Shown: positions 1 to 64,000 of the stretch, one piece after another
How the letters are laid out: each line of letters opens with the position of its first letter
How positions within the stretch are numbered: position 1 is the stretch's first letter
DNA from: Pegea sp. RAD2-039
Taxonomy: Eukaryota; Chordata; Thaliacea; Salpida; Salpidae
Assembly: GCA_034620365.1 (NCBI GenBank)
Contig: JAQGEQ010000247.1
Span: forward strand, 46,193-110,192
Direction of reading: 5' to 3'
Length of the DNA stretch: 64,000 nt
Position numbers and translations under genes: made by a program
The notes under the pieces: generated by a model
Database searches by the model: none
Seen by the model: only the letters and a program-made list of their open reading frames with translations
Told to the model about the DNA's origin: nothing

Positions 1-122
1 TAAAACAAAAAATTATCCAGAAATTAAACATGTGTTTAAAGCTGAGCTTTTTTTAAGCTAAATTGAATCAAGTATCTTGTAAAAAAATAATTTTTTTTGT
101 TACAGAAACTGAACTTTGATAT

Positions 123-245
123 ATGATTGTCTATATTAAATTTAGATTGTCTTTAAAGTAGACAAATGTGCAGTATAAACCATTTACTTATCTCCACACT
201 CTTATGTTTTCGTTGTGTTGACGTCATGATGCTACTTTAAGAAAT
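123..245 (+). repeat. CRE module, copy 1 of 4 (about 120 bp dispersed repeat)
   Basis: This segment shares a run of blocks with 3759-3878, 36891-37015 and, inverted, 35653-35768. The shared blocks are a TTACTTATCTCCACA-like stretch, a GTTTTCGTTGTG-like stretch, the palindrome TGACGTCA (219-226 here) and CTACTTTAAGAA. The inverted copy at 35.7 kb is the closest by eye. The module lies about 370 bp upstream of a TATA element, so it could be an enhancer/promoter piece or just a transposon fragment. Confidence 0.7.
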
Positions 246-479
246 CACATAACCTTATTTCTTTTTACTTAACCATACCATGATGACATTATTAATAAAA
301 AAAGCTTTGATAGAAAGTTGTTGAAAATCTGAAATTATTATTATTGAACAAAATATTATGGTGGATTACTTCATTGCAAAAGTGGATTTGAGCAAGTTTG
401 GTTGATTATTCTAAACAAGGTTGTGATTGATTAAAAAACTTTAACTACTTAAGCCTGAAATTTTATAGCACGACAAAAA

Positions 480-690
480 TAGGTCAAGCTAATAGATCTG
501 CATTGTTTGAAATTCACCGTTACATGAACGGTTCCAAAAATTTTCATTTCTGTGTTAACTCTTATCTAAAGTATTTTGGAATACTAAGCTTATATATAGA
601 GCAATCCTAATCTTTAGTTTGTGGTGCTCAACAAAAACTAATTTTTCTAGAGATAGTGGAAAATATTTTAAGGTTTTTAGCTATAATGAA
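480..690 (+). promoter_or_regulatory. TATA/palindrome promoter-like module, copy 1
   Basis: The segment holds a 6-bp inverted repeat ACCGTT-acatg-AACGGT (516-532), a TATATATA box (591-598), and then a conserved stretch CCTAATCTTTAGTTTGTGG about 30 bp further on, where a start site would be expected. The same order recurs at 3900-4130 and, more diverged, at 1605-1760. AACGG half-sites resemble MYB sites, which is inference. No long ORF follows, so any transcript would be non-coding or spliced to exons I cannot recognise. Confidence 0.5.
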
Positions 691-719
691 AAGTTAATAT
701 TTAGTTAATACCAACTCAA

Positions 720-840
720 GTTTATTCTTCTTGAAAACATCCAGGTTAGAAACAATCAAAAAATAGTTTTAAAGATTGATGATTTACAACGTTTTCTATT
801 CAGACCGCAGATTTAATTTTGAAACTGAACTGAAACCGAT
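720..840 (+). repeat. Local duplicate block A, copy 1
   Basis: Near-identical by eye to 4651-4795 over about 120 bp, including the run ATTCAGACCGCAGATTTAAT. It follows the promoter-like module in both places, so the blocks are collinear parts of one larger duplication. Confidence 0.75.
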
Positions 841-897
841 TAACACATTTAATTTAATTTGATTAATTACATTTAATTGTTCAGAACAATTGTTTAG

Positions 898-1420
898 AGT
901 CAAAACAGTTCAGTTTACAATCACTCAAATGTATTCAACTAGAGAATATTAAGGGCTAAAACAATAAAAAAAGAGTTTTAATGACCAATGATTTAAAATA
1001 TTCAGTATTCAGACCGCAGAGTAAGTTTTTAAACGGATTAATGCATTTTTTAAGTTGTTATATTTCAGTGAAAGATTTTATTAGCTAATTTGAAAAATTG
1101 TTCATCAAAACTAAAATACTAAACCAGAACAAAATCTTAAACATAGTAATGAAATAGAAACTGATATAAAATGGTTAGTTGTGTAAACATCCTACAGATT
1201 TAATTTTAAAATTTTCTTATTGAAAATGATGAATTTATTCAGTTGGTAGAAGACATAGCTTGAAGCAAATCAAAGATTTGAAAGTTGTTTAGCAACAGTG
1301 ACGTCTGGCGTTAGATTTTTCAAGATTTCTTATTTTTAAAGTATTCAGATAAAATTCAAAAGCTTTCGTATTTTCAGAAAATCTTTTTAAAAATTTGTTG
1401 TAAATTATTGTTATTAATAG
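898..1420 (+). repeat. Local duplicate block B, copy 1
   Basis: About 520 bp almost identical to 6011-6530, with a diverged third copy at 4795-5080. It contains AGTGACGTCTGGCGTTAG, the least AT-rich part of the block, which is fully conserved. No coding frame persists through it. Confidence 0.8.
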
Positions 1421-1604
1421 CTAGCTAGAAGCTTTAGAAGATACATGCTTTTAATAACTGATTTTTAAACTTAAAAAAGAATTGACTTAACTAAACCTTA
1501 AAATGTTAATTAGTGCAAGTACTATAGAAATTAATTCTTTTAATTCAAATTTCTTTAATTGTTCTAACTCAGTCTTGAAAAAGCTGAAAAATTACTATGT
1601 TTTA

Positions 1605-1760
1605 AATTACACTGTTACATGAGCGGTTCCAAATAATCAATTGAATTTATTGTTACTGTCTTTAGTGCTAAAATTTCTTAAATAATAAGCCTATATATAA
1701 GTAGTCCTAATCTTTAGTTTTTGTCCTCAAAAAATAATGTTTCAGAGATAAGGTAAAAAT
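1605..1760 (+). promoter_or_regulatory. TATA/palindrome promoter-like module, copy 2 (diverged)
   Basis: The palindrome is degraded to ACTGTT-acatg-AGCGGT (1611-1627). The TATATATA box lies at 1692-1699, followed by GTCCTAATCTTTAGTTTTTG. The spacer sequence differs from copies 1 and 3 while these three elements are kept. Confidence 0.4.
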
Positions 1761-2439
1761 ATTTAAAAGTATCTTTACTGAATTAAAATGTTTTTATTAT
1801 TGAATGAAAAAAATCTATATTACAGTAAATAGCAAGAGGATTTAATTTTCAAAATTTTATTTTATTTGATACACTTGCTATCTTATCTTTTAACATTAGT
1901 TTATAAATAGTTTTAAAAATTCATTTTAGATTTAAAATTCAGGTTAGTAAAGATTAAAATTGATTACTTAGTTGATTATTTTACAAATTTTTATTTTAAA
2001 TGATTTTCAATCACTTCATTTAAAATTAAATCGAAAAATATATTTTTTCCATTTTTAACTATAATATTAAATAAGATATAATCTATTATATACAAATAAA
2101 TTTGATGATAAATACCATTTCACATAAACAAAAGTATTTCTAGTTTAGTATTTTAGTTTAAAGACGATTATTGTTTTTAATTGAGTAATATTAACAAGTT
2201 TCGTAAATAACAAAACAACTAAGTATTTAAGAAATCGTATCGCTAGGTAGAGTAAAGCATCCAATTAAATTAATTTGTATTTTCTTTTGTTTAGCCTCTA
2301 TTTTAAAGTTTAGTTCGTGAGTATGAGTAGCATACAATTATAACAAAAGTGTTCAGTACATCTTTATTTATTTTATAAATATTAATATTATTTTTTTCGA
2401 ATTTTGTAAATTGTTTTAAAAATCTAAAAAAGGCTAATT

Positions 2440-3350
2440 TTTGTTTAAAAAACACACTTTAGTTTAGTAAGTAAAATAAACTTAGGTGACTCCTAAAATG
2501 GATATTACTAGTGAAAAAAAAAATTGTTTTTTTTTAATTGGTAAATGAAAAGTTGAATAAACTTAGTTTATAAGCTTATTGTGAACGTTTTTATGAACTT
2601 AAAAATTTATTTATGAATTATTTATATTGTTTTTTAGTATTATTGTTGTTTTAAAAACACACTGTTAAGTAAATAAAATAAACGTAGGTGAATATAATAT
2701 ATTATATAATGAATAGAATGAAAATTACTAGTGAAAATAACATTATACTTCTTAGTTTTGGTAAATGAAAAATTGTAAAATTTAGTTTAAAGTATATCAT
2801 GAAAAGTTTTTATCAACTTAAATTAATTTTTTGAAATTAATTATATCGTGTTTTAGTAAAACAAAACTTTTAATGTCTTCATGAATGATTGAGCTTCTTC
2901 TTTTAATTTTAAATATAAAATAATTTACTAAAGTTATAATTCTTAACGTTGACAACCTGCCGTACTATGCTAAGTAGTATTTAGAAATTTGTTTACCTAA
3001 AAAAACAGAAATTATGTTTTAGTTGTAAAGTGAAAAAAAGAAACATTTCTTATGGATAGTGTTACAAAGATATTTTATTCGATTCTAATATTTGAAAAAT
3101 TTAACCAAAATTCGTATTTTTTAAAAAAGGGTACACATTAAAACTTGATACAAACCAAACATTACCTTCTTGCGTAAATATTTCTAACAAAATCATTAAA
3201 ATTATTTTTTTTGTTTTTTAAAAATTATTAGAAAATTAACATTAGATTATAATTCTTGAAATACAAAATAATCGAAAACTGTTTGTAGAATGAAAGATTT
3301 GATTGGAGGAAATTAGAGATTGATTCCAAATTAACAACCAGTTATAGGTT
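2440..3350 (+). repeat. Old dispersed repeat with internal tandem duplication
   Basis: 2455-2620 and 2650-2830 are diverged tandem copies of each other (AAACACAC, GTAAATAAAATAAAC, ATTACTAGTGAAAA, GGTAAATGAAAA). The part at 3030-3350 matches 24920-25235, and 2850-3000 resembles 26460-26600. The matches include GATTGATTCCAAA and TTCGATTCTAATATTTGAAAA. This looks like a decayed interspersed element of unknown class. Confidence 0.45.
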
Positions 3351-3758
3351 TTAGAATTTTTAGCAATTTTAATTTTTTATTTCGAAATTAATGCAAAGAA
3401 CAAACACATTATTTCTCTACAAGATATTAAATAAAATATTTATTAAAATAAAATACAGAAATGAAAAAAAAAAATTATATTCAGTGGAAATAATTAAACA
3501 ATTTATTCTTTCTTTACGGAATGTTCGAAATGTAGTTTTACTGACAAATTTTTTTTCCACCCAAAAACACGAGATATAAATGTATTTATAGATGGCCTAT
3601 GAATTTTACCAATTATGAACACTCTGTCATCAGTTTCTTGTCAATATAATTTACGAAACTGATACAATTAGTTGCGTTTAATCCTAATGCTCATTATAAT
3701 AAAATAAAAATAATGAAAATTTGAAAAGTTCTTCATAGATTGGATTGTTTATTTAAAT

Positions 3759-3878
3759 TAACTGACGCTGTCGTAAGTAAACAAAAATGTAGAAAAAAAT
3801 ATGTACTTATTTCAAAATTTTTATGGTTTCGTTGTTTTTGACGTCACGTGCTACTTTAAGAACTCCTGGAATCTTATT
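3759..3878 (+). repeat. CRE module, copy 2 of 4
   Basis: Starts AACTGACGCTG, contains TGACGTCA at 3839-3846 and ends CTACTTTAAGAACTC. It lies about 60 bp upstream of promoter-like module copy 3, repeating the order seen at 123-690. Confidence 0.7.
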
Positions 3879-3899
3879 TGAATTTTGATAATAAGACAA

Positions 3900-4130
3900 A
3901 AACAGGTCAAGATAAAAGATCTGCATTGTTAGAAAGTTCACCGTTACATGAACGGTTCCAAAAATTTTTATTCCATTGTGGATCTTCTCTAAGGCACTTC
4001 GGAATACTAAGCTTATATATATAGCAATCCTAATCTTAAGTTTGTGGTGCTCAACAAAAACTAACTTTCGTAGCGATAGTGAAAATTATTTTAAAGTTTT
4101 TAGCTGTAATGAAAAGTTAATATTGTTGAA
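3900..4130 (+). promoter_or_regulatory. TATA/palindrome promoter-like module, copy 3
   Basis: Close match to 480-690: perfect ACCGTT-acatg-AACGGT palindrome (3940-3956), TATATATATA at 4014-4023, then CAATCCTAATCTTAAGTTTGTGGTGCTCAAC. No downstream ORF of note. Confidence 0.5.
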
Positions 4131-4650
4131 TGAAAAAAAGGTGTATTAGAGTAAGGTGACAAAAGATTTAAGTTTTAAAAAATTGATTATATTAATGAGA
4201 CTTGGTATAAATTTGCTTATCTTAGTTTATAAACATCTTCTAGATGTTAGTTTATATTTATAATTTTAGTTTTTCGTCTTAGAATTATTTATTTGAATAT
4301 TATTTAAAAAAGTTTTTATTTCTAAGTGACTAAAATTGTATCTTTTTTTACTCGCTGTAACATATTCAATTGAGTCAATTTACTTTATACACATCTTTCT
4401 TATTCAAGTAACAATTTAATTTATTTAATTTCTCATTTAATTAACAATTTATTTGTTACTTAAAATAACTTTAAAAATTACGAAATTCTGATTACATAAA
4501 TCATTTACTAGTTTTGGATTCTAATGCAAAATTAAGTTAAACAACTAAGATCATAAAGATGAAAACCAAATGTATTTTCGACTACTAATTTTCATAACAA
4601 CAATTAACAAAATATAGAAACGAAATTTTCAATTCTAGAAAATGTTTGAA

Positions 4651-4795
4651 TCAACTCAAGTTTATTCTTCTTGAAAACATCCAGATTTGAAACAATCAAA
4701 AAATAGTTTTAAAGATTGATGATTTACAACGTTTTCCATTCAGACCGCAGATTTAATTTTGTAAACTGAACTGAAACTGATTAATACATTTTCAA
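4651..4795 (+). repeat. Local duplicate block A, copy 2
   Basis: Second copy of 720-840. It is separated from the promoter-like module by about 520 bp of unrelated AT-rich sequence that is absent from copy 1. Confidence 0.75.
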
Positions 4796-5080
4796 AGTTG
4801 TTATAATGATTTTATGTTATAAATATTTTATATTATGTTTTACACCAATTTTATGTTAATAATATCAGTGAATGATTTTATTAAAAATGGTCAGTTTAAA
4901 TTGTTTATGAAACGTTTAAAGCAAAACGAAATATGAAACAAACTGATAAAGTTTAAGCTGATACAGAAAAGTTAGTTGTGTAAATATTTTAGGTACATAT
5001 TTAATCTTAAAACTCTCTATATAAATCCGTAAATTTAAGCAGTTGGTAGAAGTCATAGCATTAAGCAATGCAAAGGTTTA
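4795..5080 (+). repeat. Local duplicate block B, diverged copy
   Basis: Diverged relative of 1050-1290 and 6160-6390. Shared landmarks are AGTGAATGATTTTATTA, GTTAGTTGTGTAAATAT and CAGTTGGTAGAAG. Confidence 0.55.
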
Positions 5081-6010
5081 AAATATGTTTATAAAAAGTT
5101 AACTATTAAAGAATTTATTATATTAATCAGATTTATTATAAAATTTTAAAGAATTATTTTGTAAACAACTTTTAAAAGTTGGAATTTAGATTAGTATATA
5201 TTAAAACTAATCATTTTTTTTTCATTTGTTGAAAATGTTAATTTATTAATGATTTGAAATTGTCTTAACTAAACTTAAATATCAAAATTAAATTTTTTTT
5301 TATTAATTTAAATATAATATTTTACACAAAACAATTTTTTAATAATAGATATTACTACTAAATAAAAATTTTTTGAGTTTATTACTGTCGTTTAGAAAAG
5401 ACGGTTTAGTTGAGTCATATAAACAAGTTTTGTAAATTACTAGCAAATAACTAATTAAAAATCGTATCGCTAGATAGCAGTAAAGCAACAAAGATCAATA
5501 AAATTTTAAAAGTTAAAAAAGTTTTAAGCTACAAATTTTTAATCTTAAATTATAACTTAAAAAGATTTAACCATAATAGCATAAAATTAGACATATACGA
5601 ATACTTTTTGTTTATTTGAATTTGGTCTTTATAAACGATAACGTTTTTAGACATCTGTTTTTTATGGTAAGCTAACTATTTTGAAAAAATTTCTTATTAG
5701 AAAAAATGTATTTTTAAAGTATAGCTAGCACACTTATAGTACATTAGTGAAGTATTTATATCAGTTTTTATTTAAATTTTTTTTTTGATTATCATTCTTT
5801 GGTTATTTCAATTTCAGTTTAACTCTGACTAGACAACATTTTCAAAAACAATTTTTTTTAATGATTAGTTAAAGCTTGTTCAACTATTAGATTTTAATAG
5901 TGGAAAAATATTTAAGAAATTTTTTGTGATAACTAAAACGAAATCATTTTTTACCACAAAAGTATCAGTTGAAATAACAAATCTTTTTTTAATCTTCGAA
6001 AAATTCAATT

Positions 6011-6530
6011 CTCAAAACAGTTCAGTTTACAATCACTCAAATGTATTCAACTAGAGAATATTAAACAATAAAAAATGAGTTTTAATGACCAATGATTTAA
6101 AATATTCAGTATTCAGACCGCAGAGTAAGTTTTTAAACTGATTAATGCATTTTTTAAGTTGTTATATTTCAGTGAAAGATTTTATTAGCTAATTTGAAAA
6201 ATTGTTTATCAAAACTAAAATACTAAACCAGAACAAAATCTTAAACATAGTAATGAAATAGAAACTGATATAAAATGGTTAGTTGTGTAAATATCCTACA
6301 GATTTAATTTTAAAACTTTCTTATTGAAAATGGTGAATTTATTCAGTTGGTAGAAGACATAGCTTGAAGCAAATCAAAGATTTGAAAGTTGTTTAGCAAC
6401 AGTGACGTCTGGCGTTAGATTTTTCAAGATTTCTTAATTTTAAAGTATTCAGATAAAATTCAAAAACTTTCGTATTTTCAGAAAATCTTTTTAATATTTT
6501 TTGTAAATAATTGTTATTAATAGCTGACTA
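6011..6530 (+). repeat. Local duplicate block B, copy 2
   Basis: Near-identical to 898-1420, including the conserved AGTGACGTCTGGCGTTAG. With block A and both upstream modules it shows that a unit of about 1.3 kb was duplicated and later interrupted. Confidence 0.8.
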
Positions 6531-6569
6531 CAAGCTTTTTAAGATACTTGCTTTTAATAACTGATTTGT

Positions 6570-6741
6570 TTTATACATATAAATGCGAATGAGGGTGCTT
6601 AGAGAGCACATCTCGCTAACAAAAATTCTCACGAGTTTTTGATGGTTTTTCTCAGGAGTTTTATATGTCTCCACCTGGGGTCGAACCTGGTACTTCCTAG
6701 CTAAAAGGTAGGTGTAGTAACCGCTTCGTCATCAAGCAGGA
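6570..6741 (-). repeat. tRNA-headed SINE (tRNA-Lys-like head)
   Basis: On the minus strand 6741-6669 reads as a degenerate tRNA. It has a GTTCGACC-type B box, an anticodon loop CTTTTAG that would give TTT (Lys), and imperfect acceptor and T stems. It runs on without a Pol III terminator into a body (6668-6570) that ends GCTCTCTAAGCACCCTC. The body recurs at 15178-15240 and weakly at 52556-52610. A tRNA head plus a shared body is the structure of a tRNA-derived SINE. It abuts the genuine tRNA-Gly gene. Confidence 0.6.
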
Positions 6742-6751
6742 CAAAAAATTA

Positions 6752-6822
6752 TGCATTGGCCGGGAATCGAACCCGGGCCTCCCGCGTGGCAGGCGAGAAT
6801 TCTACCACTGAACCACCAATGC
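6752..6822 (-). tRNA. tRNA-Gly (GCC anticodon)
   Basis: This is a 71-nt cloverleaf. The acceptor stem GCATTGG pairs with CCAATGC, the D arm is GGTTCAGTGGTAG, the anticodon loop carries GCC between a CTCGC/GCGGG-type stem, and the T arm is CCCGGGTTCGATTCCCGG. A run of six T on the transcribed strand (6743-6748) directly downstream is a Pol III terminator. All conserved bases look intact, so this is probably a functional gene. Confidence 0.95.
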
Positions 6823-7894
6823 GGATATTCATCTTCTTAGATTTAGTAAACTAATTGATGATTCAATCTGAATTTACTAAATACACCAAGAAGAAAATTG
6901 AAAATAATAAAAAACCTTAAAAATATAAATGTAAGCTTCTTAAGTAAATAAAAGCAAATATAGATCTTAATAAATTCAAATAGCAATTATTTTGTAATTT
7001 AGAATTATGATTTTTAAAAAGTTGTTGTAACTTTAGAATCTAATAAATTATTATGATGGAATTTAGTTACAATTTATAAACGTTTTCAAACTTTTCCGCT
7101 TATGATGCTTAATTGATTTAGTGTTTTAATATTTAGCTCAAAAATATATTCAAAAATAAGAAACCAACAATTACAATTTATTTTAGAATTTTTATTTTCA
7201 GATTTTGAAATTTCTTTTGTCTTTTGGTGAAATTTAAATTGTGATTTTATTTATATCATTTTGTAGTTAAATAATAAAATCGTTTAATAGTCATTTATTA
7301 AAAGTTACAAACTGTTTCATATAAGTTTTAATTAATTCCGTGAACAAATTAACAGAATATCAAATTTATTTGTATAAGGTTATTACTAAAAAGCCGTAAG
7401 ATTCTTCAAAACTTAAGTTTTAAACGGAAATATTTTACATTATTGGAATTCTTATATTAGAATAATGTCTTTCTCGTTTTTTATTGCGTTTATGAAGCGT
7501 TTTAGTTAAGTAGTTTACAAGAAACTAGAAGATATTATAAAGTATAGAACGTACAATTACTAAGTTTTCAAGTATCACAGTTTTAGTAGATGAGTCATTT
7601 TATTATCTTTACTTGAAAATAGTTGGTTAATTAAAACTAGAAACAAAACATTCATATTTCCAGAATTCATTTTTTGTTTTTAACTTTAAGTAGTTTGTTT
7701 AAATTAATCATTTTGGACAAAAAAATTCAGCAGGAATAACTGAAATAAATGAACAATTAAAAAATAAACCAAACATCAATTTGCTGTTATTTTCGGCTTC
7801 CTGTTGGTGGGTTTGAATATTTTATTGATTTACTTGTTTCCAAAAACTAAGAGAAAGATGACTTTTGCAATACCTTTAAAGGATTAGATAATAG

Positions 7895-8017
7895 AATATA
7901 GAAAAAAAGTTTGCTAGAGATGTTGATGATAAAATAAATAATATTGATGATTCGATAATGCTTCTTACAAATGAATTAGTTTCCTCTTTTAAATCCGAAA
8001 TAAAAAACTTACTAAAG
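7895..8017 (+). CDS. Orphan exon-like ORF, charged/coiled-coil
   Basis: This is an open frame of 41 codons after a TAG at 7892. It encodes a heptad-like helix (KKFARDVDDKINNID, then LLTNELVSSFKSEIKNLLK) and ends at a good donor AAG|GTAAAC. Codon content is clearly protein-like against the AT background. I do not recognise the family. The next ORF fragment (8075-8172) follows a TTTTAG acceptor but in a phase that does not join this exon, so the pair may be a decayed gene or belong to a longer unseen structure. Confidence 0.3.
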
Positions 8018-8074
8018 GTAAACGACTTTTGTATATTAATTAAAGATTATTTGACTTTTACAAATTATTTTTAG

Positions 8075-8172
8075 ATTTTTTAAAAAAATGTTCCGATCTA
8101 CAAGAACTTAGACAAGAACTACTCAATGATAATTTATCAAAACAATTATTTATTTCGGAAAGCCAAATTTGA
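8075..8172 (+). CDS. Orphan terminal exon-like ORF, leucine/glutamate rich
   Basis: After TTATTTTTAG the frame starting at base 8077 encodes a helix-like peptide (KKCSDLQELRQELLNDN) and stops with TGA at 8170-8172. It is similar in character to the exon-like ORF at 7895-8017. The phases do not match, since the upstream exon ends in phase 0 and this frame needs one carried base. Function unknown. Confidence 0.25.
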
Positions 8173-9948
8173 CTTTCGTTCTGGATAATTAAAAACTATT
8201 TTATAAATGAAAATCTGAAATTATAGAACTTTTAAAATTCTATTTTTCTATTTGCAATCCAGCCAACATTTGTCAATATTAAATATTTATATAAATTATA
8301 AATATCCCTTTTATAAAAGGATTCTTTAATTACTTTTTCTAAATTTCTATTTCGAGATTGAAATCTTCTAATAAAAGAGACTATTGTTATGGATTTTAAT
8401 ACTGTTATAGTGTTCTAAACCTTAATTGAGAGTTACCATAAAAAAATAATTTCTTTTTTCGGAAAAAAAGAATGAATTTTAATTTGTATGAAACGGTTAA
8501 AGTTTCGAAACATTTCATTGGAGTATGCAAATACAATATCATGTAGTATCAATATTCTCATGTCTACTAATATCACAACTTGTGGGCTCCAAATATTAAC
8601 AACTAACCCGAACTCAGTAAGAAATAGTAGGTCGGTTTGGTTGAATTAAACAAAAATATGGATTACCTTCTACCATTTAATTCATTTTTATTTATATGAT
8701 TTCATATTAATACTTTCGTAAAGGCAATTTGGAAAATTATTAACAGAAAGGTTATAAGATATTATTTATTCAATGATTGTCGACTGAATTTTTTCTATTA
8801 TGTAAAATTTATTTTTATTGATTTTAGATCATTTATCTTGAGTTGATCTCGATTAAAAGTTGTTGATTTTATTATCAAAATATCATAAATTTGTCTGTCA
8901 ACTTTTACTAACATAACCTTTTCATTGAAAAACTTCAAAAATACATTTGAGAAAGTTTTGACAAAAGAAAAGTAAAATATTTTATTTGTGATCTAAAAAC
9001 ACTTGAAAGAGCAACGAGGTTATTAATTCCATATGACAGTCTTTTTACTTGAGAGTGCTTGATTATTTTAATGAAGGAGTTAAATTTCGATACCACCTTA
9101 CCGGATGTTAGCCGATATAAACATCGGTACAACTGAAGGTAAAATATATGCAACTAGCACACTATTAGTAAGTTTGAACTTCAAATTCGGAATTGTGGAA
9201 CCAATTCCATTCATAGCAGCAAAAAAGTCTGAAAGTTCACTCCTTAGGTCACCTGATTGATCGCTGGTTAACACGGTAATCACTAAATCGTCTTTATTTA
9301 GACGATTACAAATAGCTTCTTACGGGAATATTAAAAAAATAAAAGTTGATAGTTTTTTTTTTTCGAGAAAAATTATGAATCAATTTTAATCAGGTTAGAG
9401 TTAAGTTAAAAAGATTTTTTTATATGAATATAGGGTCAATGTTATTACCCAAAAACTAGACAATGGGTTTTTTAGCACTATTATGTAAAACAATCGGTGA
9501 TATTAAAAAATTTAATTAAGTCTTTGAAAATTTTTATAGCTCCAAATAATTTAAGAACTTTTAAATAAAATATTTTGGAAAAATATTCAAAATATTTAAT
9601 TAAAAGAAGTAAACTCAAATTTCAGCCGTTAAAAAACTTTAAAATATTAAGAAGTATGAAAGCTAAAAAAATTCTTACTTATTTTAGTCGAAAGAATTTT
9701 GAAAATTCCTCAAAAACTACTTTTATTGAAATAGTGATATTTGTGATAGACATAAAAATTGAAGTTATTTGAAAATGACAAAAAGTACAAAAAGATAAAT
9801 AAAGCATATAGTTTTTAATACAACTAGTATATATATTTCAACGATTACAAAACTAAAGTTATCATGTTTTTTGAAAGATAAATGTCCAAACATAAATGTG
9901 TTCAGAAGTGAAAAATTAAGTAAAATTTTTTATGAAGTTCAACTTTTG

Positions 9949-11652
9949 CTAGTCATCAGCAGTCAAATAGATAACGTTGTCACCAAACTCTCCAATGGTT
10001 GCATAACAAGTTTCATTAGTGACGTCATCATTTGATTTGTTCAAACTTGATTTTAAATTGATATAATAAAAACTATCAACTACATCATCAGTGACGTCAC
10101 TAGAAGGTTTTCCACATATTGGCCTCATTGCAAGATAGTGATGTCGATTAATATAGATGGTTTCAGGCACTGTATAAAAATGTTCTTCATTATAATTTTG
10201 ATAATGATTGACTTTATTGTTTATGTTATCAATTGCACCATCAACGACTTCTTCAACGTTACTATAAATTGCTCTTTTTGCATTCATTTTTGCTTCTGGG
10301 TAGTTTTGTAGACAACAATTAATTTCTTCAGGTTCTGTATAAATACTTTCATCTTCAGGTTTTCGATATTTATTATATCGAGTTGTTTTGATATTATCTT
10401 TGTCTTCAGTCCGGTCATAGATTGCTTTACTAGAACTGATCTTTTTTTGTACATGATTTCGTTGGCCAATTTTTATGGTTTCAGGCACTGTATAAAAATG
10501 TTCTTCATTATAATTTTGATAATGATTGACTTTATTGTTTATGTTATCAATTGCACCATCAACGATTTCTTCAACGTTACTATAAATTGCTCTTTTTGCA
10601 TTTGTTTTTGCTTCTGGGTAGTTTTGTAGACCACAACTAATTTCTCCAGGCTCTGCATAAATGCCTTCATCTTCAGGTTTTCGATATTTATTATATCGAG
10701 TTGTTTTGATATTATCTTTGTCTTCAGTCCGTTCATAGATTGATTTATTAAAATCGATCTTTCTTGCTGAATAATTTTTTTCGACAATTCTTATGGTTTC
10801 AGGTTCTATAGGAAATCTTTTTTTATCAAACGTTTCATAAACTTCATAACCTTCAGCTGGATCGATTAAGACATCTTCTGCGTCATCATCTACGTCACCA
10901 ACTATATCATATATTGCACTTCTAACACTTATTTGAGGTACTGAAAAATGTTGCTGGTCAATATTAATGACATTAGACTCTAAATAGAGGTTTTGTTCAG
11001 ATCCATGATGCATATTGTATCGAGTTCTTGCGTTTTCAATTATGCTATTAAGTGGTTGCTGACTTTTAGTTAAATCTTGCTTTTTCTTTAAATGAAAAAT
11101 CTTCCAAAGCAAAATAATAAAAAGTGCAATCAAAATAATTGATAAAACAGATAAGCCCATAATACAAGCTTCTTTTACTCCAATATTATCCCAAAAAAGA
11201 TTCGTCTTTGTCGAACCTAAACTTTTCTTCGTTTTTAAACACAAGAACGAAAGATTACGATTTTCTTTGACAATATAAAATCGATCCAAAGGTCTTAAAA
11301 GGATAGGCTTACATTTTTTACTTTGTAATTTAGTTAGTTTTTTGTCGTAATTCGTTATATTAAACTCTGTACCATCAAACCATTTATAAATTCCGTTTTT
11401 ACAGTCCAGTCCACTATGAAAGCGAGCTCTAGTTTCTGTTCTATTATTTTCATTAAGGCATTCATAGGTTACATTTCTAACTTCATTCATAATATTCTGA
11501 TCTTTAACTGGAAGCGGTATTCCAGCATTTCTTTTACAATATTTGATTGCTTCAAACTTTTCTGTAGGTTTATCTACTACTTCAATCTGACCAATACTAA
11601 TATCAAAAAATCTCTTGCATTTCTCTTTTTTAATTTTATAACTTTTATGCAT
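9949..11652 (-). CDS. C-type-lectin-like receptor with tandem tyrosine-motif tail
   Basis: A 567-aa single-exon ORF. Residues about 10-140 look like a C-type lectin-like domain: FEAIKYCKRNAG, then FHSGLDCKNGIYKWFDGTEF (the family's GL...W.DG core) and a final FLC. Residues about 161-186 are a membrane helix, followed by KIFHLKKK. The 380-residue cytoplasmic tail has a 106-residue (318 bp) repeat in two near-identical copies plus a degenerate third. These carry phosphotyrosine-type motifs YAEP, YTEP, YTVP, YSNV, YDIV and YATI. The last pair, YATI-x8-YLTA, resembles an ITAM/ITIM layout. Role inferred: cell-surface recognition signalling through SH2 proteins. The frame has no signal peptide. An acceptor-like TTTTACTAG just before the ATG suggests an unseen 5' exon. 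A poly(A) signal is possible at 9722-9727. Confidence 0.75.
   Translation of the reverse strand: MHKSYKIKKEKCKRFFDISIGQIEVVDKPTEKFEAIKYCKRNAGIPLPVKDQNIMNEVRNVTYECLNENNRTETRARFHSGLDCKNGIYKWFDGTEFNITNYDKKLTKLQSKKCKPILLRPLDRFYIVKENRNLSFLCLKTKKSLGSTKTNLFWDNIGVKEACIMGLSVLSIILIALFIILLWKIFHLKKKQDLTKSQQPLNSIIENARTRYNMHHGSEQNLYLESNVINIDQQHFSVPQISVRSAIYDIVGDVDDDAEDVLIDPAEGYEVYETFDKKRFPIEPETIRIVEKNYSARKIDFNKSIYERTEDKDNIKTTRYNKYRKPEDEGIYAEPGEISCGLQNYPEAKTNAKRAIYSNVEEIVDGAIDNINNKVNHYQNYNEEHFYTVPETIKIGQRNHVQKKISSSKAIYDRTEDKDNIKTTRYNKYRKPEDESIYTEPEEINCCLQNYPEAKMNAKRAIYSNVEEVVDGAIDNINNKVNHYQNYNEEHFYTVPETIYINRHHYLAMRPICGKPSSDVTDDVVDSFYYINLKSSLNKSNDDVTNETCYATIGEFGDNVIYLTADD
10157..10792 (-). repeat. 318-bp tandem coding repeat in receptor tail
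   Basis: Two 318-bp units (10157-10474 and 10475-10792) are nearly identical, and a third partial unit starts near 10793. The length is a multiple of three, so the frame is kept (106 aa per unit). Low divergence between units points to recent internal duplication or gene conversion. Confidence 0.85.
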
Positions 11653-13364
11653 TTTAAACAGCTAGTAAAATAAAGCTAAACATGCAAAAAAAAAACTGGT
11701 CGTAGAACAGCTAAAAAAAGTCTACTTTAAAGTAGTTAATAGAAAGAGTATCTAAAAATAAACTAAGTTTAATAAATGGTAGCCAAGATCTGTTTTTAAA
11801 TAAAACTCTTTCAATATAAACTTTCAAATATTTTAGAAACTTATTTCTCTTTGATATTTTATTCCTTTGTAAATTTAATAACCATTTGTTCTTTTACACA
11901 TTACATTTTGATAAAATCATTTAAAATTTAAGGTATTATAATTTTACCTTAAAATAGTTGAAAAAACCCAAGAAAAAATTTGAAATTCAAAAACATTTAT
12001 TCAAAAATCGTTTATAACTTACATCTTATGAATACAAAATTATGAACTATTTCTTTAGTTTTGATACAATACTTCTAAAATATTATAAACTATATACTAT
12101 AATATATTATTAATTTTTATACCCGATTGAAATAACAGTTGAAGGAATGAATTTTTATTGGTTACCACAATTCGAACATGAATAAACTAAACATTTTTGT
12201 TTGCAGTAAATATTTTTTAATGAAATATTAATAAAATATAGTTTGAATCTTTGATAAATTTAATAAAGAAATATGCAACTACAAAATCAACTAAGTTAAA
12301 GTTTGGGCAAATTTTAAAATACCGAATGAGAATACTACTCTTTCTATAAATATTTATAAACATTAATTAATAATATTTATGAAAGTAAAATAGTGCGTTT
12401 ACAGTATGATTTCTTTTTTTAAATTCTAGTAGTATTAAATTTGGAGATTTTCAAATTTCTTTTTATTTCTGACAATTTAGCATAAAACGAAAGTTGATTT
12501 TTAATGAAATCAAAAATGCATTTAAATCAACTTAAATAAGTCGATGAAAGAAAAAAAGAAGACTTCTATATAAATATTATTAATTATTATAAATATTTTT
12601 AAACACGAAAGTAAGTAAATTGAATTTAAGTTAAATTTAATCTAATTTTGAAACTTGGCAAAATAAAAACGAAATATTGAAATCTAAGTTAATAAATCAC
12701 ACAAAACATTTAAAAATTTTACTAAATTTCACAAAAAGAGTAAAACTATTCACTTACTAGTATCACTATTAGCTACAAAATTATTTCAAATTGTCAGACA
12801 AAAATTGAATGGTTACAAAATCAATAAATACATTTACCAAACTTTAAAAATTCAGAAAGGTCTTAAGAAATGTGATCATTTATCTTCGATCACAAAAAAC
12901 TTTGCTTTTCTCATCAAACTTTAAACTAGAAACTTTGGTGGTAATTATAATGATTGAAATTAAAAATATTTTTTGGTTTAGGAAAGAGTAACATAATATC
13001 TAGGCTCCAGAACCAAGAAAATGATTATTTTGATATTTCTTAACAAAGATTATAACAAAATTACTTTTGGAACATATTTGTTTCAGGATTAAAAGCATAT
13101 TTAGAAGCAAATTCATAATGTTGGTAAAAAAATTTATTTTGTACAAATCAATTTTAATTGAAAATTTGAATGTAAGAAATTGGTGAAAAATTTTATTTTT
13201 TTTGGATTTAAATTTCACTTTTTTGTAAATTATCTGTTAAATAATCCCACTTAAGACACATCAACAATTAAAACGATATTAATTACCTTATCAAATTATG
13301 AGATATTTTTATGTGAGTTAAAACCACCTGATCTATTATATTAATTTGTGGACAAAATTACTAC
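11653..13364. other. AT-rich intergenic stretch
   Basis: No coding frame or recognisable repeat seen. If the receptor at 9949-11652 has a signal-peptide exon on the minus strand it should lie here, but I found no convincing one. Confidence 0.4.
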
Positions 13365-13532
13365 CTTCAGATACTCTTCAAAAGTTGTTCTAGAATGAAG
13401 TAAACGCAGCATCATCTTTGAAGGATTGTAAACATCTAAACAATTGTTTGCTTTGATTGTAAGCAAGCTTTTTGCAAGCCCACCTTCTACTGATCGGTTT
13501 ACATTATGTTTTTGAAGTGATTTTAAATTGAT
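13365..13532 (-). CDS. Unassigned exon-like ORF (56 codons)
   Basis: The minus-strand frame is open from a TAG at 13533-13535 to a donor AAG|GTAGTAA at 13364. The peptide looks like real protein (RSVEGGLAKSLLTIKANN, then DVYNPSKMMLRLLHSRTTFE) and base composition is richer than the surroundings. I do not recognise the family. No matching partner exon was found. The flanking 13536-13690 also has GC-richer sequence but its frames are interrupted. It could be an exon of a dispersed or transposon-derived gene. Confidence 0.35.
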
Positions 13533-14472
13533 CTATCTTATAACATATCAATTGAAACTATAAAAAATCACGTGGCTTAATAATACAGAAGTCGCAATAA
13601 TTTCAACTAGATCTCAACCAGCTGTTGTCATATCAGCAGCTTGTAGCCGCTTCACTAGGAACAGAAAACTTATTGGAACATAGAGTCATAAAAAAGTATA
13701 AAGCAATGTAATCATTTATTGTGGTAAAGTATATGAGTATAGATATATATCATTTGTATTTATATATCTTACATTATGAGCTACAATATTCTGAGTATTT
13801 TTATATGTAATTATTATATGGAATACAGGAGTGTCAATCTTGTCGTAGAAAGACCTTTTAATGACTTGCCCCTTTAATAAGAAAAACAGAAAATTTTCAT
13901 CATTTTAATTCAGTTGACATGATCATCACAATTTCATATTTGATTTTCTGTTTTTTGTTGAAAATAAGATTTTAAAAGCTTCCTATATATCACTGTATTT
14001 GTACAATTTGCAACATATAAGGAGAAGAAAATTTGTAAAATATTAAGTTTTTCTGGAGAAACTGAAAACTATATAATGACTTAAATATTTTAAAATGTTT
14101 AAATTAAATTTTCTAATTTTTTAAAACATACATTTAAACATTATTGTTGAATAATTTTCAATATATTTTATTTTAGGATTTAAAAAACCTTATGTTTTAC
14201 TTAATTATTTACCTAATTATGCCTTAATTGTGATTTTTCACAGTTTTTGTTAAATTTTTATAAAACCTTTTCAAAAAGATGGCTGTATTTCTTGAAGTTT
14301 TACATTATTTCTTTCTTATTTATTTCTTACGAAAACTTTTTCGTTTTAATTTTATTATTTATTCCTGACCTAGAATAACAAAATAAGCAAATATTTTCCT
14401 TTTTAAATTAATTCCCAGTTTTAAAGCATTCAACTTTACTAAAAGTAAAAGTTAAAAAAACAGCAAACAAGG

Positions 14473-14559
14473 GATAAGACAGACTAGTGGTTAAGTTGAT
14501 TGGCTATTAGTTTACTCTGAATGGTTTACACTTCAATCAGTTGAATATTCTGTCTTATC
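14473..14559 (+). repeat. tRNA-like element (Ser/Leu-type), probable SINE head
   Basis: The ends pair perfectly over 11 bp (GATAAGACAGA with TCTGTCTTATC). The D-arm region AGTGGTTAAGTTGAT matches the A box of tRNA-Ser/Leu. The T arm is degenerate (ACACTTCAATC), so this is not a functional tRNA. The GC-richer tail to about 14760 has no coding frame and may be the SINE body. Confidence 0.45.
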
Positions 14560-14894
14560 ACTGGTCACGAGTGCAAAGTATCTTCTCCGGCTATGAGTTA
14601 GTCGTTCGTTTATCTTATGGGGTTTTCACAAAACATTAAGCAGTTTGAAACAAACGCACACCCCGAGGTTTGACGATCGAAGTTACTGATCCCTGTAATT
14701 CAGCTACGTCACAAACCTTGTATCTACAGAGCGGACTCTAGTAGCTCTTTCTTATAATCAAGGTCAAAACGGTTTTATGAATATACTTTGTCAGAAAACA
14801 AAAATATGATCAGTTTTTAGAGAAGATGGCTGAACGTAGCATACAGAAGCCACATTTATTAGCATATTTATGGAAGCTCAAGGGCATGAACTAG

Positions 14895-15068
14895 TTAGGC
14901 CTTACGCAGAGACGCCAACAGCGCCTATTAGCAAATATCATAAAAATAATTACAACAAGAATGCCTGAATGTGTTTGGGAAAATGATATGAAAATCAAGC
15001 AAAACATCAATCAGGTAAGATGTGGAGTGGAAAGGAAAAAGAATTTTGAATTACGGTTTCTTTTGTAG
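14895..15068 (+). pseudogene. Possible decayed coding fragment
   Basis: The frame opens after a TAG at 14892 and encodes a basic stretch (LGLTQRRQQRLLANI, then MPECVWENDMKIKQNINQ) before TAG at 15066-15068. A short upstream frame from ATG 14826 (MAERSIQKPHLLAYLWKLKG) ends just before it and might have been joined before a frameshift. A GTAAGA donor-like site lies at about 15015. No family recognised; a transposable-element relic is plausible. Confidence 0.25.
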
Positions 15069-15177
15069 CGAATTTCAATCAAAAGTAAATTGAAGCTTTC
15101 ATAACAGTTGTGAATGTAATCGACTAGTTATGAAATTCTTGAAAATATATATTTCATAATTTAATTATTTATTTTAA

Positions 15178-15240
15178 TAAATGTGAAGGAGGGTACCTGA
15201 AAAGAGCACCTCTCGCTAACACACATTATCACAATTAACA
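15178..15240 (+). repeat. SINE body fragment
   Basis: Contains GAGGGTACCTGAAAAGAGC and ACCTCTCGCTAAC, matching the body of the SINE at 6570-6668 in the same orientation. The tRNA head is absent. Confidence 0.5.
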
Positions 15241-18100
15241 TTTATTTAGTCAAAAATATAGAAAGTTTGAGATGTAACACATATTATAGTATAGTATAGG
15301 TATCTTATAATAAAATTACTATTTCAAAATAATTTTTGATGATTTTTGGCGAGTCTTTCTTCTTTGTATAATGTGTAATATTAATGATAAATAAGTTTTC
15401 GATACAATGTTTAGTTAAAATTTGAGATTCAAAGATGTCGAACACATAGAAATAGTTATTACTAACAAGATTTTATTTCAAAATAGATATTAAGTTTAAA
15501 TAAAGGAAGCTGACATAATTTATGTTTTTTATATAGGAACCACCCTTGAGTTGGTGATATTAACTGTATTAAAGTAAAAATTATTAAAATAAATCATTAA
15601 CTAGACTGAATAGTCATTTAATGACAGTAATTTTTCTTTGAAACACATGGTTAAAATCCTAAAGGTAGTCGAAGGACAAATAAAAGTCATATTTTGCCAA
15701 ACCAAACATTTTTTGTCGATTAACCGCTATGTAGAATAATTAATAAAGTCTTATTTTAATTAAGAATAAATTATGTTAATAAAATATTTTTTATGTAAAA
15801 TATAATAAAATACATTAAATTTTTAAATGTATTTTATGTGGAAAATTCAAATATACTAATCTATCGTGAAATATTACTTTGATATTAGTTTTAATAACTA
15901 TTTCATAAATAGTTAGTATGCAAGTATAAGGTTGATCAAATATTAATATAATCTATAAAAAAAGTATCGATTGAAACATATTTTATTTCTATAAGCTAGC
16001 TGTAAAGTAATTAATTTTTTTCGGTGTTATTTTGTTAGTCATATCATTAATAATTTCTAAGATAATTTCAAAAAAAATTGTCTCGTACTACATGAAGCAC
16101 CTCATTTAAAAAATTAAATTTATTTAAAATACTCATTTTTTTAAAAATTATGTTCACTCTATTTTTTTACAGCAAACACTGTTTAAGCAATATTGGAAAC
16201 ATTATTATTCTAAAAATTAAATAAGTATGGTGATTTTTTTCACAATGAATTGATATTTATCACATAAATTCAAATAAATTTAAGAACAAATTTGATAAAT
16301 TTGAGATACTTTAAGTAGTGAAGTGAAAAATATCAAATACTTCAAAGAAAAATCATAAAGATTAAATAACTATTTCAGTTTAAAATTTGTTTTCTGAATA
16401 CCTGAATAAATTCAATACTATGTTGTTTGTTTTTATTATTTAATACTTTTAAAATTACCACAAAATGTTAGGAAATTCTAGAAAGATTTTTTTGTTTGTT
16501 TTTTTAATCCATTCTTTTACTTTAATTCAATATTTAACATTTTGAATATATACATTAATAACATGCATACATGAATGCAAATTTTTGTTTAGGTATTCTA
16601 ACTGTCTAATTACGTAGTGCAGCGTTTATATTGCGCAGATGATTCAGCATTCGAGCTCAGATGGAAACATCTTTGTGACTTTAGTCCCTGAAAATTTTAT
16701 AATGAATGTTATCGTACTTTAGCTAGCTCCGCAATTATTAAAATGTTGTTTTTTTCTTTTACATTTCTTGATTTATAAAAGGTGCTTTGTCTTCGGAAAA
16801 AAGTTTATAACAAAATTAATAACTAACTTATAACTGTTGTAGCTTCTTGATGCTGCCTTCAAATAGCTAAAGATTATTTGAATCTTTTTAAAGATAAGAG
16901 TTTTCAAATTAAAACTTTCAATTTAGAAGTAATAAACTAAAAATTAAGTTTAAAAAATATTTTGTAATCTATAAAGAAAATAAACTATTAAACAAATATC
17001 GATGGATATACAAAAAACTTGCAGTAAATCCGGAAAACAATTTTAAGTTACAAAATTAATAACGGTATTAAGTAATGACACTATTTGCATTTTTCGTAGT
17101 AATACCGATTTAGTCTACTTGGTAAAGTACAACAGTTAATCAATTAACAATGCTAAGAACTTATTTGCTTCGTAAGTTTTTAAAGTTAATCAGCATCTGT
17201 TTTATTTGGTCGAAAAAAATGTTACACACAAAAAATAATTTTGATTAAATGAAAGAAAGTAATTAATTTGAAGATTAGAGAATTGAAATTTCAAAATTTG
17301 ATAATATTAAATTGTTGTTGTTGATTATTATTGAAATTCAATTTGTTTAGGATTAATTCAATCTTTAAATAGATCATAAACTTAATTGCTAATTTTAGAA
17401 ACTAGAATTACCAAAAAAAATACCGATTTTAATTTTTTATACTTTTTAAAGTTTCAGAAATAGTTTAGTAGTTTCGATTCAAGATATTACACTGATTATT
17501 ATCAGATGTAAATATCGAATTGCAAACATAACTTGTTAAATTTGAGGTGCTTAAAGTAGTGAAAGTAGGAAATTAATCTATCACAAAATTAACAGAAATT
17601 CAGTAAATAAAAGTTTCATTTACATTTTAGGAATAATAGACAATTACAAAGGTTAAAGTCAACAACTATATTATGATATGAATTATCAAGTAAATAACGG
17701 AATAGAAATAAATTTTGTATCTTTTATGAATGTTAATTTAGAGACTGAATCATTAGAAATTTAATTTAAATATCATTTTCATATCAAGAATAAAAAAGTG
17801 TTGCTTTTTGCTACAAAGAAATTACTTTTTGATTTAAATTGGATCTTAAATAGATATGAATGAAATTATTTTACTTCTAAATTTTAAATATAAAAATTAC
17901 TTATTAATGTGTTTAAAGATTTATTTTAAGTATCAACATTTTAAAAACATTTTTTAAAAAAGTTTAAATTTTCAGTTTTTAACAAGTCTGAAAAAATATC
18001 TTAAAATTGAATCAAAAATTAGTTTACAAAGTTGAATCAAATCAAAGAAAACCCTTATTTAGTTTAAATTTATTTTTTTAGATATTAGTAAATGTTGATA
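15241..18100. other. AT-rich stretch, one weak ORF
   Basis: Mostly featureless. At 16618-16722 (+) a 34-codon frame (IAQMIQHSSSDGNIFV, then LVPENF) in a locally GC-richer patch looks protein-like, but no splice structure or homologue is recognisable. Confidence 0.3.
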
Positions 18101-18105
18101 ATGTG

Positions 18106-18134
18106 CATACATACTATAAGTATAAGTATGTATG
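18106..18134. other. Perfect 10-bp hairpin
   Basis: CATACATACT and AGTATGTATG are perfect inverted repeats separated by 9 nt. The hairpin lies 120 bp upstream of a TATAAATA element at 18253-18260. The downstream sequence has no ORF, so a promoter is only possible. Confidence 0.4.
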
Positions 18135-18299
18135 TATAAAACGTACATGAATGAAGTTTAAAGGCCTATACATTATATAAACAATCCTAAAACGATGTTT
18201 CTATAAGATGATATAAGAAGTCCTGTCTCTCCTTATAAGCGGCTGAGAGTTTTATAAATAGGTTTGTTTTGCTGCTCAAACATTAAGCAGTACATGATG

Positions 18300-21200
18300 T
18301 TTTGTACAATAATCAATTCTGAGAATTTTTCAATAAAAAATTGTTGTAGTTTTTCAACAAATAAAAAAGCTTAATAGGATTTCTTACATACAACTTTGTA
18401 AGTTATATTTTTTTACTACTTGAAGTACCACCAAGATAACAAAATGTTGTACAAATTTGATGCTTTATTGAAATTTAGTAGACTTCTATCTAATTTAATT
18501 GAAACCTTGTTTGAACTGTTTACTTAAAAGAAACCGTTAGATAATTTTTCTAAATTGGATTTTAAAATGTTTCTTAGATTATTTGTGTATTAAACGTATT
18601 TTCAAAGCTGAATAAACATAAGAAAAAAAAATGAATTAATTAATTTAGCTTAATACAGATAAAAAGATTTTGAAATGTTTTACTGAAATTTCTGTATTTT
18701 CAGCTAAAATTTCAGTTTTTTTTAGTTGCCGAGATTGAAAAAACAGTATTACAGTAAAAACGTTCTTTTTAATTTAATTATTATTTGCTTACGTATCTTT
18801 GTTTGATATGTGTCTAACTCATTGTTTTAAACCATAAAAAAACAAGAATATAATCTATTAGTAGTCACTTAAACTGCTAACTAAACAGTGTGAGATTAAA
18901 CAACATTATAATTTTTTTATCCTTAAAACAGTTTGAAGAAGTCATGCAAAAGTAAAAATAATAGAAATTATGACAAATGTACTGTTAAATGACTAAAGTT
19001 AATAAAAGAAAAATGTTATTTGTTTAAATTAATATAGAGTCTCCAATAATCACTACATTTTTTGAAACCAAAAAAAATAAAAAAATAGAGCAACTTACTT
19101 GGTTGTTGATAATTACCATAGTTTAATATTTAACACTAATTTATTACCTGTATGTCGTTAGAAACAACTTTAATTTGCTATAGATGCTTAGTTGGGAAGC
19201 ACTTTTGAACACTTTAAAGAACATAATCTACCTGCTGAACAAATCAGTTGGTTTTGTAAAATCGGTTGAAGCAATATACAAAATATATTTTATTGACCAA
19301 GAGATTGTTGTAAATATGAAGAGTTGATACTTCAAGTTGCACTAAACTAGTAATATTCCATAAAACTTATTTGTTTTAAAAATCAGAAGTGGACTGATGT
19401 TGAACGCTTACAAAGAAAAATAAAGTACAAAAAATAAGATTAAAAATAAAATACCATATAATAAATTTTGAATAACTTAACATTTTGAATTTTTTAAATT
19501 TCTTTAAATTACCTCCGCAATGAACTTTAACATTTTTATTGTTAGGTTGAATTTTGACAAATGTTGGTTTTCCTGCTAAATTTAATAAAATTGACAAAAC
19601 AATCTTTTTTTCTTATTTACTTAACGGTATTATCTTCCCAAGATGATATTTCATGTTAATACTTGAATGCAAACTACTAGTTTCAGTTAAAAAGTTTATC
19701 TTCTTAAATTAAAAAATTATAGAACAATTATCAACTTACATCATTTCAACTATATGAAGAGTAACAATTAATATGTTACCAAATAACACAAACAATTAGG
19801 TTTGAAACCCGGATAAAATAATCTGAACTGACCCTTTTAATGAACATAATTGATGACTATAAAATCACCATCAACTCATAAAGTATTCTGAACATTTTAC
19901 AATGAAGATTAACATACTAATAAAAAAGGTTCTGAGAAATTACCCAATACATACCCAACTAATCATTGAAAAACTTTTGTTAATCTTTAAATGCCTTTAA
20001 AAGGAACATATGCTGATGTAAAGAAAACGATACAAGTACAGTTTCTAATATCAGAAAACCAACCTGTCACATGACAACCATAAATAATACAAACGACAGT
20101 TTTTATACAACCGAAAATCCGTGGATATTTTTGCTTCAAGTAACTCTATGAAGGTAGTTATATACAAGATTGGTATATCGAGAAAACAGTTCGTTAAAAT
20201 CAAATGAAAAATGTTCATTTTGCAAAACTGAACGTCAGATGTTACAATTAGCAATAATACGTGATTTATTTCAGTTGTAATTATTTATATTAGAAGTAAA
20301 TGAAATTGTTTGGTTTATTGATTAAGAAAAGTAAATCTGTTTAAGCATAAGAAGGTTATAGATTGCCTTAAGATTTTACTAAGTTTACTTAATCAGTAAT
20401 TACTCAGTATTTACTATGAAATTTTTTTTTGGAAATTTTAACTTATCGAGTTCCAGCAGATAAACATTATAAATTCAACATTTACGAACTTAATGAAAAA
20501 TTATAACTGCTTTTAAAAAGTAATTAATGTCTTTTAATCTTTAACAATTTTAACAATTATATTTGAATAGTTTTATATTCTGTTAATTTTAACTTCAAAA
20601 TTGATTTAGAAACTATTAAAACAATTTTTATAATAATCATTATATACAGAAAATAACAAACTACTTGAACACATTTTTTTATGAATTTTTTTTAAAGCTA
20701 AAAATTAGATGAAGAGTCAGTTTAACTCAAAATAAAATTACGGGCTAGTAAAGTTAAAAAAACAAACTTACAACATAACAACATAATTCTCTTACTTTTC
20801 TAATTTAGGTAACTGTAAGGTGCACAATTTCGAACCTGTAAACTAAAAAATATAAGACTTTAAGCCATCTTTTATTACACAAAACAATACTCTTCCTAAA
20901 TTTTAAAACCTTAAGTTGTCAGTTATCTCATTTTTCACTAAACTCTATTCGAGGAAAAAAGTTTGTTCTAATGTTATAGAAACAATGTTGCAGTGAAAAC
21001 TGTTTTAAACATTTAGTGCTTGTAATGTTCAAACACTGTTCAAAAAAATGTAGCAAAAATGTTGATATGAATTTACTTAAGAAACAACAGTAGATTAAGA
21101 TTAACGAGTTTAAATTTGCTACTTACTTTGTGAAATATCAGTTTTGTTATTAAAAAAAGAAATTAATCTGAACAGTCATTATTTTGAGATTTGCGAATTT

Positions 21201-23630
21201 AGAAAACATAATATTATTAATAACAATTGGATTCAAAGCCTTTTGCCCTTAGATTTTTGTTTGTATAAAAATGACAATCAAATTCAGACTTTACTCTTAT
21301 TTTCAAAATTATTCACAATTTAGTTGTTTTTCATTTCCATACTTTCCTTTCCACTAGTTTTTTCTTCTTCATTTGTCCTTTCATCAAGTTATATCTCTCT
21401 CAGACGGCAAACATTACACCTAAATAAGCTGATATCACCTGGTATCTTTATTAAAGCAAACTACATATTTAAATAAACTCAAAATCTTAAAAAGTTATAC
21501 AAAGTCTAATAAAAAAATAACAAAAGCAAAACCTTTTTATAAATTATGTGATATGTTTCTCATGTTAACATAGCTAATATTATATCAATGCTTTTCTTAT
21601 TTATTATAAGACTGAAAATGACTTTTTGAAGAATTATAGATTATATATTTGGTGGTCTTTGTCATTCATCCTAAAATAAATGAGTTCTAAATTTGTAATG
21701 CTTTACTCGAATGGAACTTCGATAAATGAATTGAATTATTTATGCTAGAATAGTTAGTGATGCTTTCACTAAATATCTAAATATAAAACACTTGAATTTT
21801 TACTTTTTAGCATACGAATTTTGCAAATCTTAAATCATAATTTTTATCAGCCAAACAAGTTTAATTTGTCATTAAGAGTTTTGTTAAAGTTATTTTATCA
21901 GTTTTCGAATTACGGTTTTAAGAAAGCTTGACTATTTTTGACATCCATTTGGGTATACTCTTATTATTTTGATATTTCCCTTTTGATTTATAGCTTATAT
22001 TTACCTATGCTCTTAAATTGTTTCTAATATTTCTAAAATAATGTATATTATTCTGTGATGCTTAGAACATTTTTCAACTTTTTTCCGTAGTAATATAACT
22101 TTAAGTTCGCTAAAATTTGTCATTTTCAACCATGTATCGAGCATGAAAATAATTAAATTTTGTAGTCAGCAGGTAGTTGTGTGAGAATGAATAACTATTG
22201 AAACTTGATTAGTCGTCAGGAACAACTTGGCTGCTATAAACCCAGATTGTGTTTTCATTCACAAATAAACAAATAGATTATATCAGATGAAGTAGTTCTT
22301 ACAAATTCATTTATCAGAATTTTTCGCTAGACTTAACGAGTCTTAACTGTAAAACCCAAGTGAAAGAATACATTTTCATATTCTGTTATTTTAAAAACAC
22401 GTTTTTAATAATATTCCCATTTGCACAGTTGTTAGAATTTATTTTAAGCAGTGAAAACAAGAGATTTTATTTTTAATCGATATAAATCTAATTTATGATT
22501 TCTTTAATGGTTAAGTTTTCTTAACAAACTTCTAGTATTTTATGTTCAACTGAATTAAATATTAACTTTCACGGTTCAAATAATTTATAAATTTAAACTG
22601 AATAATACAGTTAAAGTAAATAAATAATTATTATCAATAAATTAATATATAACATATATACAACTTTAGACCGTTGTGAAAAGCAACAATTGTTAAATTC
22701 TAACAACTGATAAAAGCAAGAAAGTTGAATAATTTTTTTTTAAAGAATCTAAAACTTTTAAAAATATTTACTGAAAAAAGTTATTTTTAATTTATAAATT
22801 TGAAGAAATTTATTTTAAGTTGAAAATTTTATCTGGTTAAAATCATTTATAAATATTTACTATTGTAAATAATAAATAAAAATTATTTTATTAAATGAGT
22901 CTTTAGAAAATGAATCTTCAAAAGAGAAAATTTTTGAAAAGAATTTTTATACAAGATGAAAAGTTGGAATGAAAAATCAAGAAGTCTTAGAGTTTATTAA
23001 AGATAGTTAAAATTTAATCGTTAAAAGCGATGAAATAAGAAACAGTTGTATCAAGTATAAGTATGAGAACACTCAAATTAGAATTGTATCAATAAAATTA
23101 GAAAATGATTTTACACATTTACTCGACAAATAAAAACAGTTTTCAGCAAAAACTTAAAATTTCAAGTTAAGATATTTATAAATTTGTTAAATATAATTTA
23201 TATAAATTTTTTAGTAAAAGTAAAGCTTGATATTTGACTGGTAACTTTGTAAGAAAAAATGTTCAAATAAATTGATTTAGTCAAAATACGTAATTTTAAA
23301 AGTAAGCAATTAACAGATAAGTTATATGTAAGTGTACTATGCGAATAATGTATAAATTCTGAAAACACATGAGTATACATTTAGAAAAAAAACTAGAAGT
23401 TTACATATTATATTTTTTTATAAGAACTCCAATTATACAGTAAAAATTCTTTAAATAATTTTAAGTTATAAAAATTTTACTTATGTATTTCGATAATAAA
23501 AGCAAAGAAAAGAAATAAAGTATCTATAAAATTAGTAGTAATATTCAAAATCATCTTTTTACGATAAAAACACCATTTAAAAAATTGAACTTTATCATAA
23601 GAGAGAGAGCTTTACTAAAATGTTTACTTG
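18300..23630. other. AT-rich stretch, no assignable gene
   Basis: Nothing firm. Two weak coding-like pieces were noted. At about 19192-19268 (+) there is a peptide-like frame (FEHFKEHNLPAEQISWFCK). At about 19510-19580 (-) an exon-like piece (KPTFVKIQPNNKNVKVHC) runs from a TTTAGCAG acceptor to a GTAATT donor. Neither has partners. Confidence 0.35.
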
Positions 23631-24623
23631 TTATGCTCGACTTGTTTGAAAATCATTTGAACGTTGCTTCTTATGACTTTTTGGAATTTCTCTGGAATCT
23701 CTAGTTAATTTGAATTTGTAATCAACAAACGTATAAAAAACCGAGCACACGTTTACAAAAAGAGTCATATCATACAACACTATTGTATAAATTTTAGGAA
23801 TTATCATTGGAAGACAAAACTCAGTAAGAATCCAGCAAAATATACAAGAAGTAAGCATTATAAATGAGCTAATTGTAGAAATACGAATTGTATTTTTCAG
23901 CCTTTTAAAAATTGCACAATTTTTCTTTTGCTTTTGATTTTCAACAGAAGCTTTTTTCTGGTTGTTATGTACTCTTAAAGGGTATAAGAATAAACCAAAT
24001 AGTACTATAAGACACATGAAGATAATAATGTAACCTATATTTGCAGCAACATGCTGTTTTCTTCTTGTAATACAACCGTATTCATTCATCAAGTAATTAT
24101 CTGCTAGGTATGTTAAAATAAATGAGGCAAAAACCATTATATTAAACAAAATAGCTATTACCCAACTAATTACTTTTACTATAGGTGTGTAAAGATGCTT
24201 TAACATTGGACTTTTATAAACAATATAATTTCTTAACCATAAAAAATTGAAGCCAAAAGAACAGCAAATACCACGTAATGTATACAAAGTGTCAACATAT
24301 ATCTCACATAAACCTCCATCTTTGAAATAATGTTTTCCGACAAATAATAAACCATTTGATGCAAGACATTTGATTAGAATCAAATAAAGTAAGATCTGAA
24401 GAATTTTCCATAACATCTTTAGCTTCTTATCAATTCTAGTAGCCATTTGTTGCATTTTCATCTTTTTATAATTGCTGAATGAAATCAACAAGCAAACAGT
24501 GAAAACAATAAGAATTAGAAGGATTACTTGTGGAAGAATCCATAAATATTTAAACAATTGGTGTTGAAAATCAGTATACTTTGAGTTACGTGATAAGTTT
24601 TGATAAGTCAAGTTTTTTTCCAT
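23631..24623 (-). CDS. Seven-transmembrane protein, intronless (330 aa)
   Basis: Hydropathy by eye gives seven hydrophobic segments: about residues 28-50, 70-90, 105-125, 150-172, 193-215, 245-268 and 278-298. The N-terminus has NLT/NLS glycosylation sequons, and the C-terminus is basic and Ser/Lys rich (SREIPKSHKKQRS). Loop 1 is very basic (KKMKMQQMATRIDKKLK). A motif RGICCSFGFNFLWLRNY precedes segment 4. There is no DRY, NPxxY or other class A GPCR signature. It resembles intronless orphan 7TM families of invertebrates, from memory only. Role inferred: chemosensory or orphan receptor at the plasma membrane. The ORF is intact, and the ATG at 24621-24623 is the natural start. Confidence 0.65.
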   Translation of the reverse strand: MEKNLTYQNLSRNSKYTDFQHQLFKYLWILPQVILLILIVFTVCLLISFSNYKKMKMQQMATRIDKKLKMLWKILQILLYLILIKCLASNGLLFVGKHYFKDGGLCEIYVDTLYTLRGICCSFGFNFLWLRNYIVYKSPMLKHLYTPIVKVISWVIAILFNIMVFASFILTYLADNYLMNEYGCITRRKQHVAANIGYIIIFMCLIVLFGLFLYPLRVHNNQKKASVENQKQKKNCAIFKRLKNTIRISTISSFIMLTSCIFCWILTEFCLPMIIPKIYTIVLYDMTLFVNVCSVFYTFVDYKFKLTRDSREIPKSHKKQRSNDFQTSRA

Positions 24624-24919
24624 TTTTAACTAACAGTATAAAACTGAAAAAGAATTTTATTTGAAAATATAAACTTTCATATAACTAATAATTTTTAATA
24701 GATTTCTTAAGATAAATATTTAAATATTTAACATTTAATCTTTATCAAAAGAAATTTCTTGAAACAGACAAAACGAAAGTAATAAAATACTTATTCAAGC
24801 TTATTCAATTTTAGAAAAATTTCAAATAGTTACAAATAAAACTATTTTTAGTATAAACTTTATTATGAAAAAGCAAGAATTGTGTATGAAAAACTTTGTG
24901 TGTAAAATTTTAAAGTAGA

Positions 24920-25235
24920 AAAAGAAACATATCATAAAGGTAATGTCACAAGGAATTTCCATTCGACTCTAATATTTGAAAAGTGCAACTAAATTACATA
25001 TTTAAAAAAAATGGTAAACATTAAAACTTGATAAAATCAAAACATTAGCTATTCTCGTGTAAATAAATCTAACAATTTATTTAACATTTTGTTTTGAAAA
25101 TTTTAAATGAATTAATATTAAATCTGAATTCTTAAAAACAAAGTAAGCATAAAAATGTTTGTATATTTAAAGATTTGAATATAGGAAATCAGAGATTGAT
25201 TCCAAAGTTACAAGCAGTTACAGATTCTGCTTCTT
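24920..25235 (+). repeat. Copy of the old dispersed repeat at 3030-3350
   Basis: Shares TTCGACTCTAATATTTGAAAA, ACATTAAAACTTGATA and AGAGATTGATTCCAAA with 3030-3350 in the same order and orientation. Strongly diverged. Confidence 0.5.
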
Positions 25236-27531
25236 GTTGCTATCTTAATTATTTATAACTAAGAAATTAGGTTTTAATTTTGACTCCTGTGAGACAAGTA
25301 AACTGAACATCCAAGTAAAACTTATTTAGTATTGTTTTCTTTTCCTAATAAAAGTTAAGTCCACTTAAAAAATTAATTTTATTAGAACTTAAGTTTATTA
25401 CTTAAGTATTGTTTGATTATAGTAAAATTCGAATTTAATTCACGAATAATAAACTAATATGATTACCATTTTGGACAAACCTAATCAACAGTCCAAAAGA
25501 AGAGATTAAATAACTTTTAATATTTTAACTCTTGCAAAATTATGAATTTAGTAAAAAAAAATTTTCTTAAAAAATGAAAAAAATGTTATAATGCATGTTA
25601 ACACAGACAACAAATAAAAAAACAACAATGATTTTTCAAAATTGAAACAAATTCATAAAATTTATATACATTCAGTTATATAAAAGCTTTCTACAAATAT
25701 CAGAAAAAGAAACAAACATTTCTAAAACTAATAAGTCACTGCTTGACGAATAAAGAAAACCTTCTTTTTCATAACTTTTATCATTTCTACTTATTAAGTA
25801 GAATTTCTTTTTGATGATTTTGAAATTTATTTTAGATCAGAACAAAATTATTTTTAGGATTATATACGCAAAGCACAAATATTTAAATACAATCTTCTTT
25901 TTGTTTATTAAAAAAAATTAATATGAAAATGTTCTATGTAGTTATTGAACTTTAGAAAAAATCAAGTAGAGAGAAACTAGTCAGTTAAAAAATGAAGTTT
26001 TTTATACATAATTAATTGGCAAGTTTATTGATATTCTGATCAAATTATTTTTCAACCGAAGTGATAATATTTGATTAAAAGTAGTCTATGTTATAAACTT
26101 TCTTCATAGAACAGCTCGCACTGTATTTCTCTTTTTTAATTTTTTTAACTTTTTTATGTCGTCCTTAAACTGTTTTAAATACGCAATAAAGGTAATAATC
26201 TACACTTTCAACTTACATTGCTTAATTAGCAAATTAAATTTAAGGTGAATTTAATTAATTTACTGTAAGTAAAATTACTAGTTTTTTATAAACAAAGTTT
26301 TTCTTTTACTTTTAGGAAATGACAAATTTTGAAATATAGTAAAATTTTATTAAAATTCTAAAATTGGAATTGGAATACATGCTACAGTTTTAAACACTTT
26401 ATATTAATTTATGTATAAAACTGACTTTTTGTCTTGTTTTTGTGATTTTATGAAAATCACGTTTTAGTAAAAAAAAATGTTTAATAATTTTTTAAAATGA
26501 TTCAACTTCTTCTTTTATATTAAGAAAAAAATAATTTGTTTAAGTTACAGTACCGAAGGTTAGCAACATGTCTATATTAAGTATTATTTGAATTAGTATC
26601 ATATTTAAAAATTTCTTCAATCAAATCAGTATTTATTAAACAAAACCAAATAAACATTATTTTTTAACAGGTACTTACTTAAATATAGAAAATACATCAA
26701 TAACACTATTAGTTATAAAATATTATCTTTGTAGGATTTTGTTTTTAAATATTTTTTTAACTTTTCCAACAGAATAGATACTAAACAAGATAAGACAATT
26801 AAATTTAATTAATTAGTGAAATAGTTAATTTAATTAAGATAAGTAGTAAAAAAGTATAAATGTAATGTTAGAGCATTTTAGTAAGATATCTGGATGGAAA
26901 GAAAACAATTTTTAAACTATTTTGTTTTTCATTATTTTTGTTTTAATCACGTCTAGAAAGCTTATTAAATTACAACACACCAAGTTAATAGACAACAAAC
27001 TTACTATTTCTTATTGGATAAACGAACGGAATAATTTCAAAAACATCTGATTAACTGTGTGTACTTTTAGAAGGTTTAAATTTAAAAAAACGAAGATAAT
27101 AATAGTCTTTAAATTTTGTAAGAGATCATATCAGAGTATTAATGTCTAACTTGACAAAGTTAATCAAATAATTTTCTTTATTCAAAAACTTTTAAAACTA
27201 ACATTTACTAAACTATTTCTTATTTTGTGTTCAAAATTAAATAAACTCTTTTTATAAACTTTATTTGACCAACTAAAAGTTAATCAAAACAAGTCTAAAT
27301 TATCCTTAAAACGTTACGCGCGTCGCTTGTGACGTCATACCGAGATAATATTGATGATTAAGTAAGAAGAAAACAATAGAAATAATCTCATTAATATCTT
27401 GTAAAGTAAATTGAAAAAATTACGAAAATTGAAAATTTCGAAAATCCCACAAACTTTAAACTTTAACCGAATTGGATGGTATATAAACAAAGTAAATCGG
27501 TAATTAGTGCACGGTGGATAAAAAGACGTAC
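25236..27531. other. AT-rich stretch
   Basis: Contains a diverged partial match (26460-26600) to 2850-3000. Otherwise nothing seen. Confidence 0.35.
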
Positions 27532-27580
27532 CATCTCTCCACTGATTTGCATTTCCATTGCATTTCGTGGATGTAACCAC
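27532..27580 (-). other. Possible short exon
   Basis: A 49-nt minus-strand segment lies between a good acceptor (TTTTAATTTTGCAG) and donor (GTACGT), encoding VVTSTKCNGNANQWRD. The flanks from 27310 to 27720 are less AT-rich than usual and hold one TGACGTCA (27330-27337). No neighbouring exon was identified, so the call is weak. Confidence 0.2.
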
Positions 27581-27582
27581 CT

Positions 27583-29132
27583 GCAAAATTAAAAACAAGA
27601 ATTTGCTACATTTCGAACTGACTTCAGTTTACGGCCTCATTCTTGTCACATGACTATTCTCATTTACATAAATACTTCTCGCGTACAGTGACACCATTAC
27701 TGTTTACGTCAGAAGTTCTAATATTTAATAATTTCCACTGAATATATCAATTTTCAAAATGGTATTACAAAAACACGACAATAATAACACTAAGATAACT
27801 GAAAAACATAAATTATAACCCAATAAATTTGATATTAATTGAATTTATTTTTACCAATACTTTTGTAAGAAGCATTATATATCAGTAATATAATCATGGA
27901 GGCGTAAAGAGAATATAAATAAATTTTCTGTTTTTTAAAGTAGTAAAAATTATCGAAAAGATTTCCTATCTTATAAATACAAATGATCAAAATTTAAACA
28001 AGAAACCAAAAATTCCTTTTTACGTCAGTCAGTGATTTATTTCTATTTGAAATTTCTTTTATTTTCATGTTGTTGATATAAATTTTCATTTGTAGTAGTA
28101 AGCTGTTATATAAACTGAAGATAATTATTGTATATAAAATTGCAGTTTCTGATAATAATCCTTTGAAATCGTTTACAATTTACAATATATTAGTTAAATA
28201 ATCCTATGATCTTCTGTATTGAATTTTATTACATATTTCATCTTAATTTTTTACATTAGATTATGATGAAATTTTATGTATAGAAATCTTGTAACAAAAT
28301 TCTTGTTCTAAATAACTAAAATTATTTTGCTTTGAAACGTCGACATTAAAAATAATATATATTTGGATTTACTATTTATTCAAACGTTTAAAACTTACTT
28401 AAATAAGATTTAATTAAAAAAATAAACAGTATATTAAATTCAATTGATTCTTTTTTTAATCATACAAAGTGATGATTTTTGATAAAAAATTGATTAACTA
28501 TAACTTCAATTAAATTAAAATCATGTTATTTGTATATTAACCAACACTAAATCAACTCATCTAACATAAATCTACTAAATATAAACTTTTCAATAAAATA
28601 GAGCAAATAAAAGCGAAAACAACACCTAACTAAAAGAACAAGTTAGTTAAACTAACTATCCTTTTCATAAAAAATTATTATTTTTGACAAATCAATATTT
28701 TATGAAAAAACCTTAACAATTGAAAAAAGATCTTTATAAAAGATGATGGTCATTAATCAATTTCATCACAACTGAACATTTACTTTTTTAAATGTCTTTT
28801 AAAATAACTTTGTCATTTTTTAACTGTTTGTAAACTTTAAGCCGTCAAAAAAATCACTGTTAAATTATTACATTTTTGCTAACTTTAATATTTTTTTTCA
28901 AATTTATAAAAGAATTGTTCGTTTTACTTTATAAATCTTTTAATTCTTTTCTTAGAAGGTATTATCAGCCTTTACCTTAAAACTGTTTAACTGCTTGTCT
29001 AAAAAAGAAAAGAATTGGACTTTTGAAAAGAATTCTTAAGAGTTTTGTATTAAATTGCGAATGATGTTAAAATATTTAGAATTATTAAGAGACTTGTTCC
29101 AGAAAAATTTGAGATGAATGCAGAATTTAGAT
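27583..29132. other. AT-rich stretch downstream of the FGF gene
   Basis: No gene seen. It should contain the 3' UTR of the FGF gene on its upper end. Confidence 0.4.
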
Positions 29133-31583
29133 TTAGCACTTGCGAACAAACTTTCTTTTGTTTTCAGATTTTCCTCCAAATGACAAATATTTTCTTCTTT
29201 CTTTTTTGCCACTTCCTATAGCTGGGTGAAAAATAGTATAAAAGTACTCATATCCAGAAACTTCAGTTTCATAAAATATGCATTGATGACTGTTTGGTAC
29301 TTGCTGAAAAAAAATAGTTGAAATGTAAATAAGTTTGTACTAAAAGACAACTTAAAATCTATTTGTAAAGAAAATGTTGAACATCTCTGTTACTCTGTTA
29401 TTTATGAAGCATTGAAACAAACAAATTAGAAAGTAAAAACATGAAGATTTTTTGTTTTAATCTTATTATTCATGTTTTCATTGAGAACATAATAACGTCA
29501 AATTGTGATTAAAACGTTTAATTTAAAACATCAGAAACAAGTAAATGGTGAAAACACGGTTTTAACAAATTAATAAATTTGATTTAGAGTGACCAAGGTA
29601 TTAAAAAACTTTATAAAGTATTAAAATTTTAATAAATGATTTCATAACTCAATAAATGTTAATAAGAAAATCATTTTACAGACATTTAAAGAAATTATAT
29701 AAATTAACTTTATTCAAAATAAAATAATTTAAACACAAAAACATAAACTAAGTGAGAATAATAATCTGTTTACATTACATTTTAAGTCACTTAAAAAATT
29801 TTATTTTATATAAGATAATATTTTAATGTAAAAATGAATATTTTAGTAATTTTAAACTAAACTATTTTTCATTTCTTCATTAATTTTGTTACTAAACAAC
29901 TTATTATCAATTCGTTGAAATTATAAACATTATTTATAATTTTCATTAAAATTAAATAAAACAAAACTAAATAAACATAACTTAACAGATTCTAATATTT
30001 AAATAACTTACTTTGGCTAAAATCTTTCTTCCTTTTCCAAGGCAAAGATATTTTGAAGATTTTATATCCTGTATGGTTAATTTACTTATTCCATGTGATT
30101 TGAATAAAAGTTGATCTTCAAATGAAAAATAGAATTATTTCATAATTCAATTAAACATCAAAGGAAAGCATTTACGTATTAAGTGAAAATTAAATAATCT
30201 AAGATCTTCAGTTCTTTTTTTAGTTTCAGACTTTAGTTTTTCAATAAGCTTCAGTGTATTAAAGACTCTAAGAACTTGTGATAAAGTAATAGTAAAATTT
30301 GCATTTAAATATTATTTACAAAGCTGGTTGGTATTTCCACAAAACAATAAGTTCACCTGAAACTTATAACAACCAGGATAACTACCAACTAACTTTTAGT
30401 GAATATTCTAAACTTGCCACATAAAATATTTAAACTGAAATGGAATAAAAGTGAAAATGAACAAAATTTACAGAGAAACCATTTTGGGTAATTCAAACGT
30501 TAGTGAGAAGAAAAACTTACTTTTATTTGTAGTATTCAAATGAAAGCCTGAATTTTGCATGAACATTACATATCCACCAGAATCATAATGATATAAAGAA
30601 CAGTATCGTTCAGTGTTAATTTCAACTTGACTTAGACCATTTTGTGGCACTTCCATCTCCTCACCTTGCTACAAAATAAAATCATCTAATTAAACAAATT
30701 TTTGCCAACATTGCACAATTTAAATCGTAAACTGAAGTAGAATATGGAAGAAAATAAGGATGCAAACTTCCTTTTACCTAACAAGCGTATGTGATTAGAT
30801 AATAGTACAGAGCATCGTGCAATAAACTGAACACAATGTTGATTACAAGTTGATATTTTTGGGATGAAATCATGTTTAAATATACTTATTAATTTTTTTT
30901 TGTATTCTATTTTGACGTCATTTATTTTACAAATTTTACAAACTTAACAAATTAGTTACAATTCTATTAGATTTTTTATGTTTTGTTGATTTCATGAAAT
31001 GTCAATAACAACAAAAGAAAACAACAGAAATTTTAACTAAAATGAAAATTTGATGTTTGTTACAATAATAATAAAAAAGAAGAAATAACAAAAAGCATCA
31101 CGAAATATTGGATTTTAAAAGAAAAATTTCGAAAAGTTAACAAGCTATTTATTAAAACTATTATTAAAACTACAGATTATTATTTATAAATAAATATTTT
31201 ATGTTGTTTATAAAATATTTCATAAACTTTTAAGAAATAAGAAAATTACATTCAACTTTCTACTTTTATTTCCACTTATAATTATTTGCTAGATTTTTTG
31301 AAATTTTTATATTTACATAAAAATTATTTTGAAATTCTTTAAACATAATAAATTTGTTGCCTAAGTCATTTTACTTAACAACAAAATCAGATTAAGTAAT
31401 GCAAGTTTTTAAAATTTGTAGATATAAATATTTTAACTTTAAAATGTTCACCAAAAACCCAATAAATTCATTTAAGTGTTTTGATTTAATAAGATGCTTT
31501 TATGACAAAACCTTTAAACATACCTGATAAGATACATTTACAAGGCACAAAAGTAACACGACCAATTGTATAAGATGTTGCAT
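29133..31583 (-). CDS. Secreted fibroblast growth factor (160 aa), four coding exons
   Basis: I assembled it from splice sites: coding exons 31524-31583, 30521-30668, 30012-30115 and 29133-29303, with phases 0, 1 and 0, all GT-AG, in frame to TAA. Exon 1 is a signal peptide (MQHLIQLVVLLLCLV). The rest reads as an FGF beta-trefoil: RYCSLYHYDSGGYVMF; LTIQDIKSSKYLCLGKGRK (matching the family's GRYLCMN core); HQCIFYETEV with YEYFYTIFH; then RRKYLSFGGK and a basic end KRKFVRKC. The third coding exon is exactly 104 bp, the classical size of the middle FGF exon, with the family's phases. Function known for the family: a secreted ligand for FGF receptor kinases with heparan sulfate. The subfamily is not assigned. 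The protein is shorter than most FGFs. Confidence 0.9.
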
Positions 31584-32230
31584 TTTTCAACCTGATTCTG
31601 TAACAACAATATTTAAAGTCAGATGATTTAAATTCACTAATCAACTGGTTAGAACTAATTGAGGTTTATTTCAACAACTATTTAAAAATATAAATTAAAA
31701 TATCTGTTAGAAACTAATAATTGAACTGATTATTTAATTAATAAAGCTCAAGCCTAACTAATAATCCTTTTCTTGAAAATAAACGTTCAAAGAATATAAT
31801 TACTTTAAATCTAAGATATTAGCTAGCGTATAAATAAGCTTGAGTTTCTTATATTTGTTTTTATTTTAAATCTATCAGTACTTTTGATGAGATCTAAAAA
31901 ACGAGCTTTCTTTCAATAAGATTATTTAAAGTTCAATAGAATATAAAAAACGCTGTTTAAACTTTAAAGTGATTGAGATAAATAATAAGAAAAGTAAAAT
32001 TATATACTAATTTTTTTCTGAAGATATTGCTTTCAACTGTTTAATGTTAATTAAACATTTTAATGTAAAGTTTAACAAATAAATTAAAAAGAACTAAAGC
32101 AAGTCTTCAAAATAATGTTTTTCCCTAAAAATACATCAAAATCCGTGAGTTGTATTACCGTAATTTACAAAAAAGTTTGCTAAAATAATTTAACAATTAT
32201 TTTTAAAAACGACAATTAGATTGAACTTAC

Positions 32231-32356
32231 TTTTTCAGCTTTATCTTGCGTTGAATAATGTATTTAATCAAAGAAATTAACTTTTTAAAAGTTCACGCGA
32301 TCAAATTAGTGCTTAATAAAATCTGTTGGAGAAAAAAGTATATACAGTTATATATA
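32231..32356 (-). promoter_or_regulatory. Putative FGF promoter and 5' UTR exon
   Basis: On the minus strand TATATATAA (32348-32356) lies about 30 bp before an expected start site near 32320. A donor AAAAA|GTAAGTTC at 32230 would close a roughly 90-nt non-coding exon. It would splice to the acceptor GTTGTTACAG at 31598, 14 nt ahead of the FGF ATG. No competing ATG-initiated long frame is present. Confidence 0.5.
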
Positions 32357-33297
32357 AAATAAGAAATTACATTAGGAATCACCTAAAAATATTTTAGTTT
32401 TTTAAATAATAACAACTCTTTAAAATATTCATAAGTAATCTAAAAAAAATATTTCAAAACCTTTACATATGTGAAATTCAAATACTTGTGAAATATGTTA
32501 ATGCAAAATTAGAAATTTTTAACTAAAAACTCTTTCAACTAGGCAGCAAGATTCTTGTGGACACACAACATTTTCTATTTATTAAAGAATTAAATACTTA
32601 AGCTATCAAAGCTAATATAACCTAATTTACTATATCTATATTCTAATAGAAAAATTTGTAGGTATATGAGAATATATGATTAAACTTTTTGTTCAATCAA
32701 TAATATCATCTTTTACGTTGCAAATTGTCTATACCCCTTGTAATTAATTAATATTAGTGGTAATACTTCAATCTACAACTTGGTATAGTAGTAGATCGCT
32801 TATACCACAACTTTTGTGGTGATGATAAACGTAACTAAGAATAAATCAATAATTTCTAGAACTATATTACATTTCTATTAACTATCATTAAAGAAATAAC
32901 GATTCTTATTTCAAGTAGTTATGTTAGTTTAAATAGAACATAACAATCAAGCAATAAAACTGTCCTGTCTTCTGTATGTACAACTTCCCAACAAAGATAA
33001 CTAAATAAAGATTGTTCTAAAAAATAACAAAAACGAAATTCAATACAGAAGATCTGGTGCTTAGCCATCTAATATATTGTCTACTCACACATAACAAATC
33101 ATCACAGAGGTAATTCCAATACAATTTTAATAATTCGAACGTTTCATTATATACAGAATTTATTACAAAATATAATTGTTGTTTCAAAACTAAAATTACA
33201 TTATTAAAATTGCTTATGGCTGTTTATGTAAATAAACATTATAACTTCTACATTACCTAATAAATATCTGTTTAGAAATAGTGAATAAACTTCTAAA

Positions 33298-34382
33298 CTT
33301 CTTCCTAATACCACAAGACTTGTACCAAGTGTTGCTCAAATCACGTTAATACATTTTGGAAAAGCAGAAAACGGAAGTTACATTTCAGTTACAGGTCAAA
33401 CACTTCCTATTCCCATCAAATCGGACAAAGGTCATTGGGTAAAAATTGAGATAACTGATTCTGTCAATAGAATGCTAATTAATGAAAATATGTTTAAACT
33501 GATGAAAGTAATACCTACAAAAGATGCTCAAGATATTGTGTTGAGGACCAATGAAGAAAAGCTTGTAAGTTTTGTTTACAAATTTTGTTTACAGTTTAGA
33601 TATTCTTGTATTAACTAACAAATATTTCAAATAATAATTACTCTTTAAAAAAGTGATGTTCTATTTTGTTTTTGATAAATTAGTTTAATTGAAAATCAGA
33701 TGCTTTATTTCGAGCTAAATTTTGTACCAAGCTAACAGCTGTTTACAGATTCGAAAAAAATCTTATCAAAAATATAATTCTTTCATGAAATTTTTAAAAT
33801 ATAAAATAAAATATGTTGAAGGGTTAAATAGTTCAAGATCTAATGTTTTAATTTTTATTAAATATTACTTTTAATTAAATATTTTATTAACTAAATGGTA
33901 AAAATAAGACACATGTTGTTATTATTCACTAATATTGTTTACAAACAATAATAAAATTAATGAATTTTCAGAAACCTTACATGCAAACTGCACTTATGGA
34001 AGATACAACCCTATTGAAAAGAGGAAAACGTTCTTCTGGCTCTCAGACACCATCAGAGTGCTCTGGGAAGAATGTAAATCTGCATTGCTGTTTGTTTGAC
34101 ATGGAACTTAATTTTGAACAAGTGGGCATGGATTGGGTTCTCTACCCAAAAAGCTTTAATGCTAAGTACTGTACCGGTGGATGTAATTATGCTCATACTC
34201 AGGATACGATGAGAGGAAAAATGCTAGCTCATGCAACTGATTATTTGACAGAAGACCAAACTAAGAGCTGTTGTGCTCCTAAGGAAATGCTGCCACTCAG
34301 TATTATATATTGTGACAGTAACAACAATGTTGTCATCTCAAAAGTCGAAGATATGGTAATTTCAGGATGTAATTGTGTTTAG
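33298..34382 (+). pseudogene. 5'-truncated copy of the TGF-beta ligand gene
   Basis: Duplicate of 61966-63045. Homology starts abruptly at CTTCCTAATACC, inside exon 2, so the signal-peptide exon and the first part of exon 2 are missing. The remaining exon 2 (to donor CTT|GTAAGT at 33565) and exon 3 (33972-34382, after TTTTCAG) have no stop or frameshift. They still encode the KRGKR furin site and the nine-cysteine mature domain. Replacements against the intact copy include Arg to Cys in IIYRDSN, giving a tenth cysteine, and Ser to Asn in the terminal GCSCV. A poly(A) signal AATAAA lies at 34598-34603. It has no recognisable promoter or secretion signal, so it is probably non-functional, unless a new 5' exon has been captured. 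Confidence 0.85.
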
Positions 34383-35345
34383 AAAGTAATGCGTTAAAAT
34401 AATTCTGCAAGTAGTTTGTTTACTGCAAACTTTGCATCAAAACAAACACTGCAAAGTAACTTATTGTTTAAAATAAACTAGCTATAATTATGTGTTTATG
34501 TAATCTTTGCAGTTCGTTTTGTTTTCGATAGTTTGTTAAATGCTGCGACATTTGCTGACTACTTGGTGTTTAGTAAACATATTTTCAAAGGTTTTAATAA
34601 TAAAGTCTGAAAAATCTATAATTTTAAGTTTTTTGAAGTAATTTATTAGCAGTAAAATTGAATGAGAAAAAAAAATTTAGTTTAAGCTACTTTTGAGTTA
34701 CAAGCTCAGTCTTATGAATTTCTAAATTGATTTATCTATTATTGGATGAATAATTTAACTATAGAAAGTGAAAGGTTAGAAAAGTTTGAGAAAAATTTGA
34801 GAAAAAAATGTAATATGTTAAAACAGATAGAAGCATTACAAATTAAAAAAATCATGTGCTTATAAATAATACTTTTAGTATCTATTTGACTAGTACCTCT
34901 CTTGCTTGATAAAAACATCCAACTTTAGACGGAACCAGAGAATAAAGCTTATTTGCTAAACAAACAATCTAATAGCGTTTTTTTAACCGATGATGGCAAC
35001 ACTCCCTTTCTTTCCTACTCCAACATTTTTAAAATTGTTTCTGAGATGATAGATCTTGACATAGCGTAGGATATGGTTGCTAAGACTAATTCTTCTGTGA
35101 AATTATCAGTTTCCAAAACCTCCTGATCATACTACTCTCTAGTTTTTAGGAAAAACTACTTCCATCTTATTACTAGCCCTATGTCTACTCTTTAACATCA
35201 TTATAAGGCGAGGAAGAGTCTAGTTTTGCTGAATTTAGTTTTCTGCAGATCAGAAGAGCATATCATTCACAACCATATGATCATTGTTTCAATGGAACAC
35301 CATCTAATATCTGATATCCAGCTAAGCTTTGTGAAACGAATATCA
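33298..35345 (+). repeat. Segmental duplication, copy 1 (partner 61966-64000)
   Basis: At least 2.04 kb is nearly identical by eye to 61966-64000, including introns, 3' UTR and the downstream LINE relic. The partner is cut by the window end, so the true length is unknown. Low divergence in the introns indicates a recent event. Confidence 0.9.
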
Positions 35346-35396
35346 TCCTTGACAAAATATCTCACTTTTCTTAATAAGCTTACAGCCCATTATTAA
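34920..35396 (+). mobile_element. Decayed non-LTR retrotransposon (reverse transcriptase relic)
   Basis: With a few stops, one frame reads like the middle of a jockey/CR1-type reverse transcriptase: SLFAKQ, DDGNTPFLSYSNIFKIVSEM, then SVKLSVSKTSGSYYSLVFRK (the family's S.KA.GPD....V.KN region), and ISDIQLSFVKRISSLTKYLT (the family's SDFQYGFR..RST..LLT region). In-frame TAG, TGA and TAA codons show that it is dead. It was carried along in the TGF-beta segmental duplication. Confidence 0.7.
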
Positions 35397-35652
35397 AGTA
35401 AAACTCATTGTGATATCATATATCTAATAAACAAAAATAAATGAACTATTAATAAAGCACCAAGAATGAATTTATTTTCTTATAAATTTGAAACAGAACA
35501 AATATAGAATAGATAATACTAAAACATATTTTATATACCATTCAACTAAAATACTTTATACTATTATCAAATTTAGTAAACTGAAACTTTTCTCAAAATT
35601 ATTCCTTTAATGGGAACATTTAAAATATACTACTGCAAATTTGTTTGTAAAT

Positions 35653-35768
35653 TGCTTAAGATTACGTGAGTTCTTAAAGTAGCACCATGACTTCAGCACA
35701 ACGAAAAAATAAGAATGTGGAGATAAGTAAATGGTTTAATCTGCATATTTTTTTGCAGCGTCAGTTAG
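35653..35768 (-). repeat. CRE module, copy 3 of 4 (inverted)
   Basis: The reverse complement matches 123-245 closely: AAACCATTTACTTATCTCC, TTCGTTGTG and GCTACTTTAAGAA. The CRE itself is mutated here to TGAAGTCA. Confidence 0.7.
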
Positions 35769-36669
35769 ATTTTAATAAACAATCAAATCTGACGATGAAT
35801 TTTTTAAAACTTTATTATTTTTAGTGCATTAAAATGAGTATTCAGATTAAGAGCAACTGATTGTATCAGTTTTCAAAATGCTTTAATCAAAAAAAAATTA
35901 GAAATACTAGGAACGTAGTAAAAATGAAAACGCTTTATATAATTACGTATATGCATTGCGGTTGTTTGCAGAGAAAAAAAAGATTAATTCATGTTTATTT
36001 ATATTTTTTTCAACTAACTGTTTCCCTATCATTATTAACATATGATTGTTAATTATCTGAGTTAACAACAAAACTTTATTATGCTTTTATTAGTTAAATT
36101 TATGTTGGTTTGCTATAGCTATAACAAAATCGAGAACAAATTTAGCTTAACTTATTCATATTTCAGATTTTAAAATTATATGTTTCTTTTTTTAATATTT
36201 TATGAAGTGTCACATAAGTTTTATTGTGATATATTGAAATATGGTTTATATTTATTACAGGTTTATCATAGTTTTGATACAAATTTTTCTATTTTTGATC
36301 ACTTTAAAAGTCTTAGAAAAATTATAAATTTTTCTTATGAAATGTTCTTATAAATTTGAGAATCAGTTTCATAAATCTTTTCAGTTTAGAACAAATCAAT
36401 TAAAGAAATAAACACATTTTTTTAGAATATTTTAATATGCCTTCACTAATAAATTGCTTTCTTATATAATTAAAAGTATAGATACACAAATTACATACTA
36501 AGAATAATAAGATAATCAAATTAAATTTGATTAATAATAATATCTCTTTTAAGCGACGCTAGTATGAAATCATTACGCAAGATGATTCATATAATAAATC
36601 TTACAATTTGTTATGTAGATGTCATCATACAATCATATCTTTTAATGAATATCAATATTTTGTTTATCA

Positions 36670-37015
36670 AATTCTAGAAGACGCTGCCTTAAGTAAACGA
36701 ACATATAAAATTAGTCACTTGGTAGTAGTAGTAAGATAAAGATAAATTTCAAGCAAAAACGTAGTGACACAAAGCATTTTTTCAAGAATAGTGAAAATTT
36801 AGACCGTCTTGTGTTAAACGATAAGTTTTTCTTTTATCTATTAATGTATAAACACGCTTTTGTTTAAATTATTTGATTGTTCACCAAAGTCTAACTGACG
36901 TTGCTGTAAGTAAGCAAATATGTAGAATAAACTCTATTCTTATTACTACCTATTTGTGTCTTAGTAGAGTTGACGTCATCAAGTAACTTTAGAGCAATTC
37001 TTAATCTTAATTGAA
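36670..37015 (+). repeat. CRE module, copy 4, with partial extra copy
   Basis: 36891-37015 has AACTGACGTTGCTGTAAGTA, TGACGTCA (36971-36978), AAGTAACTTTA and AATCTTAATTG in the same order as the other copies. 36670-36725 (AGACGCTGCCTTAAGTAAAC) looks like the 5' part of a further copy. Confidence 0.6.
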
Positions 37016-39840
37016 TACAGAAGACTACTAATATGACAATCATAATATGACAGCCTTATTATAAATCTCTAGTTCTTAACAAGCAGCATTAAATTTGTGT
37101 AAAACGTCGAAATAAGAAATAAAGCATTTCATTTGCATTTAAAAAAGTCGTAAATAAAATTTTGAATTAACCAAGTAAAACTACCTCTTTTTTTAATGTT
37201 TTGCTTCAAGAAAAAAGATTAAAACGACTTTTGAAGACTCTATATAAATGTTAACAAAGTAATTTTTTGATATTAACTTTAGTCATTAAACAGCCCATTC
37301 TGTGTATTTAGAATAAATTTAAAATTTTTCTGCAATTTAAAAAAAGAGTCTATTTATTGAATAATTTTAAGTAAAAATAATGAATTATAAACATATTAAA
37401 CAAAATTTCATTTTAAGTTAATGATATTTATCTTAGAATTTTAAATAAATCAGTAATATTGACTTTGAGATCAATAAATACTTTTATAAAACTAATAAAA
37501 AATTAATAAACAATTTTTGCCAAAAGTAAGACAAAAAGATTTTACAAAAAATAAAAAATAATTATATCATAATAAAATTTATAATCATTTGAATGGAATA
37601 ATATAAAATCAAAAAGTACATAATTATGTTAACTATATATAAAGTATATTTACAAATTAAACTTATTGTAATATTAATTATATTATTAATAATTATATTG
37701 TACATATTTTACTATGTACATTTTTGGTAAACTTCTGCTAAATAAAACTGTTTAAAAATTCTCTACAAGGCTTTTTAGTAAAAATTTTAATGGAAATCTA
37801 TAAAGAATTAATAAATTTAACTTCAAAACTTGAAATGAAAAGATTATCAACAAAAAGATTATTAAGTCTATCAGGGAAATCAGTTTTCAAACTGTATTTA
37901 GTTAAATTGAAAGAAAAAAACAAAAAATAAAATTATATTTATTCTTTATGTAAAATCATAGAGAATGATTTTAATATATTTTTTCTGCTAACATGCTATC
38001 AACAATAAAAGAATTGTCTAAAAATTTTTTGTAGCAGATATTTAAATGTTTACTTTAAAATTAGTACAACTTAATACTATTAAATATAATAAAATCAATT
38101 TGATTTAAAACGAGTATAGTTTTATGATGACAAAATATTTACCACTTAAATGAACTTTATATTCTGACAGATATATATCTATATATATATTAAGTTTTTA
38201 GAGAAGGTAGAAAATTTAAGACTAATTTTAGTTTAATATCATTTGTATTTTTATACTCGTATTAAATATTAACGTAAGATTAATAGAACTTTTTTAACAT
38301 AAACTTAAATTACTGTCAACGTTTTCACTCTTGTTGTTAATATTAAGATCTTTGCCATTTCGCACTGACAAAACATTTGCAAAATACAATTTTAGTTTAA
38401 ATCTAGCTGTTTCATTATTTGCTGTCTTTTGTCACCTAGGCTACTTTTATGATATTTAAATTCTTATAGCATCTAATATTAGTACAAAGTTTGTGTAAAC
38501 GGCCTCGGTTATATTTAAAACGTGGAGAAAATACTAAACAGATTATTTAGGTTTTGAAACTGATTATAAAATCAAAAAAATAAATTAAAAACAAATCGAT
38601 CGCTCGATGACGATGGATAATAGGCAAGTTAATTCTTATAACAATTTATTTTAGAATTTTCCAAATAAATTATCTTTAAACTTTATATTCAGATTTATAA
38701 AGTTCAATTTCATTTTTCCTTTAATTCTTTTACTCTTCTCATCATTAAAACATTTAGCAATGTGCTTTAGTTTGGCTGAAACATTTTGTTAAAATATCAT
38801 TTTGTTGATTTGTATTCTTAGAAGTAAGTTCTTATATCCTATCTTTTTTGCTACACTAACTAAACACTTTTTTAATCTATCAACACAACATATATCGATG
38901 TTATATTCTGTTGTTATGCTAATCTTAATTTATTTATGAATAAACATATTAGTAGAACATTAAATATTTACAACAATTAACTGTTCTTAAAATTTGTTCA
39001 TCAAATATTTAAATTTTTCTTTTATATTAATAATTATCTTAAGCATTCAATTTTGTAAATTAAACAATTTACTTTTGTTTGAAAAAACTCATGATATAAT
39101 TTTAGTAGAAAGATTTTATACTTCTGTTGGTGACTAGAGAACTTTTCGGTTTAGATTTATTTTTCAAATATTAACATTTTGATTAATGTTTTTGTAACCA
39201 AATAATCAAAAAAATACTGCTCTTTGGCTCCATCTATGTTGACTGTTGTTACTAGTGGTTATAGGCCGGTTTTGAGTGTTCAATATTTTACATATTGCAC
39301 CTTTACTTAAAATAGAGTCAACCAAAGATATCTTATGTTTGTTAAATATTCCTTTGTTATTTATTTCTATAATCTATTTGTAAACTTAATATTTTAAATT
39401 TAAGACGGCTTGTCAGATAATTTCTCTTTATGATTTTTATTTGTTTTTAAAATATATATTACTTTTTTTTAATTTTTTAGTGTGAAACTTATGACATATT
39501 AAATCATATTTACTTTTCTTCAAAAAAAATAAGTTTTATTTTTTTATTTTTTACATTCTTCTGAAAATTTATAAAAAGTTATGCTATGAGTTGTTTGTTA
39601 ATTTTTGGCTTCTTCGTAATATTTTTTCCAGATTTAATTCCTAATATTAATGTTATATATGATGTATTTCTTCTATCAAATTTTAAGGATAAATATTGAT
39701 GGAATCGAATTTATATTTTGTTTCATTTAATAATCATTTTAATTAATTAATAATTTTGATTAATTAATAAATTAATTAATTAATTTTAATTTTTACAATA
39801 TTAAAAAGTCTTACAATTAAAAAAAAACTAAATAAATAAT
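37016..39840. other. AT-rich stretch
   Basis: No gene recognised. It includes short TA runs near 38173-38190 and a palindromic TTAATTAA-type run at 39729-39790. Confidence 0.4.
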
Positions 39841-39846
39841 TTTTTG

Positions 39847-39950
39847 AAAAAGTTTGGAAACCCTCCAACTATTTAGTGAGATAATCTGGTTTATACAGCC
39901 CTTTGCTGTTGGAGCTGCCAGATACGAGTCCTGAGCGATAATCTTATAAA
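39847..39950 (+). repeat. Dispersed repeat G (GGAAACCCTCC element), copy 1
   Basis: Shares TTTGGAAACCCTCCAACTA and TTGCTGTTGGAGCTGCC with 49793-49890. A diverged inverted copy lies at 57000-57095. Nature unknown. Confidence 0.6.
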
Positions 39951-39954
39951 AAAA

Positions 39955-40893
39955 GTTCAAGTTTGTATTCTGGTTGAGTAATCAAATTTCATTTTCATGG
40001 TTTTTTGATAATCTTGCCACTATCAGTTCGTTACCATTAGATCCTGTGATCATCGTAAATCGAGTTGGTCTTCTCATGTTCTGTTTGCTGGATAAGTTGG
40101 AACATTACGAAAATTATTTTCTTTTTAAAATGTGTAAGTGAAAATAGAAAACTATAATCACTTAATTTGAATCTTTTTCAATTCAGTTTTCAATCTTTTT
40201 ATCTGTTATCTTCTTTGGGGAGATAATGGTGGGACTTGTAGGATAAATCTGCAAAGACTGATTTGCTGTTCAGTTTGGAACTTTTGTCAACAGAACAATA
40301 GAAGAGTATAGAGAAGATCTGGACCTTCAAAACATCATCAATTTCACTCAGAAATATGTAAAGCTCTCATTATTGACGTGCTTCAAATTTGTATCTGTTT
40401 TTCATCAACAGTTTCAATGTTGTGGTGGTGTAGGTGCTGATGACTGAGCTAACAATAACTATTTCAAATGTACTGGTAAAGTAATTGTTAATGGAGTTCC
40501 ATTTACTCTGATTGAAGCTTGTGGGGTTCTGCTTAGTTGTTGCACCAAGTCTGAAGAGAAGATTCTAACTGTCGTTAACACACAATATGGTTACGGTATC
40601 CGTGACAAAATCAAATTCACTGTGGGTCACTTCATCGTAAATTCGCTGACTTAAATACCTTCAGAATGCTTCTAGAATAGATAAGATTCACATATAAGGC
40701 TGCATCAATAGTTTTGAAGATTCAAACAAACATATATACAAATGGTGGTATCATTATTGCTATTGCACTACTTCAAGTAACTTAATCACGTCATCACTTG
40801 ACTTGACACGTGATCAGCTTTTATTTGCAGATTATTCCAATTTTCATCGCACAAAATATAGTCCATGATATTGCAGCAGTTAAAGCTAGATGA
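39955..40893 (+). pseudogene. Tetraspanin (TspanC8-like) pseudogene with introns retained
   Basis: Six collinear fragments match the tetraspanin order. 39955-40130 gives the TM1-TM2 region (FDNLATISSLPLDPV). 40187-40283 is TM3 (FSIFLSVIFFGEI). 40294-40357 is EEYREDLDLQNIINFTQKY. 40412-40650 is the large loop, with QCCGG, ACGVLLSCC and NTQYGYGIR. About 40700-40776 has GCINSFED, then IIIAIALLQ. 40831-40893 is FIAQNIVHDIAAVKAR. Intron borders survive (a 54-nt intron between 40357 and 40412), so it is not a retrocopy. It is disabled by TAA at 40244, TGA at 40259 and 40445 exactly where the family has conserved Trp (KDW, DDW), a frameshift near 40740 and loss of one loop Cys. The family includes organisers of ADAM10; this copy is dead. 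Confidence 0.85.
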
Positions 40894-42237
40894 AAAGCAT
40901 TCTTAAATGCTGCTTCTTCTTCTTCTTTCATTCATTTAAACAAGACGTTAATCAAATGCACACCACTACTTTCTTTGCTCTTGTCAACTAACCACTTTCT
41001 TGCTGTTTGTTGCATTTTTTAATGAACACTTTCTATGTTTTATAGTGATCACGTTCGGTATGAAGCTATTGTAATGAATTATTTTGAAAGTTTGTTTAAA
41101 AAAAAACTTTTTTCTTTCCACCAGAACTTGACTTGTTCATCCCACCAGAATAAATTTAAAGGCGTTGCTTAACTGAGAAACTATGAAACCCTATAAGACT
41201 ATGATTTGTAAATTTAGATTTATAAATACTTTACCTATTTATAGATATTTGGTTTCCTCTCGGCTGTTAATTGTTTTTGTTGCTTCTTAGTTTTCATATT
41301 TTGGATTTAACATTTTTTAATATAAAAGTTAAAAAAAACGTGAAAAATAAAATTTCTAATTTATTAGCTCAATTTAACTAGATATGCTTTGTTGAGCTTT
41401 TCATTAAAATTTTTGGCTTCTATGCTATGCAATATTTAGTTGAAAATTGTGAAAAAATCACAACTCAATAATGTCTTCCTAGTAATCAATATCTGATGAT
41501 TGATCTATAAATGTATCAGGTGTTAAATATCTATAAATTTTCTACCACTAACGTTGAATCTCTAAATAGTTGTTCATCTGAGTTTTCAAGAGAAAAGGAA
41601 AAATTTGAACTTCTAACAAAATTAACTAATAAGCTTGGAATGTCTTTAAGATAATTAACTTTACATAAAAACTGAGCAAAAAATAACTTTGATGCTATGG
41701 TTCTCTCATTGAAGTATTGATATGAAAATGTTTAGTTTTACGAATAAAAACTTTGTAGAAGTTCAGATTGTAGAATCTATAGCTTGCTAGATTCCGAAAA
41801 TTGTTTAATATTTTTCTCTCCATTAAAAAAAATTAAAAATTCCAAATCATAATCTGTTTCATTGAGTTTACTGATATCTTTTAGCGTTAGAAGTACTGGT
41901 AGACAGGTGGCAGTATTTGGTTTAGACTTTAAACCACTTACTCTTTAGATATAGATCATTTATTAAATTCAACATTACACAAAACTTAAACTCAACAAAA
42001 ATATCTTTTCTATTAGTTGGTATGCAAAATTTTGCTACAAAAAACGTTTTGCCTTTTTCAAGAATTTTATTCAAAAAACAGATAAAAATCTTCATGATTC
42101 CAAAATAAACTCCATCTACGAACATAAAACAGATGTAAGGTCCCGGTTGCTCATATGGTCGATCATTGGGCGGCGACTACAAACAACTCGATTAGTAATG
42201 ACCAGTGATGACGTCATCAGCACCTGTTGCACGCAGT
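40894..42237. other. Tetraspanin 3' remnant and possible decayed minus-strand ORF
   Basis: The part to about 41250 is likely old 3' UTR. On the minus strand 41930-41400 reads in broken frames like protein (LPVLLTLKDISKLNETDYD, then FNGEKNIKQFSESSK, later SLLVNFVRSSNFSFSLENSD) with several stops. This suggests a dead transposon or gene of unknown family. Confidence 0.3.
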
Positions 42238-43661
42238 TTAGGGGAAATAGGAACCAAGATTTTTAGATCGCGATGGTTTTAAAATAAAGATGTATACGAG
42301 AACTATGATGCCTCCAAGGAGAAGTAAAACTCCAATCACAGCTCCCACAATTGTTCCCGTCATCGATTGCATCACTACAATTGATGACATCATTGATATT
42401 GACGTCACTGAAGAGGTAGTGGTCACCTGGTTGCTGGGTTAAGATCTCGCCTAAAGACATCACTAACATCTTGGTTCCTTGTATGTTACTTGCTACGCAT
42501 TTGTAGCTGTCATTCAAACGACCCGCGTCTTCCGCGTTGATGTCGATGACGTCACTGATGACGTCATAACCGCTGGGTAGTGACCACGAGATAGTGGCGG
42601 GTGGGTTTGCATCGGAAGTGCAAGTGAGTTGAGTTTGATCCTTGTTTGGTGTGATTGAGGGAACATCCGGGTGGTCTGAAGATCAAGAAGAATATTAGGA
42701 TCAGATTAGGATGTTGGAAGACTTACATGAGACGCTGAGAGTGATGGATTTCTCGAGAGGTTTTTCAAAGGCGAATTGATAGACGCGGCAAGTGAAGAGT
42801 TGATTGTTGTAATATTTAGAAGGTGAGATGAAGAGTTTGGATGTGATGGTGAAGAAATCATCAGATTTAGAAATAGAACTGAAAAAGGGGTGTTAAAAGA
42901 AGTGATAAAAGCAGGGGCACCTACCTGTTGTAACTGAATTGTAAATTTTGTTCCGTATCCCACGTGATTCTAGCTTCAGGTTTACCTGTAGTGATGACGT
43001 CATCAGCACATCCAACAACATATGACAACTTACCGTTGAATGCGATGCATCGAGCTGCTTCAACTAATCGATTTTCTTCTTCCGAAAGTTTTGCTACAAG
43101 ATCGATACTAGAGGATACTTCAACTTCCGGTTGGACTAAAAATACAAAGATGTTGAAAAGACTTTTCAGATTAATTCATTCAATTTACTAAAGACTTGAA
43201 GGTCGGTTTCTATGGTTATTTCTTCAAGACCAAGACCCTTTGAGGTACAACTAAACCTTCCTTCATCCGCTAATGTTACATAATCAAGCTCCAGTGATCC
43301 AGTTTGTGACACGGTGATCCGATTTGATCTTGAAGTTGGAGAACCATAAAATCTAAACTTAGCTTTATAATACTGAAAAATAAATATTAAAATTTGATAA
43401 AATATCAAATAAACAAATTGAGACTTACAAATATCTCTGCGAATAATTCACCGTCAAATTTCACTTTTACAAAAGCATTTTTTGTACGATAGATGTCTGG
43501 ATTGAAGCAGGTGATCGAAGTGCTTGATCCTTTGGCCACTGTGAAAGTGTAGACGCCTGAAAATTAAAAGTTTCAACTTTTGTCGGTCACTGAGATTCAA
43601 ACTTACCCGAGGTATAAACAAACTTTAATAAGAAAATTAAAATGAAACTGATTACTTTCAT
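42238..43661 (-). CDS. Three-Ig-domain type I membrane protein, eight exons (about 361 aa)
   Basis: Exons read from splice sites: 43607-43661, 43429-43556, 43189-43372, 43034-43135, 42925-42985, 42727-42878, 42468-42675 and 42238-42433. Introns are only 46-56 nt except the last (34 nt, uncertain). A signal peptide (MKVISFILIFLLKFVYT) is followed by a V-type Ig domain with ITCFNPD and LDYVTLADEGRFSC. A second Ig domain has AARCIAFNG and QLFTCRVYQF. A C2-type domain has QLTCTSDANPPATISWSLP and YKCVASN. Then come a Ser/Thr stalk, a membrane helix (AVIGVLLLLGGIIVLVYIF) and a 14-residue tail ending GSYFP. The layout resembles nectin/CADM-like adhesion receptors. Without the 34-nt intron the TM frame is shifted, so that junction is the weak point. 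The gene is clearly less AT-rich than its surroundings. Confidence 0.8.
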
Positions 43662-44964
43662 TCTTGTCGATTTCATCAATAATTACAACTTTAAAATAAA
43701 TTTTTAATGCCGAAAATCACAATTTTTAGGTTATAGTACTGAAAGAGATAATTTATCTGATATTAGATAAAATACGAAATAGAAGAAAACGTATTGATAA
43801 AAAAAAACTTTAAAAATCTGTATAATGTAAGCATATATATAAATCTATGACAGTTGAAGTCTAAATTAAATATAAAAATTAATTTAAACTTATATATGAA
43901 AATGCAAAACAAATAAATTTAAAACACATAAAATTTCAAAATACTGTATTATTGCAAGAATTGTTTTGAAATTTTAAACAAACAAATTCAAAATATTACA
44001 AATACAAAAAGTTTAAAAATATATTTTTAAGATTTTTCTTAAACATTTAACAAGCAGATTATAAAAATATAAAATGTAAATTCAGACAAAAATTTGTAAA
44101 GAATTATCTGATAAATAATTAATTATTATTAATTAATTATTAAACAACTCCTAAAAGTAAACTTTTTTATTGATAAAAAATTGTATAAATATCAGTTTTC
44201 AAACAAATATAATTTAACAATAAATATAATTTAACAATAAATATCAATAAATTAAAATTTTTTAAAACCACAAAAGATATTTGTAACTTTCAGAAAAAAT
44301 TAAATTGAATTGTAGTAAAAAATGCATCTCAAAAAATTGAAAGACAAACTTGAAGAGCTTAGAAAATTAAAAATCAGCTACTTGTACCAAATTTAATAAA
44401 AAAGCATATAATATTATTAAACCATAAACTTATCTAACAATAAATCTATATTCAGAAGTAATGTACAATAAATCCTTTAATTATAAAGAGATTAAAAATG
44501 AATTAAATTTAAACTAAGTTTAGAAAATTTCAGGGAAAATTTCAAATACTTATAAATTGCCCAATTAATTAACATATTAAAATCAACTAACTTCAATTTA
44601 ATAAATACAAAATTAACTTTATATTTTAAACAAATGTTAGAAAATTAAATATTATTAATAAATGTTTACTAAATATGAACAAAAAAAAGAAATCTCTTCA
44701 AAATGATTTCAAAAATAAAACTAAAATTTCTTAGAAAATAAAACTGAATTAAAATGTTTACCCTGCACGTGAAATGGTATTTCGTAGAAAACCAGAACCT
44801 TTTGAAAGACGTAACTTTGCGTAGGTCTCCTTTTTATTAAATTTACTATCATAGAAACACTATAAAACAAAATGAAAATAATAATTTGAAAAATAATAAT
44901 CATAATAAAATAATAATAAATAAATAATTAAATGAAAAAAATGGTTTTTATAAATATAGCTATA
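43662..44964. other. AT-rich stretch with small tandem repeat
   Basis: A 17-bp unit (AAATATAATTTAACAAT) is repeated twice at 44205-44238 with a partial third. A GC-richer patch at 44760-44850 (-) has an exon-like frame before a GTAAAC donor, but no partner exon. Otherwise nothing. Confidence 0.35.
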
Positions 44965-45667
44965 TTAGCCTTTGGCCGAACAAGAGCAAAAAATCGTTTT
45001 TTTTAAACAATCTACTTCTTTTATATGGTGCAATGCATATATCAACTTACTATAAACCCTTTTGAAAGATTCGAGCACACCTTGATTTATTGGTTGTATT
45101 GGTACATTAACATTTGGAGGCAGAAACGTAGCAGTGGTTTTGCCATCAGCTGATATAAGTTTGTCCTCATTTGGATAGGCCGAGCAATTATCGAGGAACA
45201 AACTGGCCCTTTCTTCTTGTCCAAGTTCTCTCAGCTTTTGTTTTGCTTCGGGAACGAAACAGTTAAAAAACCAATCTCGCAAAATATCACAGTCGACCCA
45301 AGCATTTGCTTGATTTCTATAGACAACGGGCAGCGCCTCCTTATTGAGATCACGAAAACAACGCGGGTTTTTAGCCTTACCAATTAACAATAAAGGTAAC
45401 TTTATTGTCCCACTGGCAGTTGCATAGCCATTTATTGTCACCCTGTCTTTTGCTTTTTCTTCCATCCGACCGGTTATGTACTGATGCGGCAGTATGTCCA
45501 GACAACATTCTAAAGTACAATCCGGTTTCATCGCAATTAAATATTTGATGTTCGGAGTAGCCCTCGGCTATACTAGAAAATTCATTAACGAATTGCTTAG
45601 CAGATGAGCCATTTAAACTTAAATTCTCACCGCATGTTTCGAGATTACTCCAAAGATTATAGGCCAA
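44965..45667 (-). mobile_element. Broken Tigger/Jerky-type (pogo superfamily) transposase
   Basis: Two overlapping minus-strand frames (45667-45377 and 45531-44965) together give the DDE core: FNCDETGLYFRMLSG (first Asp); a frameshift near 45480; INGYATASGTIKLPLLLIGK; LFLDNCSAYPNEDK (second Asp); and FLPPNVNVPIQPINQGVLES. In the family the last motif is QP(L/I)DQG with the third catalytic Asp; here it is Asn. The N-terminal HTH/CENP-B region and terminal repeats are missing. It is inactive because of the frameshift, the lost acidic residue and truncation. Confidence 0.8.
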
Positions 45668-45679
45668 AGCTTGAGAAAA

Positions 45680-46400
45680 AATTCGAGCGCATTAGAGCAG
45701 CACATGATATGTGGGAAGATGGTCGCTTAGAAAATAAGCGTTTTCTAAAAGAATCGTATAACCGAAATCAGAAGAAACAACCAACTGATTTCAAGTACAA
45801 AGTTCGAGGTCCACCATAAGCCTTGAGAAATGTCAAGGTTTTTTCAAAAAACGGAAGTGGAAAATAATCACTGGACCCACATCTTCTTTTTTCAAACTCT
45901 CTCCGGACAAAGTTATTAATACCCAAGATATCAATTTACAGAAGCCCATCATCAAATCTCACAAGCATCAAAAAGACAATTCTTCTATTAAATTAGTTAT
46001 GTTCTTCAACGCGCGGTCGATTATTAACAAAAATTTTTAATTGAAAGGTCTTTTACATTCCCAAGATTTCACATTTGTTTTTTCTATTGAAACTTGGTTG
46101 AAACCGTTTTATTCTGATTCATTTCTGGTTGACGATAATCTTTTTTGTGTTTTGCGTTGTGATAGACTGTATGATGAAGCGGCGGTGTTTGCGTAATTTA
46201 TAAAATATCGCTTGTACCCAAGATCTCAAGAATTCAGATCAATCCCATTGATTGTCCAGGATTTGAGATTATCGCCTTTAATTTTCATAACTCAAAGTCC
46301 ACATTTTCTCGTTTTATATGTACCTATCTACTACCTTCTAAATCTAATGATGAGGTTACTGTCAAGGCCTTATTGAAGGAATTATAAGAAATTTTCCATA
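45680..46400 (+). mobile_element. Decayed LINE: ORF2 5' part with APE endonuclease
   Basis: 45680-45819 encodes RIRAAHDMWEDGRLENKRF and ends KYKVRGPP, a plausible pre-ORF2 segment. 45985-46340 reads, with stops, as the start of an apurinic-type endonuclease (FFNARSIINKN, FSIETWLKPFYSDSFLVDDN, LRCDRL), the NARS...ETWL...R.DR signature of jockey/CR1-type LINEs. It abuts the Tigger relic, so one element probably inserted into the other. Confidence 0.65.
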
Positions 46401-47677
46401 CAATTTTTTTTATCTTTTTTTTCCTTCAAATTGTTTTGAATCATTACATATTCTAAGAGTTAAACCAACTTTCTATATAAAAAATTTACTTGATTTAGAA
46501 AATATATAAAAACGTTTTATTGAAGTTTCTTATTTTTTCTCTTATTATTTTTTAAATGTATGAAATCTTAGTTTTTATTTCGTTTATTGATCCATTAAAT
46601 TATATATAGGTCTTTTTTCATTTTATTTTAGTTATCAAAGTAGAAAAAATTAAATTAAATTTATATAAATATATATAATAAAATATTTTCAAAACTATAT
46701 ATATATAATTTTATAAATCTGAAAATTAAACTATTAATGAATGATAAAGTTAAATAATTTACTAAATAATATTTTAAATTATCTGAATAATTTTGAATTA
46801 AATTCTAACTCCAGTTAAAAATTGATATACTTTCAGAATTGTTTGTTTAAGTTATTGTTATTTATAAGCAATTGACGTAAAACACTATTTGAACAAATTT
46901 TTATATTAAACTAATGTTAAATGGCCTACGCTTTCTTGAAACCAACTTTATTTTGGTGTCATTTATCATTCAGTCATTTAAATTCATTATTCGAAAGGTT
47001 CAAAAGTTTAACTTTAATGACATTTAGTGTTATTCAACTAATTAATTTCCAAAAATTACAAGCTTCTCAATAAGCAGCTGCTGATACAACCATTTATAAA
47101 AATAAAAGATTAAATTTCTATGAGTCATATCCAAGAAAGCAATGTATAAACGACTTTTGTTTTTATAAGATAAAAACGTTTTGACAGAAGTCTAGATGAA
47201 ACATATTTTATGTTTTTACATCTCTATACTTTTATAAGCAATATAAAATATTATACAAAAGCTTATAAAAATTATATATACCTCTTTGTGTGAAAAAAAA
47301 AACAAACGAAAACATTTGATCCCTTTTATTCATTTTTAAAATTATACAAAATCATCTTAATTATTTTGATGATTGATAAACAGGATAACAACTTAAGAAA
47401 TATGGGTAATGGTTTTATGCTTCAATTTTCTTCAGCAATCAAAATAACTAAATGTTTTCATGTAGCTGAGAAGTGTATTAAAACTAGATTATCTAACAAC
47501 TGATAATATAAAAATTGTTTGTTTTAATTTTATCAGCTTATCAATTAGTTTTTTTTGGCTACAGAAATAAAACGTTTTAATAAATCTTTGTCTTTTATTA
47601 AGTTATGACAATTTATTGACAACAATTTATAAAGCTTTCATATTTTTTTTCGTTTTAAGAATGCATCCAATTGCGAT

Positions 47678-47845
47678 ATGAAGACACTTATCATTAAAAG
47701 TAATAAATGGGAAGTTTTCGCAGCAGATCTCTCTGACCAGCGTTCTGTTTTCTGCAAACAGTTGAAGGAAAACGAAAAAAATATGATATTAAGAAAGAGG
47801 AAAACTTTTGGTAACAACTATTTCATGCTATTCTTGTTTATTTAA
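47678..47845 (+). CDS. Small ORF in block D, copy 1 (55 aa), doubtful
   Basis: ATG to TAA, beginning MKTLIIKSNKWEVFAADLSD. The same frame of identical length is open in block D copy 2 (58635-58802). Most differences between the copies change the amino acid, so there is no sign of purifying selection. The antisense frame is also open. Probably chance, or a relic exon (a GGTAAC donor-like site lies inside). Confidence 0.2.
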   Translation: MKTLIIKSNKWEVFAADLSDQRSVFCKQLKENEKNMILRKRKTFGNNYFMLFLFI

Positions 47846-48113
47846 AGCTTGTATAACTAGCTTTATGTTAGAAGCAAACAAAGTTAAATAAGCCTCAACA
47901 ATTCATGTGAAAACTGTTGATATTTAAGTATATATGACAGTTTTACTCGTCATTGTTGTTTACTGCTAATGTTTATTGAAAAAAGAAAATTAAATCACAA
48001 TTAGAAGTGATATACATTTTGTTAGAGCAGATGATTTAAAATGAATGTACTATATCACTAAAAGTATACACAGATTCATTTTAGATAAGGTTTTTCAATC
48101 TAAAATGTCATAT

Positions 48114-48180
48114 GGCGGCGATCATCAAATGATATACTATCAGGAAGCGATGACCTCATATAGAGCATAATGTTTAACAT
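48114..48180 (+). repeat. E element, copy 1 (in block D)
   Basis: Contains GGCGGCGAT, ATCATCAAATGAT and ATCAGGAAGCGATGACCTCAT. Here the CRE is mutated (TGACCTCA). Confidence 0.75.
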
Positions 48181-48190
48181 TTTGTTTATC

Positions 48191-49790
48191 TTTTAAATCT
48201 TACAAATCGTATGATAAAACAAAATTTTATGATAGCTGTTAAAACAAATAAAGATTTATGTCAACAACTGAAAAAACATTTCCAAGAATACATTCAAACG
48301 TCTTGTAAAGAATTTTTTCGTTTTCACTAAAATGTTTGTATATGATTTAGATAAATTGAACAAAAGAAATTTTCAGTCTACAAAACTTTTAGGGGATTTT
48401 ATTAAGGTGAAAAAATGAAAAGATTAAATTTTAAATACAAACTTTTAGTAATAAGCTATTCGTTATAATCTTCTAAGAAATTACATCGTTATAAACTAAA
48501 CAGTTGATGTTGCATAAACAATATTTGTAATATTAGTGATAAAACAGAAAATATGTATCTCATAGCATTGGGAATTTTTTAAGTACAAAAACCAATTTTA
48601 AAGTTTTTCCAAAGTGACTTGAGCTACAATTAGATTACGATTGTGGTTTATTAACTAATTAATTAATATTAAGTTATATCTTAGAAAAAATATTTATTTA
48701 ATTTTAAAGAACTATTTTCGTTTTTCTTATTGATTTTATTATTTAGTATTTTTTATAACTTACTATTATAAAAAAACCTTTAACAACAGAAATCAGTATG
48801 ATAAAAACAACTTTTGTCGTTTAGACAAAAGAAAGTAGTTAACTAAAAACTTTAAGTTGGTATTTCCGGTTTATAATTTTGTTTCTTTTTTAATGACTCA
48901 TTGCTTTTTAAACTGTTGTTTTTGGAGATTGCTCTGTCAACAGCTTCTTTTAAAGAAAACTTTTACGTTTTTATTTGTAATTTGTATGACTAATACTAAG
49001 TATGATCAAAGTTAAACTTTTGAACCCTTCAAATAATGAGTTTAAATCACTGAATGAAAATGACAAATAAATTTTTGAAGATAGTTGACGCTTTTTAATT
49101 TTATTTTAGTTTTAAAAATTATAGACGTCTCGTTGTTTGTCCCTTATTAATAAATAAGAATAAGTTTAACAAATAATCCCGAAAAATATAACAATTTTTA
49201 TCAGCAGTTTGAAATCACATTTAAATTTATTTCTAAAATTTATAATATTATTTATTTATTAACTTAACTTAAGTATTTCTTACAATACAATTTTCACAGT
49301 TAATAAAATTTATCGTGTTTTAAGATATAGTTTTGAAAATACTGTAAAGGAGATTAAAATTTAGTTTTCTTGGAAAGGGTCACGAAGACAAAAAATTTAA
49401 ATTAAGAAAGTTTTGAATCAATTTGGAGATGCCTATTTACATTCTCAAGATTCTACATTTCTTTTCATCATTGAGATTTGGTTAAGACTGATGTAAATAA
49501 AAAAGTTAAAAAAGGGAAAGACAAAAATATTTTATAACATTTTTCAACCTTTCTAAAAATCAACTAGATTTAATAGTAATTAAAACTTTTTATTTATTTT
49601 TCGATTAATTTCCAGAAATATATAGAAATATATATATAAAGAAATTTTTAAATAAATAAACAAAACCATATTATAAATACAATTTTTTTTGATAATTCAT
49701 TGCAAAATTATTAATCAAAATAAATTTATATGTTTAACAAGATTGTTTACAATTAAAAAAATCAAAAATAAACAAATAAATTTTTTGAAA
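48191..49790. other. AT-rich stretch with small LINE fragment
   Basis: 49395-49495 resembles the endonuclease start seen near 46050 (LHSQDSTFLFIIEIWL), so a second LINE scrap. Otherwise nothing. Confidence 0.4.
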
Positions 49791-49792
49791 AA

Positions 49793-49890
49793 AGTTTGGA
49801 AACCCTCCAACTATTTAGTAAGACAAACTGTTGTATACAGTTGTTTGCTGTTGGAGCTGCCAGATACTAGTCCTAAGTAATAATCTTAGA
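49793..49890 (+). repeat. Dispersed repeat G, copy 2
   Basis: Close match to 39847-39950 (TTTGGAAACCCTCCAACTA, GCTGTTGGAGCTGCCAGATA). Lies about 600 bp upstream of the coiled-coil gene start. Confidence 0.65.
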
Positions 49891-50488
49891 AAGAAAAGTG
49901 TTTAGACCATTGGCCTAAATACTATTTATTCTCTAATTTTTTAGTAAGTCTGCTGTAATTACGTATTGCCACACTTATTATGTTAGTTAAACCAATTTAC
50001 TTTATTATAGCATAAGTAAAATTTTATTAGATTAAGTTTTTGTTAACCGCCATAATTATTAAAAAGAATTTTAATATTTGCTGTAACTTTTCTATTAAGA
50101 CTAATCAAATCGTTAATTAACAATTGTTTTTTTATTGTTTGAGTTTTCTAAGAAATTTTAAACCAAAATATTTAATAATTGGAAAAAGATTAAATTATTT
50201 TATAGGATAATGTCTGTTGGCAAAGCCGTGTAAATAAGTTCTTTACATCAAAATAGTAAATACTTCAAGCAAGGAAAATATCCAGGACAAAAGTAGTAAT
50301 AACAGATAGTGTATACATTTTCCTAAATGTGTTTTTTGATTTTAGTGTGACGTCTGTTAATGACTAGAAAAAATGTTATCTTAATCAGACAGATAAATTT
50401 ATTCATATTGTTTAAACAACTTTTGTTGTTTAGAATATTAGGTTTTGAGAGGACTTAGAGGCATTAACTACTTTTTGATTTTATCACC

Positions 50489-51313
50489 ATGTGGAATTCT
50501 TCAGATGAAATCTTTAGACAACAAAAAGAAGAAAAACGTCGTCAACAAGAAGAAAATAGACTTCGTAAGCAGGAACAGCAAGAAAGACTTCAACGAGAAA
50601 GAGAAGAAAAGGAGAGATTAAAGCGTCTAGCTGAATCTCATCTAATGCAACAAGCGTCAGCAAATAACAGACAAAGAGAAATAATGCTTCGTCAACAAGA
50701 ACAAGAACGTTTTCAAAAGCAGGAAGAAGAGCGTCGTCAACAGGTAGAAAAGCGTCATCGACAAGAAGAAAAACGACGTCAACAGCAAGAAGAGAAACGT
50801 CGTCAACAAGAAGAAAAACGTCGTCAACGAGAAGAAAAGCGTATTAAGCGTGAACAAGAAAAGATGCGTCAAGAAGAAGAAGCAAAGGAGATAATTCGTA
50901 GACAAGACGAATACAATCGTCGTGAACAAGAAGAAAGACGTCAACGAAAACAAGAAGAAAAACGTCGTCAGATGGAGCAAAAACGTTATCAGCGTGAACA
51001 AGAAAGAATAAGAAAACAAGAAGAAAAACGTCGGCAAGAGGAATAAAAACGTTTTAAACGAGAACAAGAAAAGATGCAAAAAAAAGAAGCAGAAAAGGAA
51101 GTACTTCGTCAGCATTACGAAGAAAATCGTCGTGAACGAGAAAAACGACGTTTACTACAACAAGAAGAAAAACATCGTCAACTGGAACAAAAACGTTATA
51201 AGTTTGAACAAGAAAAAATGCTTCAACAAGAACGAGAAAAGCGTGATCGAGTCGAAAAAAGGCTCCAAAGACAAAGAGAAGCAATGTTAAAAAAAGATAA
51301 AACCAATCGCTAG
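50489..51313 (+). pseudogene. Trichohyalin-like heptad-repeat gene, one in-frame stop
   Basis: A 275-codon frame beginning MWNSSDEIFRQQKEEKRRQQ and ending AMLKKDKTNR. It is built almost wholly of Glu, Gln, Arg and Lys in seven-residue units (KRRQQEE), expected to form a long charged helix or coiled coil. TAA at 51044-51046 replaces a GAA codon of the repeat (CGGCAAGAGGAA|TAA). The frame stays open beyond it to 51313, where the C-terminus matches the paralogue. So either a pseudogene, a shortened protein of 185 aa, or a base error. The paralogue is at 53934-56281 in inverted orientation. Function unknown; trichohyalin-like only in composition. Confidence 0.7.
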
Positions 51314-51370
51314 GAAAGTTATTATTATATTTTCCAGCAACATTTTCTGATGTATAAAGAAGAATCTTCA

Positions 51371-52940
51371 CAAATAATAATCTTGAGAAATTTTTAGAAA
51401 GTGAATATTTCTATTTGATATCATTTTATAGTTTTCTAAATTTATGTTTAAGTAAAAAGATTAATTAAGTAATCTGACTTCGTAATAAAAGAGTTTATAC
51501 ATAGTTGCATTTTTTCTAATGAAATAATTAAATTCCTTTATAATTTTTTTTGGCTTCAATTATAATTTAAATTTATAATTTAAACCATTTTTAATAATAA
51601 CTATATTACTTATAGTTGTGATTTTAATAATAATATTTTATATGATTTTATTTTTTACTTTAAGTTACATTAGTAGTAAACACCGAAATTTCAAATCGAT
51701 TCAATGCCATAAAACATAAAGATTTATTGAACAATTTTATAGCAATTTTTTCTGATAAACAATTTTTATATCATTAGTTTTTAAATAACCCAGTTTAAAC
51801 AATTTTTTCAGCTAAATTGAAAAATAAATTAACTATTTTATTTTATAAAGAAATTTCAAGCAAAATATCGGTAACAAAATTTCTTAAGTTATTATCTTGT
51901 TTCATAATTATCAAAATAATTCGGTGATTTTGTAAAATAATTCAAAGAATTTACAAAATTCGAATACTTATTTATGTGTTTTTATCACACAAAGCGAAAT
52001 ATTATAAACTTTTCTATGAAATTATGTTTTGCATGTAGAATGATATAGACGGACCATTTGAAACTATTTTTGTAAAAAAATTTTCATCAATCTCGTAGCA
52101 CTAAAAAAGTAGAAAGAATCCTTTGTTTAATTATAATGGTATTTTCAGTAATTTGAATAATTTTAGTGATCTCCATTCAGGAAAACATTGATTTTAACTG
52201 AATTGATTAAATCTACTTCTAGACTACAATTTTTATAAATATATCAACACTTTTAAGTTATAGAAAGTATTTTGAACCTTAATCTTTCGTTATAGAATGT
52301 AAACCTCATTAAAGTAAGAATATAGAGCGTAATATAAAATTTGGTTTATTAAATGATTAAACTCATAAAATACTACAGGGTGATTTTTCAGAAAAAAATA
52401 AATAATGAATATCAGTTGGGTTTAAAGCACTTTGACGGGTAAAAAATTTTATAACAGTAAGAATAAGACAAACATTTATATCCTAAATAATTCTTGCGCT
52501 TTATGATAATTTATTTGTTTAATTTTTTATTTATTGATTTATAACAAAAACTGGGATTTGGGGTAGCAGAAGAGAGCACCTAGTGTAATGCAAATATTGT
52601 TTTTCTCCTAACCCTCTAGCGTCTCTAATAGTAATATCAATGATGATTACAGAATGTTTTTATCACTAAATATTCCTAGGAATTTAATGTTGTTTGCCAA
52701 CGAGCAAATAAAATTATTTAGATTTATGATGTGAGTTTTACGGTTACTTAATTAAAGATTGTTTATATATTTTGTTCTGTATTTTTTAAAGTTTTTAAAA
52801 CAAATGGTCGATAATATAGCTTATCAAAGATAAAAAAAGCCTTAATTATTGCAAGTTGCTTAACCTTTAAATGTAATTCATCGAAATATAAAATAAAAAT
52901 TTACTCTAGTGTTAAAAATAAAATTTAAAGATTATTTTCT
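51371..52940. other. Spacer of the inverted duplication, AT-rich
   Basis: No gene. 52556-52610 carries a weak match to the SINE body (AGAGAGCACCTAGTG). Confidence 0.4.
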
Positions 52941-52942
52941 AT

Positions 52943-53040
52943 ATGACCTCACTGTTTCTTGATAGGAAATTATTTGATGAATCACAAATCCCATAACATA
53001 TTTCAACTTAAATAACAAAAAGTTATTACTTCAAGCTTTT
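52943..53040 (-). repeat. E element, copy 2 (inverted, extended)
   Basis: The reverse complement of this segment matches 60808-60912: AAAAGTTATTACTTCAAGC inverted, then GATTCATCAAATAAT, CCTATCAAGAA and a mutated CRE (TGAGGTCA). It lies head-to-head with copy 3. Confidence 0.7.
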
Positions 53041-53056
53041 AATCTAAAATTTTATT

Positions 53057-53112
53057 AGGCGGCGATGAATCATCAAATGATTTCCTATCAGGAAGCGATG
53101 ACGTCATCTAGA
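53057..53112 (+). repeat. E element, copy 3
   Basis: GGCGGCGATGAATCATCAAA, TTTCCTATCAGGAAGCGATG and a perfect TGACGTCA (53099-53106), followed by TTTTTTTTACGCCTAGTGTAA, which recurs after copy 4. Confidence 0.8.
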
Positions 53113-53933
53113 AAATAATGGTTAACTTTTTTTTACGCCTAGTGTAATTCTATTTAATGTTATTACTACAAAACTATAAATAAGTTGAGATTTTTAAGCT
53201 GCTTTGTACTAACCTTTCCTAAGCAGAAGTTATGTTTCCATAATGTTGCAAAAGCAATCAATCTTGTCTACTTTATTAAAAAGAGCCTTACTTCTAAATA
53301 CCATACTTTTGTATAATATTCTTCAAATTGTACGTACGTCCAATTCTAAAATACAATGTCAGCGAATGGGATACCATATGAAATTTGTGATAGAAAATTG
53401 GTATCTCATTCAGACAACATTTAGGAGATTGGTATTTCAACAATGCCATTTCTAAAAAACTGTGTGTCTTTTTTCTCTTGTTTATTTTATTAACACTTTA
53501 TATTATAGCTCACTACTATATGTTTGTGGAACTACTGAAAAGACATGTGTAACATCTTTTGTTTTCTAAATTTATAACCTATTTATACAAAATAACAATT
53601 ATTTTTTTGAAAATGTGTTAGCAATTGGTGGTTTTTTAGACACTATTTGTCGCACTTATTGTGATAAAAAAATTTGGTTTCGAATAAGATTATCAGCTAA
53701 AATAATTACAAAAGATAGTTTTACTTTGTTTGAAAAACTGCAAATACTCATAAACTCATTTATTTACAAATTCAAAAAACTTTGTTAAATTTTGATGCAA
53801 ACATAAATTCAGAAGGATTTAAAATAACATCAAAGAAAAATATTTAGCTTCTAATTATTTCTCATATTTATCAGTTATTATATTTCTTCTTTAAATATGA
53901 AAGCAATTTGCTGTGAAATTTATTAGTAATTTC

Positions 53934-56281
53934 CTAGCAGTGAGTCTTGTCATTTTTTAACATTGCTTCTCTTTGTCTTCGTAGCCTTTCTTCGTGTCGA
54001 CGACTTTTCTCTTCTTCTTGTTGTCGACGTCTTTCTACTTGTTCACGACGAATTTGTTCGTTATGCTGACGAACTACCTCGCTTTCTTCTTCTTGTCGAC
54101 GCATCCTTTCTTGTTCACGTCGAAAACGTTTTTCTTCTTGTTTTCTAAAGTTTTCTTGATCACGTTGATATCTTCTTTCTTCTTGTTGACGACGTTTCTC
54201 TTCTTCTTGTTGAAGGCGCTTTTCTTCTTGTAATCGACGATTTTCTTGTTCTTGATGACGAAGTATCATTTCTGTTTTTGGTTTGTATGCTGACGTTTGT
54301 TGCATAAGATGAGATTCAGTCAGACGCTTTGTTCTCTCCTGTTGTTCTCTGTCTCTTTGAAGTTTTTCTTGCTGTTCCTGCTTACGAAGTCTATTTTCTT
54401 CTTGTTGACGACGTCTTTCTTCTTGCTTACGACATTTTTCTTCTTGTTGGCGACGTTTTTCTTCTTGTTGAAGGCGTTTTTCTTCTTGTAATCGACGATT
54501 TTCTTGTTCTTGTTGACGAAGCATTATTTCTCTTTGTCGGTTATTTGCTGACGTTTGTTGCATTCGCTGATATTCAGTCAGACGCTTTGTTCTCTCCTGT
54601 TCTTCTCTTTCTCGTTGAAGTCTTTCTTGCTGTTCCTGCTTACGAAGTCTATTTTCTTCTTGTTGACGACGTTTTTCTTCTTGTTGACGACGTTTTTCTT
54701 CTTGTTGACGACGTTTTCTTCTTGTTGACGACATTTTTCTTGTTCTTGTTGACGAAGCATTATTTCTCTTTGTTGGTTATATGTTGACGCTTGTTGCATA
54801 AGATGAGATTCAGCTAGACGCTTTATTCTCTCCTTTTCTTCTCTTTCTCGTTGAAGTCTTTCTTGCTGTTCCTGCTTACGATGTCTATTTTCTGCTTGTT
54901 GACGACGTTTTTCTTCTTGTTGACGACGTTTTTCTTCTTGTTGGCGACGTATTTCTTCTTGTTGAAGGCGTTTTTCTTCTTGTAATCGACGATTTTCTTG
55001 CTCTTGTTGACGAAGCATTATTTCTCTTTGTTGGTTATTTGTTGATGCTTGTTGCATTAGATGAAATTCAGCTAGACGCTTTATTCTCTCCTGTTCCTCT
55101 CTTTCTCGTTGAAGTCTTTCTTGCTGTTCCTGCTTACGAAGTCTATTTTCTTCTTGTTGGCGACGTTTTTCTTCTTGTAATCGACGATTTTCTTGTTCTT
55201 GTTGACGAAGCATTATTTCTCTTTGTCGGTTATTTGCTGACGCTTGTTGCATTCGCTGATATTCAGCTAGACGCTTTATTCTCTCCTGTTCCTCTCTTTC
55301 TCGTTGAAGTTTTTCTTGCTGTTCCTGCTTACGAAGTCTATTTTCTTCTTGTTGGCGACGTTTTTCTTCTTGTAATCGACGATTTTCTTGTTCTTGTTGA
55401 CGAAGCATTATTTCTCTTTGTCGGTTATTTGCTGACGCTTGTTGCATTCGCTGATATTCAGCTAGACGCTTTATTCTCTCCTGTTCCTCTCTTTCTCGTT
55501 GAAGTCTTTCTTGCTGTTCCTGCTTACGAAGTCTATTTTCTTCTTGTTGACGACGTTTTTCTTCTTGTTGACAACATTTTTCTTCTTGTTTTTGTTGACG
55601 TCTTTCTTCTTGTTCACGACGATTGTATTCGTCTTGTCTACGAATTATCTCCTTTGCTTCTTCTTCTTGACGCATCTTTTCTTGTTCACGCTGAATACGC
55701 TTCTCTTCTTGTTGACGACGTTTTTCTTCTTGTTGACGACGTTTTTCTTCTTGTATACGCATCTTTTCTTGCTCACGTTGAACACGTTTTTCTTCCTGTT
55801 GACGCATCTTTTCTTGTTCACGCTGAATACGCTTCTCTTCTTGTTGACGACGTTTCTCTTCTTGTTGACGACGTTTCTCTTCTTGTTGACGACGTTTCTC
55901 TTCTTGTTGACGACGTTTCTCTTCTTGTTGACGACGTTTTTCTTCTTGTTGTTGTTGACGTCTTTCTTCTTGTTCACGACGATTGTATTCGTCTTGTCTA
56001 CGAATTATCTCCTTTGCTTCTTCTGCTTGACGCATCTTTTCTTGTTCACGCTGAATACGCTTCTCTTCTTGTTGACGACGTTTTTCTTCTTGTTGACGAC
56101 GTTTCTCTTCTTGCTGTTGACGTCGTTTTTCTTCTTGTTGACGACGTTTTTCTTCTTGTTGACGAAGTTTTTCTTCTTGCTGTTGACGACGTTTTTCTTC
56201 TTGTTGACGACGTTTTTCTTCTTGTTGACGAAGTTTTTCTTCTTGCTGTCGCTTATAGATTTCACTTGTAGAATTCCACAT
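53934..56281 (-). pseudogene. Trichohyalin-like heptad-repeat gene, one frameshift
   Basis: Starts MWNSTSEIYKRQQEEK (ATG at 56279-56281) and runs 567 aa to 54578. The same repeat then continues in another frame (54734-53934) to the conserved end AMLKNDKTHC. The break is a single missing base in an A-run near 54715 (AAGAAGAAAACG where all other units have one more A). Repaired length would be about 783 codons. The basic unit is the 21-bp heptad KRRQQEE. A 195-bp (65-codon) higher-order unit with ENRLRKQEQQERLQRE and YQRMQQASANNRQREI is repeated at about 55,000-55,530. The whole protein is predicted helical and charged, with no signal peptide or TM. A sequencing or assembly error at the homopolymer is a real alternative to pseudogenisation. 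Confidence 0.7.
54990..56260. repeat. 21-bp heptad and 195-bp higher-order tandem repeats
   Basis: GTTGACGACGTTTTTCTTCTT and variants repeat for most of the span (21 bp = 7 codons on the minus strand). At least three 195-bp units are nearly identical, with equivalent points at 55076, 55271 and 55466. Confidence 0.9.
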
Positions 56282-57618
56282 TATGATAAAATCAAAAAGT
56301 ATTCTAAGCTTATTCCTTTAAGTCCTGTCAAACAACTTTACTGAAATTTTGTGCAGAAAAACTTAATATAAAATTTATGAATTTATTTATTTGATTAAGA
56401 TAAATCCCTACTTGTCAAAACTAAAGTCACACTAAAAGTAAAGGAAAAACGTTAATGAAAAATTATACACTATTTATTGTTACTACTACTTTTGCCATAA
56501 ATATTTTCTTTGCTTGAACTGTTTTTAAGTTAAAGTAAAGATATTGTTTACACAAATCTGCCAACAGATAATTTATTAAGAATTAATTTCTTTTATTTTA
56601 TGTTATTAAATATCTATGTTTCAAAAGTTACCAGTGATTTCAAACGGTCTAAAAATTAATTAGTCTTAAAAAAAGAAATCAATTTAAAAACGTTTATAAA
56701 TAATTATAGCAGTTATAAAAAATTAATTAAAACTTAATAGTTTATTAACGAAGGTTTGCAGTAAAAGATTTTAACAAGCTTATAAAAATTTACTTTAAAA
56801 AAAGTTTACAATTCCCATAATAAATTACTTTGGTTTAATTTAACTATGATAACTTAGATATAAATTAGAAATTAAATAAGATAATATTTAAACAATTTTA
56901 TTTTCTAAAAAGTAATTCAAAATTTGATCCTACCATAAAACAGAGTAACAAGACAATTAGACATTGAAAACTATTTAGGCCTATATTCTAAAAAACTTCC
57001 TTTGTGAGATATTCACCCAAGACTAGTCGCTAGCAGTTGTGAAATCAAATGGCCCTACACTGCAGGTTCTTTTATAAGATATATTGAGGGTTTCCAATTA
57101 TTTTATACAAATTTATTTTTTTAGTTTTTTTTTAAAGGTATATTACTCTTATTAAAAAAATAAATTTTTTCTGTGCCAATAAATTTGTAATGAATAATTA
57201 CAGAAAAATACTATTTTTTTCTGAGGATATTTTAATACCTAATTAACATATAAACCAATTTATTTCAAAGGTAACTCTATTCGTATGAGAAAGTTATAAC
57301 TTGCTCTAACTGCTGCATATGATTCTTAGTTATAAACCTATAACTAAAGGTAAAAGCAAAATTTATTTATCAATTGTCTTTAATTATCATTTATTTTCTG
57401 AAATCATTATTTAAAGTCATCAGTACTAGATCTCATGACTTTTCTTCTTACTACAACTATAACATTATTAATAATTTCAACTTTAAAACTTATTTATATT
57501 TGCAAAATGATGATTTTACAGAAATAAATTAGTTTTAATAAATTAATAACTGTTTTTATGACTTAGTTATTTATTAGTTGAAAATATCTTTATTCTTGTA
57601 TATATATCTTTTTATTCT

Positions 57619-59150
57619 AAGGAATTTTCCATAAAATTTTTTTATCTATTTTTTCGGTCAAATTGTTTTGAATCATTACATATTCTAAGAGTTAAACAAA
57701 TTTTCTATATAACAAATTTACTTGATTTAGAAAATATATAAAAACGTTTTATTGAAGTTTCTTATTTTTTATCTTATTATTTTTTAAATGTATGAATTCT
57801 TTTTAAATCTAGTTTAAATCAACTTTATTTTGGTGTCATTTATCATTCAGTTATCTAAATTCATTATTCGAAAGGTTCAAAAGTTTAACTTTAATGACAT
57901 TTAGTGTTATTCAACTAATTAATTTCCAAAAATTACAAGCTTCTCAATAAGCAACTGCTGATACAACCATTTATAAAAATAAAAGATTAAATTGCTATGA
58001 GTCATATCCAAGAAAGCAATTTATAGACAAAAATTCACTATTAGGTTTGTAGAAATGTTTTTTGACCAATTTAAATTACCATAATTATAAAACAAAAAAT
58101 ATTTCCTTTTTTAAATGCTGAGAAAATGATAAAAACTTTTTGACAAAAGTCTCGATGAAACAAATTTTAAGTTTTTACATCTCTATACTTTTATAAGCAA
58201 TATAAAATTCTATACAAAAACTTATAAAATTGATATATACCTCTTTGTGTGAAAAAAAAATAACAAACAAAAAAGTTTGACTTTTTTATTCATTTTTAAA
58301 ATTATACAAAATCATCTTAATTATTTTGATTATTAATAAACAGGATAACAACTTAAGAAATATGGGTAATGATTTTATGCTTCAATTTGCTTCAGAAATC
58401 GAAATAATTAAATCTTTTCATGTAGCTGAGAAGTTTATTAAAACTAGATTATCTAACAACTGATAATTTAAAAAATTGTTTGTTTTAATTTTATCAGCTT
58501 ATCAATTAGTTTTTTTTGGCTACAGAAATGAAACGTCTTAATAAATATTTGTCTTTTATAAAATTATGACAATTTATTGACAGAAATTTAAAAAGCTTTT
58601 ATTTTTTTGTTTTAAGAGTGCATCCAATTGCGATATGAAGACACTTATCATTAAAAATAATAAATGGGAAGTTTTCGCAGCAGATCTCTCTAACCAGCGT
58701 TCTGTTTTCTGCAAGCAGATAAAGGAAAATAAAAAAAATATGATATTAAAAAAGAGGAAAACTTTTGGTAACAACTATTTCATGCTATTCTTGTTTATTT
58801 AAAGTTTGTACAACTAGCTTTATGCTAGAAGCATACAAAGTTAAATAAGCCTCAACATTTCATGTGAAAACTGTTAATATTTAAGTATATATGACAGTTT
58901 TACTCGTCATTGTTGTTTACCGCTAATGTTTATTGAAAAAAGAAAATTAAATCACAATTAGAAGTGATATACATTTTGTTAGAGCAGATGATTTAAAATG
59001 AATGTACTATATCACTAAAAGTATACACAGATTCATTTTAAATAAGGTTTTTCAATCTAAAATGTCATGTGGCGGCGATGAATCATCAAATGATTTACTA
59101 TCAGGAAGCGATGACGTCATATAGAGCATAATGTTTAACTTTTATTTTTA
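57619..59150 (+). repeat. Duplicated block D, copy 2
   Basis: Direct copy of 46388-48190. Includes the small ORF (58635-58802) and ends with E element copy 4. Confidence 0.85.
59071..59130 (+). repeat. E element, copy 4
   Basis: GGCGGCGATGAATCATCAAA, CTATCAGGAAGCG and a perfect TGACGTCA (59112-59119). Followed by TTTTTACGCCTATTGTAA and TTAGCTTTGTACTAATCTTTC, both also after copy 3. Confidence 0.8.
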
Positions 59151-60205
59151 CGCCTATTGTAAATTTAAAAAGAGTAATTTTTACAAAACTAGAAATTTTT
59201 AATTAGCTTTGTACTAATCTTTCCTAAGTTGATTTAAGTAATTACTAAATATAGGTTATTGGTTATAATTATAAAATACTTATTATACAAATAAATGTTC
59301 AGCTTAGTTCAATAAAGTAAAAAAGATTGTTTGCATTAATTGTGTTTTAAGTTTTAAACAAATAACTCTATGACTAAAATCAGCTTTAACAAATACAATT
59401 AGTAAGGTAGATTTGATAAACAGCCATCACTTTTTAGAAATGAAACATAAAGAACTCTACTAAGATTAAATAAATTAATTGATAAATGAATGTCACAATA
59501 AATTAATATTACTGAAATAACATAGATGTTTGTTTTTGTTATCCATAAAGTAAATAAAAAATAGTTTTAAAGACAATAATTTATTATGTTGTCAATGATT
59601 TGAAGGAATTTTTTTATGAATGGTTCAGTGAATTTAACATAAAATTTTGCAACAAGAAGTTAAAGAAGTGACTCTACGTTGTTTTGCGTTTTTTAATCTT
59701 TCAAATCCTACAGTTTTTTAAGTTTAACTAAGTTTAACAAGATTTGATTTCAGGCTTAATAAAGTTAATTACTTTGTCCAGAATAGGATTATTCATTAAA
59801 AAACTTAATTAAAATGTCTCTTCGAAGCTTGTACCAAAAAGTTAAATTAGTTTTTACTAAATGGAAAACTAAATAAACAAAAAAACGATTTTTCGACAAT
59901 TTTTAAAATCATCTCCTTAATGGAATAATTTGGTGTTATTTTAAGCGATTTAATCATTAGAATTTTTGAAACTTATTTTGGACAAGAAGAAATCAGCATA
60001 ACATATGATTAAACCTCAACATAAAATTTGATTTTATGTAATATAAGTTGATTTTAGTTAATATCTTTATTTCTTATAACTAAAAAGCCATGGATATTGA
60101 CCAAATTTCTACTTAATTTCATTTTAGTAATGATTACACTAAATAAATTTACAAGAGGTGTAAAAAACATGAAACAATAAAAAAAATTAAAATTAAATAA
60201 TTTTC
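59151..60205. other. AT-rich stretch
   Basis: No gene or clear repeat apart from the short post-E homology at its start. Confidence 0.4.
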
Positions 60206-60210
60206 TCTTT

Positions 60211-60260
60211 ATGACGTCATCGCCTCCTGGTAGGAAATCATTTGATGACTCATAGCCGCA
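60211..60260 (-). repeat. E element, copy 5 (inverted)
   Basis: ATGACGTCATCGCCTCCTGG, then TAGGAAATCATTTGATGACTC is the reverse complement of the consensus, with a perfect CRE at 60212-60219. Confidence 0.75.
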
Positions 60261-60807
60261 ATCTGACAATTTAGGTTGAAAGCTTAATTTAATAACTCTT
60301 TGGTTTACTATTTAACAAACTGATATCAACAAATTGATTAAGCAACTGGTTTTCTTTGATGTTTTCCGATAGCGTAAATATGTTCTGAATAAACAGGAAA
60401 GTGTCATTAATCAAATGATTTGTAATCTTAATTAAGGCCTAAAAACTTTGTGCTAATAATTCTCGCCTTATAAATTATCATACCAGAATTTAAGATTTTA
60501 TTAACTTAATTGATTGTTGTAATTTCAGTTTAAACTAATTAACATCCGTGTAAAAGTTTTAAACTAAAAGAAAGTTTATGAAAATCTTTGAAAAAATATT
60601 TTCATTTTCTCAGATATTTGTGAAAACAATTTGTGGAATAAATGAATTTTAAGAAACTAAAATTAATCAAATAAAAGTAATTTGTGATATTTAACTATTT
60701 TTATCATTTTAAAATGTCGACATCTGACTTTATTAAAAGTTTATTTAAGTGATAAAAAACGATCAAAGAAAACCGGTTGCGCAATATTGCTCATATCGAA
60801 GAGTTGG

Positions 60808-60912
60808 CTAAAAGCTTGAAGTAATAACTTTTTGTTAATTACCCTGAAATATGATATGGGAGTGGTGATTCATCAAATTATATCCTATCAAGAAGCAATG
60901 ACGTCAATTGTT
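60808..60912 (+). repeat. E element, copy 6 (upstream of TGF-beta gene)
   Basis: AAAGCTTGAAGTAATAACTT, GTGATTCATCAAATTATAT, CCTATCAAGAAGCAATGACG, with CRE at 60899-60906. Ends about 70 bp upstream of the TATA box of the TGF-beta gene, so it could act as part of that promoter. Confidence 0.7.
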
Positions 60913-60982
60913 TAAATTTTGTTTATACACCTAGTTGAAACGAGAGAATCTGTAAAACTTTTTCTTTCAGTGATTTTTTTAT

Positions 60983-61051
60983 TATAAAAGTAGATATCTT
61001 ATTGATAAGTTACCTCTTCTATTTGCTGATTTTTTGAACGGACAAAACAAA
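60983..61051 (+). promoter_or_regulatory. TATA box and short 5' UTR of TGF-beta gene
   Basis: TATAAAAG at 60983-60990. A start site about 30 bp downstream (near 61015) would leave a leader of about 37 nt before the ATG at 61052. Confidence 0.6.
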
Positions 61052-63045
61052 ATGAATCGAAAAAGTATGATTTTTTTAACTGGTTGTATCTTATGGTTGG
61101 TTATTATGGCACCTCTTGCTTCAACAAGCTTCATCGCAACCGATAGATGTGAAGAAAATGATAAAACCTGTATGCTACACCAACGTTTACAAGGCAACAG
61201 AATCAAACAATTTCAGAAGGAGTTGTTAGTAAAGCTGAATATGAAAGAACCACCGAACGTGAGCAAAAGTGACTTGCCTAGTCAGATTACTATTGCTTCA
61301 ATGAAGAAAATACATGGAATCGATCGTTTGGACAGACTCTCTGAAATTAACTCTCGAAAAATGAAAATTGAAACAAAGGAAATTTTCAGTATGTCTAAGC
61401 TCGGTAAGTGGATATGTTTACTTGGTTTAAGTTTTTTAATTTGAAAAATTTTACTGAGAAACTGGAAGCAAGTATTTCTGTACTTACTAGTCTGTTGTAG
61501 GAATTGAATTGTTATGTTGTTGTTTGGATATTTAAAAGAATATTTTTGCAAAAACATGATTGATTGTTATGTTACAAAAATATATTAAGAAGTTGTTAGT
61601 TTGGTTAAAATTCATCATTTTGTATGTTTCAATTATTTAGCTCTTTAATTATCTTTGGTTTTGCTGATTGACTGTTAGCTATACAATTGGAATATTTGAA
61701 AAAAACTTTTGCCTTTTCGTTATGATTTCTATCTTTTTGTTAGAATATTGTGTTGATATGAATAATAAGTTCTCTAGTTGTTATTTGTTTACATACATAT
61801 TTCCTAGAATCAACAAAAATTGATTTTTTGATTATTTTCTAAAGATATATTTGTTTCAGTTCCTAACGAAAAGATTGAAGAAAGCGATGAAGGTTGCTAC
61901 TTTGAAATGACAGATGACAAAAAGAAGTTTAAAGCTCAAAAATCAACTTTGTGGCTTTATATTCTTCCTAATACCACAAGAATTGTACCAAGTGTTGCTC
62001 AAATCACGTTAATACATTTTGAAAAAGCTGGAAACGGAAGTTACATTTCAGTTACAGGTCAAACACTTCCTATTCCCATCAAAACTGACAAAGGTCATTG
62101 GGTAAAAATTGAGATAACTGATTCTGTCAATAAAATGCTAATTAATGAAAATATGTTTAAACTGATGAAAGTAATACCTACAAAAGATGCTCAAGATATT
62201 GTGTTGACGACCAATGAAGAAAAGCTTGTAGGTTTTGTTTACAAATTTTGTATACAGTTTAGATATTCTTGTATTAACTAACAAATATTTCAAATAATAA
62301 TTCCTCTTTAAAAAAGTGATGTTCTATTTTGTTTTTGATAATTTATTTTAATTGAAAATTAGATGATTTATTTCGAGCTAAATTGTGTACCAAGCTAACA
62401 GCTGTTTACAGACTCGAAAAAAATCTTATCAAAAATATAATTCTTTCATGAAATTTTTAAAATATAAAATAAAATATGTTGAAGGGTTAAATAGTTCAAC
62501 ATCTAATGTTTTAATTTTTATTAAATATTACTTTTAATTAAATATTTTATTAACTAAATGGTAAAAATAAGACACTTGTTGTTATTATTCACTAATATTG
62601 TTTACAAACAATAATAAAATTAATGAATTTTCAGAAACCTTACATGCAAACTGCACTTGTGGAAGATACAACCCTATTGAAAAGAGGAAAACGTTCTTCT
62701 GGCTCTCAGACACCATCAGAGTGCTCTGGGAAGAATGTACATCTGCATTGCTGTTTGTTTGACATGGAACTTAATTTTGAACAAGTGGGCATGGATTGGG
62801 TTCTCTACCCAAAAAGCTTTAATGCTAAGTACTGTACCGGTGGATGTGATTATGCTCATACTCGGGATACGATGAGAGGAAAAATGTTAGCTCATGCAAC
62901 TGATTATTTGACAGAAGACCAAACTAAGAGCTGCTGTGCTCCTAAGGAAATGCTGCCACTCAGTATTATATATCGTGACAGTAACAACAATGTTGTCATC
63001 TCAAAAGTCGAAGATATGGTAATTTCAGGCTGTAGTTGTGTTTAG
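61052..63045 (+). CDS. TGF-beta superfamily precursor, myostatin/activin type (376 aa)
   Basis: Three exons: 61052-61403, 61860-62227 and 62635-63045, GT-AG, phases 1 and 0. Residues 1 to about 24 are a signal peptide (MIFLTGCILWLVIMAPLAST). The prodomain has CMLHQRLQGNRIKQFQKELL and EPPNVSKSD (like the myostatin prodomain start), then TLWLYILPN and GHWVKIEIT. KRGKR (256-260) is a furin site. The 116-residue mature part has nine Cys (mature positions 10, 19, 20, 47, 51, 80, 81, 113, 115), the nine-cysteine pattern of TGF-beta, activin and myostatin, with YCTGGC and CCAPKEMLPLSIIY. Family role: secreted disulfide-linked dimer signalling through Ser/Thr kinase receptors and Smads. Length is close to myostatin. 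The ATG at 61052 is preferred; the in-frame TTG upstream is not a credible start. A poly(A) signal AATAAA lies at 63262-63267. Confidence 0.93.
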
Positions 63046-64000
63046 AAAGTAATGCGTTAAAATAATTCTGCAAGTAGTTTGTTTACTGCAAAATTTGCAT
63101 CAAAACAAACACTGCAAAGTAACTTATTGTCCAAAATAAACTATTTATAATTATGTGTTTATGTAATCTTTGCAGTTCGTTTTGTTTTCGATAGTTTGTT
63201 AAATGCTGCGACATTTGCTGATTACTTGGTGTTTAGTAAACATATTTTCAAACGTTTTAATAATAAAGTCTGAAAATCTATAATTTTAAGTTTTTTGAAG
63301 TAATTTATTAGCAGTAAAATTGAAAAAGAAAAAAAAAACTTTGTTTAAGCTACTTTTGAGTTTCAAGCTCAGTCTTATGAATTTCTAAATTGATTTACCT
63401 ATTATTGGATGAATAATTTAACTATAGAAAGTGGAAGGTTAGAAAAGTTTGAGAAAAATTTGAGAAAAAAATGTAATATGTTAAAACAGATAGAAGCACT
63501 ACAAATTAAAAAAATCATGTGCTTATAAATAATACTTTTAGCATCTATTTGACTAGTACCTCTCTTGCTTGATAAAAACATCCCACCTTAGACGGAGCCA
63601 GAGAATAAAGCTTATTTGCTAAACAAACAATCTAATAGCGGTTTTATAACCGATGATGGCAACACTCCCTTTCTTTCCTACTCCAACATTTTTAAAATTG
63701 TTTCTGAGATGATAGATCTTGACATAGCGTAGGATATGGTTGCTAAGACTATTTCTTCTGTAAAATTATCAGTTTCCAAAACCTCCCGATCATACTACTC
63801 TCTAGTTTTTAGGAAAAACTACTTCCATCTTATTACTAGCTTTATGTCTACTCTTTAACATCACTATAAGGCGAGGAAGAGTCTAGTTTTGCTGAATTTA
63901 GTTTTCTGCAGATCAGAAGAGCATATCATTCACAACCATATGACCACTGCTTCAATGGAACACCATCTAATATCTGATGTCCAGCTAAGCTTTGTGAAAC
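61966..64000 (+). repeat. Segmental duplication, copy 2 (partner 33298-35345)
   Basis: Contains the last two thirds of TGF-beta exon 2, intron 2, exon 3, 3' UTR and flank. It runs off the window end, still matching at 64000. Confidence 0.9.
63575..64000 (+). mobile_element. Decayed LINE reverse transcriptase relic, copy 2
   Basis: Same relic as 34920-35345, with the same in-frame stops. It predates the duplication. Truncated by the window end. Confidence 0.7.

Follow-up and report, generated by a model that had tools for sequence, protein, structure and literature searches.

A putative C-type-lectin-like receptor with a long, tyrosine-rich tail of repeated half-modules

What kind of protein joins a lectin-like head to a very long tyrosine-rich tail, and how did so many tyrosines come to stand in one member of a gene family? 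The 64-kb window (the whole stretch of DNA that was analysed) raises this question at a single gene, which a preliminary description had taken for a lectin-like receptor. The frame on which that proposal stood is intact, being free of stops through 567 codons in a window of 25% G+C, and its parts are laid out as follows.

9949..11652, minus strand: single open reading frame of 567 codons, with a short N-terminus, a C-type-lectin-like domain (CTLD), a stalk, a transmembrane (TM) helix and a long tyrosine-rich tail
11233..11619, minus strand: C-type-lectin-like ectodomain, residues 12-140, with cysteines at 12, 39, 65, 84, 114 and 138
11104..11169, minus strand: transmembrane helix, residues 162-183, hydropathy 3.08, followed on the tail side by a basic KKK cluster
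9952..11103, minus strand: predicted cytoplasmic tail, residues 184-567, with 30 tyrosines and six YxxP motifs

The ectodomain and its family

Pfam Lectin_C matches in 17 of 20 family members (E<=1, best 2e-6), the predicted structure and fold searches all agree with the CTLD ectodomain first proposed. C39, C138, W91 and D93 are invariant in all 20 members, and G94 is kept in at least 90% of them (alignment A1). The window protein itself has no match to Lectin_C, and by sequence alone its link to solved CTLDs is weak: a profile run against solved chains gave a best E of 0.049, with CTLDs the majority, though not the whole, of 27 listed chains, and the window sequence on its own matched one unrelated chain. 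Fold-search matches to vertebrate NK-complex CTLDs have sequence identities of 8-18% among the matches listed, and as sugar-binding CTLDs score equally high, a special kinship with NK-complex receptors is not demonstrated. EPN/QPD and WND are the calcium-site motifs of sugar-binding C-type lectins; by eye, they are absent from the window ectodomain and unconserved in alignment A1. The outside part, as modelled, is a CTLD without the usual calcium-site motifs.

The window gene is the only family member found on its contig (C36). With the protein of L042, a paralogue on C22, as query, matches appeared at 122 places on C100, C107, C200, C22, C247, C254, C73, C14, C78 and other contigs. Sixteen of the matches are interrupted by stops, in at least three cases two matches are parts of a single gene, and there are short fragments among them. 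Our estimate is therefore about a hundred genes, most of them not read singly. Ectodomain and TM helix share one frame in 31 of the 32 long frames that were read. The Lectin_C profile matches the genome at 102 places; seven of them overlap the list obtained with L042, and the family is therefore mostly invisible to that profile at the threshold used. A separate, clustered set of more canonical Lectin_C matches lies on G000:C249, C250, C30 and others. In L012 and L015 (G000:C22 and C100), Thr-rich tandem repeats expand the stalk and not the tail; the L012 frame showed no TM helix.

As support for allorecognition, positive selection was looked for in the ectodomain and not found, no part of either of two paralogue groups having a pN/pS clearly above 1. 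For the N-half, core and C-half of the CTLD the values are 0.81, 0.38 and 0.88 in group A (nine genes; 0.8 in a first pass with the CTLD taken whole) and 0.87, 0.47 and 0.85 in group B (six genes), with bootstrap intervals that cross 1. Stalks (1.46 and 1.47) and tails (1.12 and 1.07) likewise have intervals that all cross 1, and the TM segment gave 1.35 (interval crossing 1) in group A and 0.22 (below 1) in group B. The hints of a possible immune or allorecognition role are how large the family is and how its members cluster.

Topology and the question of a leader

Residues 162-183 are the sole strongly hydrophobic helix of the window protein. In 26 of 31 TM-bearing members the flank towards the tail has a more positive charge than that towards the ectodomain (means +3.1 vs -0.6), which predicts a tail lying inside. 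Cys 12 and Cys 65 are both present in 16 of 20 members and one is found alone in a single member; the three members with neither are close relatives and may represent a single loss event. Such co-occurrence is expected of a disulphide and would place residue 12, near the start codon, in an oxidising compartment. An N-out/C-in topology of the window protein is thus supported, as a prediction. Vertebrate NK-complex CTLD receptors such as NKR-P1, CLEC-2, LLT1 and Ly49 have the type II arrangement, their tail being N-terminal; the window protein has the reverse order, from an N-terminal CTLD to a C-terminal tail.

No N-terminal signal peptide lies within the window frame, the best 19-residue hydropathy near the N-terminus being 0.12. 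The start region could be read in 42 family frames: in 39 of them an in-frame ATG lies at most 32 codons before the conserved motif, and the other three are fragments; base composition would lead us to expect 14.5 (maximum 24 over 1000 simulations), in a statistic that treats related members as independent and so overstates their independence. In five of the 42 frames the interval from the last in-frame stop to the ATG holds no AG. In three, which are neighbouring close paralogues on C100, none occurs all the way to the conserved motif, and a canonical acceptor for a leader exon is therefore impossible there. In the window gene an AG stands directly at the beginning of the open frame with a T-rich stretch before it, which leaves room for an upstream exon. 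An ordinary type I receptor, its upstream signal-peptide exon missed when the genome was read, would make use of exactly this arrangement. The similar placement of the ATG across the family and the close paralogues that lack any AG before the conserved motif argue against such an exon, and we consider it unlikely, though worth weighing.

A signal-peptide exon is, on this reading of the frames, probably absent from the family. The preliminary description would have counted the lack of a secretion signal against a receptor, a test that consequently does not apply cleanly. Instead, the TM helix may act as a reverse signal-anchor, with the N-terminus translocated without a cleaved leader. A leaderless route of this type exists in neuregulin precursors, in which, according to the available text of PMC6026874, an internal hydrophobic domain doubles as TM segment and signal sequence behind an N-terminal ectodomain, as in the topology proposed here. 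Neuregulin precursors give rise to growth factors and contain EGF-like and Ig-like parts, and the analogy is one of topology only. If the leaderless N-out topology is true, a large CTLD family enters the secretory pathway in the manner of neuregulins, and lectin surveys that require a signal peptide miss it by design. As far as its available text goes, a survey of six rotifer genomes reported secretory lectins to be few and not expanded; its criteria demanded a signal peptide and excluded TM segments, so a family of this type could not have appeared there (PMC8878817). Expanded CTLD gene sets are described for bivalves and nematodes in the accessible parts of PMC10140915 and PMC9085898, and this expansion is what those families have in common with the present one.

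Half-modules of the tail

The tail was described at the outset as unusually long, and the family bears this out. From K184 it runs for 384 residues (385 under a slightly different cut) with its 30 tyrosines, whereas 29 of the 30 other family tails examined have 30-144 residues and 0-9 tyrosines; the remaining one has 503 residues and four tyrosines. This last belongs to the paralogue L044:4126-6201 (G000:C107), whose cytoplasmic tail is Asp-rich with DDVTDTRDDVS-type repeats.

The window tail had also been read as a series of near-identical tandem repeats of 106 residues. The repeat is real, but its copies are two only; beneath it lies an older pattern of half-modules, W0 to W4, which we cut by eye at recurring IY motifs.

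10157..10803, minus strand: 318-bp tandem repeat (Tandem Repeats Finder: 2.0 copies, 91% matches, score 1105)
10747..10923, minus strand: half-module W0, residues 244-302, the most diverged (W0-W2 score 69 vs 22 shuffled)
10591..10746, minus strand: half-module W1, residues 303-354, with YRKP and YAEP
10429..10590, minus strand: half-module W2, residues 355-408, with YSNV and YTVP
10273..10428, minus strand: half-module W3, residues 409-460, a recent copy of W1, with YRKP and YTEP
10075..10272, minus strand: half-module W4, residues 461-526, a recent copy of W2 plus an older C-terminal part, with YSNV, YTVP and YLAM

By blastn, 10157-10485 and 10475-10803 are 91.8% identical. Over the full 318-bp register the two 106-codon copies share 279 of 318 nt; only the first 90 codons make up the recent duplicate itself (258/270 nt identical), and the last 16 codons are unmatched because copy two continues into the older C-terminal end. 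The half-modules resemble one another and those of relatives, with 40 of the 55 pairs tested at P<=0.05. Scores against shuffles are 54 vs 23 for W1-W2, 60 vs 21 for W3-C31a, 99 vs 23 for W4-C31b, 95 vs 27 for W4-L042b and 88 vs 30 for L042a-L042b; among the 55, the pairs W0-W1, W1-L042b and W3-L042b did not reach P 0.05.

A search of the genome with the tail alone, which the preliminary description had recommended for finding paralogues, matched just three places besides the gene itself, two on C22 and one on C31, with four matches in all, and the window tail is thus close to unique in this genome. Among intact paralogues, L042 on C22 comes closest in its tail; the nearest relative by tail lies on C31 and is split over several frames. 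Each of these has two half-modules and the window gene has five. The second docking motif differs among them, being YSEI or YSEL in L042, YTDP or YTKP in C31, and YAEP, YTEP or YTVP in the window gene. The order that fits these sequences would be an old two-module tail, growth to three half-modules (a middle step that we infer) and, last, a recent duplication of W1-W2. Of the suggestion that whole motif sets are copied by unit duplication, one recent event thus stands, atop older ones. Docking-site growth by module duplication can here be read stepwise in one gene, from the two half-modules of its relatives to five. The half-modules, a YxxM-x-P motif common to relatives and the gene family itself were all lacking from the preliminary description.

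Tyrosine motifs and their possible use

Two further features of the tail bear on its function.

10120..10137, minus strand: YLAMRP, the YxxM-x-P motif common to the window tail and five of the other 30 family tails
9958..10005, minus strand: YATI-x8-YLTA pair, residues 550-565, not an ITAM

The tail had been called rich in YxxP and YxxV, and the first of these holds: YxxP occurs six times vs 1.2 when shuffled (P 0.001; a count reached in 0 of 5000 shuffles in a second run) and, with the second repeat copy removed, three times vs 0.8 (P 0.03), a modest enrichment once the duplicated block is counted once. Enrichment of YxxV was rejected, the window tail having three vs 1.7-1.8 in shuffles (P about 0.26). 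Any YxxP at all is found in five of the 30 other family tails, and a docking grammar is therefore not a family trait. Counted over 31 related and hence not independent tails, YxxM (as YLAM, YLTM, YVSM, YVFM and YIDM) occurs in 10 vs 1.6 in shuffles (at most six in 500 shuffles) and YxxM-x-P in six, the window's included, vs 0.04 (at most two); across the tails examined YxxI/L numbers 30 vs 17.8 expected and [DE]xY falls below chance (15 vs 32). The counts of YxxP and YxxM-x-P support reading the tail as one bearing SH2-type tyrosine motifs. The C-terminal pair noted earlier is also present; as an ITAM (YxxI/L-x6-12-YxxI/L) it was rejected because its second motif has A instead of I/L at +3. 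The ITAM pattern fits one of the 31 tails, that of C100:92040-92762, and has no match in the window tail.

We propose a model, held with about even confidence on the sequence evidence, of a single-pass surface receptor with a CTLD outside and a multivalent SH2-docking scaffold as its tail inside. Ligand binding would cluster the receptors, and Src- or Abl-type kinases would phosphorylate the six YxxP sites, which could then form a multivalent platform for Crk/Nck-type SH2 adaptors; YxxM-x-P may recruit PI3K-type SH2 domains. In this single member of the family, half-module duplication would have added YxxP sites. SH2 matches were found at 33 places in the same genome, many of them single exons; they are matches at the level of the domain, none named as a Crk or PI3K orthologue. 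DCBLD1 and DCBLD2, like the window protein, are single-pass with many intracellular YxxP motifs (eight and seven, respectively), which the available text of PMC6029619 describes as needed for CRKL SH2 binding; unlike it, they have a CUB-LCCL-FV/FVIII ectodomain, and no homology is claimed. Repeated cytosolic YxxP is shared also with the substrate domain of BCAR1/p130Cas and with choanoflagellate transmembrane proteins, two phosphopeptides of which bind Crk SH2, in an account whose available text leaves a CTLD unmentioned (PMC5043372). BCAR1 has SH3 and FAT-like domains, unlike the window protein. Together with the 33 SH2 places, these YxxP precedents lead us to favour a multivalent SH2-docking receptor. 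At the level of titles and the beginnings of abstracts, which leaves absence from print unproven, we found no published description of a leaderless CTLD family with YxxP repeats.

The main rivals of SH2 docking are endocytic use of YxxM and neutral growth of the tail. YxxPhi is the type of sorting signal used by the clathrin adaptor AP-2, and YxxM fits its definition. An endocytic receptor would use YLAM or YLTM in this way, for uptake and recycling and not for SH2 signalling, and the excess of YxxM over shuffles suits such a role. However, the extra P two residues on, present in six of 31 tails, is superfluous for AP-2, as are the YxxP copies of the window gene and its C31 relative, and we think endocytosis a rather improbable account of the tail. 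Alternatively, the repeats may have changed in length almost neutrally, as part of a disordered region, and the additional tyrosines would have no function. Repeats have indeed grown elsewhere in the family, in the stalks of L012 and L015 and the tail of L044; tail pN/pS in groups A and B, paralogue groups other than that of the window gene, is 1.12 and 1.07, with intervals that cross 1; and within the 270-nt core nine of the 10 codons (out of 90) that differ between copies change the residue, which does not demonstrate purifying selection on the copies. Yet all nine core tyrosines are kept in both copies (weak evidence with 10 changed codons), YxxP exceeds the shuffled expectation and the frame stays open to its end, and neutral growth seems to us fairly unlikely. 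That the gene is unexpressed or recently dead, as the broken C31 relative and the several family matches with stops might suggest, is very unlikely given its stop-free codons at low G+C and its conserved fold-defining residues.

Beyond SH2 docking by this one protein, a wider picture can be drawn, although as a whole it is speculative and probably too ambitious. It would comprise some hundred CTLD receptors, leaderless and mostly encoded in a single frame, held N-out by their TM helix, with tails built partly from a duplicating phosphotyrosine module of about 53 residues whose motif switches between YxxI/L (YSEI and YSEL in the C22 paralogue), YxxP and YxxM. Ligand specificity and signalling output would diversify by gene and module duplication, amounting to an NK-receptor-like recognition system built independently.

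Elsewhere in the window, a 2.04-kb segment is present in two copies, 97.0% identical, at 33299-35337 and 61962-64000, the second running into the window end. Each copy holds a TGF-beta-like frame (33960-34382 and 62623-63045; 135/141 letters identical, stop counted), and the first, the one run against Pfam, matches TGF-beta at E 3.4e-23, which suggests an animal source. A monogonont rotifer was considered, with G+C content among the grounds; the bdelloid spliced leader, a Brachionus manjavacas primer (PMC2746195; up to 3 mismatches allowed) and mitochondrial COX1 each gave 0 matches. As a monogonont EST set yielded no trans-spliced leader (PMC1925144), the negative result with the bdelloid leader does not speak against monogononts. 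Related inverted arrays of long Glu/Arg/Gln-rich repeats occupy 50489-51300 (plus strand) and 53934-56281 (minus strand); they include a frame of 567 aa at 54578-56281 and tandem periods of, for example, 21, 66, 195 and 360 bp. A DDE_1 transposase frame lies at 44965-45531 on the minus strand (Pfam E 5.6e-26, profile positions 1-135 of 177). Two further repeated segments, at 47169-48187 and 58128-59147 (about 1.0 kb, 93.5% identity) and at 900-1464 and 6012-6567 (0.56 kb, 95.4% identity), are perhaps mobile elements.
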